Shown: positions 1-64,000 of the stretch, piece by piece
How the letters are laid out: each line of letters starts with the position of its first letter
Position numbering within the stretch: position 1 is the stretch's first letter
Assembly (NCBI RefSeq): GCF_030296595.1
Contig: NZ_AP027731.1
Span: 2,294,001 to 2,358,000, forward strand
Direction: 5' to 3'
DNA length: 64,000 nt
DNA from: Naasia aerilata
Lineage (GTDB): Bacteria; Actinomycetota; Actinomycetes; Actinomycetales; Microbacteriaceae
The notes under the pieces: generated by a model
What the model was told of the DNA's origin: nothing
Databases searched by the model: none
The model's input: the letters and a program-made list of their open reading frames with translations, nothing else
Program-made: the position numbers and the translations under genes

Positions 1-1180
1 GCGGAGCCGAGCAGCACCACCAGCGCCTCGCGGGCGAGGGAGAGCGTCGCGGCGAAGGTGAGGCCGGCCACGAGCCCCAGGATGACCCCGGGGAGAAGTC
101 GAGCAGCCGGGCGATGCCGACCGCGAGCGCGACGAACGCCAGGGAGCCCCAGCGGAACGCCACCGCCGGACGCAGGGACGAGTCGACGCGGGAGAGGATC
201 GCGCGCAGGAGCGCGAGGGCTGCCAGGTTGAAGACGAGCAGGCTGACGAGGTTCGTGAGGAAGAGGCGCAGCGACAGCAGGTTCGGCCCGAAGGCGGGAT
301 CGACGAACCCGACGATCGCCGCCGTCGCCACGAGGCCGGCCGCGAACCCCCACGGCCGGCTGCGCGCGGCCGTGCTCGGACTCCTCTCCGCGCGACGGCG
401 AGCGCGCAGCCGAAGCCAGAGGGCGTCCAGGCGAGGCGAGAGCACGGAGTCGAGCAGGGCGCTCGGATAGCCGACGACGAGCATCAGGACCACGGCGGAG
501 CCGCCGAGAACGGCCCCGCTCGTGGCGTTCAGCCGCACGTCGCCGATCCTGCGCAGCTCGCTGAGGACGCTGGGGTCGCCGAATCCGGTCGCGTCGAACG
601 CGCCCCGGACGGAGAGCTCGAGCAGCAGGGTCGGTGTCGTCAGGCTCTCGTCGAAGACGTAGTCCTCGCCGTCGAAGTAGCTGAGCTCCACGATGTTCTC
701 GCCCGTGGCCGCGTTGCCGAAGCGGGCGCGAACGGAGGAGGGCTCAGGGGTGATTCGCTCCAGCTCCGCGGCGGTGAGCGCCTGTCCGTCGGTGAAGTCC
801 ACCGCGGCCACGGCGCCGCCCTCGATCCAGCCCTGGTCCTCGAAGGACCGGAGGACTCCGACGACAGTCGAGAACGGCACGTCGCGATAGACGAGGTCGT
901 AGATCGCCCAACCATCGGCAGCGGGGAAGTCCCGGTCGGCGATCCGCGACGCGCAGTCCCAGGGGAAGGCGCGGACGGGCGGCGGCACGAGGGCCGGGTC
1001 GATGTCGAAGGGCGTCCGCCCGCTCTCGGCGAAGTAGGTGCCGGCGCAGCGGGACTCCGCGGTCGCCGCGGTGGCGGGCGCGGCGACCCCGGTGAGGATC
1101 AGCGCGAACAGGCCGGCGGCCGCGGCGCGGAGCGCCCAACGGCGGCGGTGCCGCGGGGCGGCGGCGGGGACGTGCGGCAT
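1..1180 (-). CDS. Secreted/membrane protein of unknown function, C-terminus outside window, frameshifted
   Basis: Not recognised. Reading from the ATG at 1180, an Arg-rich N-terminus and a hydrophobic stretch (residues about 16-38, ending in an Ala-rich cleavage-like region) look like a signal peptide. An extracytoplasmic domain of about 180 residues follows. At least four membrane segments come after residue 220, so the protein is anchored by a polytopic C-terminal half. The frame breaks at the CCCCGGGG run at 86-93; restoring one base there continues the last hydrophobic segment in frame to the window edge. The segment after the break stays hydrophobic and codon-biased only in the corrected frame, which argues for a sequence error. 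No catalytic motif is visible. Confidence is good for a real gene, poor for function. Confidence 0.7.
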   Translation of the reverse strand, partial: MPHVPAAAPRHRRRWALRAAAAGLFALILTGVAAPATAATAESRCAGTYFAESGRTPFDIDPALVPPPVRAFPWDCASRIADRDFPAADGWAIYDLVYRDVPFSTVVGVLRSFEDQGWIEGGAVAAVDFTDGQALTAAELERITPEPSSVRARFGNAATGENIVELSYFDGEDYVFDESLTTPTLLLELSVRGAFDATGFGDPSVLSELRRIGDVRLNATSGAVLGGSAVVLMLVVGYPSALLDSVLSPRLDALWLRLRARRRAERSPSTAARSRPWGFAAGLVATAAIVGFVDPAFGPNLLSLRLFLTNLVSLLVFNLAALALLRAILSRVDSSLRPAVAFRWGSLAFVALAVGIARLLDFSPGSSWGSWPASPSPRRSPSPARRWWCCSAP

Positions 1181-1289
1181 CGGACTCCTCCGGGAAGCGG
1201 GTACCCGGGAAGTGTGCCGCGCTCCTCACCGGTGGCGGAGCCTGATCGGCGGCCTGCTACCTTCCTGCAATCTCGGGCGGCCGGATCCC

Positions 1290-2090
1290 TCAGAGACCCA
1301 GGTGCCCGACCACCGCGTCGGCGACCGCTCGCATCCCGTCGGCGTTCGGATGGAACGGGGTGGGGGAGCCGAACCCCACCGAGAAGCCGTTCGCCCAGGG
1401 CTCTGCGGACCCCACCGCATGTTCGATGCTGAGCGCCGACACCTGTACGAGCTGGGCGCCGGTTCGCTCGGAGGCCGTCGCGAACGCCTCGGCGAGGCGC
1501 TCGCCGGTGGCGCGGAAGGCGGCGATGGCCGCGGTCGCGAAGGGCGCCTGCTCGCTCGGCACGGTGCTGGGCCCGAGCACGGTGAGGTAGTCGACCAGGA
1601 CCACCTCCGCCCGCGGCGCCCGCCGCCGGACCGCGTCGACGATCCGCACGAGGCCGGCGGCCGCGCGCTCGACGTCGGCCTCGGTCGGCATCGCCGGTGC
1701 CTGTTGCGGGGAGGAGCGGCGATTCCCAAGACGCGCCCGGACACCCGCCTGGGCGTGCGTGCGGAACCAGCTGCCCCAGGCGGCCGTCGTCATCCCGCTG
1801 ATGTAGCCCAGGTCGTTCCCGCCCGCGGTGAGAGTGACCAGGTCGGCGTCGACGGGGAGCCCCGCAAGCTGCGGAGGGTACCGGCGCAGGAGGATGCGCT
1901 GCGGGGTGTCGAGGATGGTCGCGGTCGTCGCACCCGACACGGTGAGGTCGGTGAGCCGGGCGCCGAGCCGCTCCGCGAGGAGGTGCGGATAGTTCCGGCG
2001 CGAGCGTCCGGCCACCCGGTCCTCGAGGGGCTGGATGCCGGGGCCCGCCGCGAAGGAGCTGCCGAGGGCTGCGAGGTGCTGGACCGTCAT
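1290..2090 (-). CDS. SGNH/GDSL-family hydrolase
   Basis: A 266-residue esterase or lipase-type hydrolase of the SGNH fold. Block I with the nucleophile is ALGSSFAAG near the N-terminus (residues about 8-16). The oxyanion block GGND lies near residue 90, and the Asp/His pair of block V is FHPNADGM near residue 245. Length is usual for bacterial family members. No signal peptide is evident, so it probably acts in the cytoplasm, although close relatives in actinobacteria are often secreted. The start ATG at 2090 immediately precedes the conserved block. It ends 109 bases from the start of the membrane protein and lies 24 bases downstream of the DUF302 gene on the same strand, so the two may share a transcript. 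The substrate is unknown. Confidence 0.85.
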   Translation of the reverse strand: MTVQHLAALGSSFAAGPGIQPLEDRVAGRSRRNYPHLLAERLGARLTDLTVSGATTATILDTPQRILLRRYPPQLAGLPVDADLVTLTAGGNDLGYISGMTTAAWGSWFRTHAQAGVRARLGNRRSSPQQAPAMPTEADVERAAAGLVRIVDAVRRRAPRAEVVLVDYLTVLGPSTVPSEQAPFATAAIAAFRATGERLAEAFATASERTGAQLVQVSALSIEHAVGSAEPWANGFSVGFGSPTPFHPNADGMRAVADAVVGHLGL

Positions 2091-2114
2091 CCGGTCAGTA
2101 TCGCAGTCCTCGGC

Positions 2115-2519
2115 TCAGGACGGGTCGGCCGCCTCCGGCACCTCGCTGAGCAGCAGCTTCATCACCAAGGCGAGCTTGTGCAGGGTGTCGACCCGGTCGG
2201 CGAGCGCGAAGGAGCCGGCCAGCGTCTCCAGGTCCCGGTAGGCGAGCCGGGTGACGCCGGCGTCATCCCAGATCAGCAGGCGCAGGGGCAGCTCGAGGCC
2301 GGCACGCGGGTCGGCCTGCATCACGGGCGTCCCGGCCGCGGGATTGCCGAAGACCAGCAGGACCTCGTCGGCGAGGGTGAACCCCGCATCCCGGGCGCCC
2401 TTCGCATGGTCGATGAGTGCGAAGAGGGTGAGGGCGCGCTCGTCGAGTCCGGCCCGGACGCGCTCGACGGTCTCCGCGACGGAGAGCGACGAGGTGCGGG
2501 TGATCAGGTCCTGCGGCAT
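2115..2519 (-). CDS. DUF302 domain protein
   Basis: A 134-residue single-domain protein. The order of a short helix with VAETVERVRAGL, then LFALIDHAKGA, then LLVFGNPAAGTPVMQ and the LPLRLLIWDD strand is the pattern of DUF302 proteins. These are small alpha/beta domains of unknown biochemical function often found near redox or heavy-metal genes. No membrane segment or signal peptide is present. It is followed 24 bases later by the GDSL hydrolase on the same strand. The assignment rests on recognisable motif order, not on a search. Confidence 0.8.
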   Translation of the reverse strand: MPQDLITRTSSLSVAETVERVRAGLDERALTLFALIDHAKGARDAGFTLADEVLLVFGNPAAGTPVMQADPRAGLELPLRLLIWDDAGVTRLAYRDLETLAGSFALADRVDTLHKLALVMKLLLSEVPEAADPS

Positions 2520-2577
2520 GGCGTCCTCGTTCCTCTGCGGGCCGTCGGCGCCGAGTGTATGACCGGCGCGGCCCTGT

Positions 2578-2637
2578 CCGCACCACTCCGGGCTCTCCGC
2601 ATCGGTCTCCGGTTGCGGTTCGTCCGAAGTGATGCGG
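2578..2637. repeat. 60-base palindrome family, copy A (degenerate left arm)
   Basis: Same length and layout as copies at 27603-27662 and 46498-46557: it starts CCGCA, carries the loop core CGGTCTCCGGTTGCGG and ends GTGATGCGG. The left arm has several changes that weaken the stem. It lies 3' of the Clp ATPase gene, next to that gene's own terminator hairpin. Confidence 0.8.
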
Positions 2638-2644
2638 GCAGCAC

Positions 2645-2683
2645 GCGAAAGAGGCCGCCCCAGGAAGGGACGGCCTCTTTCGC
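2645..2683 (-). terminator. Terminator hairpin after the Clp ATPase gene
   Basis: A perfect 12-base stem (GCGAAAGAGGCC paired with GGCCTCTTTCGC) with a 15-base loop lies 11 bases downstream of the stop codon on the minus strand. It has no long U tract. Confidence 0.7.
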
Positions 2684-2693
2684 GGAGCGCTGC

Positions 2694-5231
<2,538 letters not shown>

Positions 5232-5250
5232 AGAAACCTCCAGGTAGAAA

Positions 5251-5271
5251 CTTGAGTGTGTTCGACTCAAG
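5251..5271. promoter_or_regulatory. HAIR operator (HspR-binding inverted repeat)
   Basis: CTTGAGT, seven bases, ACTCAAG: an exact match to the HAIR consensus bound by the actinobacterial heat-shock repressor HspR. On the minus strand it sits just 5' of the GGAGG of the Clp ATPase gene, and a TTATCT hexamer (5269-5274) overlapping its edge could be the -10. The divergent J-domain gene begins 114 bases away and may be co-controlled. Confidence 0.92.
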
Positions 5272-5384
5272 ATAACGCTGGCGCGGCGGCGGTATTCCCG
5301 GCCTCGACGTTGCTCCCGCGAACCGCGCAGGTGGGGCCCGGTAGGGTGGCGCCTCGGAGCGGCGACGGCCGCGGGAAGCGAAGG

Positions 5385-6311
5385 ATGTCCGACAGTCCGG
5401 TCTCGGAGTCGCCATACGAGGCGCTCGGCGTTCCCTCGAGCGCGTCCGAGGACGAGCTCCGGCGCGCCTACCGACGGCTGCTGCGCGAGACGCATCCGGA
5501 CACCGGGGGAGATCCGACGCGGTTCATCGCCGTCCAGCGGGCGTGGGAGCTGATCGGGACCCCGGCGGCGCGGGCGGACTACGACCGCGGCCACACGTAC
5601 AGTCCCGGCGGCAGCGAGCGCGTCTCGTGGGCTCCGCCGCCTCGCGCGTCCTCGGCCCCGTCGAGCACCAGGCCGGGTGCGCGCTCGTACGGGCACCCGG
5701 GCGGCTGGCGGCGGGAGCGCTTCCTGCGCCTGCTGCAGGAGTGGGTGGGGCGGGGCGTGGCCATCGACGACCCCTACGACCCGGCGCTCGTCCGCCGCGC
5801 TCCCCGGGAGCTGCGGCGCATCCTGGCCGACGCTCTCGCCGAGGAGGCGACCGCGCGCCTCGTGAGCGAGCTGGGCATCGGCTACACCGTCTGGCACGAC
5901 GTCGCGACGGGCGAGCCGGAGGACAAGCTCGACCATGTCGTCCTCGGGCCGACCGGACTCTTCGCAATCCTCTCGGAGGACTTCGGCGGCGTGGTGCGGG
6001 TCCGCCGCGGTGAGGTCGACGGCGTCTCCGTGGAGGGCGATCGGCCTCTGCACGCGCTCGCGAGCCGCGCGCGAGTGATCGCCCGCGCCGCCCGCATCAA
6101 GTTCGGCGGCCTCCTGCTGGTGGTGCCCGACGACGAGCTCGAGGAGCCCTACGTCGTGGCGGGCTCCTCCCGCGGCGCTTTGATGGCGGTCGTGCGGCGC
6201 TCCGTGCTGCCGGCCCTCCTGCGCGACGGCCTCCCCGGGGCCCGCACGGTCGGTGGCACGGAGCTCTTCGACCTCCGGACCCGGCTGCAGACGGTCATCA
6301 CCTTCGTCTGA
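5385..6311 (+). CDS. J-domain protein fused to a NERD-like domain
   Basis: 308 residues. The N-terminal 65 residues form a J domain: YEALGVPSSASEDELRRAYR, then the HPD motif in ETHPDTGGD, then the helix ending ARADYDRG. A Pro/Ser-rich linker (about 70-110) follows. Residues about 150-270 resemble the NERD nuclease-related domain (LDHVVLGPTGLFAIL), but the Glu-x-Lys normally found after this strand is replaced by SED, so nuclease activity is doubtful. The start ATG at 5385 has GAAGG upstream and begins the J domain; the frame is open further 5' without coding character. The J domain should recruit DnaK, and the neighbour across a HAIR operator is a Clp ATPase, so a role in protein quality control is inferred. 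Confidence 0.8.
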   Translation: MSDSPVSESPYEALGVPSSASEDELRRAYRRLLRETHPDTGGDPTRFIAVQRAWELIGTPAARADYDRGHTYSPGGSERVSWAPPPRASSAPSSTRPGARSYGHPGGWRRERFLRLLQEWVGRGVAIDDPYDPALVRRAPRELRRILADALAEEATARLVSELGIGYTVWHDVATGEPEDKLDHVVLGPTGLFAILSEDFGGVVRVRRGEVDGVSVEGDRPLHALASRARVIARAARIKFGGLLLVVPDDELEEPYVVAGSSRGALMAVVRRSVLPALLRDGLPGARTVGGTELFDLRTRLQTVITFV

Positions 6312-6321
6312 CCCCACACAA

Positions 6322-6375
6322 GTACGTTCCGGCCCGACCGGTGCGCTCCGCCGTGCCATCCGGGCCGGAACGTAC
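6322..6375. repeat. 54-base palindrome family, copy 1
   Basis: Outer arms GTACGTTCCGGCCCG and CGGGCCGGAACGTAC pair perfectly over 15 bases; the inner part GGTGCGCTCCGCCGTGCC can form a second stem. It lies between two converging genes. The second copy at 60241-60294 has compensating changes in the stem (GTAC/GTAC becomes GCAC/GTGC). It could act as a bidirectional terminator. Confidence 0.85.
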
Positions 6376-6389
6376 CAGCCCCGCCGGGG

Positions 6390-7705
6390 TCAGCTGGGGA
6401 CGCCGCCCTCCAGGTGCGACTCGACCGTGGTGTCCTTCGGCGCCGGCGCCGCCTGGTCGACGCCGGCCTCGGCGTCGGCGGGCGGCTCGATGGGGGTGCG
6501 GCGTCGGGCCGCGACGACGATCGCCAGCAGGAGGCCTGCGGTGAGGACGATCAGGAGGGCGGCGCCGATCCCGACCGACACGCTCGCGCCCAGACCGGCG
6601 CCGAGCACGCCGATCAGGAGGCCGCTGCCCACCCGGAAGCCCTGCGACGTCATCACGTAGGCGCCGAGGAATCGGCCGCGCCGGTCGACCGGGGCGGCGA
6701 GCTGCACGAGCGCCTGAGAGGTCGACGACGACACGAGGCTGCTGGCGCCCGCCACCGCGAGAGCCAGGACCGAGAGGGGAAGCTCCGCGAGACGGCGAAG
6801 ACGGCGACCGCCACGGCGAACACGAGTCCCGTGCCGACGGAGAGCCGCGTGCTGACCCGGATGCGGCCGATCGCCTCCAGCGTGATGCCGCCGATCACCG
6901 CGCCTCCCGCCATCGAGACGAGGAGCAGCCCGTAGCCGAGGCCGGACTGGCTGAGGCCGAGGATGTCGCCGAAATCGGGAAGCAGGGGCACGAACGCCGT
7001 GCCCACGAAGAAGGCGACTGCACCCTGCAGGACCATCGCGATGAGGATCGCCGGGTAGCGCGGCACCTCGCGCAGCACGTGCACGATGTCGAGAAGCCGG
7101 ACGCGCTCGCGATGGGCGACGCGCACGTGCCCGGTGAACGGGGTGAGGAAGAGGTAGACGATGAACGGCACGTAGATGAGGACGTTCACCGCGAGGCCGA
7201 GAACCGGACCGACAGTGAAGAGGAGGGCGGCGCCCACCGCGGGCCCGACGAGCGCCCCGACGTTGAGGCCGGTCGCCATGAGCCGCACGGCGCCGGGCAG
7301 CTCCTCCGGACCGACCATGTCGTAGAGCATGAGCTGCTCCGCGGGTCCCCAGATCGCCGCCGCGAGGCCGTGGACGATCAGCAGGACCATGCAGTGCCAG
7401 GGCTGCAGCGTGCCGGTGCCGATCAGGACCGCCCAGCCCACCGATACCGACATGAAGAGGGCGGCGGCGACCTGCACGATCCGGCGGCAGTCGAAGCGGT
7501 CGGCGAGGGCGCCGAGCGGGATCGAAAGCAGGAGGTGCGGCAGCCAGTGGCTCACCACGGCGAATCCGGCCAGCGGGACGGAGTGGAAGCTCTGCCACAT
7601 CACCCAGTAGGTGATCGCGTGCTCGGTGAGGTCGCCCGTCATCATGAGCATGGCTCCGCCGAGATAGCCCTTGTACCAGGGCGCTCTCAGCGCGGCGAAT
7701 CTCAC
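6390..7705 (-). CDS. Major facilitator superfamily transporter, frameshifted
   Basis: About 438 residues when one base is restored in the GGGG run at 6776-6779; uncorrected, the frame ends early and the C-terminal three or four membrane helices are lost. The protein has about 12 hydrophobic segments and the MFS loop signature PLGALADRFDCRRI between helices 2 and 3. The overall pattern, with a short hydrophilic C-tail, is like the MFS_3 group (EntS-like exporters of siderophores or drugs). The GTG start at 7705 follows a gap with the divergent EI24 gene at 7769. The substrate cannot be inferred. Interruption is most likely a sequence error because the downstream frame keeps helix character. 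Confidence 0.8.
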
Positions 7706-7768
7706 CGGTTCAGCCTAGGAGCCCGAGCGCCGCCCCTCGCGCCACCTCCGGCTCGGTAGGTTCGGAGG

Positions 7769-8563
7769 ATGGAGACGACGAGGCCGGCTCAGGGCCGCGG
7801 GCTGTCCGCGTTCGGTGCCGGCATCGGCACCTTCTTCCGCGGCTTCGGGCTGTGGTCCACCTCGCCAGGACTGATGGCGCTCGGCGCCGTGCCCGCCCTG
7901 ATCGTCGGCGTCCTCGTGATCGGCGTCCTCGTCCTCCTCGGCCTCAACATCGACGGCATCGCCGCCTGGATCACGCCCTTCGCGGACCGCTGGGAAGAGG
8001 TGTGGCGCACCGCCTTCCGGTTCGCCGTCGCGCTCGCCCTGCTCGTGCTCGCCATCCTCGTCGCGGTCTCGACGTTCACGGCGGTGACCCTTGCGGTCGG
8101 CGATCCCTTCTACGAGCGGATCTGGCTCGCGGTCGAGCGCCGTCTGGGGAGCTTCGAGGCGGTGGAGGTGGGGTTCTGGGCCTCGGTGCGCCGGGGGATC
8201 GCGAGCGGGCTCAAACTCGTGTCGCTGTCCGTCGCGCTCGGCCTGGGGGTCTTCGCCCTCGGCCTGATCCCGGTCGTCGGCGGCGTCCTCGGCTTCACCG
8301 TCGGAGCGCTCGGCGGCGGCTGGCTCGTGGCGACCGAGCTGCTCGGTCGCCCGCTCGACGCCCGCAACCTGCCGCCGGCCGTGCAGCGCTCGCTGCGGCG
8401 GCGGAACCGAGCGCGCGTCCTCGGGTTCGGCGTCGCGGTGTACCTGGTGTTCCTCATCCCGTTCGCGGCGATCCTCGCGACCCCCGCAGCGGTCGCCGGC
8501 TCGGCGGTGCTGGCGCGCCGCCTCCTCGAGTCGGCGGGACCGGCGGAGCTCGCGCGGCGCTGA
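7769..8563 (+). CDS. EI24 domain-containing membrane protein
   Basis: 264 residues with about six hydrophobic segments. The opening FGAGIGTFFRGFGLWSTSPGLM, the motif VGDPFYERIW after the third segment and the long helix that follows are typical of the EI24/CysZ-like family. CysZ is a sulfate transporter in proteobacteria; actinobacterial members are uncharacterised. The ATG at 7769 is the natural start. The gene stands alone, divergent from the MFS transporter, and its 3' side carries a cluster of dispersed repeats at 8601-8736. Sulfate transport is not supported by any neighbour. Confidence 0.82.
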   Translation: METTRPAQGRGLSAFGAGIGTFFRGFGLWSTSPGLMALGAVPALIVGVLVIGVLVLLGLNIDGIAAWITPFADRWEEVWRTAFRFAVALALLVLAILVAVSTFTAVTLAVGDPFYERIWLAVERRLGSFEAVEVGFWASVRRGIASGLKLVSLSVALGLGVFALGLIPVVGGVLGFTVGALGGGWLVATELLGRPLDARNLPPAVQRSLRRRNRARVLGFGVAVYLVFLIPFAAILATPAAVAGSAVLARRLLESAGPAELARR

Positions 8564-8600
8564 CGGGCCCTCTCTCTCTGGGCTCCTCTGCGTCGGGTGC

Positions 8601-8736
8601 TGATTTCGAGACGCTCGCTTCGCGAGCTCCTCAATCAGCGGGTCGAGGGGTGATGCGGCGCGGATCCGCCCGAGCTCCTCAATCAGCGGGCTCTCAACCG
8701 ATGATTGAGGAGCGCCGCAGGCGCGTCTCGAAATCA
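8601..8736. repeat. TTTCGAGAC / TGATTGAGG dispersed repeat, two facing copies plus a fragment
   Basis: One unit at 8601-8637 begins TGATTTCGAGACGCTCGC and ends GAGCTCCTCAATCA. An inverted unit at 8702-8736 begins TGATTGAGGAGCGCCGCAGG and ends CGTCTCGAAATCA. A partial unit GAGCTCCTCAATCAGCGG lies between them (about 8672-8689). Another copy is at 54909-54944. The whole can fold into a long hairpin in the 200-base gap between two converging genes. Confidence 0.85.
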
Positions 8737-8762
8737 GGCCCGATCAGTGAGACCTGCGTCCC

Positions 8763-9269
8763 TCAGGCGAGCTCGAGCGGCGTGACCGTCTTGGTGGCCG
8801 ACGACCACAGGCGGGCCGCGTCCGCGGTGCCGTCGATCGCGCGCTTCGGGTCGAGCAGAGTGAGGGCGGCCGCCAGCTGCTCGCCGCTGAGCCGCCGAGC
8901 GAGGGTCACGTGCGGGGTCCAGGCGCCCGGCCGGGTCAGCCGGTCGATGCCCGGGCGCTCGCCGACCTCCTCGTGCAGGATGCGGTGCACCTCCAGCAGC
9001 GCGGCGCTCGGCCGCACGAGGCGGGCGAGCAGGAACCCCCGCCGAGCGGAGCCGAAGATCACCGGACTGGCGACCGTGACGGGGATCGGGAGACCGACGA
9101 TGCGCGGCGGGTCGAGAGGCTCCTCCGAGTAGAGCAGGGTCACGTGCGGCCGGTTCGACTCACCGGTGTGCCGGGCCTGGCTCGGGAGGTCGGCCTCGCG
9201 CAGCGCGGTCCACTCGGCAACGAGCTCCTGCTCGGCGACGGGATCCAGGAGCAGCTCGATGCTCGGCAT
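8763..9269 (-). CDS. 2'-5' RNA ligase-like 2H phosphoesterase
   Basis: 168 residues. Two copies of the defining H-x-T motif are visible: HVTLLYS near residue 43 and HVTLARR near residue 120, spaced as in the 2H superfamily (LigT/CPDase fold), which hydrolyses or ligates 2',5' or cyclic phosphodiester bonds. The start ATG at 9269 lies only 10 bases after the stop of the acyl-CoA dehydrogenase-like gene on the same strand, so the two are probably co-transcribed. An open frame extends further 5' but runs through the neighbour. The true substrate is unknown. Confidence 0.85.
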   Translation of the reverse strand: MPSIELLLDPVAEQELVAEWTALREADLPSQARHTGESNRPHVTLLYSEEPLDPPRIVGLPIPVTVASPVIFGSARRGFLLARLVRPSAALLEVHRILHEEVGERPGIDRLTRPGAWTPHVTLARRLSGEQLAAALTLLDPKRAIDGTADAARLWSSATKTVTPLELA

Positions 9270-9279
9270 CCTCAGCGCC

Positions 9280-10434
9280 TCACGGGATAGGGCCGAGGAG
9301 GGCCGTCGCGACGGTCCCGTGTGCCGACTCGTCGTCGGAGGGGTGGAACATCCCGGCCAGCACGTCGCGATAGAGCCGGGACAGCTCGGCTGAGTTGGAG
9401 TACGACGAGCCGCCCGAGACCCGGATCGCCTTGTCCACAACATCCCGCGCCGTCTCGGTGGCGCGGATCTTGACGCCGACGAGCTTCCGGAACCACTGGC
9501 TCCCGTGGTCAGCGAGCTCGTCCACGTCCCTCGCGATCGCGTCGATCTGAGGCGGCAGGGCGTCGTACGCGAGGGCGGCATCCGCGATCCGCCACCGGAG
9601 GTCGGGGTCGGAGGCGAGCGGTGCCCCGTCGTTCTTCATCGACGTGCGCCGGTGCACGGCGGCGACCGCGAGCTCGAGCGCGCGCGACGCGATTCCGGTG
9701 TACACCGAGGCCAGCAGGACCTCGAAGTTGGCGAAGATGCCGAAGATCAGCGGATCGGGGTTGGGGCCGGGATCGAGGCGGCGGAACACGCGGTCCGGCG
9801 CGGCCTTCGCTCCCTCCAGGACGGTGGTGCTGCTCTGGGTGGCCCGCATGCCCAGCGTGTCCCAGTCGTCGAGGATCCGGAAGCCGCCGTCCTCACGCCG
9901 CAGGAACGCGTGGACGAGCTTCGGTGCGTCCTCCGACGTCGTGTCGAGACCGAAGAGCCCGAGCCGGGTCCAGGCGGGCGACAGCGATGTGAACACCTTC
10001 GTGCCGGTGAAGCGGTAGCCGCCGTCCGGTTCCGGGGCCGCCTCGGTGCGCGAGCCGAAGAGCACGAGGTCGTTGCCGGCCTCGCTGATCCCGAAGCCGA
10101 ACACCTCGCCCGCCGCCGCCTCCTCGAGCACGAAGTCGAGGAAGTCCAGGCCGCGGTCGTGCACGGCCTTGGCGACGCCCGTCCAGACCAAGTGCATGTT
10201 GACGCCGAGCGCGGTGGCGGGGGCGGCGGCCGCGAGCCGCTGCTGCTCCCTGGCGACCTCGCGGAGGGTCAGGCCCTGCCCGCCGAACGACTCGGGGACG
10301 AGGGCCCTGAGGTAGCCGGCTTCCGCAAGCTCTGCGAGGTCCTCCGTGAAGAAGCGGTTCTCCCGGTCGTACTCCGGTGCGCGCGAGCGGATCCTCTCGA
10401 GGAGCTCGTCGGAGAGCAGCTGGCGGTCGGTCAT
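9280..10434 (-). CDS. Acyl-CoA dehydrogenase family flavoprotein
   Basis: 384 residues, the usual length of the acyl-CoA dehydrogenase fold. The N-terminal helical domain holds GGQGLTLREVAREQQRLA. The middle beta domain holds FGFGISEAGND, corresponding to the flavin/substrate motif, and TGTKVFTSLSPA. The C-terminal helical bundle holds RVSGGSSYSNS. It may equally belong to the DszC/SfnB-like flavin monooxygenase branch of this fold. ATG at 10434 is preferred because GAGAGG lies six bases upstream; a second ATG at 10440 is too close to it. The downstream RNA ligase-like gene starts 10 bases after the stop. The substrate is unknown. Confidence 0.83.
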   Translation of the reverse strand: MTDRQLLSDELLERIRSRAPEYDRENRFFTEDLAELAEAGYLRALVPESFGGQGLTLREVAREQQRLAAAAPATALGVNMHLVWTGVAKAVHDRGLDFLDFVLEEAAAGEVFGFGISEAGNDLVLFGSRTEAAPEPDGGYRFTGTKVFTSLSPAWTRLGLFGLDTTSEDAPKLVHAFLRREDGGFRILDDWDTLGMRATQSSTTVLEGAKAAPDRVFRRLDPGPNPDPLIFGIFANFEVLLASVYTGIASRALELAVAAVHRRTSMKNDGAPLASDPDLRWRIADAALAYDALPPQIDAIARDVDELADHGSQWFRKLVGVKIRATETARDVVDKAIRVSGGSSYSNSAELSRLYRDVLAGMFHPSDDESAHGTVATALLGPIP

Positions 10435-10486
10435 CGGCATCCTCTCGGCGGCGGCGTCCTTCACGTTACGCCCTCGGTCGGTCCGC

Positions 10487-11308
10487 TCAGACGGCTAGCG
10501 ACGCGCCGCCTGCGGCCAGCATGGCCACGAGGACCAGTGCGGCGACGAGCACGAGGACGAAGAGGCGGCGAGAGATCCGCCCGCGTAGCACCAGGGCGCA
10601 CCCGGCGACCGCAACGAGGAGCACCAGAACGCAGCCGACGACGGCGAAGGGCCCGCCCGTCCCGACCGCGACCACGACCGCGCCGAGGGCGAGCGCGCCG
10701 AAGGCCGAGATGCCGGCGCCGCGGAGACCGAGCCGATGGGGGAGGCCGCGGACCCCGGTCTTCGAGTCGTCATCGAGGTCCGGCAGGACGTTCGTGAAGT
10801 GCGCCGCGACCCCGAGCAGCGCGCCGGCGAGGAGAGCCCACCAGGTCGCGAACCGCGGCTCGGGAGCGGCCAGCGTGACGACGGCAGGCAGCAGCCCGAA
10901 GCTCACGACGTACGGCAGCACCGACAGGATCGTCGACTTGAGGCCGGCGTTGTACGCCCAGGCGGACGCGACGAAGACGAGGTGAACGAGCCCCGCGGCG
11001 GGTCCGAGGAGGAAGCCGAGAAGGACGGCGACGACGGCCGCGACGACAGCGGCCGCCCGCACGGTGGGGATCCCCACGTCGCCCCGGGCGACGGGCTTGT
11101 CCCGGCGGCCGGACGCACGGTCTCGGTCCGCGTCGATCCAGTCGTTCGACCAGCCGATGGAGAGCTGGTTCGCGGCAAAGGCCAGTGTCACGACGCCCAC
11201 CCGCCACGGCTCCAGGCCGGTGGCGATGGCGAGCGTGAACGCCACGGCGGTGACCGCAGCGGCGGGGACCGGGTGAGAGGAGAGCACCAGCGCGATCGGG
11301 ACCCGCAC
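10487..11308 (-). CDS. UbiA-family prenyltransferase
   Basis: 273 residues with about eight or nine membrane helices. Both Asp-rich prenyl-diphosphate-binding motifs of the UbiA superfamily are present: SNDWIDADRD near residue 55 and NVLPDLDDDSKTG near residue 175. The enzyme should transfer an isoprenoid chain to an acceptor in the membrane. The acceptor (quinone, sugar or other) cannot be read from the context, because neither a quinone nor an arabinan cluster is nearby. The start at 11308 is GTG. It is divergent from the GH3 lipoprotein gene at 11435. Confidence 0.88.
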   Translation of the reverse strand: MRVPIALVLSSHPVPAAAVTAVAFTLAIATGLEPWRVGVVTLAFAANQLSIGWSNDWIDADRDRASGRRDKPVARGDVGIPTVRAAAVVAAVVAVLLGFLLGPAAGLVHLVFVASAWAYNAGLKSTILSVLPYVVSFGLLPAVVTLAAPEPRFATWWALLAGALLGVAAHFTNVLPDLDDDSKTGVRGLPHRLGLRGAGISAFGALALGAVVVAVGTGGPFAVVGCVLVLLVAVAGCALVLRGRISRRLFVLVLVAALVLVAMLAAGGASLAV

Positions 11309-11434
11309 CCGGTCAGACTATCGGCGGCACGGTGGCGCGGGCGCCGCGGACAGTGCACGCCCGGCGGCGGGGCTGCGAGTGTCCGCGCGACTCGCGCGAG
11401 CGCGTGGCTCGGCGGTCCGACGTAACCTGGGGGA

Positions 11435-12612
11435 ATGCGCTCGCGGTGGGGGACCGTCCTGCTCGGGGCGGCCACCGTGGTGGCGGTCCTCGGCGGCTGC
11501 GCGGCTGCGCCCGCGGCGCCGCCCTCGCCCTCGCCTCCGGTCAGCAGCGCGCCCGCTCCGTCGCCGTCACCCAGCGCGTCGCTGTCCCTCGAGGAGGACG
11601 CACAGCAGCGGCTCGAGGCCATGAGCGTGCGGCAGAAGCTCGCGACGATGCTGATGCTCCACTACCCGGGCACCGACGCGGAGGACCTCGCCGGCTTCAT
11701 GCGCACGACCGGCGCGGGGGCTTCATCGTGATGGGCGACAACGTCGCGGGCTCCGCCGCCGACGTGCGCGCCGTGACCGCCGCCCTCACCCTCGACCCCG
11801 CGCTGCCACCGCTGATCGGCATCGACCAGGAGGGCGGCGTCGTGTCGCGGCTCGACGAGGACACCCAGCCGGCGGCCGAGGAGCTGCGCTCCCTGCCGCC
11901 CGAGGCGACGCGCGAGGCCTTCGCCGCCCGCGCCTCCCTCGTGGAGAGCGCGGGCGCCAACCTCAACTTCGGCATCGTGGCCGACGAGACGGCAGACGGC
12001 TCATCCTTCATCGCCGACCGCATCCTCGGCACCAGTCCCGAGGACGCCGCGGCGCGCGTCGAGCAGGCGGTGCAGGGGGAGCGGGGCCACGTCCTGAGCA
12101 CGCTCAAGCACTTCCCCGGGCACGGCCTCACCGAGGCGGACTCGCACTCCTCGCTCCCGTCGAGCGACATCTCGGCGGACGCGTGGCGGACGGGGCCGGC
12201 GGTCCCCTTCGAGCGCGGGATCGCGGCCGGAGCGGAAGCGGTCATGCTCGGACACCTCTGCCTCACGGCGGTGGACTCCGAGCCGGCGAGCCTCTCCCCG
12301 CGGTGGCACGACATCCTCCGCCACGACCTCGGCTTCACGGGCCTCGCGGTGAGCGACGACATGCTCATGCTCCAGCACTCCGGCGTGGACGGGTACGCGG
12401 ACCCGCTGCAGAACGCGGTAAAGGCGATCGACGCGGGCAACGACCTCCTCGTGTACGTGCTCGCCGCGGACCCCGAGGTGTCGGGCGTCGACCCGGTCGA
12501 GCTGCTCGACGGACTCGAGGGAGCGGTGGCCGACGGACGGATCCCGGAGGCCCGGCTCGACGACGCGGTGCTGCGGCTCCTCGAGACCCGCCTCGCTCTG
12601 GCGGCCCGCTGA
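11435..12612 (+). CDS. GH3 beta-N-acetylhexosaminidase-like lipoprotein, frameshifted
   Basis: About 392 residues when a base is restored in the G5 run at 11716-11720. The N-terminus is a lipoprotein signal with lipobox LGGC, followed by a Pro/Ser linker, so the enzyme is anchored outside the membrane. GH3 hallmarks follow: IGIDQEGGVVSRL, KHFPGHG and the nucleophile region AVSDDMLM. These match NagZ-type beta-N-acetylglucosaminidases that trim peptidoglycan or related glycans. The restored joint reads GAGGFIVMGDN, as expected for the second strand of the barrel. The gene stands alone between a divergent prenyltransferase and a converging FUSC gene. Confidence 0.85.
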
Positions 12613-12616
12613 CCTT

Positions 12617-12692
12617 CCGCCGAGCGCGGTGCGAGCCGACGAGCGCGGGGCGGATACGGGGCGCGCTCGTCCGCATAGGGCGCGCTCGGCGG
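12617..12692. repeat. Nested palindrome built from CGAGCGCG units
   Basis: CCGCCGAGCGCG (12617-12628) pairs with CGCGCTCGGCGG (12681-12692). Inside it GACGAGCGCG pairs with CGCGCTCGTC around GGGCGGATACGGGG. The unit is the same as in the cluster at 27813-28023. It lies five bases after the GH3 gene, in the 130-base gap before the converging FUSC gene, so it may serve as a terminator. Confidence 0.75.
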
Positions 12693-12742
12693 CGCGGGGC
12701 GCGCGGCGGCTGCCCGGGACAGCGTCAGCGCCCGAGTCCGCG

Positions 12743-13768
12743 TCAGCGCCCGACGATCTCCTCGCGGACACGGCGCAGGTCCTCCATGAGGGCACCGATG
12801 AGGATCCAGTGCTGGGGCGGAGGCGCCGCCACCACGAGCGGCCGGGTCAGGGCGAGCGGCTCCTCGGCGATGGGCACCGACCCGCCATCGACCTGGACGA
12901 GCAGCCGGAGGTCGTGGGCGGCGCGGCGGAGCTCCTCCGCGATCGACCCGGTGATCGGCTCGTCGGCGAGGGACGGGTCCCAGTGGTCGCGCACGGCCCG
13001 GGCCATCCCGATCACCTGCGTGACGAGGGGCTCCATCCGGTTGAGCAGCCCGACATCGCGCTCCAGCTGATCGCGGTAGTGGGAGCGGCGGGGATTGAGC
13101 GTGAGGCTCTCCCGCCCGCCGCGGATCGCGTCGGTGGCCGTCTGCCGCAGGTCTCGGAGGCTTCGCGCCGACTCGAGCACGGAATCCAGGTCGGCCGCCT
13201 CGTCGGGATCGGTGAGCACCTCCGCGAGCCGATCCAGCTCCTCGGCCACCCGGAGGCCCAGCTGCAGCACGGCCGAGCGGGCGGGCGCCAGCAGCAGCGG
13301 CGGCACGATGAGCACGTTGACCAGGAGGCCCACCGCGGCGCCGATGACCGTCTCGACCACGCGTGCCGCCGCATAGGTCGGGGTCGCGGCGCCGATCGAG
13401 AGCACGAGCATGGCGCTGATCGGGATCTGCACCGACGAGCCGGGGGTCAGGCGCAGGCCCCAGGCGACGAACAGCGACGCCACGATGGCGAGGAGGACGA
13501 GCCAGCTCTGGTCACCGAACAGGAGGGCCGCGCCGAGGGCGACGAGCACCCCGACGAGGACCCCGAGGCTGCGCTCGATCGCCTTGCCGAACGACTGGTT
13601 GACGCTCGGCTGGACGACGAGCAGCGCGGCGACGGCCGCGAAGACCGGCACCTGCTCGGGGAACACGGCGAGGGCCACGAACCAGGCGGCCACCGATGCG
13701 ATCGCCGTCTTGACGACCTGGAGGAGCGGCAGGCGTGAGTTCGCCCGCACCACCTCCGCCAACCGCAC
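12743..13768 (-). CDS. FUSC-family membrane protein
   Basis: 341 residues. Residues about 15-165 hold six closely packed membrane segments with the pattern AALLVVQPSVNQSFGKAIERSLGVLVG, typical of the fusaric-acid-resistance-like (FUSC/aromatic acid exporter) family. A cytoplasmic helical half without membrane segments follows and ends in RRVREEIVGR. Length is about half that of duplicated FUSC exporters, which fits single-unit actinobacterial members. The GTG start at 13768 is followed at once by the basic N-terminus. It lies downstream of the winged-helix gene, with 47 bases between. Confidence 0.82.
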   Translation of the reverse strand: MRLAEVVRANSRLPLLQVVKTAIASVAAWFVALAVFPEQVPVFAAVAALLVVQPSVNQSFGKAIERSLGVLVGVLVALGAALLFGDQSWLVLLAIVASLFVAWGLRLTPGSSVQIPISAMLVLSIGAATPTYAAARVVETVIGAAVGLLVNVLIVPPLLLAPARSAVLQLGLRVAEELDRLAEVLTDPDEAADLDSVLESARSLRDLRQTATDAIRGGRESLTLNPRRSHYRDQLERDVGLLNRMEPLVTQVIGMARAVRDHWDPSLADEPITGSIAEELRRAAHDLRLLVQVDGGSVPIAEEPLALTRPLVVAAPPPQHWILIGALMEDLRRVREEIVGR

Positions 13769-13815
13769 GGCCCCCAGCGTAGGCGGGCCGCCCCGCTCGC
13801 GCCGGGGCTTGCGGC

Positions 13816-14903
13816 TCAGCGCGTCGCTGCGAAGCGCAGGTGCTCGGCCGCCGCGGTCTCCAGTTCGGCACTGCGCTCCTGAGGCAGGCCGTCGAACGCG
13901 TCCACCGCCACGCTCTTCTCGCGCGCGCCGTCGACGCGCCAGGTCGCGAGGACGCGGCCGCCGACGGACAGGATCGGGCGGAAGAGGCCGTTCGCGCCCG
14001 GCGCCACCCGATCCCAGTACGCCGGATCGAGGTTCGCCGACCGGTCGGTGTACCCGAGCAGGAGTTCATCGAAGGGCGGCAGGAGGCGAACGACGTCCGC
14101 TGCAGCCAGGGCCGTCGGCGCGTTCGCGGCGGGGGAGTCGGGCGCGAGCCACATCGGCCCCAGCTCGGTGGCGATCTCGCGCACCGCCCCGCCGGCGTTC
14201 CGGAGCGTCGCGGTCGCCTCGGTCTTGGTGATGCCCGCCCACCAGGCAAGGTCGGCGGGGGTGATCGGCCCGTGCGAGCGCGTGTACCGGACCGCGAGCT
14301 GGTTCAGGGCCGAGAGTCGGTCCGGCGCACTCCCGGGCGCCCACTCGTCGAGCAGGACGATGGCCTGCTGCTTCCCGTCCATCGGGCCGAGGCAGGTGAC
14401 GCCGAGCAGCGAGAGGTAGAGCAGAAGGTGCGCGGCCCGCTGACCGGTCGTGTCGAGCCCGCGCAGGGTGAGCTCGGCCATCAGCTCCGGGCGGCGAAGC
14501 GCACGGCCGCCGCCGAGGAGCTCGACGGTCAGGTCCTCGCCCCGCCGGAGGTCCTCCTCGGTCAGCCCCAGCTGCGCTCGGCGGCCCCGGGTGCCCGCGA
14601 TCGTCCGCTCGGCGGACACCGTCAGCAGCATCCGGAGATCATCGGGGGTGGTGAGGTGCAGGGTGCCGCGCATCGGCCAGGAGCGGACGATGGCGCCGGT
14701 GGCGAGCGCCGCCTCCAGATCGGCCCGCGTCTCACCGGCCCGATCGCGCAGCGCGATCGCCCAGAGAGAGCCCGCGAAGTCCTGCGCCTGGGTGGCCAGC
14801 ATCCAGCGGACGGTGTCGAGGGGCTCCGGGCGGGCCCATCGACGAGCAGCTGGTTCGCGGCCCGCAGCCGAGCGACTTCGAGCGCGGGCAGGGCGGCCGA
14901 CAT
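13816..14903 (-). CDS. Winged-helix DNA-binding domain protein (YcaQ/HTH_42 type), frameshifted
   Basis: About 362 residues if one base is restored at the GGGCCC run (14832-14837); without it the first 27 residues (MSAALPALEVARLRAANQLL and on) are cut from the rest. Downstream motifs MLATQAQDFAGSLWAI, SWPMRGTLHLTTPDDL and LPPFDELLLGYTDRS match the winged-helix family that includes E. coli YcaQ, a glycosylase acting on interstrand crosslinks. No catalytic claim is made for this member. The start ATG at 14903 matches the family N-terminus. Confidence 0.82.
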
Positions 14904-14964
14904 GTCCGCAGTCTAGGGACAGCCGCCGACGCCGCACGTTCCGCGGCGCGCGCTCCCGGAGACA

Positions 14965-15011
14965 CAGAACCGCCGGCCTGCTTCGGGGGCAGCGGGCCGG
15001 CGGTGTCCTGA
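14965..15011 (-). terminator. Hairpin terminator after the small secreted-protein gene
   Basis: ACCGCCGGCC (14970-14979) and GGGCCGGCGGT (14994-15004) pair around a loop TGCTTCGGGGGCAGC. It lies about 45 bases past the stop of the 63-residue gene and supports that gene being real. Confidence 0.6.
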
Positions 15012-15048
15012 TGTCGATCGGTTGGGTGGGCCGATCAGCCGAGCTGGG

Positions 15049-15240
15049 TCACTCGGCGGGTGCCTCGTCCAGGGCCAGGGTCGGCAGCTGGTAGCCGGCG
15101 AGGTCCGAGGTGGAGGAGGCGGTGTCCGCACCGGCCGGAAGTACCGGGGCGGACGCGATGCTGATGCCCGCGGCGGAGAGCGCGACGAGCGCGGCAGTCG
15201 CCAGCAGAGCCGTGCGGGGGAAGCGCAGCGTGTTCAGCAT
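15049..15240 (-). CDS. Small secreted protein, unknown function
   Basis: 63 residues. MLNTLRFPRTALLATAALVAL is a plausible signal peptide with a basic stretch then a hydrophobic core, and cleavage is likely after an Ala near residue 30. The mature part is a short acidic tail ending in TLALDEAPAE. The ATG at 15240 has GAAGGAA eight bases upstream, whereas the ATG 18 bases further 5' has no such site. Its own hairpin terminator follows. Nothing in the sequence gives a function; the mature peptide is too short for an enzyme. Confidence 0.55.
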   Translation of the reverse strand: MLNTLRFPRTALLATAALVALSAAGISIASAPVLPAGADTASSTSDLAGYQLPTLALDEAPAE

Positions 15241-15344
15241 CGGGGTGTTCCTTCTCATGGGGGCGAGCTCTGTCTGCGTTTGTCCTCACTATGGAGGACT
15301 CCCGCAGGAACGAAGTTACGCCTGCTGTACCCCTCCGCACGCTC

Positions 15345-15356
15345 CCCACTAGTGGG
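15345..15356. promoter_or_regulatory. 12-base perfect palindrome upstream of the dehydrogenase gene
   Basis: CCCACTAGTGGG lies 57 bases before the GTG at 15414, in the gap between divergent genes. It could be an operator half-site pair for a dimeric regulator. No promoter hexamers stand out next to it. Confidence 0.35.
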
Positions 15357-15413
15357 TACACCGATCTGTCTGTCCTCACGGGTGCCGACGTGAGCGCGAG
15401 TAGGGTCGAACGG

Positions 15414-16813
15414 GTGACTCGCATCGGCACCCTCGTCCTCTTCGGCGCCAGCGGCGACCTCGCCGCCCGCCTCCTCCTGCCGGGCCTCGGCAGCCTCCTC
15501 GCCTCGCCGAAGGAGGAGGACGGGCGCCTCGTGGAGGGGCTCACCCTTCTCGGCTCGGGCCGGCACGAGCGCGACGAGGAGGAGTGGCGCGACCAGGTGC
15601 GCTCGGCTCTGGCCGAGGGCGGAGCGGAGAAGGACCAGGCTGACGCGGTCGCCTCCTCCGCGCGGTGGATCGCTGCCGATCCCACGGAGGCCGACGACCT
15701 CGGCCGGATCCTGGACGCGGTGGACGGGACGCCCGTGCTGTACTTCGCCCTGCCGCCGGGGGTGGTCGAGAAGGCAGTGGACGCGCTCCGCAGCGTCGAC
15801 CTCCCCGACGGCACCATCCTCGCCCTCGAGAAGCCGTTCGGCTCCGACGAGGAGGGCGCCGCGGCCTTGAACCGGAAGCTCGAGCGCCTCGTGCCCGAGC
15901 GCCAGGTGCACCGCATCGACCACTTCCTCGGCCAGCCGACCGTCCTCAACCTCCTCGGCCTCCGCTTCGCCAACCGCATGCTCGAGCCGGTGTGGAACCG
16001 GGAGAACATCGAGCGGGTCGAGATCACCTACGACGAGAAGCTGGGCCTCGAAGGCCGCGCCGCCTACTACGACGAGGCGGGCGCGCTCGTCGACATGCTG
16101 CAGTCGCACCTGCTCCAGGTGCTGTCCGTCGTCGCCATGGAGCCGCCCGCCGCGGTCGACGAGGTGGGGTTCCGCACCGGCATCATGCAGGTGCTCGAGG
16201 CCACCTCGGTCTGGTCGGGGGACCCCGTGCTCCCGGGCACCGAGGGCTCGAGCCGCCGCGCGCGGTACACGGCGGGCGAGGTCGACGGCGAGAAGCTGCC
16301 CGCCTACGCCGAGGAGGAGGGGTGGACCCGGAGCGGGGCACCGAGACGCTCGCCGAGCTGGTCGTCGGGGTCGACAACCGGCGCTGGAGCGGCGTCCCCT
16401 TCGTCCTCCGGTCGGGCAAGGCGATCGGGGATCCGCTGCGCGCCATCGACATCCACTTCTCCGCGGTGCCGTTCGTGCCGCGCGGGCTGATGGGCTCGGC
16501 GCCCGGCAACCGCCTGCGCATCGGCATCCATCCCGAGACGGTCCAGCTGCAGCTCGTGATGAACGGGGAGCAGGAGCCCTTCCTGCTCGGGCAGGGCGAG
16601 CTCGCGACCGAGATCGAGCCGCGCATGCTCACCGAGTACGGCGAGGTGCTGCGCGGAGTGCTCGGTGGCGATCCGACCCTCTCGGTGCGCGGCGACGTGG
16701 CCGAGCGCTGCTGGCACATCGTGCAGCCCGTGCTGGACGCCTGGCAGGCGGGCGAGGTGCCGCGGGACGAGTACGCGGCGGGCTCCGCCGGTCCCGACAG
16801 CTGGCGGCAGTAG
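15414..16813 (+). CDS. Glucose-6-phosphate dehydrogenase-like oxidoreductase, frameshifted
   Basis: About 466 residues when a base is restored in the GGGG run at 16319-16322. The nucleotide-binding start LFGASGDLAARLLLP, the core RIDHFLGQPTVLNLLGLRFAN, the active-site-like DMLQSHLLQ and the C-terminal PFVLRSGKAI show the G6PDH fold. Two signature lysines are missing: the canonical GASGDLAxRKL reads GASGDLAARLL, and DHYLGK reads DHFLGQ. The catalytic His region is kept. This is therefore probably a paralogue with altered substrate rather than the main Zwf, and no tkt/tal/opcA neighbours are present. The GTG at 15414 matches the family N-terminus (MTRIGTLVLFG). Confidence 0.8.
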
Positions 16814-16823
16814 CACTGCGTCT

Positions 16824-16909
16824 CTGCGCGGATCAGGAAACGCCCTCTGCGAGACGGCGTGTCGTCCTGAACGGTGAGCGAAATCGGGCGACTCTCCTGA
16901 TCCGAGCAG
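16824..16909. repeat. Long-loop inverted repeat between converging genes
   Basis: CTGCGCGGATCAGGA (16824-16838) faces TCCTGATCCGAGCAG (16895-16909) across about 56 bases. The arms pair over about 13 bases with one bulge. The architecture is like the element at 38921-39010. Confidence 0.6.
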
Positions 16910-16933
16910 ATACCGGAGCCGGATGCGCAGGGG

Positions 16934-17988
16934 CTAGAGCAGCCCGATGCGCTTGAGCTCGGTCGCGAGGCCCGCGCCGTCCGGAGCCGACACCCACGGC
17001 ACCGAGGTCTTCTCCGCGTACCCCTCGGCCTTCGTGCGGCCACCGGCGAGGACAGCCTCACCGGCGGAGAGCTGGCGGATGGCGACCGCGGCGACCCGAT
17101 CCGGGTGCTCGAGGGCGAACTCGCCGTAGATCTCCTCGTCGTGCTGGCCGTCGTCGCCGATCAGCAGCCACTTCACGTCGGGCAGCTCCTCGGCCAGCCG
17201 CTTGAGCGAGTCCACCTTGTGCTGCCGGCCGCTGCGGAAGATGCGGTCGTGCGTCGGCCCCCAGTCGGTGAGCAGCAGCGGCCCCGCGGGGTAGAGGTTG
17301 CGGCTCAGGAACCGGGTGAGGGTGGGCGCGACGTTCCACGCGCCGGTCGACAGGTAGATGACGGGCGCGCCGGGATGCTCGAGCGCGAGGCGGTCGTAGA
17401 GCACCGACATCCCGGGGGTCGCCGTGCGGGCGTGCTCGTCGAGCACGAACGTGTTCCAGGCGGCGAGGAAGGGCCGGGGAGCGCGGTCACCATGATCGTG
17501 TCGTCGATGTCGGAGATGATCCCGAAGCCCGACGCCGGGTCGTGCACGTACACCTTCGCCTCAACGGGGACCGACGTGTCGCGGTCGTGCTCGTGCGGGC
17601 GCATGGTCACGGTGTGCCAGCCGGGCTCGAGCGTCGACTCCACCCGAGCGTCGATGACGCCGCCGCGGTCGGCGTGCACGGTGTGCTCCTGGCCGCCGAC
17701 GCTCACGATCACGTCGATGTCGTTGACCGCGACGGTCGTGAAGCTGCGCCAGCCGCGCACGGTGGGCCGGCGGGACGCCGTCTCACGGGTGAGAAGGACC
17801 CGCCCGAGGACTCGGACCCAGCCGGGCGCGCCGTAGCCGGTGTAGGGGATGACCGTCGGCTGCAGGCCGCGACGTCGGGCCCACTGCTCGCGGAACTCCT
17901 GGATGCCGTCCTCGATGCGGGCGGCTCGACCCAACACGAGCGCGCCGGCGCCGGCGGCCTCGCTGCGCTGCTTCCGCACTGACGGCAC
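16934..17988 (-). CDS. App1-type phosphatase domain protein (DUF2183), frameshifted
   Basis: About 351 residues when a base is restored in the GGGG run at 17476-17479. The key motif GIISDIDDTIMVTALP (residues about 150-165) carries the Asp pair of the haloacid-dehalogenase-like App1 phosphatidate phosphatase domain, and YLSTGAWN and LIGDDGQHDEEIY are the downstream motifs. The N-terminal 140 residues form a beta-rich domain. In yeast App1 hydrolyses phosphatidic acid; the role of bacterial members is not established. The GTG start at 17988 is followed by a basic, Ala-rich helix. It is divergent from the TetR gene at 18095. Confidence 0.85.
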
Positions 17989-18094
17989 CCCGCCAGCCTA
18001 ACCGCCGAAGGGTACCGAGCGGTCCCGGCGCAACCCCGGACCGGGACGAGAACCCGCGGACTACAGTTCGGAACAGGGCGAGGACGGAGGACGC

Positions 18095-18733
18095 ATGAGC
18101 ATCGACGGCTACGGCACGGACGTGCTCCTCCGGAACGAGCCGGTGCAGGCGCGCAGCGCCGCTCGCCTCTCCTCACTCCTCGATGCCGCGGCCGAGGTCG
18201 TCGAGGAAGTCGGCTACGAGCGGCTCACGACCGCCATGGTCGCCGAGCGCGCCGGCGCGTCGATCGGCACGGTGTACCGCTACTTCCCCGACCGGATCGC
18301 CGTCCTCGAGGGGCTCAGCGCACGGGCGTTCCGCCGCTTCCTGGACCGGATCAGCGACCTGTACCGGGAGAGCCGGCTGGAGACGGTGCAGGAGCGGGTC
18401 TCCGCCGCGATCGACGTCTACGTCGACCTGTACCGCACCGAGCGCGGGTTCCGGGTCGTGCGCTTCGGCGACGTCGTCGACATCCGGCTCCTGGACGGCC
18501 GCCGGTCGAACAACGCCGTCCTCGCGGAACGGCTCGCCGGGATCGCGGGCGAGCGTGGCTCGCAGCACGACCCCGAGGACCTGGTCTTCCGGCTCCAGGT
18601 GGTCATCTCGCTCACCGAGGCGCTCGTGCACCGGGCGTTCGCGACCGCCCCGGAGGGGGACCAGGCGTTCCTCGAAGAGGCCAAGGCCGTGGCGACCGAG
18701 TACGTGCACCGCCATCTCGATCCTCCGGATTGA
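18095..18733 (+). CDS. TetR-family transcriptional regulator
   Basis: 212 residues. The N-terminal helix-turn-helix reads LLDAAAEVVEEVGYERLTTA, then MVAERAGASIGTVYRYFPDR, the TetR recognition-helix pattern. The ligand-binding C-terminal half has no recognisable motif, and relatives carry a similar effector domain. ATG at 18095 has GGAGGA just upstream. It lies 114 bases ahead of the osmoprotectant ABC operon on the same strand, so it could control that operon and itself; possible operators lie in the gap. Confidence 0.88.
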   Translation: MSIDGYGTDVLLRNEPVQARSAARLSSLLDAAAEVVEEVGYERLTTAMVAERAGASIGTVYRYFPDRIAVLEGLSARAFRRFLDRISDLYRESRLETVQERVSAAIDVYVDLYRTERGFRVVRFGDVVDIRLLDGRRSNNAVLAERLAGIAGERGSQHDPEDLVFRLQVVISLTEALVHRAFATAPEGDQAFLEEAKAVATEYVHRHLDPPD

Positions 18734-18765
18734 GCGTCTCTCGGGAATAGGATCGACCGCCTCCG

Positions 18766-18819
18766 GGATTGTTCCCAGCAATCCGCTCCTGCGGTCCGTC
18801 GCGAACTCAGCTCGGACCG
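18766..18819. promoter_or_regulatory. Candidate operators upstream of the osmoprotectant operon
   Basis: Two inverted repeats lie between the TetR stop and the ABC ATPase start: GGATTG-N7-CAATCC (18766-18784) and CGGTCCG-N14-CGGACCG (18792-18819). The first has the compact spacing expected of a TetR dimer site. Binding is inference only. Confidence 0.4.
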
Positions 18820-18847
18820 GCTGACGTCCGAGGGAAGAGGTCACGGC

Positions 18848-19744
18848 ATGTCGATCGAATTCCGCGGTGTGGGCAAGACGTTCCCGGACGGCACGACCGC
18901 CGTCGGCGAGTTCAGTCTGACCATCCCCTCGCGGACCACGACCGTGCTCGTGGGGTCATCGGGCTGCGGCAAGACGACCCTGCTCCGGATGGTCAACCGC
19001 ATGGTCGATCCCACGGCGGGCTCGATCCTCATCGACGACGAGGACATCTCGCGCACCGACCCCGTCGCTCTGCGCCGCCGCATCGGCTACGTCCTGCAGA
19101 ACTCGGGGCTCCTGCCGCACCGCCGGGTCGCCGACAACATCGCGACGGTCCCGCGGCTGAACGGGGTGGCCAAGGCGCCGGCCCGGGAGCGTGCCCTCGA
19201 ACTCATGGACACCGTCGGGCTCGACCGATCCCTCGCCGATCGCTACCCGAGCCAGCTGTCCGGCGGCCAGCAGCAGCGCGTGGGCGTGGCCAGGGCGCTC
19301 GCCGCCGACCCGAACATCCTCCTCATGGATGAGCCGTTCGGCGCCGTCGACCCGATCGTGCGCGCGGAGCTGCAGCGTGAGCTCATCCGGCTTCGGCGCG
19401 AGCTCGACAAGACGGTCCTGTTCGTGACGCACGACATCGACGAGGCCTTCCTGCTCGGCGACCAGGTCGTGCTGCTCGAGCGTGGCGGGAAGATCGCCCA
19501 GGTCGGCACGCCCGCGGAGTTCCTCGCCAACCCCGCGAGTGACTTCGTCGCCGAGTTCGTCGGTGCCGATCGCGGCCGGCGCGCTCTCCGCGTCGAGGAG
19601 CTCGACGGCGTCCAGGTGGTCGTCGACGAGGACGGCCGTCCCGCCGGCGTGCTGCGTGGATCCTCCGCAGCCGGTTCCTTCGAGGCAAAGGCCGGTGCCC
19701 GCACGGCACCGGGTGCTCCGGCGCAGGGTGAACGCGCGTCGTGA
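18848..19744 (+). CDS. Osmoprotectant ABC transporter, ATP-binding protein (OpuCA/ProV type)
   Basis: 298 residues. Walker A GSSGCGKTTLL, signature LSGGQQQRVGVARAL, Walker B ILLMDEPFGAVDP and the switch TVLFVTHDIDEAFLL are all intact. The Q-loop region carries LQNSGLLPHRRVADNI, typical of quaternary-ammonium transporters (glycine betaine, carnitine, choline). The C-terminal regulatory region is short and has no CBS pair, unlike OpuCA, so ionic-strength sensing through CBS is not expected. It overlaps the first permease by four bases (GTGA), the first step of a coupled four-gene operon. Confidence 0.92.
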   Translation: MSIEFRGVGKTFPDGTTAVGEFSLTIPSRTTTVLVGSSGCGKTTLLRMVNRMVDPTAGSILIDDEDISRTDPVALRRRIGYVLQNSGLLPHRRVADNIATVPRLNGVAKAPARERALELMDTVGLDRSLADRYPSQLSGGQQQRVGVARALAADPNILLMDEPFGAVDPIVRAELQRELIRLRRELDKTVLFVTHDIDEAFLLGDQVVLLERGGKIAQVGTPAEFLANPASDFVAEFVGADRGRRALRVEELDGVQVVVDEDGRPAGVLRGSSAAGSFEAKAGARTAPGAPAQGERAS

Positions 19745-20421
19745 ACTGGCTGTCGAGCAATTTCGACCTGGTTCTGTCGCTCACCGTTCAGCATCTGCGG
19801 CTCAGCGTGGTGCCGATCATCCTCGGCTTCGTGCTGTCGGTGCCGCTCGGCTGGGTCGCGTATCGCTACCGCGTCACGCGCGGCGTGCTGCTCACCGTCG
19901 CGGGGCTGCTCTACACGATCCCCTCGCTCGCCCTCTTCGTCGTCCTGCCCGTGATCACGGGGCTGTCGGTGCTCAGCGAGACGAACCTCATCCTCGCCCT
20001 CACGATCTACGCGGTCGCGATCATGGTCCGCTCGGTCGCAGACGCCCTCGACTCCGTGGACCCGGACGTGCGGCGGGCGGCGACCGCCCTCGGCTACTCC
20101 GGCTGGCGCCGGTTCTGGGCCGTCGAGTTCCCGCTGGCCGGGCCGGTCATGCTCGCCGGGCTGAGGGTCGTTGCGGTCAGCACGATCGCCCTGGTCACGG
20201 TCGGGATCATCGTCGGCGTGCAGAGCCTGGGGTACCTCTTCACCAACGGGTTCCAGCGCCGCATCGTCGAAGAGGTGCTCACCGGGGTCGTGCTGACGAT
20301 GATCGTGGCGCTCGTCGTCGATCTCCTGCTCGCCCTCCTCGGCCGCGCCCTTCTGCCCTGGGCGCGCCGGGGCGCGGGAAGCCGCCGCCGGCGCCCGTCC
20401 AGTGAGGGAGCGACCGCATGA
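19741..20421 (+). CDS. Osmoprotectant ABC transporter permease 1
   Basis: 226 residues with about five membrane helices and the permease coupling (EAA-like) loop AATALGYSGWRRFWAVEFPLAGP near residue 120-140. The pattern matches the OpuCB/ProW group of quaternary-amine importers. The GTG start at 19741 overlaps the ATPase stop and the stop overlaps the next permease, so translation is coupled. The Arg/Gly-rich tail is cytoplasmic. Confidence 0.9.
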   Translation: MNWLSSNFDLVLSLTVQHLRLSVVPIILGFVLSVPLGWVAYRYRVTRGVLLTVAGLLYTIPSLALFVVLPVITGLSVLSETNLILALTIYAVAIMVRSVADALDSVDPDVRRAATALGYSGWRRFWAVEFPLAGPVMLAGLRVVAVSTIALVTVGIIVGVQSLGYLFTNGFQRRIVEEVLTGVVLTMIVALVVDLLLALLGRALLPWARRGAGSRRRRPSSEGATA

Positions 20422-21170
20422 ACCTCCTCTCCGAGGCGCTCGCCTGGATCTTCGGCCCCGACTCCGACGTCGCCCAGAGGCTGGGCGAGCATCTCTCCTA
20501 CACGCTGCTGGCCTTCGTGCTGGCGTGCGTGATCGCGATCCCGCTCGGCTACCTCATCGGCCACACCGGGAAGGGCCGCGAGGTCGCCGTCACGATCGCG
20601 GGTGCGGCCCGCGCCCTGCCGTCCTTCGGCCTGATCCTGCTGCTCGTCCTCCTCATCGGCGTGCTGCAGATCGTGCCGGCGGTGACGCTGGCGCTGGTGC
20701 TCCTCGCCATCCCGTCGATCCTCGCCGGCGCGTACGCCGGCCTCGAGGCCATCGACCGGTCGACGGTCGACGCCGCGCGCGCGATCGGGATGACGGAGTG
20801 GCAGATCCTCACCAAGGTGGAGATCCCGCTCGGTCTGCAGCTTCTCATCTCCGGCATGCGCGCCGGCATCCTGCAGATCGTGGCAACGGCGACCCTCGCC
20901 GCCTACGTCGGGCTCGGTGGGCTCGGCTTCCCGGTCATCCAGGGCATCGCTGTCAGACGCTTCGACGAGACTCTGGGCGGTGCGCTCCTGGTCGTCCTCC
21001 TCGCGCTGCTCCTCGACACGGTCTTCGCGGTCCTGGAGCGGCTCGCCGTGCCTCGCGGCGTGCGCCTCGGGCGCGGCAGAGGCGACCGTCGACGTCGTCC
21101 GTCCCGAAGGACGGCCGAGCAGAACGCGGACGCCGCCGCCCGGCTCGCCCGGGCGGGCGCGCCCACATGA
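20418..21170 (+). CDS. Osmoprotectant ABC transporter permease 2
   Basis: 250 residues with about five or six membrane helices. The coupling loop reads AARAIGMTEWQILTKVEIPLGL near residue 115-135, and GLGGLGFPVIQGIAVR follows it, typical of the second permease of OpuC systems. ATG overlaps the stop of permease 1 (ATGA). The C-terminal 40 residues are Arg-rich and hydrophilic. The two permeases form the membrane channel served by the ATPase and the binding lipoprotein. Confidence 0.9.
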   Translation: MNLLSEALAWIFGPDSDVAQRLGEHLSYTLLAFVLACVIAIPLGYLIGHTGKGREVAVTIAGAARALPSFGLILLLVLLIGVLQIVPAVTLALVLLAIPSILAGAYAGLEAIDRSTVDAARAIGMTEWQILTKVEIPLGLQLLISGMRAGILQIVATATLAAYVGLGGLGFPVIQGIAVRRFDETLGGALLVVLLALLLDTVFAVLERLAVPRGVRLGRGRGDRRRRPSRRTAEQNADAAARLARAGAPT

Positions 21171-21210
21171 CTTCCCGGGACCCCGGGAACAGAAGAAAAG
21201 GAAGAGAACG

Positions 21211-22143
21211 ATGAACACAGCAGGGAACAAGGGCCGGCTCGCCCTCACGGCAGCCGTGGTCGGGGTGGCATTGACCCTGGCAGGGTGCGCGTCGGGCGAT
21301 CCGCTCTCCAGCGGATCCACGAGCGGGACCGGCGGCAGCTCCAGCGCGAGCGACACCATCGTCGTCGGATCCCAGGCGTACTACTCCAACGAGATCGTCG
21401 CGGAGATCTACGCGCAGGCGCTCGAAAACGCCGACCTGAAGGTCGAGCGCAAGTTCCAGATCGGCCAGCGCGACGCCTACATCCCCGCCCTCAAGGACGG
21501 GGAGGTGAACGTCTTCCCCGAGTACACCGGCAACCTCCTGCAGTTCTTGGACAAGACCGCCACCGCGCAGTCCGAGGACGAGGTCTACTCGGCCCTGCAG
21601 GACGCCCTGCCGGACAACCTCACCGCCCTCGACCAGTCGTCGGCGCAGGACCAGGACTCGTACAACGTCACCAAGGAGTTCGCCGACAAGTACAGCCTCA
21701 AGACCATCGAGGATCTCAGCAAGGTCGACGTTCCGCTGACCCTCGGCGGCGCGCCCGAGCTCGAGGACCGGCCCTACGGCCCCCAGGGCCTGAAGGACAC
21801 CTACGGCGTGACGATCGCGAACTTCTCCGCGACCGGGGACACGACCGTCGACGCCCTCGTCGCGAACACCGTCAACGTGGCGGACGTCTACAGCGCCGAC
21901 CCCCGCATCAGCTCGCAGAACCTGGTCACGCTCGAGGACCCGAAGGGCCTGATCCTCGTCCAGAACATCGTGCCGATCGTCAGCAAGGACCTCGCCGGCA
22001 AGGTCGGCGACGTGCTGAACCCGATCAGCGCGAAGCTCACCACGGCCGAGCTCGTGAAGATGGATGTGCAGAGCGTCGACGACAAGAAGTCGTCCGCGGA
22101 CATCGCGAAGGCCTGGCTGACCGACAACGGGTTCCTGAAGTAG
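21211..22143 (+). CDS. Osmoprotectant-binding lipoprotein (OpuCC/OsmoX type)
   Basis: 310 residues. A lipoprotein signal with lipobox LAGC (LTLAGCASGD) is followed by a Ser/Gly/Thr linker. The domain then opens with IVVGSQAYYSNEIVAEIYAQ and has NVFPEYTGNLLQFLDK, the aromatic-rich pattern of substrate-binding proteins for glycine betaine or choline. ATG at 21211 follows the site GGAAGAG. The gene starts 40 bases after permease 2 and completes the operon. The exact ligand is not readable from the sequence. Confidence 0.9.
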   Translation: MNTAGNKGRLALTAAVVGVALTLAGCASGDPLSSGSTSGTGGSSSASDTIVVGSQAYYSNEIVAEIYAQALENADLKVERKFQIGQRDAYIPALKDGEVNVFPEYTGNLLQFLDKTATAQSEDEVYSALQDALPDNLTALDQSSAQDQDSYNVTKEFADKYSLKTIEDLSKVDVPLTLGGAPELEDRPYGPQGLKDTYGVTIANFSATGDTTVDALVANTVNVADVYSADPRISSQNLVTLEDPKGLILVQNIVPIVSKDLAGKVGDVLNPISAKLTTAELVKMDVQSVDDKKSSADIAKAWLTDNGFLK

Positions 22144-22168
22144 TCCGTCCGCTCAGGAGCGCATTCCG

Positions 22169-22855
22169 CTAGACCCGAGGCGCCTGGCCCTGTCCGTCCA
22201 CGACGGGGCCAGGCGCTTCGCCGTCCATGTGCTTGCTCTGGGTGCGGTGCAGCAGGGTGCGGGCGCCCAGCGCGATCAGCAGGAACACCACGATGCCGCC
22301 CACGAAGAGGTAGCCCGCATAGTGCAGGCGGTCGCCGACCGTCCGGTAGCTGCCCGCGGCGAGCGTGCCGACGGTGATGTAGGCGAAGGCCCAGAGCGTG
22401 CAGGCGGGAGCCGTCCACGCGATGAACCGGCGGTACCGCATCGGGCTCATGCCCACCGTGAGCGGGATCAGCGCGTGCAGCACCGGCAGGAACCGGCTGA
22501 TGAACACCGCGAGTCCGCCGCGGCGGGCCAGGTACCGCTCGGCGCGCTCCCAGTGGCCGCCGCCGATCCGCTGGCCGAGCGGGCTGGCGCGCAGCCGCGG
22601 CCCGAAGAGGCGGCCCAGCGCGAAGCCGAGGCTCTCGCCCGCGAGCGAGCCGACGATGACGGTGATGAGGAGCGCCCAGTAGCCGGCGGGCGAGCTGACC
22701 GCCGTGCTCGAGACGATCACGATGGTGTCGCCGGGGACGACGAGGCCGACCAGGATCGACGTCTCGAGGAACATCGCGATCCCGGCGATCGCCGTTCGCA
22801 GCACCGGGTCGACACTGGTGACGATCGCGAGGATGTTGTTGAGCACCTCGTTCAC
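22169..22855 (-). CDS. DedA-family membrane protein
   Basis: 228 residues with about five membrane segments. The motifs VVPGDTIVIVSS, SLAGESLGFALGR and RFLPVLHALIPLTVG are those of the DedA/SNARE-associated family; members such as UptA recycle undecaprenyl phosphate or move lipids. The GTG at 22855 gives VNEVLNNIL; a GTG nine bases later is also possible. The stop lies 25 bases from the converging binding-protein gene, and its last codons form part of a hairpin (22180-22216) that serves both genes. Confidence 0.88.
   Translation of the reverse strand: MNEVLNNILAIVTSVDPVLRTAIAGIAMFLETSILVGLVVPGDTIVIVSSTAVSSPAGYWALLITVIVGSLAGESLGFALGRLFGPRLRASPLGQRIGGGHWERAERYLARRGGLAVFISRFLPVLHALIPLTVGMSPMRYRRFIAWTAPACTLWAFAYITVGTLAAGSYRTVGDRLHYAGYLFVGGIVVFLLIALGARTLLHRTQSKHMDGEAPGPVVDGQGQAPRV
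22180..22216. terminator. Hairpin between converging opuC-type operon and dedA, inside the dedA tail
   Basis: GCGCCTGGCCC (22180-22190) pairs with GGGGCCAGGCGC (22205-22216). It lies 37 bases past the binding-protein stop and encodes the last codons of the converging DedA protein. The stem is strong enough to stop transcription from the left. Confidence 0.6.
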
Positions 22856-22922
22856 GCTTCGAACACTAGGGGATCGGGGTGACGGCGAACCCGGTGGTTC
22901 GCTGTCAGTAAGGTCCCTGCAA

Positions 22923-23760
22923 TCAGGGAAGAGTCGTGCCAGCCGCGGCGGGTCGGATCGGCCGCCGCTGCGCCTCCAGCCGCCGTCGCCAGACATCGAG
23001 TCGACCCGGGACGGAGGAGACGGCCGGCCCGCCGATCCAGCGGCCGACGCCCCGGATGCCGTGCACGGCGTTGGCCGTCCAGACCTCGAGGCCGTCGAGA
23101 TCGGCGGGGCGGGCGTGCTCGCCGATCACGGGGACGCCCTCGGCCGCCGCGAGGGCGAGGACGGCTGCGGCCGTCACGCTGGCGACCCGCGGGAGGTCGT
23201 GGGCGGGGATGCTGAGGCGGTCGCCCCGCCACCAGAGCAGGGCGCTCGTCGTGCCGTCGGCCACAGAGCCGTCCGCCGCGAGCAGCACTCCGTCATCCGC
23301 CCCATCGGCCGCGACGGCGGACCGCGCTCGAAGCAGCGCCTCCAGGTCCGGACCCTTCACGCCAGGCACCCGGCGCGGGTCGGTTCCGGTCCACGTCGCG
23401 AGAGTGACCGCGCGGGTGAGCGGGGAGCGGGACGCACGCGCAGCCGGAGCAGGGCCTCACGCTCGGTGGCCACCAGCTCGATCCGGGGGAACCAGGACCC
23501 GGTGTCGGGCAGGGTCGCCACGGCGGCCGCCCAGAACGCCTCGACGTCGGCTCGGGAAGGCAACGGCGTGCCGCCGGCGAGTGCCCGCACCTCCGCTCGG
23601 GCCGCGTCGAGCAGGAAGCGGGAGCGGTGGCCGTCGAGGGCGACGACGCCGCCGTCGGCCAGCAGGAAGGAGTCGGCCACGAGCAGGCGGGCGGTCGCGT
23701 CGGGCTCGGGGAGAGCGCGCGCTCCCGCCAGACCAGGACCTCGCGGGGATCGGCCGCCAT
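22923..23760 (-). CDS. pabC: Aminodeoxychorismate lyase-like PLP enzyme, two frameshifts
   Basis: About 279 residues once two bases are restored, at the GGGG runs 23708-23711 and 23422-23425. Pieces in order: MAADPREVLVWRERAL, then VADSFLLADGGVVALDGHRSRFLL, then LATWTGTDPRRVPGVKG (catalytic Lys at VKG), then DDGVLLAADGSVADGT and the C-terminal VWTANAVHGIRGVGRW. This is the fold-type IV aminotransferase/lyase family. Together with divergent pabB it would make 4-aminobenzoate for folate. The start at 23760 is 11 bases from the pabB start on the other strand. Confidence 0.78.
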
Positions 23761-23771
23761 AGGCTCACCTT

Positions 23772-24982
23772 ATGCGGACGACCGGGCATGCCCTCGTGGG
23801 CTGGGCGGACCCGGCCGACGTCTTCGAGCGCCTGGTGCCGGTGGGGGCGGATGCCGCGCTGCTGGAGGCGACCGATGGATCCGGCGAGAGCATCCTGGCG
23901 CTGGGCCCGCGCATCCTGACCTCTGTCCCCGAGGTTCCCCTGGCGGGAGGCGACGACGAGCTTCGCTTCGAGCCGGGCTGGATCGGCTGGCTGACCTACG
24001 AGGGGAGGCCCGGTTCCTCGAGGTGGATCGCGCGCTCGCCTTCGACCACGACTCGCGCAGCGTGCGCTCGCTCGCGGGGAATGACGACTGGATGGCGGCG
24101 GCCGAGAAGGCGCTCGCCGCCGGCTCCGTGCCCGAGTCCGCGGACGCGCCCGCCGAGGTGCCGGAGCCGGAATGGCGGCACGACGACGCGGAGTACCTCC
24201 GGATGATCGAGGCGTGCCAGGAGGCGATCACCCGCGGCGACGCGTACGTGCTCTGTCTCACCGACACGGCCACCGTCCGCGACGCGGTGGACGGCTGGAC
24301 GGCCTACCGCCGGCTTCGGCGATCGAGTCCCACGCACTCGGCGGGGTACCTCCGACTCGGCGGCACCGAGCTCGTGAGTGCCTCGCCCGAGCGGTTCCTC
24401 GAGGTGACCGCAGGCGGAACCGCGCGGAGCCGGCCCATCAAGGGCACCCGGCCGCGGCATCCCGACCCCGCTCGCGACCGTGCGCTCGCCGACGAGCTGG
24501 GCGCGAGCGACAAGGAGCGCGCCGAGAACCTCATGATCGTGGACCTGGTCCGCAACGACCTCAGCCGGGTCGCGGAGGTCGGCACGGTGCGGGTTCCACA
24601 GCTGTTCGCGGTGGAGAGCTACCCGCAGGTGCACCAGCTGGTGAGCACGGTGGAGGCGCAGCTTGCTCCCGGCCGGACAGCGGCCGATGCGGTCCGGGCC
24701 CTGTTCCCGGCGGGATCGATGACCGGAGCGCCGAAGGCCAGCGCCATGGCGATCCTCGCCGCCTTGGAACGAGGACCGCGCGGCGTCTACTCCGGCACGT
24801 TTGGCTACATCTCCCGCACGGGGGCGGCCGCCCTGGCCATGGTGATCCGCAGCATCGTCATCGAGGACGGGATCGCCACGGTCGGCGCCGGGGGCGGCAT
24901 CACGGCGCTGTCCGACCCGGACGAGGAGCTGGCGGAGAAGAAGCTCAAGGCGAACGCGCTCCTGGCCGCGCTCCGGGCCTGA
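23772..24982 (+). CDS. pabB: Aminodeoxychorismate synthase component I-like chorismate-binding enzyme, frameshifted
   Basis: About 403 residues when a base is restored in the GGGG run at 24002-24005. Chorismate-binding motifs are clear: RPIKGTRPRHP, ENLMIVDLVRNDL, LFPAGSMTGAPK and the C-terminal VGAGGGITALSDPDEE. The enzyme should convert chorismate to 4-amino-4-deoxychorismate using ammonia from a glutamine amidotransferase that is not encoded here. Anthranilate synthase is a weaker alternative; the pabC neighbour favours folate synthesis. The ATG at 23772 begins after an AGGCTCACCTT stretch that is also the pabC start region. leuS follows 63 bases downstream. Confidence 0.82.
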
Positions 24983-25045
24983 GGAAGCCCGCTACCCTTA
25001 AGGGTTGCCGCTGGATCGCGGCCCGCAACACGAGAAGAGCCCCGC

Positions 25046-27592
25046 TTGGTTTCCACCCCGCCCAGCACGGAACTGCCCACCTTCGACCGCCTGCAGGAGA
25101 AGTGGCTCGGGATCTGGGACGAGCTGCGTCCATTCTCCACGGCGGATCCCTCGGACAACCGGCCGCGCAAGTACGTGCTCGACATGTTCCCGTACCCGTC
25201 CGGGGACCTGCACATGGGGCATGCCGAGGCCTACGCGCTCGGTGACGTGATCGCGCGCTACTGGCGGCAGCAGGGCTTCAACGTGCTGCACCCCATCGGC
25301 TGGGACTCGTTCGGCCTGCCCGCCGAGAACGCCGCGATCAAGCGCGGCGCCAACCCGGTCACCTGGACCTACGACAACATCGCCCAGCAGCGTGAGTCGA
25401 TGCGCCGCTACGCGCCGTCCTTCGACTGGGACCGCGTGCTGCACACGAGCGACCCCTCCTACTACAAGTGGAACCAGTGGCTGTTCCTCAAGATGTACGA
25501 GCGCGGGCTCGCGTACCGGAAGGACAGCTGGGTCAACTGGGACCCGGTGGACCAGACGGTGCTCGCGAACGAGCAGGTGCTGCCGGACGGCACGTCGGAG
25601 CGCTCCGGCGCCCTCGTCGTCAAGAAGAAGCTGACCCAGTGGTACTTCCGCATCACCGCCTACGCGGATCGGCTGCTCGACGACCTCAACCAGCTCGAGG
25701 GCTCCTGGCCGTCGAAGGTGCTGTCGATGCAGCGCAACTGGATCGGCCGCTCCACCGGCGCGGACGTCGACTTCGCGGTCGAGGGCCGCGACGAGAAGAT
25801 CACGGTCTACACGACCCGCCCGGACACGCTGCACGGCGCCACCTTCATGGTGGTCGCACCCGACTCCGACCTGGCCGCGGACCTGGTCTCGGGAGCCGAG
25901 CCGGGCATCCGCACCGCGTTCGAGGAGTACCTGCAGCGCACGCAGCGCAGCTCCGAGATCGAGCGACTCTCGGTCGATCGGGAGAAGACGGGCGTCTTCA
26001 CGGGGCGGTACGCCATCAACCCGCTGAACGGCGAGCGGCTGCCGATCTGGGTCGCCGACTACGTGCTGAGCGACTACGGCCAGGGCGCCATCATGGCCGT
26101 CCCAGCCCACGACCAGCGCGACCTCGACTTCGCCCGCACCTACGACCTGCCGGTGCGTGTCGTGGTCGACACGACGCAGCCGGTGACGGGCGCCATCCGG
26201 ATCATCCCCGCCGACGGCACGCTGCCCGAACTCGATGACATGAACCCGGTCCTGACCGGCACTGCGCTCACCGGCGACGGCCGCCTCATCAACTCCGGGC
26301 AGTTCGACGGGCTCAGCAAGGGCACCGCGATCGCGCGCGTCACCGCCTATCTCGAGCAGCATGGGCTCGGCCGCCCGGCCAAGAACTACCGGCTGCGCGA
26401 CTGGCTGATCTCCCGCCAGCGGTTCTGGGGCACCCCGATCCCGATCCTCTACGACGAGGACGGCAACGAGATCCCCGTGCCCGAGGATCAGCTGCCCATC
26501 GCGCTGCCCTCCACCGAGGGCCTCGACCTCAAGCCGAAGGGCGTCTCGCCGCTCGCGGCCGCGACCGACTGGGTGACCACGACGACGCCCGACGGCCGTC
26601 CCGCGCTCCGCGACTCGGACACGATGGACACCTTCGTCGACAGCTCGTGGTACTTCCTCCGCTTCCTCTCCCCGAACGACGATTCCCAGCCGTTCGACCG
26701 TGCGGAGGCCGAGAAGTGGGCGCCCGTCGACCAGTACGTCGGCGGCGTCACGCACGCGATCCTGCACCTGCTCTACGCCCGCTTCATCACCAAGGTGCTG
26801 TTCGACCTCGGCTACGTGAGCTTCACCGAGCCGTTCAGCGCGCTGCTCAACCAGGGCATGGTGCAGATGGACGGCGCCGCGATGAGCAAGTCGAAGGGCA
26901 ACCTCGTCCGGCTCTCCGAGCAGCTCGACCAGTACGGCGTCGACGCCGTGCGCCTGACCATGGCGTTCGCCGGCCCGCCCGAGGACGACATCGACTGGAA
27001 GGACGTCTCGCCGTCCGGGTCGCTCAAGTTCCTCAGCCGCGCCCTGCGTCTCGCGCAGGATGTCACCAGCACGCCGGATGCGATCTGGCGCAAGGGCGAC
27101 GTGTCGCTGCGGCGGGTGACGCATCGGTTCCTCGCCGACGCGCCGGGGCTCGTGGAGGCGTTCAAGTTCAACGTCGTCGTGGCGCGGATCATGGAGCTCG
27201 TCAACGCCATCCGCAAGGCGATCGACTCGGGCCCCGGCCCCGCGGATCCCGCGGTGCGCGAGGCGACCGAGACGGTGGCGCTGGCCCTGAGCCTCTTCGC
27301 GCCGTACACGGCCGAGGAGATGTGGGAGATGCTCGGCTACCCGCCCTCGGTCGCGCTCTACGGCTGGCGGAAGGCGGATCCGACGCTGCTCGTCCAGGAG
27401 TCGGTCACCGCGATCCTCCAGGTCGACGGCAAGGTGCGCGGCCGCATCGACGTCCCCCCGACGATCGGCGCCGACGAGCTGGAGCGCCTGGCCCGCGCCG
27501 ACGCCGGCGTCGCCCGCGCGCTCGGCGACCGCGAGATCGTCAACGTGATCGTGCGCCCGCCGCGCCTGGTCAACATCGCAACGCGCGGCTGA
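25046..27592 (+). CDS. leuS: Leucyl-tRNA synthetase
   Basis: 848 residues, full length for bacterial LeuRS. The HIGH motif appears as [15 protein letters not shown] and the KMSKS motif as AAMSKSKGN. The editing domain (CP1) lies between about residues 230 and 410 with [14 protein letters not shown] and [11 protein letters not shown]. The C-terminal anticodon-binding part ends in [14 protein letters not shown]. The TTG at 25046 starts the family N-terminus ([20 protein letters not shown]). It attaches leucine to tRNA-Leu. A copy of the 60-base palindrome with a T tract lies 10 bases after the stop and may be its terminator. Confidence 0.98.
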
Positions 27593-27602
27593 CCGCCGCT
27601 CT

Positions 27603-27662
27603 CCGCATCACTGCGGACAAACCGCATCGGTCTCCGGTTGCGGTTTGTCCGCAATGATGCGG
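27603..27662. repeat. 60-base palindrome family, copy B (with T tract, likely leuS terminator)
   Basis: A near-perfect stem of about 23 bases (CCGCATCACTGCGGACAAAC facing GTTTGTCCGCAATGATGCGG) around the loop core CGGTCTCCGGT. TTTTTC follows at 27663-27668. Same length and loop as copies at 2578 and 46498. Confidence 0.88.
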
Positions 27663-27666
27663 TTTT

Positions 27667-28256
27667 TCATTTGCACCGGCGGAGCGCCCTGCGTCGCCGG
27701 CCGGGGACGCTGGTAGACGGGAGCGCGCGCGGCGGCAGCTTGAGGCTTAGGACGATGCGACGTGGCCCGGTTTGCGCCGCCGCGTCGCGTCGCATGCGTT
27801 GCGAGCGTCTGCCGAGCGCGCCGCGGGAGGCCGAGCGCGGTGCGCAACGTCGAGCGCGCCGCGCAACGCCGAGCGCGGTGCGTCTCCCCGCTCGAGCGCG
27901 GCCCGAGGCACCGACCGCGCTGCATCCCTCACCGAGCGCGGTCCGTACCGACGAGCGCACCCCGTCTACACCCCGCGTTCGTCGTCACGCCCCGCGCTCG
28001 GCGCACGCCCCGCGCTCGGCGGAAAGCTGGACCTGGCGAGAGCGAGTACGGCCGCCCGCCACTGCGAAGCGTTCCACCCGTCGCGGCCACACTCACCGTC
28101 TTAAGCCCAAGCGACACCCCACGAGCGCCGCACGCGCCGGCCCTTACCCCGCTGGAGCCGAGCGCCACGCCCAGTCGCCAGCACAACCGCGACCCGCGGG
28201 ACGGGCGGACAAATCGCGACGGCCAGCGAGAGTGCGGGATCCCCGCCCGACCCGCG
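27667..28256. other. Non-coding stretch without a supported gene
   Basis: About 590 bases between leuS and the sortase gene. I find no convincing coding frame: open frames here are Arg/Pro-rich by-products of GC content. The middle (27813-28023) is a cluster of CGAGCGCG repeat units. A hairpin-like GCGGGATCCCCGC near 28236 lies close to the sortase 3' end and may terminate it. Confidence 0.7.
27813..28023. repeat. Cluster of about ten CGAGCGCG-type units, mostly 19-base spacing
   Basis: Units starting CGAGCGCG or a one-base variant occur at about 27813, 27832, 27851, 27870, 27893, 27912, 27933 and 27952, four of them exactly 19 bases apart. They continue as C-G-C/G-Y-GCG plus six variable bases. 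Two or three units in reverse orientation (CCCCGCGCTCGGCG) close the cluster at about 27997-28023. The same unit builds the palindrome at 12617-12692. Confidence 0.8.
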
Positions 28257-28934
28257 CTACTCCACCGGGACGGCGAACACCACGAGGTTGTTGCGGTAGT
28301 GCATGGCGTCGAAGTCGTAGGGACCGTTGCAGGTGATGATGCGCAGCTGCGAGTTCGGAGTCGGGCCGTAGACCTGCTCGGTCGGGAACTCGGCCTTCGC
28401 CACGTCCTCGGAACGGTCCATCCGGTACTGCCGGGATGTGCCGTCGGACAGCTGCACCGTGATGGACGCGCCGGGCTGCAGCTCGTGCAGGCGCGCGAAG
28501 ACGCCCGCGGTCTCGGTGTCGTCGACATGGCCGGCGAGGATGGCGGGGCCGACCGCCCCGGGGACCGCGCTGCCCGTGTACCAGCCGGCCGTGTCCAGGT
28601 CCCCAGGCGGGAGGAGCACGCGATTCTCGTCGAGGCTCAGGGGCGGCAGGGCCGCGTCGACGCCGATGTCCGGGATGAGCAGGCGCGTCGGGACGACCCC
28701 GGCCGCAGGCGTGTCCGCGGGCAGGGGCTGGGGATCCTGCAGGGGAGCGGCGGGAGCGGCCGCAGGCTGCACGGACACGTGCTGTGCGACCGGAACCGGC
28801 GCCGGGGCGGGGCGGGCCGCAGCGCCGCTCGCCACGGTGCCGCCCACGGCGAGCGCACACGCCACCGCTGCCACGCGGAGGAGTCCTCCACGGGGCGGGG
28901 CGGCGGCGCGATGCCGTGGCGTCCGATCAGGCAC
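28257..28934 (-). CDS. Class E/F-type sortase
   Basis: 225 residues. An N-terminal hydrophobic signal anchor (VAAVACALAVGGTVASGA) is followed by a Pro/Ala linker and the sortase barrel. Catalytic residues are visible: His in ILAGHVDD, Cys in LRIITCNGPYD and a conserved Arg in HYRNNLVVFA. The TCNG sequence around Cys resembles the single-domain class F group rather than LPXTG housekeeping class A. GTG at 28934 overlaps the stop of the DUF4397 gene by eight bases, so expression is coupled. An upstream frame stays open but reads through the neighbour. No classical sorting signal is seen in the neighbours. Confidence 0.87.
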   Translation of the reverse strand: MPDRTPRHRAAAPPRGGLLRVAAVACALAVGGTVASGAAARPAPAPVPVAQHVSVQPAAAPAAPLQDPQPLPADTPAAGVVPTRLLIPDIGVDAALPPLSLDENRVLLPPGDLDTAGWYTGSAVPGAVGPAILAGHVDDTETAGVFARLHELQPGASITVQLSDGTSRQYRMDRSEDVAKAEFPTEQVYGPTPNSQLRIITCNGPYDFDAMHYRNNLVVFAVPVE

Positions 28935-29778
28935 GGCGTGCCGTCTCCGCGCGGCGCCCGCGCAGACCCGCGAGCGTGAGCGCGAGAGCGAGGACGGCGA
29001 GCAGCACCCCGCCGGCGAGCGTCTGCTCCCCGGATCGCGCCGCGATCGCGAGCGCGCCCCCACCGGTGCTCATGCCGCCGACGGGCGTCTCGGTGACCGT
29101 CGAGCTGTCAAGGACCGACACGACGGTGAGTCCGCCGGACGCCTTGTCGACCACGAACAGGGTCTGCGCGGCGCCGTCGGCGAAGTCGACGTCGGCCGGC
29201 GTGTCACCGGACGACGTCGTGAGGGTGACGGTCGTCGCTCCGGGTGCGACGTCGGCGTAGGACCCGACGTCGCCGAAGGCCGCGTTCGAGGCGAGCTGGA
29301 CGCCGGCGGCGGTCTTCACGCTGATCGAGTTCTGCGTCGTCGAGGCCTGGACCACCCGAGCGCGCGAGGTGCCGGCGGCGGGAGCGGTGAGGTCGTCCTC
29401 GATGGTCTTGATGTTGATGGACGCGTTGGGTCCGACGGCCGCGATGGTCACGGCCTTGCCGGACGCCACCTCGATGTCCGCGTTGACCACCGGGGTGTTG
29501 GTTCCCGCGACCGAGGGAGCCATGGCGAGCGCGTAGGTGCCGGGAGTCAAGGTCATGTACTTCGACACCCCGCCGTACGGCACGTCGGTCAGCTCGTACA
29601 GGGTGGTGCCGCCGGACAGGGCGCTGAGGCTGATGTCGGCCGCGGCGGTGTCGGGGGAGAGGTGGGCGACCCGGATGTAGCCGGGCGCGTCGGCGGCCGC
29701 GGCGGGCGAGACCGCGACCGCGGCCGGCACGAGCGCGAGCGCCAGCGCCAGGGTGAAGGGCAGGGAACGTCGTGGCAT
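28927..29778 (-). CDS. Secreted DUF4397 double-domain protein with C-terminal membrane anchor
   Basis: 283 residues. A signal peptide ending around AVSPAAAADA is followed by two DUF4397 beta domains: the first opens YIRVAHLSPDTAAADI, the second SRARVVQASTTQNSISV. The C-terminus has a membrane helix (GGVLLAVLALALTLAGL) with a basic tail. The region before the helix (TPVGGMSTGGG) has no LPXTG or LAXTG motif, so sortase attachment is not shown, although the downstream gene is a sortase with coupled start. DUF4397 proteins are surface proteins of unknown role. It sits 16 bases after the large membrane protein gene, making a three-gene operon. Confidence 0.85.
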   Translation of the reverse strand: MPRRSLPFTLALALALVPAAVAVSPAAAADAPGYIRVAHLSPDTAAADISLSALSGGTTLYELTDVPYGGVSKYMTLTPGTYALAMAPSVAGTNTPVVNADIEVASGKAVTIAAVGPNASINIKTIEDDLTAPAAGTSRARVVQASTTQNSISVKTAAGVQLASNAAFGDVGSYADVAPGATTVTLTTSSGDTPADVDFADGAAQTLFVVDKASGGLTVVSVLDSSTVTETPVGGMSTGGGALAIAARSGEQTLAGGVLLAVLALALTLAGLRGRRAETARRA

Positions 29779-29794
29779 AGGAGGACTCCAGTGA

Positions 29795-31252
29795 TCAGTC
29801 CCCGCCGGCGGCGGGGAGCGGGAAGGTGGCGAGCACGCCGTCGTCGGTCACAGAGACCGAGTCGACGGCGAACGTGCCGGTCAGGGCGGCGAGGAAGGAG
29901 GTGAGGGCGGTCATCGAGGCACCCTGGGTGCCGAGCTGCTCGCCGTCCATGGCGGTCACGAACAGCTGGCGGCGCGGCCCGTCCTCACCGGCGAGGGCGG
30001 GGAAGTCGGCCACGGTGACGTCGTGCTGGCTCAGCAGCTGACCCAGCACGATGGCGATCCGGCGATCCACCTCTCCGCTGGTCAGGAGGCGGGACGCCTC
30101 GCTCTCGAGGGTGAGCCGCGGGTTGCGGGCGAGCTCCTGCCCGACGGAGGCTCGGGCCTCCTGACCGGGGGCGGGCGTGGAGGCCGTGGCGGACGGCGTC
30201 GCCGCATCCGCCGAGGGTGAGGCGTCGGCGGGCGAGGATCCGGGCGACTCGGCGGCCACCGCCGAGGACCGCACCTCGAGGGCGGAGACGACGATGCCGG
30301 CGACGAGCGCGATCGTGACCGCCACCGCACCGGCCGCGGCGAGGATCCGGACCCGGGGCGAGGGGCGCAGGAGTGCGTCGAGCGCGCGGTCCGCTGCCCC
30401 CGCGGTGAGCAGGGCGAGCACGGGCGTGACGAGGACGGTGTAGCGCACCGGTTCCCCGCCGTCGGGCCACACGGACAGGACGAGGACGGTGAGGGCGAAG
30501 CCCGCCAGGGGCCGCGACCGGCGCGAGAAGAAGCCGAGAACGAGGGCCGCGGCGGCCACCACGGCTCCGACGGGGGAGGTGCGCAGCCAGTCGAGCACCG
30601 TCGTGCCGCCGAGGTGAGGTGCGACGTTGGGGTCGAACCCGACGACGGCCCAGCCGATTCCGACGGTCGCGAAGAACACGGCGCCCGAGATCGGCAGGGT
30701 GGGGATCCGGTGGCGCTTGCGGAGGACACGCGCGGCCTCCACAGCGAGGAAGGGGGCCGCCGCGAGGGCGAGGGGCGCGATGCCGGCGGCCAGCCCGGCC
30801 GCCAGAGCGGCCAGGGGCACCATGATCCGCCGGCGGCTTCGGACGGTGAGCAGGAGCACCGCGATCAGCAGGGCCACGACGGCCAGGTGCTCGGGAACGC
30901 CGGCGGAGGCGGCACGCACCGCAGGCGGCGCGACCGCGCAGAGCGCCGCGGCCAGCACCGAGCCCAGCCGGCTGACCCCCGACCGCCACGCCACTACGAA
31001 GACCAGCACGACCGCCGCGAGGACCGCCACCAGGGTCACGCCGGCGGGGAGCGGACCGGTGTGCTGTGCCCCGAGCGCCCAGGCGACTCCCACCGCCACG
31101 CAGAGCAGGAGGAGAAGCAGAACCGGGACGGCGATGCCGAGGAGAGCGCGCCGTCCGGTCGGGAGTCGACGCGAGCGCCGATGTCGCGACACGGCGCGCC
31201 GCCGTCCGCTCGGCGCCGTCGCCGGCGTCGACGAGGGGAGCAGTCCCGACAT
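29795..31252 (-). CDS. Polytopic membrane protein with extracytoplasmic C-terminal domain, unknown
   Basis: 485 residues, not recognised. An Arg-rich N-terminus precedes about nine or ten membrane helices (residues 35-335), including FDPNVAPHLGGTTVLDWLRTSP between helices, a layout like glycosyltransferase-C or mannosyltransferase-like proteins but without a clear DE/DD motif. After residue 335 a Ser/Pro/Ala linker leads to a soluble domain of about 130 residues outside the membrane, ending GVLATFPLPAAGGD. It is the first gene of the operon with the DUF4397 protein and the sortase, so a role in building or displaying a surface structure is inferred. The start at 31252 is the first in-frame ATG. 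Confidence 0.75.
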   Translation of the reverse strand: MSGLLPSSTPATAPSGRRRAVSRHRRSRRLPTGRRALLGIAVPVLLLLLLCVAVGVAWALGAQHTGPLPAGVTLVAVLAAVVLVFVVAWRSGVSRLGSVLAAALCAVAPPAVRAASAGVPEHLAVVALLIAVLLLTVRSRRRIMVPLAALAAGLAAGIAPLALAAAPFLAVEAARVLRKRHRIPTLPISGAVFFATVGIGWAVVGFDPNVAPHLGGTTVLDWLRTSPVGAVVAAAALVLGFFSRRSRPLAGFALTVLVLSVWPDGGEPVRYTVLVTPVLALLTAGAADRALDALLRPSPRVRILAAAGAVAVTIALVAGIVVSALEVRSSAVAAESPGSSPADASPSADAATPSATASTPAPGQEARASVGQELARNPRLTLESEASRLLTSGEVDRRIAIVLGQLLSQHDVTVADFPALAGEDGPRRQLFVTAMDGEQLGTQGASMTALTSFLAALTGTFAVDSVSVTDDGVLATFPLPAAGGD

Positions 31253-31433
31253 CCGACGCCTCCTCGCCCGGGGACTGACGCCCCCGTGCTGCGCCCCCAG
31301 GCTATTCCGCCCCCAGGCCTCCCTAGACCTTCCTGTCTACCTTGACGCCCTCCTCAGCCGAGGGCAACCCCTGGCATCCCACGGCTTTCCCGCCTCCTGA
31401 TTTTCGGAGGCGCCTCCGTCCTACCTTTCCGGG

Positions 31434-32024
31434 ATGGACGGGGACGGCCGGCTGGCGACACTGCTCGGGACCGATCGCCGCCGGTTGACCCTGGGCGCCG
31501 TGCTCGTCCTCGTGCTGGCCGCCGTCGCCGCGGCCGTGCTGCTCTCCGCCACATCAGCCGCTCGCCCGGCGACCGTCGTGCCCGTCCTCGCCCCCACGGC
31601 GCCCGCCGCGCAGGACGCCGTAGTGCTCGTCCACGTGCTCGGCGCGGTCCGCCGTCCCGGCCTGTACCCGCTCCCGGCGGGGTCCCGGGTCGTGGATGCG
31701 CTGGCGGCTGCGGGCGGACTGGCGGAGGGCGCGGATGCCGCCGGAGTGAACCTCGCGCGCCGGGTGGCCGACGGCGAGCAGCTGAGGGTGCCGGTCGCCG
31801 GAGAGGTCGCCGCGCCAACATCCGGCGAGCCGGAGCGGGTGGACCTCAACACCGCGACCGAGGAGCAGCTCGCGACGCTTCCGCGGATCGGACCGTCGCT
31901 CGCCGCCCGCATCGTGGAGTGGCGGGAGGAGCACGGATCCTTCTCCTCGGCCGACGACCTGCTCCAGGTCAGCGGCCTGGGACAGAAGACCGTGGACGGG
32001 CTGCGCGACCTGGTGGTGCCGTGA
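31434..32024 (+). CDS. comEA: ComEA-like DNA-binding competence protein
   Basis: 196 residues. One N-terminal membrane helix (LGAVLVLVLAAVAAAVLL) places the protein outside. An SLBB domain follows (VHVLGAVRRPGLYPLPAGSR). The C-terminus has the double helix-hairpin-helix DNA-binding region with VDLNTATEEQLATLPRIGPS and LQVSGLGQKTVDGLRDLVV. This is the full domain order of ComEA, which binds incoming DNA at the membrane. The stop overlaps the comEC start by a GTGA quartet. Confidence 0.92.
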   Translation: MDGDGRLATLLGTDRRRLTLGAVLVLVLAAVAAAVLLSATSAARPATVVPVLAPTAPAAQDAVVLVHVLGAVRRPGLYPLPAGSRVVDALAAAGGLAEGADAAGVNLARRVADGEQLRVPVAGEVAAPTSGEPERVDLNTATEEQLATLPRIGPSLAARIVEWREEHGSFSSADDLLQVSGLGQKTVDGLRDLVVP

Positions 32025-34339
32025 CGCCGGACGCTCGCCTGGTGCCCGCCGCGGTCGCCGCCTGGCTCGGCGCGGCCGTCCTGATCGCCGACCCGGGCAC
32101 GGCGTTCGCCGCCGCAGGAGGGCTCGGCGCCGTCCTCGTCGTCGCGCTGGCCATCGCCCTGCGCACGCGAGGCAGGCCGGCCGCTGTGGCGGCGCCGCTC
32201 GCGCTGGCCGCGGCCGTCGCCGGGCTGGTCGCCGTGTCCGTCGGCGTGACGGGGCCGCAACGGGCGCCCGACGCGCTCACCCGGCTGCTCGATCACGAGG
32301 GCACGGCCGTCGTGGAGCTCACGGCGGTTCCCCGGCGTGCCTCCGGTCCCCTGGAGACGGCCATCGTCGAGGGCAGCCTGCGCGAGTACCGGGGTGGCGG
32401 CGCGACCGTGGTCTGCGCGACCCCGGTGCTGCTCTTCGTCCGCGGCAGCCCCGATCAGGCCGGACTCGGCGGTGGCATCGGCGCCCGGATCCTCGCCGGG
32501 GTGCGCCTCGACCGCGCTGAGCCCGGGGACGACGTCGCCTACCTCGGCTCGGCGACCGACGTCCGGCAGGTCACGCCGCCCCCGCCGTTGCTGGCATGGG
32601 CGTCGGCCCTTCGGCGAGGGTTCACCGCGACCGCAGGCGAGTTGCCGGGCGACGGCGGACAGCTCCTGCCCGGGCTCGCCATCGGCGACGACAGCCGCGT
32701 GCCGCCCGACCTGACGGGCGACATGCGGAGAAGCTCCCTCAGCCACCTCACCGCGGTTTCCGGGGCCAACTGCGTGGTGGTGGTCGCCACGATCCTGCTC
32801 CTGGCTCGCCGGCTCCCGCGCGTGCCTCGGCTGGGACTCGCGGCTCTCGCCCTCGGAGGGTTCGTCGTCCTGGTGACGCCCCAACCGAGCGTGCTGCGGG
32901 CGGCCACGATGGGGCTCCTCGTGCTGGTCGCGACGGCGCGGGGACGGCCCGGCGGAGGCCTGCCGACGCTGGCGGCAACGGTCGTGCTGCTGCTCGTGCT
33001 CGACCCGTGGCTCTCCCGCGACGCCGGCTTCGCCCTCTCGACGCTGGCCACCGCCGGGCTGCTGGTGCTGGCCGCGCCCGCGACCGCGCTCCTCGGTCGC
33101 GCGCTGCCGCTCCCGCTCGCCGCGGCCCTCGCCGTGCCCGCCTGCGCCCAGCTCGCGTGCCAGCCCGTCCTCCTGCTGCTCGACGCGCGGCTGTCCCTCT
33201 GGTCGGTGCCCGCCAACCTCCTCGCCGGGCCCGCCGCACCTCTGGCGACGCTCGGCGGGCTGGCAGCCTGCCTCGTCCTTCCGTGGGCGCCCGGCCTGGG
33301 TCAGGTCCTCGCGGCGGCCGCATGGGCACCGGCCGCCTGGATCGCTGCGGTCGCCCGGTTCTTCGCGGGCCAGGACACGGGTGGCGTGCCGTGGCCGGAC
33401 GGCGCAGGCGGTCTCCTGCTGCTCGCCGCGATCTCCGTCACGATGGGTGCGGCGCTGCTGCGGCCCGCCGCTCGCCGGCTCGGCATCGTCGCGGTCGCGG
33501 CGCTGCTGGCCGGAAGCGGGGCCGCGGCCGGAGCCGCGCTCGGCCGGTCCGGGTCCATACCGCCCGACTGGCGGATCGCGTCCTGCGACATCGGGCAGGG
33601 TGACGCGAGCGTGCTGCGGGGCGACGGCGGGCGGTTCGCCCTCATCGACACGGGCGACAACCCCGCCGCCCTCGAGCGGTGCCTCTCCACGCTCGGGGTC
33701 CGGCGGATCTCGCTGCTCGTGCTCACCCACTTCGACCTCGACCACGTCGGGGCGGCGCCCACTCTGGCCGGAAAGGTGGACGAGCTGCTGGTCGGCCCGT
33801 CGGACGGCCGCGATGCCGACCGGCTCGCCGCCACGCTGGCCGCAGGGGGCGCGCAGGTCCGCCGGGCGGCGGTCGGGGACTCCGGCCGGCTCGGCGACCT
33901 CGGCTGGCGCGTGCTCTGGCCGGGCCCGGGGATCCCGCCCGGAAACGGGGCGAGCGTCACGATCGAGGCCACCGCTCCCGGTCTTCGGGCCCTCTTCCTC
34001 GGCGACCTCGGCGAGGAGGCGCAGGACGCGCTGCTGCGCTCGGCCGCGCCCAGACCGGTCGATGTCGTCAAGGTCGCTCACCACGGATCCGCGGACCAGA
34101 GCCCTCGGCTGTACGAGCGCATCCGAGCCAGCGTGGGACTGATCTCGTGCGGCGCCGGGAACGACTACGGGCACCCGACGGCACGGCTGCTGCAGGTCCT
34201 CGCCGACGTGGGAACCACGCCCCTGCGCACCGACCTCGAGGGAATGCTGCTCGTCGCGCCCGGGCCCGACGGCGTGCGCGTCTGGACGGAGCGCTCGCCG
34301 GATCGCGACCCCGCGACCGCCGTCGGACACCGCGGTTAG
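32021..34339 (+). CDS. comEC: ComEC/Rec2 DNA-uptake channel with metallo-beta-lactamase domain
   Basis: 772 residues. An N-terminal soluble segment is followed by the Competence domain with SSLSHLTAVSGANCVVVVATIL and about ten membrane helices. From residue about 520 a metallo-beta-lactamase-like domain carries SCDIGQGDASVLRG, THFDLDHVGAAP and VVKVAHHGSADQS. It would form the single-strand channel for transformation, with the terminal domain suggested to degrade the non-transported strand. GTG at 32021 overlaps comEA. holA lies nine bases downstream, the usual order in actinobacteria. Competence itself is not proved by this pair. Confidence 0.93.
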   Translation: MTPDARLVPAAVAAWLGAAVLIADPGTAFAAAGGLGAVLVVALAIALRTRGRPAAVAAPLALAAAVAGLVAVSVGVTGPQRAPDALTRLLDHEGTAVVELTAVPRRASGPLETAIVEGSLREYRGGGATVVCATPVLLFVRGSPDQAGLGGGIGARILAGVRLDRAEPGDDVAYLGSATDVRQVTPPPPLLAWASALRRGFTATAGELPGDGGQLLPGLAIGDDSRVPPDLTGDMRRSSLSHLTAVSGANCVVVVATILLLARRLPRVPRLGLAALALGGFVVLVTPQPSVLRAATMGLLVLVATARGRPGGGLPTLAATVVLLLVLDPWLSRDAGFALSTLATAGLLVLAAPATALLGRALPLPLAAALAVPACAQLACQPVLLLLDARLSLWSVPANLLAGPAAPLATLGGLAACLVLPWAPGLGQVLAAAAWAPAAWIAAVARFFAGQDTGGVPWPDGAGGLLLLAAISVTMGAALLRPAARRLGIVAVAALLAGSGAAAGAALGRSGSIPPDWRIASCDIGQGDASVLRGDGGRFALIDTGDNPAALERCLSTLGVRRISLLVLTHFDLDHVGAAPTLAGKVDELLVGPSDGRDADRLAATLAAGGAQVRRAAVGDSGRLGDLGWRVLWPGPGIPPGNGASVTIEATAPGLRALFLGDLGEEAQDALLRSAAPRPVDVVKVAHHGSADQSPRLYERIRASVGLISCGAGNDYGHPTARLLQVLADVGTTPLRTDLEGMLLVAPGPDGVRVWTERSPDRDPATAVGHRG

Positions 34340-34348
34340 GCTGATCCG

Positions 34349-35359
34349 GTGGCAACCCGGGCACCTCGCGCCGCGTCGAAGCCGGCGCTCGGCTGGAACG
34401 ACATCCGCCCGGCGCCGGTGGTTCTCGTGTCCGGCACGGAGACGTACCTCGCCGAGCGGGCGATTCGGAAGCTCCGCGACATCCTCGCCACGGAGGATCC
34501 CAGCCTGGAGGTGACCGACCTCGACGCCTCCGACTACGCGCGCGGCGAGCTGCTGTCCCTGGCGAGCCCCTCCCTGTTCGGTGAGCCGCGGATGATCCGG
34601 GTCGCCAACGTCGAGAAGTGCAGCGACGACTTCCTGACGGAGGCGCTGCGCTACCTCGAGTCGCCGGCGAGCGACGCCTACGTCGTCCTGCGGCACGGCG
34701 GGGGAGTGCGCGGCAAGCGCCTCCTCGACGCCCTCCGCGCGGGCACGGGCGGAGCCATCGAGGTGGCCTGCCTCGAGCTGAAGAAGGACTCCGACAAGTT
34801 CGACTTCGCGGTGGGCGAGTTCCGCGCCGCCGGTCGCCGGATCACGCCGGGCGCCCTCCGCGCAGTCCTCGCGGCGTTCGGCGACGACCTCGCCGAGCTG
34901 GCCGCCGCGTGTGCGCAGCTGATCTCCGACGCGAGCGACGAGATCACCGAGGGCGTGGTCGACAAGTACTACGGCGGGCGGATCGAGACGAACGCGTTCA
35001 AGGTCGCCGACGCCGCGATCGCCGGCCGCTCGGGCGACGCGCTCGCACTCCTGCGGCACGCGGTGGCCGGAGGGGCGGACCCGGTGCCCATCGTCGCCGC
35101 CTTCGCCGCGAAGCTCCGCACCATGGCGAAGGTGATGGGCGCCCGGGGCAGCGCGGCCGCGGTGGCGTCCTCGCTCGGCCTCGCCCCATGGCAGGTCGAG
35201 CGGGCTCGGCGGGACGTGGAGGGCTGGACCGAGGCCGGGCTCGGCGCCTGCTTCGAGCTGCTCGCCGACACCGACGAGCGGATCAAGGGGGCCGCCCGCG
35301 ACCCGCACTTCGCCCTCGAGCGGATGGTCCGCGGGATTGCCGCGCGCGGCGCCATCTGA
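34349..35359 (+). CDS. holA: DNA polymerase III delta subunit
   Basis: 336 residues. The N-terminal clamp-loader fold opens VVLVSGTETYLAERAIRKLR and has LFGEPRMIRVANVEKC. The collar region ends AAALASSLGLAPWQVERARR and DIKGAARDPHFALERMV-like sequence (here ERIKGAARDPHFAL). Delta opens the beta clamp during loading. The GTG start at 34349 lies nine bases after comEC, an arrangement common to many bacteria. It is essential and intact. Confidence 0.93.
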   Translation: MATRAPRAASKPALGWNDIRPAPVVLVSGTETYLAERAIRKLRDILATEDPSLEVTDLDASDYARGELLSLASPSLFGEPRMIRVANVEKCSDDFLTEALRYLESPASDAYVVLRHGGGVRGKRLLDALRAGTGGAIEVACLELKKDSDKFDFAVGEFRAAGRRITPGALRAVLAAFGDDLAELAAACAQLISDASDEITEGVVDKYYGGRIETNAFKVADAAIAGRSGDALALLRHAVAGGADPVPIVAAFAAKLRTMAKVMGARGSAAAVASSLGLAPWQVERARRDVEGWTEAGLGACFELLADTDERIKGAARDPHFALERMVRGIAARGAI

Positions 35360-35431
35360 CCCGAGCGGGTGGTCGGCGTCGCCGGTCGCGCGGCTCGGCT
35401 CCTGGCCCCCTCCGCTCCGACCGCCGGCGGG

Positions 35432-35895
35432 TCAGCAGTCGCAGACCGGCAGAGCGCTGGGTGCGGTGAGCGGGTCGGGTGAGCGGCGCCCGACTCCGGA
35501 GTCGGACTCGACGGGAAGGCCCTCGCGCGCCCAGTACTCGAAGCCGCCGAGCATCTCGCGGACCGGGTGGCCCCGCTCGGCGAAGGCCAGCGCCGCCTTG
35601 GTCGCTCCGTTGCAGCCGGGACCCCAGCAGTAGACGACGACCGGGGACCCAGGGGGATCGGCAGGTCGGCATCCGATCGGATGAGAGCGGTCGGCAGGTG
35701 CACCGCTCCGGGCACCCGGCCCTGCCCCCAGGCGGCGTCGCCACGGCTGTCGACGAGGGTGAAGCCCGGCTCGCCGGTGTCGAGGGCCGCGGCCACGTCG
35801 GACGCGTCGGTCTCGAAGGCCAGACGCGAGCGGAAGTGCGCGGCTGCGGCGTCGGCGGTCGACGAGCCGGCGGTGGCGCGAAGTGTCGTGGTCAT
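35432..35895 (-). CDS. Rhodanese-like sulfurtransferase, frameshifted
   Basis: About 154 residues if one base is restored between 35642 and 35656 (either of two G runs). Before the break: FTLVDSRGDAAWGQGRVPGAVHLPTA, the CDC25-like rhodanese motif. After it: VVVYCWGPGCNGATKAALAFAERG with the active-site Cys loop CWGPGCNG, then EMLGGFEYWAREG. The extended Cys loop is typical of the single-domain subfamily that relays persulfide sulfur. The ATG start at 35895 matches the family. It faces the holA gene. Confidence 0.83.
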
Positions 35896-35990
35896 TCCCG
35901 CAGTCTCGGCGAGGGCCGGCGCGGGGCGCCGCGGGCATCCTGCCGACCTTCGCGGACATCCTGCCCGGGGAGTGGCCCCTCAGGGGCGGA

Positions 35991-36422
35991 CTACGGCTTC
36001 CAGACCATGAGCACCACGACGGCGACCAGGAGCAGCGCCGAGACGCCGGAGCCGCCGGCGATGCGCCCGTAGAGCGGGCGGGTGGCGACCGACGCGTCGC
36101 CCTCCGCGGCGGAGCGCATGGCGGGGACGACGACGAAGAGGTTCACGAGGAGCGCGATGGCGTAGAGGATCAGCGAGCCGAGGATCCACGGCGTGCCGAT
36201 GGACAGGTGGAACCGTTCGTCGGCGACGCCGAGAAGTCCGAAGCCGAGGAACACGACGAGGATCGAGAGGAGGCTGAACACGAAGGTCGACCGGGCGAGA
36301 GTGGCCACCTGGCCCCGCTCGCCGGTCCGGAGCGCACGCATCGCGCTCATCGGCAGGATCGCCATGGGCCCGGCCAGGAACACCGCCCCGACGACGTGCA
36401 GGACGTTGAGGACGGTCGCCAT
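35991..36422 (-). CDS. DUF2269-like membrane protein
   Basis: 143 residues with four membrane helices: LNVLHVVGAVFLAGPMAI, FSLLSILVVFLGFGLLGV, ILGSLILYAIALLVNLFVVV and SGVSALLLVAVVVLMVW. The first helix with a His in VLHVVGA and the pattern of the rest fit the DUF2269 integral-membrane family, of unknown function. A possible haem or metal role of the His is speculation. It is a single gene between rhodanese and rpsT, with ATG at 36422. Confidence 0.72.
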   Translation of the reverse strand: MATVLNVLHVVGAVFLAGPMAILPMSAMRALRTGERGQVATLARSTFVFSLLSILVVFLGFGLLGVADERFHLSIGTPWILGSLILYAIALLVNLFVVVPAMRSAAEGDASVATRPLYGRIAGGSGVSALLLVAVVVLMVWKP

Positions 36423-36484
36423 GTTCCCGATTTTAGGCGGGCCGCTCGGGCGGGCCTGGGAGGGTGCCGCGCCCCAGAAACGCG

Positions 36485-36512
36485 AAAAGCCCCGCTCGAG
36501 GCGGGGCTTCTC
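36485..36512 (-). terminator. Rho-independent-like terminator of rpsT
   Basis: AAGCCCCGC and GCGGGGCTT (36487-36495 and 36501-36509) form a tight stem around a TCGAG loop. It lies 14 bases after the rpsT stop and is followed on the minus strand by a CGCGTTTCTGG stretch. Confidence 0.8.
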
Positions 36513-36526
36513 GGGTGCGGTGTCGC

Positions 36527-36787
36527 TCAGAGCGAGGCGACCTGCTTGGCGATGGCCGACTTGCGGTTCGCCGCCTGGTTCTTGTGGATGACGCCCTTCG
36601 AGGCCGCCTTGTCGAGCTTCTTGGTCGCGAGGGCGAGCGCGGCGGCCGCCTTCTCCTTGTCGCCGGCGACGACGGCCGTGCGAGCGCTGCGGATGGCCGT
36701 CTTGAGCTCGCTCTTCACGGCCTTGTTGCGGTCGTGCGCCTTCTTGTTGGTGCCGATCCGCTTGAGCTGCGACTTGATGTTTGCCAC
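36527..36787 (-). CDS. rpsT: 30S ribosomal protein S20
   Basis: 86 residues. [21 protein letters not shown] is the conserved start, and the Lys/Ala-rich helices end [19 protein letters not shown]. The GTG at 36787 gives exactly the family N-terminus, and the open frame upstream of it is not coding. S20 binds 16S rRNA at the base of the body. A hairpin terminator follows. No convincing autoregulatory leader is seen in the 140 bases upstream. Confidence 0.97.
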
Positions 36788-36930
36788 GAGGAATACCTTC
36801 TGATTGCTGCTGGATGGTGGGGCCGGCGACCGCGGTACGGTGCGGAACCCGCCGGCATCGGCGCCCCTATCCGGGCGCGCAAAGCCAACAGAGAACATTA
36901 CCAGGCCGGGAGGGCGGCCGCCAGCGGCGG

Positions 36931-37671
36931 TCAGACCCGGTCGGCGGCGCTCCTCGCGGCCGTGACCAGGATACGCGTGAACTCGTCGGGCCTCGTCAGG
37001 CTGACCAGGTGCGAGGCGCCGGGCACGACGACCAGCTGCGACCACGAAGCGGGCAGGCCGGGTCGCGCACGCGCCGCGGCGAGGTAGCGGCGCTCCTCCA
37101 GACGGAAGTGGTCGTAGCGCCCGTTGACGAGGAGGATCGGCACCCGGATCCGGGAGATCGCCGCGATCGGCCGCACGGCCGCCATGGCCCGGAGGCCGTC
37201 CTCCATGACGTCGAGCGGCACCCCTCCGGCGGTCACGTCCGCTCGTCCTGGCTCTGGGATGAAGAGGTCCACCATGAACTGGTTGAGCCAGGCGCCCTGG
37301 TCGGGCATCCGACGGATGGCGTCGGCGAGAGCGCGGTAACCCGTCAGGGGCGCCGCGTGCGGGGTGGTGCCGCACGCCGCGGCGAGGAGCCCGTCGATGC
37401 GTCCGGCTCCCCGTTCAGCGGTCCAGTGCAGGGCGAGGTAGCCGCCGAGGGAGAGGCCGCAGAGGATCACCGGTCCCGGCAGCCCGTCGACGGCGGCGTC
37501 GATGGCATCGAGGGCACCGTCGAGGGTGAACCGCTCGCCGACTCGGGTGCCGTGCCCAGGCAGGTCGACCGCGCGGGACCGGACCCCGGCCTCGTCGAGG
37601 GCCTCGACCTGCGCGCGCCACATCGTCGCGGAGGTCCGGATGCCGTGCAGGAGCACGATCGAGGGGCCCAT
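36931..37671 (-). CDS. Alpha/beta hydrolase
   Basis: 246 residues. Motifs: [13 protein letters not shown] (oxyanion loop), the nucleophile elbow [11 protein letters not shown] (Ser in GLSLG), the acid in LVNGRYDHF and the His in [11 protein letters not shown] lid domain of about 60 residues lies between. The ATG at 37671 begins just before the first strand; the longer open frame 5' is not supported. Substrate is unknown; length and lid are usual for small-molecule esterases or lactonases. It is divergent from the aminotransferase gene at 37761. Confidence 0.85.
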
Positions 37672-37760
37672 ACGAGCGAGACTACGCGGCTCGCCGCCCC
37701 TCTCCGCGGGCGCCGCGAGCCGCCCTTTCCCGGCATCGGGCGCGACTACGCTGACCAGCC

Positions 37761-38903
37761 GTGCCCCTCCTCGCGCCCCACGTCGCGTCCGTGCCCGCCT
37801 CCGGCATCCGCCGCATCCACGAGATCGCGGTGCAGCTGCCGGACGTGATCTCGCTGGCGATCGGCGAGCCCGACGTGCCGGTCGCGGCCCACGTCCTGGC
37901 GGAGGGCAGCGCCGCATGGCTCGCCGACGACACCGACTACACCGCGAACGGCGGCATCCGGGAGCTGCGCGAGGCGATCCAGGACAAGCTGCGCGACCGC
38001 AACGGCATCGACGCCGATCTGGAGCAGATCTGGGCGACGAACGGCGCCACGCAGGCGCTGCACCTCGCGATGAGCCTCACCCTGGGGCCCGGCGACGAGA
38101 TCCTGCTCCCCGACCCGGGGTACACGACGTTCGCGATGAGCGCGCGGATGCTGCACGCCCAGCCGGTGCCATACGCGCTGCGAGCGCCCGCCGGCTTCCT
38201 GCCCGAGCTGGACGAGCTCGAGCGGCTCGTCACCGACCGGACACGCGTGCTCGTCGTCAACTCGCCGTCGAACCCGCTGGGCGCCGTCTTCCCGCCCGAG
38301 GTGCTCGCCGAGCTGCTCGACTTCGCCGCCCGGCACGACCTCTGGGTCATCAGCGACGAGGTGTACGAGGCGTTCACCTACGGCGCTCCGCACACGAGCC
38401 TGGCCGCCCTCGACCGTGACTCCCGCGTGTTCAGCGCCTTCTCCGTCTCGAAGACGTACGCGATGACCGGAGCCCGCGTCGGGTACCTGGTGACGCCGCC
38501 GGGCTTCGCGGCCGTGCTGCGGACCTATCAGGAGGCCACCATCTCCTGCCTCAACACCCCGGCCCAGCGCGCGGCGGCCGCGGCGCTGAGGGGCGACCAG
38601 TCGCACGTCGAGGAGGCGGCGACCCACTACCGGGGAAACCTCGACGCGGCGACCGCGCTGCTCGACGAGCGCGGACTGCGGTACCTCGAGCCGACCGGGG
38701 CGTTCTACCTCTGGATCGACGTGTCCCACGCGACGGACGGGGACGTCGCGGCGTGGGCCGAGCGCTTCCTGCTCACCGAGCGCGTCTCGGTGGCGCCCGG
38801 CTCCGCGTTCGGCCGTAGCGGCGAGGGCTGGATCCGCGTGTGCGCCGCCGCGTCCCGGGCCGACCTCCTCGAGGGCCTGCGCCGCCTCCCGGTCCCCGCC
38901 TGA
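37761..38903 (+). CDS. Class I/II pyridoxal-phosphate aminotransferase
   Basis: 380 residues. PLP-binding Lys lies in FSVSKTYAMTGARVGY, preceded by LVVNSPSNPLGAVF and the Asp/Tyr of ISDEVYEAF. DYTANGGIRELREAI and ATNGATQALHLAM are at the cofactor phosphate site. This is fold type I aspartate aminotransferase subgroup I-gamma-like, so it moves an amino group between an amino acid and a 2-oxo acid. Substrate specificity cannot be read. The GTG start at 37761 is 89 bases from the divergent hydrolase. The long-loop inverted repeat lies 17 bases after the stop. Confidence 0.9.
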   Translation: MPLLAPHVASVPASGIRRIHEIAVQLPDVISLAIGEPDVPVAAHVLAEGSAAWLADDTDYTANGGIRELREAIQDKLRDRNGIDADLEQIWATNGATQALHLAMSLTLGPGDEILLPDPGYTTFAMSARMLHAQPVPYALRAPAGFLPELDELERLVTDRTRVLVVNSPSNPLGAVFPPEVLAELLDFAARHDLWVISDEVYEAFTYGAPHTSLAALDRDSRVFSAFSVSKTYAMTGARVGYLVTPPGFAAVLRTYQEATISCLNTPAQRAAAAALRGDQSHVEEAATHYRGNLDAATALLDERGLRYLEPTGAFYLWIDVSHATDGDVAAWAERFLLTERVSVAPGSAFGRSGEGWIRVCAAASRADLLEGLRRLPVPA

Positions 38904-38920
38904 CCCCTAGGGTCCCGCTC

Positions 38921-39010
38921 CCTGACCGAATCAAGGAGATCTCGAGGAGAACGGCCGGAGTTCCGCACGACCCTGATGGCGGGGTGGCGAATCTCCTTGA
39001 TTCGGTCAGG
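38921..39010. repeat. 90-base long-loop inverted repeat with perfect 20-base arms
   Basis: CCTGACCGAATCAAGGAGAT (38921-38940) is the exact reverse complement of 38991-39010, and 50 bases lie between. It stands between converging aminotransferase and NUDIX genes. A related, diverged element lies at 45101-45189. Confidence 0.9.
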
Positions 39011-39025
39011 CAGCTTTCGGGCGGC

Positions 39026-39502
39026 TCAGAGCTCCTCGAGGTCGAGAATCGCGGCCTCCTGGTCAGCTAGCACGTGCGCGATCCGCCGGAGGGACCTCGC
39101 GTCGAGCTCCGGAAGGGCATCCGTCGGGAACCAGCCGACCTCGAGTGACTCGTCGTCCGCGACGTGAGCCTCGCCGGCCACGTACCGGCAGCGGAACGTG
39201 AGGTCGGTGTACTGGGTGCGGTCGCCGTTCGGATGGGTGATCGGCACCGTGACCGACACCACGGCGAGCCGCTCGACGGTCGCCGTGACGCCCGTCTCCT
39301 CCTCGATCTCCCGCACGACGGCCACGGCGGGATGCTCGCCGGGCTCCACGATGCCGGAGACGGTCGACCAGCCGCCGGTGTCGAGGCGGCGGCCGAGCAG
39401 CACCCGATCGCCGTCGAGGACGACGCCGCTGACTCCGATGAGCCACAGCGGGTCGTGGCCGATCCTCCGGCGGAGGTCGAGGACGAAGTCGGGAACCGGC
39501 AT
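39026..39502 (-). CDS. NUDIX hydrolase
   Basis: 158 residues. The Nudix box is complete around VEPGEHPAV and VREIEEETGV (G-x5-E-x7-R-E-U-x-E-E-x-G-U), so Mg-dependent cleavage of a nucleoside diphosphate linked to another group is expected. The flanking strands (GVSGVVLDGDRVLLGRR and TDLTFRCRYVAGEAHV) fit MutT-like or ADP-ribose-pyrophosphatase-like members; substrate is open. ATG at 39502 agrees with family length. It is divergent from lepA. Confidence 0.9.
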   Translation of the reverse strand: MPVPDFVLDLRRRIGHDPLWLIGVSGVVLDGDRVLLGRRLDTGGWSTVSGIVEPGEHPAVAVVREIEEETGVTATVERLAVVSVTVPITHPNGDRTQYTDLTFRCRYVAGEAHVADDESLEVGWFPTDALPELDARSLRRIAHVLADQEAAILDLEEL

Positions 39503-39642
39503 GCGGGGGAGCCTAGGGGCATCCCGCGCCGGTGCGGGTCCTGCGGACAGGTGGCGCCCGTCTTCGTGGAAGGGGGTGTCCGCACGCCCCGCGCGAGTGC
39601 GGGAGCCAGGCGGCGTCCCGCGGCGTGGGACACTGGAGCGTC

Positions 39643-41496
<1,854 letters not shown>

Positions 41497-41586
41497 CAGC
41501 TGCGCGCCTTCGGGCTCGGGCGACGCTGGTGGGTACCGTGAGGGCATGGAAGAGCCCCGCTTCGGCCGCTGGCATCCCTGGCAAGC

Positions 41587-41847
41587 GTGAGGCGGATCGT
41601 CACAGGTCCCCTGGCTGCCGGGATCGCCCTCGTCGTCTCGGGTCTGGTGTTGATCGCCGTGGGGCAAGCCGATTCCGCGAGTGAACCTGCGATTCCTCTC
41701 GGGATCTCCTACGCTCTGCCGCCGCCCGCGCCGCTCACCCTCCTCCTGATGGTGACGCCGCTCTCGGTGACGGGGCTTGTGTGCCTCGGTCTCGGCATCG
41801 CCGGTATCGCCTTCGCTATCGGAGTCGGCTTCGGGCAGAAGCGGTGA
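41587..41847 (+). CDS. Small membrane protein, unknown (first of a coupled pair)
   Basis: 86 residues, not recognised. Two membrane helices: IALVVSGLVLIAVG near the N-terminus and VTGLVCLGLGIAGIAFAIGV near the C-terminus, separated by a Pro/Ala-rich loop. The C-terminus is basic. The start is GTG at 41587. Its stop overlaps the next GTG (GTGA), so the two small proteins are made together, and both carry the same basic start followed by a hydrophobic helix, as if related by duplication. Confidence 0.6.
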   Translation: MRRIVTGPLAAGIALVVSGLVLIAVGQADSASEPAIPLGISYALPPPAPLTLLLMVTPLSVTGLVCLGLGIAGIAFAIGVGFGQKR

Positions 41848-42131
41848 GGCGTGCACCCCTGATCGCCGCGCTGACCGGCGTCGCTCTCCTGCTCATCGCC
41901 GTCGGCATGCCGGCAGCGCTCGCGCTCGTGAGCGGCGGACCGCGCCGCTACTACGCGTATGAGCCCCCCACCGGTGTCCTCCTGGAACTGACCGCTTCGA
42001 CTCTCGCCTCCGCGGTCGGCGTAGCTCTCGCGCTGTTCTGTCTCGGCCTCTCTCTGGGGCTGCTTCTGGGCGCCCGCCGACGGCCCGAGCAAGCGGAAGT
42101 ACGTGACGACTTGCCAGAGAATCCCGCTTAA
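41844..42131 (+). CDS. Small membrane protein, unknown (second of a coupled pair)
   Basis: 95 residues, not recognised. Helix 1 is LIAALTGVALLLIAVGMPAAL, a short outside loop follows (GGPRRYYAYEPPTG), then helix 2 ASAVGVALALFCLGLSLGLLL and a charged tail. Its first helix resembles that of the preceding protein. The last eight or so codons (about 42107-42131) lie in the left arm of the strong hairpin at 42107-42163, so the tail sequence is set partly by that structure. It starts with GTG overlapping the previous stop. Confidence 0.6.
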   Translation: MRRAPLIAALTGVALLLIAVGMPAALALVSGGPRRYYAYEPPTGVLLELTASTLASAVGVALALFCLGLSLGLLLGARRRPEQAEVRDDLPENPA

Positions 42132-42163
42132 GGGGCGTCTAAGCGGGATTCTGTGGCAAGTCG
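42107..42163. terminator. 24-base stem hairpin between converging small membrane-protein genes
   Basis: The left arm 42107-42130 and right arm 42140-42163 pair at 23 of 24 positions around a 9-base loop. No U tract follows on either side, but the stem is strong enough to act in both directions. Its left arm is the 3' end of the coding sequence. Confidence 0.75.
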
Positions 42164-42206
42164 CCCCCCGCTCCGAGATGCGGGAACGCGGCGAGCTTCG
42201 CGGGCC

Positions 42207-42686
42207 TCAGTCTTCCGGGAGCGCTACGGGACGGGCGGTCCACACCGGAAGTTCGCGGGTCCGCTCCCGTCGCAAGCAGACGAACATGCCGACCGCACCG
42301 AGGACGCACATTGCAATCGCGATGAGGGTGCGCACCTCCAGTTGCGGCGCCCCGTTGAAGAGCAGTGCGACAGCGACCCCGACGGCCAGCGCGCCCACCG
42401 GGGCCAGGACGGCCGGCAGCACGGTGGGCCCCGACACGGCGCGGTCGACCGCTCGGTAGAGCAGCCGACTCACTCCCGCGGCGATCACTCCGGCGAGGAG
42501 GCCGATCGGCACTGCGAGAAATGCGACGCTCATGCCCCAGAGGCCCAGCCAGAGCTCGAAGTCGTAGGTGGACCGCGAGAAGAGGAAAGTCGTTCCGACC
42601 GTCATGGTGAGAGCGCCCCACCCGACCGAACCACCGATGATGCGGGACCAGCGGACATCAGCACGCACGCTCATCGGCGTCACCAT
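42207..42686 (-). CDS. Four-helix membrane protein, unknown
   Basis: About 159 residues from the ATG at 42686; the ATG at 42674 (MSVRADVRWSRI) is a close alternative. Four membrane segments: GALTMTVGTTFLFS, GMSVAFLAVPIGLLAGVIAAG, TVLPAVLAPVGALAVGVAVALLF and LIAIAMCVLGAVGMFVCL. No motif is recognised. It converges on the coupled small membrane proteins across the hairpin. Confidence 0.6.
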   Translation of the reverse strand: MVTPMSVRADVRWSRIIGGSVGWGALTMTVGTTFLFSRSTYDFELWLGLWGMSVAFLAVPIGLLAGVIAAGVSRLLYRAVDRAVSGPTVLPAVLAPVGALAVGVAVALLFNGAPQLEVRTLIAIAMCVLGAVGMFVCLRRERTRELPVWTARPVALPED

Positions 42687-42832
42687 AGCGATCCCGACAC
42701 GCCCGACCCCGCCGCCGCGCCCGGGGCGGAGGTGAGTGCACCTCACAGTGCGGCGCGCTACCGTCGATACATGCGTTACGCACCTCCCAGCCGCTCGCTC
42801 CGCGCGCGGGCCACCTGCGTCGGGGGATCCCG

Positions 42833-43516
42833 ATGAGCGGCCCGAAGCGGCGGTCGACGGCGACCGGCGGTGACGACTCCCTCAACTACGCGGCGGTCGG
42901 GGCCACCCAGAGCCCCGACGTTGTGCTGTATCCGCCGACCGGATTCCGCCCGTTCCAGTCCAGCCGTCGGCTCGGCAGCGGGCAGGAGCGCTTCGACATC
43001 GCCTCCCGTGCGCTCATGACGTGGGGCATCCACCGCAACAGCGGCATCCCGGTCACCGACATCGCGCGCGATCCCAACGCCGTCTACACCGGCATCGAGT
43101 ACGACGAGCTCGGTCGGCCGCTCGCCCCCGCGGAACCGCAGGAGGAGCTGTTCTCGCCGGACGGCACGCCCTACGTCTCCGCCGGCACGACCGCCCTCAT
43201 GCACTTCGCGATCGGCCCCTTCAAGGTCGAGGCTCCGGTGAAGGTCGTCTACGTGCTCGATGAGCCGGGCAAGGTCGGCTTCGCCTACGGCTCCCGCCAC
43301 GGACATCCGGCACGCGCCGAGCAGTTGCAGTTCGTCGAGATGGAGGAGGACGGGTCGGTCTGGCTGACGATCCGCTCGATCTCCGCGCCGACGGGGCCGC
43401 GGCGGGGCCCGACGGTCGCCCTCCTGCGCGCGGCCCAGCGGCACTACGCGAAGCGGTTCCTCACGTCGCTGCACCCGACGAGGTCCGCCGGAGCGTCAGG
43501 GTCGGCCGCGTCCTGA
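42833..43516 (+). CDS. DUF1990-family protein
   Basis: 227 residues. LNYAAVGATQSPDVVLYPPTGFRPFQ near the N-terminus and VKVVYVLDEPGKVGFAYGSRHGHPARAEQ near residue 145 are the two DUF1990 motifs. The C-terminus ends in an Arg-rich helix with AQRHYAKRFL. The fold is START-like, and function is unproven. ATG at 42833 has GGGGGA nearby. The stop is two bases from the stop of the converging pentapeptide gene. Confidence 0.85.
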   Translation: MSGPKRRSTATGGDDSLNYAAVGATQSPDVVLYPPTGFRPFQSSRRLGSGQERFDIASRALMTWGIHRNSGIPVTDIARDPNAVYTGIEYDELGRPLAPAEPQEELFSPDGTPYVSAGTTALMHFAIGPFKVEAPVKVVYVLDEPGKVGFAYGSRHGHPARAEQLQFVEMEEDGSVWLTIRSISAPTGPRRGPTVALLRAAQRHYAKRFLTSLHPTRSAGASGSAAS

Positions 43517-43517
43517 G

Positions 43518-44357
43518 CTAGCTGCCCCAGTGGCCGGGACGGCCCAGCCGTCCGGGGAGCCGGGTGCCGCCGTCGCCGATCGCGGAGGCGACCTGGGGCC
43601 GGGTGAGAAAGAGCGCCTCGGAGAGGTCGGCGCCTCGAAGGTCGGCGTCCCGCAGGTCGGCGCCGAGGAGGTCGGCGCCGCGCAGGTCCGCGCCGCGCAG
43701 GTCGGCGGCGATCAGGAGGGCACCGCGCAGGTCCGCGCCGCGAAGGTCGCGGCCCTGAAGGACGGCACCCAGCAGGTCCGCCCCGGGGCCCAACCGACGG
43801 CCGGTCTTCTTCGGAAGCACCGGATAGCTCGCGCGCTGGAGCGCGCTGGCTCGCCGGAGCAGGTCGCCGACCTCCCGGCGCAGCGCCGGAACGTCGGCGG
43901 ACAGGATCTCGTCCGGGGCGCCCGTGGTGACCCGCTCGATGGCGCCTTCGGCGTCCCGGAGGGCGGGCAGCAGCGGTCCCGCACTCGGCAGGTCGATCGC
44001 CTCGGCCAGGTGCCACAGCAGCTCCTGAAGCTGCCGCACGATCGGGAACACCGCGAACATCGGAGCGCGGACGTCGGGGTACTCGCGCCAGGAGCGGCCG
44101 CCGAACGTCTGCTGCGTCACCTTCTGGCCCGCGCCGAAGCAGTCGAACGCGGTGCAGCCGCGGAAACCGCGAGCCCTGAGGTCCGGGTGGATGCGGCACC
44201 GGTCGTCCGTCTCCAGATGCGTGCACGGATCCCCGGCGCTCTTGTCGAACGCGAAGTCCGCTGAGCGCGCGAACGCGAGCGCAACACAGCAGAGGCCGAC
44301 GCACCGCGCGCAGTCGGCCACCAGCGCGGCCGAGCGGTCCGGAAGGACTGCGGTCAC
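43518..44357 (-). CDS. YkgJ-like Cys-rich plus pentapeptide-repeat protein
   Basis: 279 residues. The N-terminal 70 residues hold a Cys pattern (CARCVGLCC, then DPCTHL, then [16 protein letters not shown] and FDCFGAGQ) like the metal-chelating YkgJ family. The middle is helical. Residues about 195-255 are a run of A-D/N-L-R-G-type pentapeptides ([20 protein letters not shown]), which form a right-handed beta helix. A metal-dependent binding or scaffolding role is inferred. The GTG at 44357 overlaps the stop of the HAD gene (GTGA), so the pair is co-translated. The protein ends with a Gly/Arg tail [11 protein letters not shown]. Confidence 0.82.
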
Positions 44358-45042
44358 GCGCGGAGCGCCTCCTCGTTTGATGCCGCCCGCAGCCACTTGA
44401 GGAGGTCGTCGAGCCCGGATACGAGGTCCGGCAGGACCAGCACCGCGCCGGTGCGACGCAGGCGCTCGACGGAGAACGCTCCGGTGGCGACGGCGAGGAA
44501 GGGGATGCCCGCCGCGGCCGCCGCGGTGTCGTCGGTCGGGGTGTCACCGATGATGAGGTGCGGCTGGCCGGCGAGGGCGGCGGCCGCCGCGGCGGTCACC
44601 TCGGTGCGAGCGCGGGCCGTGCCGCCGAAGAAGGAGTGCTCCCAGTCGAAGACGGCGGGGTCGAGGCCCGCCCCGAGAAACTTGGTGCGGGCCCGGACGG
44701 ACGAGTTGCCGGTGAGGAGGGCGTTGACCCAGCCCTCCGCCGCCACGGCGTCCAGCGCCTCGCGAGCACCGGGAACGAGCTCCCGCCGGTCCGCGGAGCC
44801 GTGGCGCTCGACCGCGAGCTCGTCGAGGCGTGCGGCGACGGCGTCCTGGAATCCGGGGAGAGGTCGTACTCCGCGAGCCGCTCGGCGATGATCTGCCCGT
44901 CGACCTTCCCGTGCTCGGCGGGCCGGGGGCCCTCAGGCTCGAAGCCCGTCACCTGCTGGATCGCCTCGTCGTAGAGGCCGCCGCCGTTGCGGGCGTTCTG
45001 CAGGAGGGTGCCGTCGATGTCCCAGAGCACGTACTTGGCCAT
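44354..45042 (-). CDS. HAD-family phosphatase, frameshifted
   Basis: About 229 residues when a base is restored in the GGGG run at 44855-44858. Motif I is [10 protein letters not shown] near residue 5-14, motif II-like LLTGNSS in the middle and the final [14 protein letters not shown] with paired Asp, all as in HAD phosphatases of the phosphoglycolate-phosphatase type. A helical cap domain lies between motif I and II. The enzyme dephosphorylates a small phosphometabolite. The ATG at 45042 begins the gene, and its stop overlaps the pentapeptide gene. Confidence 0.85.
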
Positions 45043-45100
45043 GCCTCCACGGTAGCCGCCGCCGCGACGCCCCTCCTCGCGCCCCGATCCGGTCGGGTCC

Positions 45101-45189
45101 TTCCCAAATCAAGGAGAACAGGCGTGGGACGGACCGATTCATCCCGATCCGAGGCCCTCCGCGGCCGAATCTGCTTGATTCGGTCAGAA
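45101..45189. repeat. Diverged long-loop inverted repeat between divergent genes
   Basis: CCAAATCAAGGAGAA (about 45104-45118) faces AATCTGCTTGATTCGG (about 45168-45183), and 45 or so bases lie between. The arms share AATCAAGGAGA with the element at 38921-39010. Here it lies in a promoter region (HAD gene and hemW), not at gene ends, so a simple terminator role does not fit both copies. Confidence 0.65.
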
Positions 45190-45235
45190 GAGGGGAGGAG
45201 ACACACGGTGGGTGACGCCGACGTAGGATTCCCGG

Positions 45236-46476
45236 ATGCCCAGCGCCCTTCCGCTCGCCGATCCGGCGCCCGCCGACGGGCTGCTGCCCGCGTCGGCCGC
45301 GGTGGAGGCGACGGACCGGGCCTTCGGCGTGTACCTGCACGTGCCGTTCTGCCGTGTGCGGTGCGGGTACTGCGACTTCAACACCTACACCGCGGACGAG
45401 CTGCGCGGGGTGCGCCGGAGCGACTACGCGGCGCACGCCTCCGCGGAGGTCGAGTTCGCCGTCGCCGCGCTCGCGGGATCCGGTGTGCCCTCACGTCCGG
45501 CGAGCACCGTGTTCTTCGGCGGCGGGACGCCCACCCTGCTTCCGGTCAGCGATCTCGCGCGGATGCTCTCCGCGGTCCGCGACGGCTTCGGCCTGGTCCG
45601 CGGCGCGGAGGTGACGGTCGAGGCGAACCCCGACTCGGTGGACGCTGTCTCGCTCGCCGCGCTCGCGGCCGCGGGGGTGACTCGTGTCTCCTTCGGCATG
45701 CAGTCCGCCGTGCCGCACGTGCTCGCGACCCTCGAGCGCACGCACGATCCTGCGCGCATCCCTCTTGTCGTCCGCTGGGCGCGGGAGGCGGGTCTCGAGG
45801 TGAGCCTCGACCTCATCTACGGAACGCCGGGGAGTCCCTCGCTGACTGGCGCCGCTCCGTCGAGGCCGCGCTCGCCGAGAGCCCCGACCACCTCTCGGCG
45901 TACGCCCTCATCGTGGAGGACGGCACGAAGCTCGCGCGACAGATCCGCTCCGGGGCCGTGCAGATGCCGGACGACGACCTGCAGGCGGACATGTACGAGC
46001 TCGCCGACTGGCTCTTCGGCGCGGCCGGCTACGCCTGGTACGAGGTGAGCAACTGGGCGCGCGTCGACGGGACGGGCGCCCCGGATCCGCGGCACCGGTC
46101 CCGGCACAACGCGGCGTACTGGACCGGCGAGGACTGGTGGGGTGTCGGTCCCGGCGCCCACAGCCACGTGGGCGGCGTTCGCTGGTGGAACGCGCGTCAC
46201 CCGGCCGCCTACGCGGAGCGCGTCCTGGCGGGGCTCTCGCCCGCGGTCGGCCGCGAGGTGCTCGCGCCGGCCACCCGGCACCTGGAGCGCGTGCTCCTCG
46301 AGACCCGGATCCGGGAAGGACTTTCGACCGCCGTCCTGTCCCCGGACGCCCGCACCGCGGTAGCGGGCCTGATCGCCGACGGCCTGGTCGATCCGGCGGC
46401 CGCCCTCCGCGGTCGCGTGGAGCTGACCATCCGCGGGCGCCTCCTCGCCGACGACGTGGTGCGCCGCCTCACCTGA
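45236..46476 (+). CDS. hemW: HemW-like radical SAM protein, frameshifted
   Basis: About 413 residues when a base is restored in the GGGG run at 45829-45832. The 4Fe-4S Cys triad is in VPFCRVRCGYCDFNTYT, followed by VFFGGGTPTLLP, VTVEANPDSVD and VSFGMQSAVPHVL. The C-terminal HemN-type domain ends in VVRRL. This group was long called coproporphyrinogen dehydrogenase-like, but HemW is regarded as a haem chaperone. The ATG at 45236 precedes an Ala/Pro stretch typical of actinobacterial members. Confidence 0.88.
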
Positions 46477-46497
46477 GCGGCCCGCACAGCCCGTCGA

Positions 46498-46557
46498 CCG
46501 CATCAGTTCGGACTATCCGCAACGGTCTCCGGATGCGGATAGTCCGAAGTGATGCGG
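46498..46557. repeat. 60-base palindrome family, copy C
   Basis: CCGCATCAGTTCGGACTATC faces GATAGTCCGAAGTGATGCGG around the CGGTCTCCGGA loop core. Compared with copy B, the stem segment ACAAAC/GTTTGT is replaced on both sides (ACTATC/GATAGT), so pairing is kept. It lies 21 bases past the hemW stop and before a converging gene. Confidence 0.88.
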
Positions 46558-46590
46558 ACAGCGGCGCGCGCGGGAGCGGCGGCCGCCGCG

Positions 46591-46977
46591 TCAGCTGATG
46601 AAGCGGATCGTCAGCGGGTACTCGTACTGCTCGCCGGCGTTCGCCTTCGTGGCGGCGATGATCCCGAAGACGATGGTGAGTATCCCGATCGCGAAGATCA
46701 GGAAGAAGCCGATGACGAGCAGCACCAGGAGCCCCGAGACCACGTAGCCGAGCAGGGCGGTGATGTGGAAGTTCAGGGCCGTTCGCGTGTGCTGGGCGAT
46801 GAACGCGCCGCGGTCCTTCAGCACCAGGTAGGCGATGAGCGGAACCAGGATCGGGAAGAAGATGCCACCGATGTGCGTGAGCGTCGCCCAGAGCCGCTGG
46901 TCCTGAGGCGACATCGGCGGAGCCGGCTGGTACGGGTACTGCTGCTGTGGCGGCGGCGGGGGAGGCGTGGCGCTCAT
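46591..46977 (-). CDS. DUF4870 domain membrane protein
   Basis: 128 residues. A Pro/Gln-rich disordered N-terminus (residues 1-20) is followed by SPQDQRLWATLTHIGG, then three membrane helices with FFPILVPLIAYLVLKD and the conserved AALNF-like loop (TRTALNFHITALL). The last segment ends YPLTIRFIS. This is the DUF4870 (Tic20-related) family, of unknown role. ATG at 46977 has GGAGGT-like sequence just upstream. It is a paralogue of the next gene upstream on the same strand, and a terminator hairpin separates the two, so they may be transcribed separately. Confidence 0.85.
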   Translation of the reverse strand: MSATPPPPPPQQQYPYQPAPPMSPQDQRLWATLTHIGGIFFPILVPLIAYLVLKDRGAFIAQHTRTALNFHITALLGYVVSGLLVLLVIGFFLIFAIGILTIVFGIIAATKANAGEQYEYPLTIRFIS

Positions 46978-47017
46978 GGGAGGTCCTTCTGCTCGGCTGT
47001 CGCCCCAGTCAAGCGCA

Positions 47018-47047
47018 CAGGGCCGGGGACTTCCGTCCCCGGCCCTG
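47018..47047 (-). terminator. Perfect 13-base stem terminator between two DUF4870 genes
   Basis: CAGGGCCGGGGAC (47018-47030), loop TTCC, then GTCCCCGGCCCTG (47035-47047). It lies 27 bases past the stop of the upstream DUF4870 gene on the minus strand and is preceded, in that orientation, by few A residues, so it is not a canonical U-tailed form. Confidence 0.82.
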
Positions 47048-47074
47048 CGTTTCACTTCGGCGGATGCGCTCAGC

Positions 47075-47524
47075 TCACTTGATGAAGCGGATGGCGAACG
47101 GGTAGCGGTAGGTGCCGCCGCCGTTGACCCGGACACCGGCGATGATCGAGAACACGACGCCCACGATGACGATCGCCCAGTGGATGAGGGTCTGCACGAG
47201 GAACCAGAAGCCGAGCGTGACGATCCCGAGGATGACGCCGAGGATCGCGTTGACGAGCAGCGCGGCGGTCAGGGTGAGCTGGAAGTTCAGCGACTCCTTG
47301 GCCTCCTGGCGGGTCAGTGAGCCGCGGTCCTTGAAGACGAGCCAGAGGATGAGCGGCGGCAGCCACCCGGCCCAGAAGAGGATCGCGACGCCGCCGATGT
47401 GTGACCACATCGCCCACTGCCGGTCCTCGGCAGGGGTGAGGGGCGCAGCGGGAGCCGGAGCGGTGTAGGGCTGCTGCGGCTGACCCGCGGTGGGGCCCTG
47501 AGGAGGAAGGTTGGAATCTGTCAT
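47075..47524 (-). CDS. DUF4870 domain membrane protein (paralogue)
   Basis: 149 residues. A Pro/Gln/Ala-rich N-terminus is followed by TPAEDRQWAMWSHIGGVAILF, then helices with LPPLILWLVFKDRGSLTRQEAKESLNF and a C-terminus ending YPFAIRFIK. Same family as its neighbour, which shares the RFI(K/S) end and the loop after the first helix, so the two look like a tandem duplication. ATG at 47524 has GGAGG-like bases upstream. Function is unknown. Confidence 0.85.
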   Translation of the reverse strand: MTDSNLPPQGPTAGQPQQPYTAPAPAAPLTPAEDRQWAMWSHIGGVAILFWAGWLPPLILWLVFKDRGSLTRQEAKESLNFQLTLTAALLVNAILGVILGIVTLGFWFLVQTLIHWAIVIVGVVFSIIAGVRVNGGGTYRYPFAIRFIK

Positions 47525-47670
47525 GGGGAGGTGCTGCCTTTCGAGGAGTGGAATGCGCATCGCGCCGTGGCAGGCTCGATTCTTGCGAGCACCTTCGCCT
47601 GCTGGCGGTCAACATACTCCCGGTGCAATGTCCCTGCAATGACGCAGAAAGGGCGTGTTGTCAAGTAGAA

Positions 47671-47697
47671 TTGGCACTCTGGCACCGGGAGTGCCAG
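47671..47697. promoter_or_regulatory. CIRCE operator (HrcA-binding inverted repeat)
   Basis: TTGGCACTC, nine bases, GAGTGCCAG matches the CIRCE consensus TTAGCACTC-N9-GAGTGCTAA with G for A at paired positions. It lies 21 bases upstream of the hrcA ATG, and a TAGAAT at 47666-47671 is a plausible -10. HrcA should repress its own operon here, so dnaJ and perhaps the following genes are heat-induced. Confidence 0.93.
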
Positions 47698-47718
47698 GGT
47701 CGCCGAGGGAGGGTCGCC

Positions 47719-48741
47719 ATGGTGTCGGAGCGGGGGCTCGAGGTGCTCCGCGTCATCGTCCAGGACTACGTCGCCTCGCGCGAGCCGGTCGGGTCCAAGA
47801 CGATCGTGGATCGCTACGCGTTCGGCGTGTCGGCGGCCACCATCCGCAACGACATGGCGCAGCTCGAGGAGGAGGAGCTGATCGCCGCCCCGCATACGTC
47901 GTCGGGCCGCATCCCGACGGACAAGGGGTACCGCGTCTTCGTCGACCAGCTCTCGGATCTGCGGCCGCTCAGCGCCGCCCAGAAGCACGCCATCGAGACG
48001 TTCCTGGGCTCCTCCGTCGACCTCGACGACGTGCTCTCGCGCACCGTGCGCCTTCTCTCGCAGCTCACCTCGCAGGTCGCCCTCCTTCAATACCCCACGC
48101 TGTCGCGCACGACGATCCGGCACATCGAGGTCGTGCTGCTCGCCCCCACCCGCCTCCTCACCGTGCTGATCACGGACGGCGGCCGGGTGGAGCAGCGGAT
48201 GGTCGACCTGCAGCGCGAGGTCGACGAGACGCTGCTCGACGACCTCCGCTCCCGCCTCAACTCCACTCTGGGCGGCTGCCCGCTGGCTGAGGCACCGACC
48301 CGGCTCGAGCACCTCGGCGAGTCGTTCCCGCCTGAGACCGCTCCACTCGCCGACGCCGTCGCCCGGGCCCTGATGGAGCAGATCCTCGCCGGCCGGCAGG
48401 ACCGCTTCCTCATGGCGGGAACCGGCAACCTCGCCCGCACCGAGAAGGACTTCCCCGGCAGTATCCATCCGGTCCTCGATGCCATCGAGGAGCAGGTCGT
48501 GCTGCTCAAGCTCTTCAGCGAGATGGCGCACGACGGCACAGGAGTGGCGGTGAGCATCGGCCGCGAGAACGCGCAGTTCGGCCTCGCGGAGGCTTCTGTG
48601 CTCTCGAGCGGGTACCGTTCCTCCTCCGGCGAACTCGCGCGTCTCGGCGTCCTGGGTCCGACGAGAATGGACTACTCGAACAACATGGCGGCCGTCCGTG
48701 CCGTCGCCCGCTACCTCTCGCGCCTGCTCGGCGAGGGATGA
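47719..48741 (+). CDS. hrcA: Heat-inducible transcriptional repressor HrcA
   Basis: 340 residues. The N-terminal winged helix contains VQDYVASREPVGSKTIVDR and VSAATIRNDMAQLEEEELI, then HTSSGRIPTDKGYRVFVDQL. The C-terminal GAF-like part has IGRENAQFGL and LGPTRMDYSNNMAAVRAVAR. It binds CIRCE when GroEL keeps it folded. The ATG at 47719 follows the CIRCE element by 21 bases; the frame is open further 5' across it. dnaJ lies 54 bases downstream. Intact. Confidence 0.97.
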   Translation: MVSERGLEVLRVIVQDYVASREPVGSKTIVDRYAFGVSAATIRNDMAQLEEEELIAAPHTSSGRIPTDKGYRVFVDQLSDLRPLSAAQKHAIETFLGSSVDLDDVLSRTVRLLSQLTSQVALLQYPTLSRTTIRHIEVVLLAPTRLLTVLITDGGRVEQRMVDLQREVDETLLDDLRSRLNSTLGGCPLAEAPTRLEHLGESFPPETAPLADAVARALMEQILAGRQDRFLMAGTGNLARTEKDFPGSIHPVLDAIEEQVVLLKLFSEMAHDGTGVAVSIGRENAQFGLAEASVLSSGYRSSSGELARLGVLGPTRMDYSNNMAAVRAVARYLSRLLGEG

Positions 48742-48795
48742 GGGTTCCACCTCCGACCGCGCGTTTCCGCGCGTCCGAAAGGTTTCCGGTAAGCC

Positions 48796-49905
48796 GTGGC
48801 TGACCATTACGAAGTGCTGGGCGTCGCCCGCGATGCCAGCGCCGACGACATCAAGAAGGCCTACCGCAGGCTCGCTCGTGAGCTGCACCCGGATGTGAAT
48901 CCCGGGGCGGATGCCTCCGAGCGCTTCAAGCTCGTGACGCACGCCTACGACGTGCTCAGCGACCCGCGGCAGCGTCAGCAGTACGACCTGGGCGGCCGGA
49001 TGGGCGGGGGCGGCGGCGACGCCGGGTTCGGCAACTTCGGCGACATCTTCGAGACGTTCTTCGGCGGGGGAGGCCAGCGCGGCGGCGGTCCGCGGTCGCG
49101 TCGGGAGCGGGGCGGGGACGCGCTGCTCCGGGTCGAGGTCGACCTCGACGACGTCGTGTTCGGCACCCACCGGGACATCGAGGTCGACACCGCGGTGCTG
49201 TGCGAGACGTGCAAGGGCACGTGCTGCCAGCCCGGCACGAGCCCCGTCACCTGCGACATCTGCGGCGGCAGCGGCCAGATCAACCGCACCGTCCGCTCCC
49301 TCCTCGGCAACGTGATGACCTCGAGCCCGTGCGGCACCTGCCGCGGCTACGGCACGGTCATCCCGAGCCCGTGCGCCACCTGCCAGGGCCAGGGCCGCGT
49401 GCGCGCCCGGCGCACCATCGCCGTCGACATCCCGGCAGGCGTCGAGACCGGACTGCGCCTGCAGCTGCCCGGCCAGGGCGAGGTCGGGCCCGCAGGCGGC
49501 CCGAACGGCGACCTGTACCTCGAGGTCAAGGTGCGCCACCACGAGACGTTCAGCCGCAGCGGCGACGACCTCCTCGCGACCATCGAGGTGCCCATGGCCG
49601 AGGCGATCCTCGGCATGACCACCAAGATCGGCGCGCTCGACGGCGACGTCGACCTCGAGATCCGCCCCGGCGCGCAGAGCGGCGACATCCTCACCATCAA
49701 GGGCCGCGGGATCACCCGGCTCCGCGGTCAGGGTCGCGGCGACCTCAAGGTCGGCGTGCAGGTGCTCACCCCGACGAAGCTCGACCGTCACGAGCGGGAG
49801 CTCATCGAGCAGTTCGCGGCGCACTACCGCAAGCAGAAGCCGGCGCTGTCCCACTTCCAGCAGGGGCTGTTCGGCAAGCTGCGCGACCGCTTCCTCGGCG
49901 TCTGA
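48796..49905 (+). CDS. dnaJ: Chaperone DnaJ (hrcA-linked paralogue)
   Basis: 369 residues. J domain with HPD in [12 protein letters not shown], Gly/Phe-rich segment [19 protein letters not shown], four zinc-binding Cys repeats ([24 protein letters not shown] and CATCQGQG) and the C-terminal substrate domains. The first repeat has C rather than G at its last position. It delivers substrates to DnaK. This is the type often called DnaJ2 in actinobacteria, distinct from the one in the dnaK operon. Its GTG start at 48796 is the family start. rsmE begins four bases after the stop. Confidence 0.95.
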
Positions 49906-49908
49906 CGC

Positions 49909-50646
49909 GTGGCCCACTTCTACCTGATCGGCACGCTCGAGGGCGCGGCGATCGGGCACGTGGTGGCGCTCGAGGGAGCCGAGGCCCGGCACGCCGCCGC
50001 GGTGAGCCGGGTGCGGGCCGGCGAGAAGCTCGCGGTCGGCGACGGACGAGGGACCGTCGCGACCGGAGCCGTGGAGTCGGCGACGCCGTCCGAGGTGCTC
50101 CTGCGCGTGGAGCGCCTGGAGCGGACGCCCGCACCGGCCCGGGAGATCTTGCTCGTGCAGGCTCTCGCCAAGGGCGACCGCGACGAGCTCGCGATCCAGG
50201 CTGCGACTGAGCTCGGCGTGGACCGCATCGTGCCCTGGCAGGCCGAGCGCAGCGTGTCCCGCTGGTCGGCGGACAAGGCGGAGCGGGGCCGGGAGCGCTG
50301 GGCGACCATCGTCCGCGAGGCCGTCAAGCAGTCGATGCGGCCGTGGCTGCCCGAGGTCGCGCCCCTCGCGCAGCGCGCCGACGTCGCGGCGCTCGCGAGC
50401 GCGCACGCCGTCCTCGTGCTCGAGCCGACGGCGGAGACCTCCTTCGCGGCTGCCGTCGAGACGGCCGCCGGTCGCCCCCTCGCGCTTGTGGTGGGTCCGG
50501 AGGGCGGGGTGTCCGCTGCCGAGCTGGCGGCGTTCGCGGCCGCCGGGGCCGTCGCCGTGCGACTCGGGCCCGAGGTCCTGCGCACCTCGACCGCCGGGCC
50601 CGCGGCACTCGCCGCGCTCGGCGTCCTCACCGGCCGCTGGTCCTAG
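49909..50646 (+). CDS. rsmE: 16S rRNA (uracil-1498-N3) methyltransferase
   Basis: 245 residues. The N-terminal PUA-like domain begins AHFYLIGTLEGAAIGHVVAL. The SPOUT methyltransferase domain has LALVVGPEGGVSAAELAAF and VRLGPEVLRTSTAGPAAL, the knot signature that binds S-adenosylmethionine. GTG at 49909 is only three bases after the dnaJ stop, so it is in the same operon. Intact. Confidence 0.95.
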   Translation: MAHFYLIGTLEGAAIGHVVALEGAEARHAAAVSRVRAGEKLAVGDGRGTVATGAVESATPSEVLLRVERLERTPAPAREILLVQALAKGDRDELAIQAATELGVDRIVPWQAERSVSRWSADKAERGRERWATIVREAVKQSMRPWLPEVAPLAQRADVAALASAHAVLVLEPTAETSFAAAVETAAGRPLALVVGPEGGVSAAELAAFAAAGAVAVRLGPEVLRTSTAGPAALAALGVLTGRWS

Positions 50647-50742
50647 AGCGGCTCCGGACGTGCCGACAGCCGCTGTCCAGCGGGGTTCGCTTCCAGCGGA
50701 GTCCCCGGGCGGAGGCCCTGCTCGGCCCGTAGAATCGGGCCC

Positions 50743-51075
50743 GTGGCCTCCATCTTCGCGCGCATCCTCTCGGGAGAGATCCCCGGCGAGATCGTGCGCG
50801 AGACCGACCGCGTGTTCGTGCTCCGGGACATCGCGCCCCAGGCGCCCGTCCATCTCCTCGTGATCCCCAAGACCGAGGACTACGCGAACGTGGTCGAGCT
50901 GGCGGCCGGGGACCCCGCTCTCCTCGCGGAGATGGTCGGCCTCGGCGCCGAGCTCGCAGGAGGCGACTTCCGGCTCGTCTTCAACACCGGCGAGGACGCC
51001 GGCCAGACCGTATTCCATGTCCATGCCCACGTGCTCGCGGGCGACCTATCGGAAGGATCCCTTGTCGACCGCTGA
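50743..51075 (+). CDS. HIT-family hydrolase
   Basis: 110 residues. The histidine triad HVHAHVLAG is near the C-terminus and the fold starts FARILSGEIPGEIVRE. Members hydrolyse nucleoside phosphoramidates or dinucleotides. The GTG at 50743 follows a gap of 96 bases after rsmE, so a promoter here is possible. The last codons overlap the TTG start of phoH, giving coupling. Confidence 0.93.
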   Translation: MASIFARILSGEIPGEIVRETDRVFVLRDIAPQAPVHLLVIPKTEDYANVVELAAGDPALLAEMVGLGAELAGGDFRLVFNTGEDAGQTVFHVHAHVLAGDLSEGSLVDR

Positions 51076-52197
51076 CCCCACCCCTCAGGTGACCCGCTCC
51101 GAGGGCGAGACGGAGGTGCGCGTCGCGGTGGACGGCGTCGCCATGGTGCGACTGCTCGGTCCCCAGGACCGGTTCCTCAAGCAGATCGAGTCGCAGTTCC
51201 CGAAGGTCTCCGTGCACGCGCGGGGCAACGAGCTCACCCTCCGCGGCGAGCAGGGCCAGGTCGAGGCGGCACGTCGGCTCGTCGCCGAGCTCCTGCAGAT
51301 GATCCGCAACGGCCAGGACCTCGGGCCCGTCGACGTCGGCAGCTCCGCCCGCATCCTCGAGGGGGACCCCACGTCGAGCCCTTCGGAGCTGCTCGGCCAG
51401 CCGATCCTCACCGCCCGCGGCAAGGCCATCCGGGCGAAGACGCTCGGCCAGCGCGAGTACGTGGACGCCATCGACCACAACACGATCGTGTTCGGCATCG
51501 GGCCGGCAGGAACGGGCAAGACCTACCTCGCCATGGCGAAGGCGGTGCAGGCCCTCCAGCGCAAGGAGGTGAGCCGCATCATCCTCACGCGTCCCGCCGT
51601 GGAGGCGGGGAGCGGCTCGGCTACCTGCCCGGCACCCTGACCGAGAAGATCGACCCGTACCTCCGCCCGCTCTACGACGCGCTCAACGAGATGATGGACC
51701 CGGAGATCGTCCCCAAGCTGATGGCGACCTCGACCATCGAGGTCGCGCCGCTCGCGTACATGCGCGGCCGCACGCTCAACGACTCCTTCGTCGTGCTCGA
51801 CGAGGCGCAGAACACGACGCCCGAGCAGATGAAGATGTTCCTCACCCGCCTCGGCTTCGGCTCGAAGATGGTCGTCACCGGCGACGTCACCCAGGTGGAC
51901 CTCCCGACCGGCGCCAGCGGCCTCCAGCTCGTGACCAAGGTGCTGCACGACATCGACGACATCCACTTCTCCCGCCTCACCAGCGCGGACGTCGTGCGCC
52001 ACACGCTGGTCGGGAAGATCGTCGACGCGTACACGAAGCACGATGCCCAGGTGCAGGCGCGCCAGTTCGAGCGGCGACCGGATCGCGCCGGGCATGAGCC
52101 GGAGACGGCCCGCCCGCCCGCCGACTTCCGGCCCCCGCAGAACCGGGCGGAGCGCCGGGCCCAGGACGGCATCCACGAGAGCAGGCGTCACCCGTGA
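51062..52197 (+). CDS. PhoH-like ATPase, frameshifted
   Basis: About 378 residues when a base is restored in the GGGG run at 51607-51610. Motifs: Walker [12 protein letters not shown], then [15 protein letters not shown] (restored), Walker [17 protein letters not shown] and [12 protein letters not shown]. The N-terminal KH-like segment is [18 protein letters not shown]. PhoH next to YbeY suggests RNA metabolism or ribosome quality control. The start is TTG at 51062 with GGAAGGA four bases upstream, overlapping the HIT stop. The stop overlaps ybeY (GTGA). Confidence 0.88.
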
Positions 52198-52670
52198 GCG
52201 TCGAGGTCAACAACGAGTCCACGATCGCCGTCGACGAGGCGGCCATCCAGCGGCTCATCACCTTCGCTCTCGACTCCCTGCACGTGCATCCGGATGCCGA
52301 GGTCGCGGTCGTGTTCGTCGACGAGGCCGCCATGGAGCAACTGCACGTGCAGTGGATGGACGAGCCCGGCCCGACGGATGTGCTGAGCTTCCCGATGGAC
52401 GAGCTGCGGCCGGGAACCGAGGAGCACGAGACGCCGGCCGGGCTGCTCGGCGACATCGTCGTGTGCCCGCAGGTCGCCCAGGTCCAGGCCGAGCAGGCGG
52501 GGCACTCGCTGCTCGACGAGATCGAGCTCCTCACAGCGCACGGCCTGCTGCACCTCCTCGGCTTCGACCACGCCGAGCCGGAGGAGGAGCGCGAGATGTT
52601 CGGCCTGCAGCGCGACATCCTCACCGGCTTCGCGGCCGACGAGAAGAAGCGCGGCTCCCGCCGACGATGA
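52194..52670 (+). CDS. ybeY: Endoribonuclease YbeY (rRNA maturation factor)
   Basis: 158 residues. The zinc-binding motif [17 protein letters not shown] (H-x3-H-x5-H pattern) is at residues about 115-131, and [11 protein letters not shown] precedes it. YbeY matures 16S rRNA 3' ends. The GTG at 52194 overlaps phoH, and the stop overlaps the CBS gene (ATGA), so phoH, ybeY, CBS and era form a block of four-base overlaps. Intact. Confidence 0.95.
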
Positions 52671-53985
52671 CCCTCTCCCTGATCCTCGTCGCGCTCCTGC
52701 TGGTGGCCTTCGCCGGGCTCCTGGCGGCCGCCGACTCCGCGATCGGGGCGCTGTCGCGAGCCGACATCCTCGACCTGGCGCTGGCCGCGCGGGCCCGCCG
52801 GTCACTGCTGGCGATCGCGTCGGACAGCGGCGCGCACGTGAACGCGATCAGCTTCCTCCGCGTGACGAGCGAGACGACCGCAGCGGTCCTCGTCACCTTC
52901 GCCCTCGCGAACGCGATCGAGGAGCTCTGGCTCGCCCTCCTCCTCGCGGCGCTGATCATGACGGGCGCCTCCTTCGTCCTCGTCGGCTCGAGCCCGCGCA
53001 GCGTCGGCCGGGCGCACGCCGGAGTCGTCCTCCGCTTCACCGCGCCCGTCGTGCACGCCGTCCGGCTGCTCCTCGGCCCAGTCGCGAACGCCCTCGTCGT
53101 CCTCGGCAACTGGGTCACGCCGGGCCGCCCCGGACCGCGACGTTCACCTCGGAGGAGCAGCTGCTCAGCATGGTCGACGAGGCCACCGAGCTCGACGTGC
53201 TCGAGGAGGACGACCGGGAGCTGATCCACTCCATCTTCGAGTTCAACGAGACCGTGATCCGCGAGGTCATGGTGCCCCGCACCGACATGGCGACCATCGA
53301 CCGGACGGCCACCGTCGCCGAGGCGATGGACATGTTCCTGACGCGCGGCTACTCCCGGCTCCCCGTCACCGAGGAGAACGACCCCGACGACATCGTCGGG
53401 ATCCTCTACCTTCGCGACCTCGCCCGGCTCCTGCATGAGCGGCCCGCCGATGCGGAGCGCCTGCCGGTCTCCGCGTCCACCCGCCCTGCCCTGTTCGTGC
53501 CCGAGTCGAAGAAGGCCGACGCGACGCTGCGCCAGATGCAGCTCGAGTCGAACCACATCGCCATGGTCGTCGACGAATACGGCGGGATCGCGGGGCTCGT
53601 GACGCTCGAGGACCTCATCGAGGAGCTGGTCGGCGAGATCGCGGACGAGTACGACCGGGACAACGGCGACGTGCAGGAGGTCTCGGCGGGGATCTACCGC
53701 GTGAGCCCGCGGCTTCCCATCGACGAGCTGGGGGACCTGTTCGACCTGGAGCTCGAGGACGACGACGTCGACTCCGTCGGCGGCCTCCTCACCAAGGCGC
53801 TCGGCCGGCTCCCGGTCATGGGTTCGCAGGCCACCGTCGCGGGCCTCCGCCTCACGGCCGAGAGGACTGATGGTCGGCGCCGGCGGCTCAGCGCCGTCCG
53901 GGTCGAGCGCGACCCGGACGCCCCGCGGATCCCCGAGCCCGAGGAGCCGCAGTCCGAGACCCGATCAACGGAGGCCGCACGATGA
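52667..53985 (+). CDS. CNNM/CBS-pair membrane protein (hemolysin-C-like), frameshifted
   Basis: About 439 residues when a base is restored at 53132-53133. The N-terminal DUF21 domain has four helices (LILVALLLVAFAGLLAAADSA onward). After the break come the CBS pair with TVIREVMVPRTDMATID, MFLTRGYSRLPV and MVVDEYGGIAGLVTLEDL, then the CorC-type C-terminal domain with YRVSPRLPIDELGD. Members export magnesium or modulate its transport, and the old name hemolysin is misleading. The start overlaps ybeY, and the ATGA at the end overlaps era. Confidence 0.9.
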
Positions 53986-54873
53986 CCGATCCCCACCGCG
54001 CCGGCTTCGTCTCCTTCGTGGGGCGCCCGAACGTCGGCAAGTCGACCCTCATGAACGCGCTCGTGGGCGAGAAGGTGGCGATCACCTCGCCGAAGCCGCA
54101 GACCACCCGCCGCGCCATCCGCGGGGTCGTGCACGCCGCGAACGGCCAGCTGATCATCGTGGACACGCCGGGCATCCACCGCCCCCGGACGCTGCTCGGG
54201 GAGCGCCTCAACGACCTCGTGGCGGCCACCCTCGGCGACGTCGACGTCATCGCCATGTGCTTCCCGGCGGACGAGCCCATCGGTCCCGGCGACCGCTTCA
54301 TCAACGCGCAGCTCGACGACTACCCGCGCGCCAAGAAGGTCGCGGTGATCACCAAGGTCGACCGGACGCCGCGCGACCGCGTCGCCGACCAGCTCCTCGC
54401 CGTCTCGCAGCTGCGCGAGTGGGAGAGCCTCGTGCCCACGTCGGCGACGGACGGCATCCAGCTCGACGTGCTCGTGAGCGAGCTGCTCGCCCTGATGCCC
54501 GAGTCGCCGCCGCTCTACGGCGAGGAGACGACCACCGAGGAGAGCAGGACCGACCGCATTGCGGAGCTCATCCGCGAGGCCGCGCTCGAGGGTGTCAGCG
54601 ACGAGCTCCCGCACTCGATCGCGGTGACCGTGGAGGACCTGGTCGAGCGGGAGGACAAGGACCTCCTCGAGATCTACGCGAGCATCTTCGTCGAGCGGGA
54701 CAGCCAGAAGGGCATCATCATCGGCGGCGGAGGCAGCCGGCTGAAGTCGGTCGGCTCGCGCGCGCGCCGAGATCGAGCCGCTCGTCGGCTCCCCGGTGTT
54801 CCTGTCGCTGCGCGTGAAGGTCGCCAAGGAGTGGCAGCGCGACCCGAAGCAGCTGGGCCGCCTCGGCTTCTGA
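53982..54873 (+). CDS. era: GTPase Era, frameshifted near the C-terminus
   Basis: About 297 residues if two bases are restored in the CGCGCGCGCG dinucleotide run at about 54756-54767. GTPase motifs: GRPNVGKSTLMNAL, DTPGIHRP and ITKVDRTP. The KH domain has RDSQKGIIIGGGGSRLKSVG. Without correction the last 35 residues are lost; in the correct frame they read AEIEPLVGSPVFLSLRVKVAKE, then QLGRLGF, the family end. Era matures 30S subunits and is essential, which makes a true break unlikely. It ends the operon. Confidence 0.93.
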
Positions 54874-54908
54874 GCGGCCGAGCCGATCGCGATTCACCCC
54901 TGCTCCGC

Positions 54909-54944
54909 TGATTGAGGAGCTCGCGCAGCGAGCGTCCCGAAATC
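54909..54944. repeat. TGATTGAGG / CCGAAATC dispersed repeat, single copy
   Basis: TGATTGAGGAGCTCGCGCAG then CGAGCGTCCCGAAATCC, the same unit as at 8702-8736 with a few changes. It lies 35 bases past era, and the 170-base gap to the sensor kinase gene holds nothing else I recognise. Confidence 0.75.
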
Positions 54945-55045
54945 CACCGTCCGGTGTCAGCCTCGAGGATGATTTCGCGGCCTCCGGGGGATGAGCACCG
55001 CCGCTTAGGACGATCCGGCTCGCCGGCCGGCGCTACCGTGGGCGC

Positions 55046-56266
55046 ATGCTCGAGAACCTCGGCGACCTCGCGACCAGGGAGAACCTGATCCGGTATCGCT
55101 TCCGGCTCGAGGTCGCCGGCGCGGTCCTCTACGCCGTGATCGCCTTCGTGGAGCAGGGGATCTGGGGCAGCGGGCTGGTCGGCGCGCTCGCGGTCCCCGT
55201 CCTGGCGGGCACCATCGTGCTGCACCGGATCCGCCCGGCCATCGCGCTCGGCGTGATCGCGATCCTGCCGATGCTGCTCGTGGTCTCGGGGTTCGCCTCC
55301 TCGGCCCCCTCGGTCACCCTCTGGGTGCCGGTCCTGCTCGGCCTGTTCGCGGCGCCCGCCTACGGCGGGGAGGTCGCCCGCTGGGCGGCCCTGCCGATCG
55401 CGATCCTCGGCGGGATCTTCGTGAGCTTCAGCAGCTTCCGCGAGATCGGCGGGACGGGCCCGGCGTTCCTCCTCTACTTCGCCGCCACCCTCTGTCTCTT
55501 CCTGCTGCCGTGGATCGGCGGGACGCTCGTCCGGGTCAACCGCCAGCGGAGGGCGGCGCAGACCACGGCGACCGTCGCCACGGCCGAGCGGGATCAGCTC
55601 GAGGTGTCGGTCGCGCTCGAGCAGGAGCGGAATCGGGTCGCCCGCGACGTGCACGACATCGTCGCCCACTCGCTCGCCGTCGTCATCGCCCAGGCGGACG
55701 GGGCACGCTACGCCGTGAAGAAGAACCCGGAGGCGGTGGACGAGGCACTCGAGGCGATCGCCGCGACCGCTCGCGACTCGCTGGCCGACGTCCGCGTGCT
55801 GCTGACCGAGCTGCGGCACAGCCAGGAGGCCGGCCCGCAGCCGGGCATGGACGACATCGACGGGCTCGTCCGCGGCTTCCGCGAGTCGGGGCTCGACCTC
55901 CGCTGGTCGAGCTACGGCACCGCGACGCCGTTGAGCGAGGCCACCGGGCTCGCCGTCTACCGGATCCTCCAGGAGTCCCTCACGAACGCGCTCCGCCACG
56001 GCGACCTGACGCAGCCCGTCGACCTCGAGTTCGACTGGAGCGAGACCGCGCTCGCGCTCAGCGTGACCAACGGCGTCGCGGACGCGGATCGGGGCGGCAA
56101 CCCTTCGGGCCACGGCATCCCCGGGATGCGGGAGCGGGCGTCGCTCGCCGGCGGATCGTTCTCGAGCGGGGACGGCAACAACGGCCGCTTCCGGGTCCGG
56201 GCGACCCTGCCGGTCGACCGAGGCACGGCCCGCACCCAGCCGATGGCCCGGGCGGTCGCGCCGTGA
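55046..56266 (+). CDS. Two-component sensor histidine kinase (NarL-type partner, HisKA_3)
   Basis: 406 residues. Five or six membrane helices in the first 165 residues form the sensor. The dimerisation/phospho-acceptor region is RVARDVHDIVAHSLAVVIAQADGA with His in VHDIVAHS, and the ATPase has LQESLTNALRHG and GHGIPGMRERA. It should phosphorylate the adjacent LuxR-type regulator. The ATG at 55046 is 172 bases after era. The stimulus is unknown; the sensor is short and mostly inside the membrane, as in cell-envelope stress kinases. Confidence 0.92.
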   Translation: MLENLGDLATRENLIRYRFRLEVAGAVLYAVIAFVEQGIWGSGLVGALAVPVLAGTIVLHRIRPAIALGVIAILPMLLVVSGFASSAPSVTLWVPVLLGLFAAPAYGGEVARWAALPIAILGGIFVSFSSFREIGGTGPAFLLYFAATLCLFLLPWIGGTLVRVNRQRRAAQTTATVATAERDQLEVSVALEQERNRVARDVHDIVAHSLAVVIAQADGARYAVKKNPEAVDEALEAIAATARDSLADVRVLLTELRHSQEAGPQPGMDDIDGLVRGFRESGLDLRWSSYGTATPLSEATGLAVYRILQESLTNALRHGDLTQPVDLEFDWSETALALSVTNGVADADRGGNPSGHGIPGMRERASLAGGSFSSGDGNNGRFRVRATLPVDRGTARTQPMARAVAP

Positions 56267-56270
56267 CCGC

Positions 56271-56941
56271 GTGGTGACCGCCGCCATCCGGCTGGTCCTC
56301 GTCGACGACCAGCCGCTGTTCCGCTCCGGGCTGCGGATGCTCGTCGACTCGCAGGACGACCTCGAGGTGGTCGGCGAGGCCGGCGACGGCGGCGAGGCCG
56401 TGCGCGTGGTCGAGGAGACCCGGCCCGACGTCGTGCTGATGGACATCCGCATGCCGAGGACGGACGGGATCGAGTCCACCGAGCGCATCATGGCGGCCGC
56501 CGACGCGTCCGGGCGCGTGCCGCCGCGCATCCTGGTGCTCACCACCTTCGACCTGGACGAGGGCGCTGCCCGCGCCATCCGCGCCGGCGCCAGCGGCTTC
56601 GTGCTGAAGGACGCGGAGCCGGAGTTCCTGCTCGCGGCCATCCGCACGGTGCACGCCGGGACGGCGGTCATCGCCCCTGCCGCCACGCGCGAGCTGTTCG
56701 AGCATTTCGGGGGCGCTCCGGCAGTGCGGCCCGAGGGGAGCACCTGGCCGCCCTCAGCGAGCGGGAGCGCGAGATCTTCCTGCTCGCCGCACGCGGACTC
56801 AGCAACGCCGAGATCGCGGCCGCGGAGTACGTGAGCGAGGCCACCGTCAAGACGCACATCTCGCGCATCCTCGGCAAGCTGGGCCTCCGCGACCGCGTGC
56901 AGCTCGTCGTGTTCGCGCACGAGCGCCGCCTCCTGCCCTGA
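56271..56941 (+). CDS. LuxR/NarL-type response regulator, frameshifted
   Basis: About 223 residues when a base is restored in the GGGG run at 56735-56738. The receiver domain has [14 protein letters not shown], phospho-Asp in [13 protein letters not shown], the Thr in VLTTFD and the Lys in FVLKDAEP. After the break the LuxR helix-turn-helix is [20 protein letters not shown] and [23 protein letters not shown] at 56271 is five bases after the kinase, and GTG at 56274 is a near-equal choice. Targets are not visible. Confidence 0.92.
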
Positions 56942-56999
56942 CGGAGCGGCAGACGCTCGCCCCTCGGCGCCGCCCCTAGCCTGGCGAGGTGGGACGACG

Positions 57000-58300
57000 G
57001 TGAGCGGCGGAATCGGGTCGGTGAGCATCGTCGACGGACCGGGCCTCGTCGTGCCTCTCGTGCTCACGGTGCTCCTGCTCGCCCTGCTCATCGCTCCCGC
57101 TCCCGGGGTCCTCCGGCCTCGGCGGACCCAGGTGCTCCTCCTGCTCGCCGCCGCGGTCGCGGGAGCGGCCGCGGGCGCCCTGGTCACCTGGCTCGTGGTC
57201 GACGTCGCGGACGTGTTCGGCCTCTCGCTGACCTGGGTGATCCGCGGAGCGGTTCTTCTCGGCAGCGCGGCGCTCGCCGTGGCCGCCGTCAACCTGTTCC
57301 GAACGCGATGGTGGCGGAAGGTCGCGGCGCTCGGTGCGGCCGTGCTGACGCTGGTGAGCTTCTGGCTTCTCACCAACCTGGACTTCGGGCAGTATCCCGA
57401 GCTGTCCGACGCCCTCGGCACGAGCTACACCGGGGAGGCGCGACTGCCGCCGAGCCCGGCCGACGCCGTGCCGCTGGACTCCTGGACCGCCCCGGCGGGG
57501 CTCCCGGCGACCGGTTCGGTCGGGCGGGTCAGCATCCCCGCGGCGCGTTCGGGCTTCCCCGCACGCGAGGCGTACGTCTACCTGCCGCCGGCCGCCTACG
57601 CGGAGAGCCCGCCGCAGCTTCCCGTCGTGATCGCCCTCTCCGGCCAGCCGGGGAGCCGGCCGACCTCTTCCGGGCGGCACGGCTCGACTCGCTGCTCGAC
57701 GGGATCGCCGCGGAGCATGAGGGCGTGGCGCCGATCGTGGTCGTGCCCGATCAGCTGGGGGATCCCGGCCAGAACCCCATGTGCGTGGACGGCCCGCTCG
57801 GGAACTCCGCCGGCTACCTGACCGAGGACGTGCCCGAATGGGTGCGCCGGCACCTGCCGGTCTCCGCCGACCGCGCCGACTGGGCGATCGCGGGCTTCTC
57901 CCAGGGCGGCACCTGCGCGCTTCAGCTCGCGGCCGGGTTCCCCGACCTCTTCGGCTCCTTCCTCGACATCTCCGGCGAGCGGGCCCCGACCCTCGGCTCC
58001 GAGCGGGCGACCATCGAGCGCGGCTTCGGCGGCGACGAGGACGCCTACCGCGCGGCGACGCCCCGGGCGCTGCTCGAGGCTGCGGCCCCGTATCCCGACA
58101 CGGCCGCCCTGTTCGTGGCGGGGGAGCGCGACCTCAAGTACTCCGCGGCCATGCGGGAGGTGTCCCGTCAGGCGGCGGCGGCGGGGATGGCCGTCACCGT
58201 CCTCGTCGCCCCCGGCACGGCGCACGACTGGAACACGGCCCGGTACGGGTTCCGGGAGGGCTTCGAACGCCTCCTGCCCCGGTGGGGCATCACGCGCTGA
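57000..58300 (+). CDS. Membrane-anchored esterase (mycolyltransferase/esterase D-like), frameshifted
   Basis: About 433 residues when a base is restored in the GGGG run at 57650-57653. Four membrane helices occupy residues about 12-125. The outer domain has LPVVIALSGQPGEPADLFRA, the nucleophile AIAGFSQGGTCALQLAAG with Ser in GFSQGG, the acid in LFVAGERDLKY and the His in PGTAHDWNTARYG. It resembles the esterase/antigen-85 superfamily; without a mycolic-acid cell wall in this family, an ester hydrolase of envelope lipids is more likely. GTG at 57000 follows the response regulator by 58 bases. Confidence 0.82.
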
Positions 58301-61524
<3,224 letters not shown>

Positions 61525-61572
61525 CGCTACGCCTCGCGCCGACCCGCCAGTCCTGCCCGGGGTCCGGGCGGG

Positions 61573-62186
61573 TCAGCCCGCGAGTGACGCGGTGGCGAGG
61601 ACGCGCGTCCAGTCGACCGCGTCCTGCTCGGTCACGAGCACGGCGGAGAAGCTGACCGGCTCGCGCCAGCCGTCCTTGGCGCCCACCACGACGGCGAACC
61701 GGGACGCCGAGGGGCCGCAGTCCGTGTAGTAGGCGTACTGCCCGGACAGGCCGTCCTGGTCGTAGTCGCCCGACTCCCGCAGCGTGCAGTACTGGTCGGC
61801 GTCGATCGCGGCGCTGTGCAGGAGGTCCTCCGGCGAGTAGCGCCCGGACTCGCCCGCTGCGCGCAGCTCGACCCCCGCCTCCACCCATACCGAGAAGAAC
61901 GTGTCGAGGTCGGAGGAGGCGGCGAGCGCCGCGAACTCGGCGCCGGCCTCGTCGGTGTAGGGCGCGCCGTCGATGTCGCTCCAGCGGCTCGGCAGCTCGG
62001 CGGTCAGCGTCCCGGTGTCGTCGGACACCGCGGTGTAGTGCTCGGGGGCAGGCGATCCAGTGGCGGTCGGCGCGGGAGCGCTCGGCACGGGCGTCGTGTC
62101 CGCGTCAGGAGTGCTCGATCCGCGCAGCCCGCGAGGGCCGGCAGGAGAGCGAGGAGCAGGAGGGCTCCGCGACCGGACGCGGTCAT
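61573..62186 (-). CDS. Lipoprotein of unknown function, frameshifted
   Basis: About 204 residues if a base is restored at 62120-62121, just after the lipobox. The signal reads MTASGRGALLLLALLPALAG then Cys, so the Cys is lipid-modified. A Thr/Pro/Ser linker leads to a domain of about 165 residues with two Cys (QYCTLR and YTDCGPSASRF), probably a disulfide. Serine-rich substrate or binding motifs are absent. The fold resembles small actinobacterial lipoproteins of unknown role. ATG at 62186 lies 72 bases from the divergent recO. Confidence 0.72.
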
Positions 62187-62258
62187 CGATCCCTCCGGTT
62201 GTCTGCGGACGGCAAGCCCGCCGCGGTGTGAGGGCACTGTAGCCGGGATACTGGAGGG

Positions 62259-63016
62259 GTGCCGGTATATCGAGACGAAGCCGTCGTGCTGCGCACCCAC
62301 AAGCTGGGTGAGGCGGACCGCATCGTCACGCTGCTCTCCCGGCAGCACGGCAAGATCCGCGCGGTCGCCAAGGGCGTCCGCCGCACCTCGTCGAAGTTCG
62401 GTGCGCGGCTGGAGCCGTTCATGGTGGTGGATGTGCAGCTCTACGAGGGCCGCAGCCTCGACACGATCACCCAGGCGGAGTCCCTCGCTTCCTACGGCGC
62501 CGACATCGCGGCCGACTACGGCGCCTTCACGGCCGCGAACGTGATGGTCGAGACCGCCGACAAGCTCACCGAGGGGAGAAGTCGCTGCAGCAGTACCTGC
62601 TGCTCCTGGGCGCCCTCCGGTCCCTGTCCCGCAACGAGCACGGCGCGAGCCTCACTCTCGACTCCTATCTGCTGCGCGCCCTCTCGATCGCAGGCTGGGC
62701 GCCGAGCTTCGACGACTGCGCGGTCACGGGCGCGCCGGGGCCGCACAGCGCCTTCGTGGTGCAGCTGGGCGGGGTGGTCGCCGACGCGGTCGCTCCGCCG
62801 GGAGCGCCGCGGCTGAGCCCGGCGGTCATCGGCCTGCTCGGTGCGCTGCTGACGGGCGACTGGGATGCCGCGGAGGCGGCCGAGGACCGCACCCGGGCGC
62901 AGGCGAGCGGCGTCGTCGCCGCCTACGCCCAGTGGCACCTCGAACGCGGCCTGCGGTCCCTGCAGCACGTGGACCGCACGGGCCAGGGCCACGAGACCGC
63001 GGCGGCCGGCGCCTGA
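62259..63016 (+). CDS. recO: DNA repair protein RecO, frameshifted
   Basis: About 252 residues when a base is restored in the GGGG run at 62573-62576. The N-terminal OB fold begins [21 protein letters not shown], and then [23 protein letters not shown] follows. After the break the helical domain has [22 protein letters not shown]. The usual Cys zinc motif is reduced: only [10 protein letters not shown] remains of the four-Cys pattern, as in other actinobacteria. RecO loads RecA with RecR. The GTG at 62259 follows GGAGGGG. The TGATG junction couples it to uppS. Confidence 0.92.
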
Positions 63017-63845
63017 TGGCGAAGCCGACGACGCACCGCGACGCGGTGCCCTACCGCCCTGTCGACTGGACGGGCCAGTACCCGCCGGAGTTCCCCGCGG
63101 TGCCGTCCCCGGCCATGTCGCGGTCATCATGGACGGCAACGGGCGGTGGGCCAACGCTCGGGGGCTGTCGCGCATCGAGGGCCACAAGGCGGGGGAGGCG
63201 GCGCTCCTCGACGTCGTCGCGGGCGCCATCCAGGTCGGGGTGAAGCACCTCAGCGTCTACGCGTTCTCCACCGAGAACTGGAAGCGCTCGCCGGACGAGG
63301 TGCGCTTCCTCATGGGCTTCAACCGGGATGTGCTGCACCGCCGCCGCGACCAGCTCAACGAGTGGGGCGTCCGGATCCGGTGGGCGGGTCGCAAGCCGCG
63401 GCTCTGGGGATCGGTGATCAACGAGCTCCAGTTCGCCGAGCGCCTGACCGCCGGCAACGACGTGCTGACCCTCACGATGTGCGTCAACTACGGCGGGCGC
63501 ACCGAGATCGCGGATGCGGTCCGCGGCATCGCCGACGACGTCGCGGCGGGCAGGCTCAAGCCGTCGGCCGTGTCGGAGAAGCTGATCCAGCGCCGCCTCT
63601 ACGTCCCCGACGTGCCCGAGGTGGACCTCCTCGTCCGCAGCTCGGGCGAGCAGCGGACCAGCAACTTCCTCGTCTGGCAGGCGGCCTACGCGGAGATGGT
63701 GTTCCTCAACACCCTGTGGCCGGACTTCTCGCGCCTCGACCTGTGGCGCGCGATCGAGCAGTACGCGGACCGGGACCGCCGCTTCGGCGGCGCGATCGAC
63801 GCCCCTCCGCCTGACCTGCCCACTTCTGCGGCAACTGAGCGCTGA
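63016..63845 (+). CDS. uppS: Isoprenyl (undecaprenyl) diphosphate synthase, frameshifted
   Basis: About 276 residues if a base is restored at 63111-63112. Cis-prenyltransferase motifs: [17 protein letters not shown] with the catalytic Asp, then [21 protein letters not shown], and the C-terminal [20 protein letters not shown]. Without correction the first 31 residues are separated from the catalytic Asp. The family makes the C55 lipid carrier for cell-wall synthesis and is essential. ATG at 63016 shares a base with the recO stop. The last codons ([13 protein letters not shown]) lie in a 60-base palindrome. Confidence 0.93.
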
Positions 63846-63870
63846 GTTGCCGCAGAAGTGGGCGGGTCAG
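63811..63870. repeat. 60-base near-perfect palindrome at the uppS 3' end
   Basis: Two 30-base halves (63811-63840 and 63841-63870) pair at 28 of 30 positions, centred on AGCGCT. The left half encodes the last residues of UppS. The sequence differs from the other 60-base family here (stem CTTCTGCGGCAACT). Confidence 0.85.
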
Positions 63871-64000
63871 GGAGCAGCGCGGCGGCGAGCGGTCCCGCGA
63901 CCCACGCCTCGACCTCGCGGGAGGTGCGCAGGCGCACGATCGTGAGGTGCGGATGCTGCGCCTCCAGGGCCGGGACGGTTCGCTTGTACTTCCGCTGCGT
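63871..64000 (-). CDS. Possible 3' part of a minus-strand gene entering the window
   Basis: On the minus strand from 64000 a frame reads QRKYKRTVPALEAQHPHLTI, then VRLRTSREVEAWVAGPLAAA, with good codon bias up to the palindrome. It then continues open into the uppS gene, where it is only a shadow, so its true end is unclear. Nothing is recognised in it; it could also be broken by another missing base. Confidence 0.35.

Follow-up and report, generated by a model that had tools for sequence, protein, structure and literature searches.

Dispersed 60-nt palindromes in the genome of Naasia aerilata are paired with a gene that lies between two copies of its own palindrome and that encodes, as judged from its sequence, a protein with an AbiEi-type DNA-binding start and a Vsr/EDxHD-like nuclease end. 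We consider it probable that the two belong to one two-part repeat system, in which the palindrome would be the recognition element of the AbiEi/Vsr-like nuclease and would be copied or maintained by it. The window, meaning the whole stretch of 64,000 nucleotides analysed here (contig NZ_AP027731.1, positions 2,294,001 to 2,358,000), carries copies from five of the six gene-flanking palindrome families of this genome (G000), at the following positions:

2578..2637, plus strand (the strand of loop CGGTCTCCGG): copy A of the 60-nt palindrome P1; covariance-model score 73.6 bits; matches the palindrome flanking the cognate gene.
12620..12689, no strand assigned: P4 palindrome (CCGAGCGCG...); P4 flanks the homolog gene G000:C1:856824-857705.
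27603..27662, plus strand: copy B of P1; matches the palindrome flanking the cognate gene.
27930..28001, no strand assigned: second P4 copy in the window, of the same family as 12620..12689.
42107..42163, no strand assigned: P2 palindrome (CGACTTGCC...), 57 nt; P2 flanks the homolog gene in L227 (G000:C1 about 2,680,054-2,680,977).
46498..46557, plus strand: copy C of P1; matches the palindrome flanking the cognate gene.
60300..60361, no strand assigned: P8 palindrome (CGCGGGTG...), 62 nt; P8 flanks the homolog gene G000:C1:788241-789182.
63810..63871, no strand assigned: P5 palindrome (CTGACCTGCCCACTTCTGC...), 62 nt; P5 flanks the homolog gene in L226 (G000:C1 about 2,983,428-2,984,297).

The three 60-nt elements at 2578, 27603 and 46498 had been described in the original prediction and are present as stated, with the central CGGTCTCCGG identical in all three and with a real exchange of the stem block ACAAAC/GTTTGT in copy B for ACTATC/GATAGT in copy C. 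The P1 core pattern matches the window three times; over 100 shuffles the mean was 0.14. No Rfam family matches the window at gathering thresholds. Copy B lies 10 nt past a gene read as leuS, with a sortase-domain gene convergent to it, and copy C is enclosed by two genes, one on the plus strand with its end at 46476, the other a DUF4870 gene on the minus strand with its end at 46591. (The names leuS, aroF, pknB and parC are those that we presume from reading the proteins.) That every copy lies 3' of a gene is true of copy A with respect to a minus-strand Clp-type ATPase gene, but this copy is also 5' of a minus-strand DUF302 gene, which makes its loop strand antisense to both. Copy A may be an ageing mobile copy.

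A count of three copies proved too low. When the central 22-mer of P1 was compared with the genome (one contig, 3,391,135 bases), 34 matches were obtained at up to 3 mismatches, and the reversed-pattern control gave 0 forward and 1 reverse. Thirty-one of the 34 align as full 60-nt palindromes; the last three, at 3 mismatches, were judged to be chance matches, so that the genome holds at least 31 copies. The search of genome and relatives with a covariance model, which had been proposed together with the prediction, led to the reading of 16 further places in this genome, among them L080, whose kinship is doubtful, and to matches in six of the nine genus genomes. The genome also carries a second 60-mer subfamily. 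P1 is built of a 24-nt arm, a 12-nt centre and a 24-nt arm, ends in CCGCA and TGCGG, and has CCGCATCACTTCGGACTATCCGCATCGGTCTCCGGTTGCGGTTAGTCCGAAGTGATGCGG as the consensus of its 31 copies, two of which flank a single gene, hereafter the cognate gene.

Variation among the 31 copies is strongly uneven. An even spread of changes would leave about 6 of the 60 columns invariant, but 31 are so, and 124 of the 137 differences from the consensus are concentrated in 17 of the 60 columns. The conserved blocks are CCGCA, CGGAC, CCGCA and CGGTCTCCGG, together with their partners, while the spacers are variable in both arms and pairing there is often lost. Compensatory change exceeds the shuffled expectation by little: among 500 shuffles the observed covariation score was reached by 18, the percentage paired by 24, the number of pairs altered in both arms by 142 and that of further pair types by 5. 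Real as the change between copies B and C is, the case made from a co-varying stem and a fixed loop is weakened by the slight pairing signal over all 31 copies. On the loop strand, 16 cells of the pair table hold would-be G-U mismatches and 28 cells A-C ones; G-U mismatches being no commoner than A-C, no RNA strand appears to be selected. A purely RNA-structure reading of P1 was rejected, since covariation is weak and a G-U preference is absent. Conserved blocks separated by variable, often mispaired spacers look more like the contact points of a DNA-reading protein than like RNA held by pairing.

Target-site duplications, at k of 3 or more, were found at none of the 31 P1 copies, and within 20 nt to their left and right no column rises above 0.85 bits; hence no direct trace of insertion is seen. 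The tetranucleotides GTAG and CGTC are absent from either end of P1. DNA-uptake-type words were considered and rejected, because the family words tried are not over-represented against Markov expectation in a 464-kb sample made up of the window and a further 400-kb sample. Among the 8-mers of the 464 kb, words of the CCTTGATTTGGTCA type are the most enriched in intergenic DNA and may be a regulator site.

The placement of P1 at gene ends is pronounced. Based on gene calls from a codon-usage caller, not annotation, 18 of the 31 copies lie in convergent gaps, 8 in tandem and 4 in divergent gaps, and 1 has no gene called on one side; 4.6 convergent copies would be expected from intergenic bases (p 4e-8), and with a three-copy cluster counted once the figure is 16/29 (p 6e-7). 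Both stop codons are within 25 nt for 10 of the 18 convergent copies. The view of P1 as a dispersed, REP-like element at gene ends is borne out by these counts. In tandem gaps the loop strand is without evident bias (5 same, 3 opposite). One of the four divergent-gap copies is the upstream copy of the cognate gene itself, and divergent gaps for 4/31 copies, by the gene caller, are odd for a terminator. Long hairpins of the 464-kb sample are found in 13/67 convergent, 10/322 tandem and 0/67 divergent gaps. From its placement, re-use of P1 as a terminator is plausible, and the copies may double as two-way transcription ends.

Half of the 26 long hairpins in this sample (13) match palindromes flanking one of the six genes of this genome, 2 more match gene flanks in other genus genomes and 11 match none. 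No gene was identified in this genome for P3 and P7, and P6 matches genes of other genomes only. A family beginning GTACGTTCCGGCCCG... (window 6322-6375 and 60241-60294, and L182:13328-13383), also with no gene identified in this genome, is visually similar to the GCACGTTCCGGCG palindromes that flank genes of G001, G005 and G008, the match being not above shuffles. An 81-nt family, TCCCTCAACAGGCA..., occurs at L185:797-877 and L192:1804-1884, again with no gene identified. The window further holds an inverted repeat pair, 8602-8670 and 54876-54944, which is 77% complementary and 46 kb apart.

Palindromes with the same 24/12/24 architecture were found in six of the nine genus genomes, each with its own sequence, by means of the covariance model built from the 31 copies. 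None was found in G001, G005 and G008 among 150 candidates scored per genome; the counts take both strands and are rough, and this limit applies to the zeros too. The related copies that were read are mostly exactly 60 nt long, though the covariance model favours that length. Beyond the genus, where the filters were stricter and 36 candidates were scored per genome, 150 family genomes yielded two single matches (L124 and L125, hairpins of uncertain kinship). Of 15 matched stretches, six come from one Naasia genome and have hairpins; by eye the other 9 have none.

When the genes beside elements were compared between genomes, one protein was repeatedly flanked by elements. For P1 the cognate gene is G000:C1:182068-183027, encoding 320 amino acids with an AbiEi_4 domain, and a gene flanked by the genome's own palindromes is common to all six genomes with 60-mers. 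Five paralogs in the Naasia genome are flanked by five other palindrome families. The pairing is partly specific: the closest relatives of the cognate protein (48-58% identity) are in the other five 60-mer genomes and in none of the three genomes without 60-mers found, so that this closest group (48% identity or more) is represented in 6/6 genomes with and 0/3 without (Fisher p 0.012); more distant paralogs are present in all nine.

Forty match rows in the genus were taken as 37 genes, the remaining three being a fragment, an element and a short stretch. By hairpin search alone, palindromes were seen on both sides at 21 of 30 loci, on one side at 6 and on neither at 3. In a flank test, the 450 bases before each gene were aligned with the 250 bases after it. 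All 36 genus homologs tested scored above the 99th percentile of 337 control genes of this genome (4/337 controls do so by choice of threshold), and each exceeded 60 shuffles of its own flank; at its lower end the genus range (scores of 27-33) reaches into that of the highest-scoring controls (27-48). Since the loci L206 and L215 do not differ from each other, the 36 amount to 35 independent cases. For the 37th homolog, in L226, both palindromes were seen on reading. The flanking repeats are mostly inverted. The downstream palindrome starts at the stop codon (median 0 nt, 26/37 loci scored), and the distance from the end of the upstream palindrome to the start codon has a median of 96 nt (30/37 loci scored). 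The top control of the flank test is a gene in L191, around 4018-4735, with matching repeats CTGACCAAATCAAGGAG before and after it. At the P4-flanked gene in L219 (G000:C1:856827-857725) two homologous parts were matched separately and lie in different open frames, for which reason this gene may be broken.

Protein and palindrome similarity are correlated. Across 34 of the 37 genus genes, leaving out L206, L215 and L217, palindrome similarity tracks protein identity with a Mantel r of 0.55, reached by 0/5000 permutations; in part this correlation reflects common descent of genes at the same locus. In the protein tree the seven closest proteins do not form one clade. One locus holds a member gene in 9/9 genomes, both G001 neighbour genes being matched in the other eight; in this genome the neighbours are two IMPDH-domain genes, and neighbours at this locus are 88-95% identical in the three pairs printed. 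The palindromes at the locus are alike in G001, G005 and G008 and in G003 and G004, and otherwise different. At four other gaps (pairs L011/L066, L022/L035, L029/L095 and L070/L052) this genome and another species each have a palindrome, of their own sequence, with both neighbours matched; concerted change and repeated arrival are both possible there. In the gap after the gene read as aroF (L145-L153; L029, L095), two species have their own 60-mers in opposite loop orientation, and the same convergent gap (L145-L153) holds different palindromes or a classical terminator in others.

The pairing is broad. Homologs of the cognate protein occur in 45/60 family genomes and in 135/197 class genomes, the Naasia genome being counted in both. 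Among loci from 29 other genera of the family, each the best match from its genome and together representing 29 of the 44 other matching genomes, 24/29 have matching flanks when judged against shuffles and five do not. The class-wide loci have them in 26/29, with three lacking them, or in 22/24 without five same-family loci. In G218, from another family, a flanking 77-nt palindrome is present in 24 copies genome-wide (merged from 61 match rows), 84-95% identical to the query, two of which are beside the gene; 7 of 12 examined copies are between convergent genes, those 12 including the gene's own two flanking copies. The flanks of the class homologs L272-L274, L277 and L281 are inverted repeats and not full palindromes, and those at L272, L273, L277 and L281 contain GATCA(C/T)GTTCA. 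Several more long palindrome families are seen in L318-L327 (G034, another genus). Eighteen stretches of three genomes were scanned for palindromes only. In viral contigs, 54 stretches match a peptide pattern, and none of them encodes a relative.

The proteins are nuclease-like at one end and AbiEi-like at the other. E198, D230, E241 and G244 (E241-x-x-G), followed by K or H, are invariant in 34/34 proteins; judged by the motif, these residues would be the active site. AbiEi_4 was found in 19/25 subfamily-A proteins at E 0.1 and the PADLOC AbiEi models match up to 24/25 of them, while AbiEi families are not among the matches of the 10 subfamily-B proteins, all 10 of which contain DUF559 and REase_MTES_1575 at E 0.1. 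The two subfamilies align at E 4e-30 over most of the length of A. Compared with the PDB by sequence, subfamily B gave the mobile intron protein 3r3p and the endonuclease-like 3hrl, both weakly (E 0.001-0.007), and subfamily A gave no nuclease. L205 was left out of protein set A4 because its reading ran past a stop. We know of no role assigned to proteins of this AbiEi/Vsr-like type.

Several known systems share features with the one described here. We read it as REPIN-like, a repeat system in which a nuclease takes the place that the Y1 transposase has in RAYT systems: as in REPIN/RAYT systems, there are dispersed, extragenic, species-specific palindromes, several families per genome and a dedicated gene flanked by the repeats. 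In contrast to them, the product has an AbiEi-type winged helix and a Vsr/EDxHD-like nuclease end, the element has no conserved tag beside it, and the palindrome consists of a single long hairpin, about 60 nt in length. The Naasia system works like REPIN-RAYT, yet neither a Y1 transposase in the nine genus genomes nor an end tag on the 31 P1 copies was found. CGTC-tagged REPs, also short palindromic repeats located preferentially between unidirectional and convergent genes, are said to be without a dedicated transposase (Di Nocera et al., 2013, PMC3733652), whereas here no CGTC tag and a dedicated gene were found. AbiE type IV toxin-antitoxin systems have the AbiEi-type N-terminal domain in common, and the palindrome upstream of the gene here is comparable to the inverted repeats that AbiEi binds (PMC3985639). 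An AbiEii toxin domain, however, was not found in the ten neighbouring proteins scanned (of 13, six loci, E 1e-5), the C-terminus is nuclease-like, and the palindrome is also downstream and dispersed. The EDxHD/Vsr-like homing endonucleases (I-Bth0305I, 3r3p) have a nuclease domain related by sequence and, as described for I-Bth0305I in PMC3943268, a target of nearly 60 bp, but the gene here lies between host genes at the loci seen, not inside a target gene, and its DNA-binding part is AbiEi-like. MITEs are likewise small repeated inverted-repeat DNA without genes, but the 31 P1 copies have no target-site duplication; the gene found between palindrome copies is the AbiEi/Vsr-like one, in a block that may or may not move. 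No earlier description of the palindrome-nuclease pairing was found in searches of an open-access collection.

The inverted repeats that AbiEi binds in its own promoter measure up to 23 bp (PMC3985639), and the EDxHD enzyme I-Bth0305I is described as dimerising on its target of nearly 60 bp (PMC3943268). Joining both kinds of domain and encoded between 60-bp palindromes, the cognate protein would most simply recognise its palindrome. In the two-part system that we propose, part one would be the dispersed palindromes, mostly at gene 3' ends, and part two the cognate gene, with one palindrome before its start, another at its stop codon, and a product consisting of the AbiEi-type winged helix and the Vsr-EDxHD-like nuclease end. 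This protein, probably a dimer, would bind the blocks CCGCA, CGGAC and the central CGGTCTCCGG, would repress its own promoter via the upstream palindrome copy, and would nick or cut DNA in a reaction copying or maintaining palindromes elsewhere. Since the hairpin would end transcription in both directions, copies in convergent gaps would be tolerated or favoured. We infer each of these steps, namely binding, autoregulation, cutting, copying or mobilisation, and termination. By analogy to RAYTs, copying or maintenance by the cognate protein is the favoured reading, and the lack of an insertion trace is its main weakness.

It is conceivable that nothing moves and that the protein is a DNA-binding regulator or genome-organising protein, the palindromes being its binding sites, kept by selection (e.g. 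as roadblock-assisted terminators) and changing in concert. The promoter binding reported for AbiEi (PMC3985639) and the upstream palindrome at a median of 96 nt before the start here are in line with this, as are the confinement of P1 variation mostly to spacers and the palindromes, each of its own sequence, at four matched gaps in two species. The nuclease-type residues invariant in 34/34 proteins would be needless for a pure regulator, however, and convergent gaps are unusual for operators, so that we hold this explanation to be rather unlikely. Ordinary bidirectional intrinsic terminators, alike through recombination between copies and with a secondary association to the nuclease gene, would account for the placement between convergent genes and for the predicted RNA folds of the 31 P1 copies, which are stable (-28.9 to -54.1 kcal/mol). 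Five T (TTTTT) follow the hairpin only in copy B of the 31, by eye, with TTT in a few others, and termination explains neither why different palindrome families pair with their own genes nor why the upstream flanking copy precedes a start codon; the pairing at 36/36 genus loci argues against terminators as the full account, to which we give little credence.

The palindrome-gene-palindrome block might also be the mobile unit, like an IS with terminal inverted repeats, with the solo palindromes as left-over or miniature copies. A lone nuclease-like gene with matching, mostly inverted flanks, the inverted repeats that flank some class members and different gene-palindrome types at one locus in different species would fit such a unit, but the occurrence of a member between the same two neighbour genes in 9/9 genomes indicates that the gene mostly stays put, and the only identical within-genome copies seen, L206 and L215 of G002, have identical neighbours too; we regard a mobile block as improbable. 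REP or REPIN elements moved by a RAYT-type Y1 transposase would share the palindromic, extragenic, species-specific and preferentially convergent character that PMC3733652 gives for REPs. Y1_Tnp (PF01797) was found in 0/9 genus genomes at E 0.01, the control search being positive in 6/14 named genomes, and P1 has no conserved flanking tag. RAYT-moved REPs are therefore refuted for the nine genomes at this sensitivity, unless the transposase was recently lost in all of them, and we see hardly any chance for this explanation.

The earlier view of the elements as REP-like was right in kind and weak in its argument from structured RNA; what matters is the pairing with a gene. This pairing appears to be a means, not yet described, by which such repeats are kept or spread. 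We see about an even chance that it represents a class-wide mobile-repeat system of the Actinomycetes, in which AbiEi-winged-helix/Vsr-like nucleases would replicate or maintain their own palindromes (roughly 45-85 nt), both changing together so fast that one locus carries unlike palindrome pairs across species groups. If this is true, an orphan protein family that is very common would gain a function, and many of the long intergenic palindromes in these genomes would be explained. The pairing predicts the DNA target of each protein from sequence alone and offers a ready set of enzyme-target pairs. It suggests that REP-like repeats can have a dedicated non-RAYT gene, which bears on the origin and persistence of transposase-less REP families, and if the nuclease were shown to spread the palindromes, this would be a categorically new kind of repeat system.
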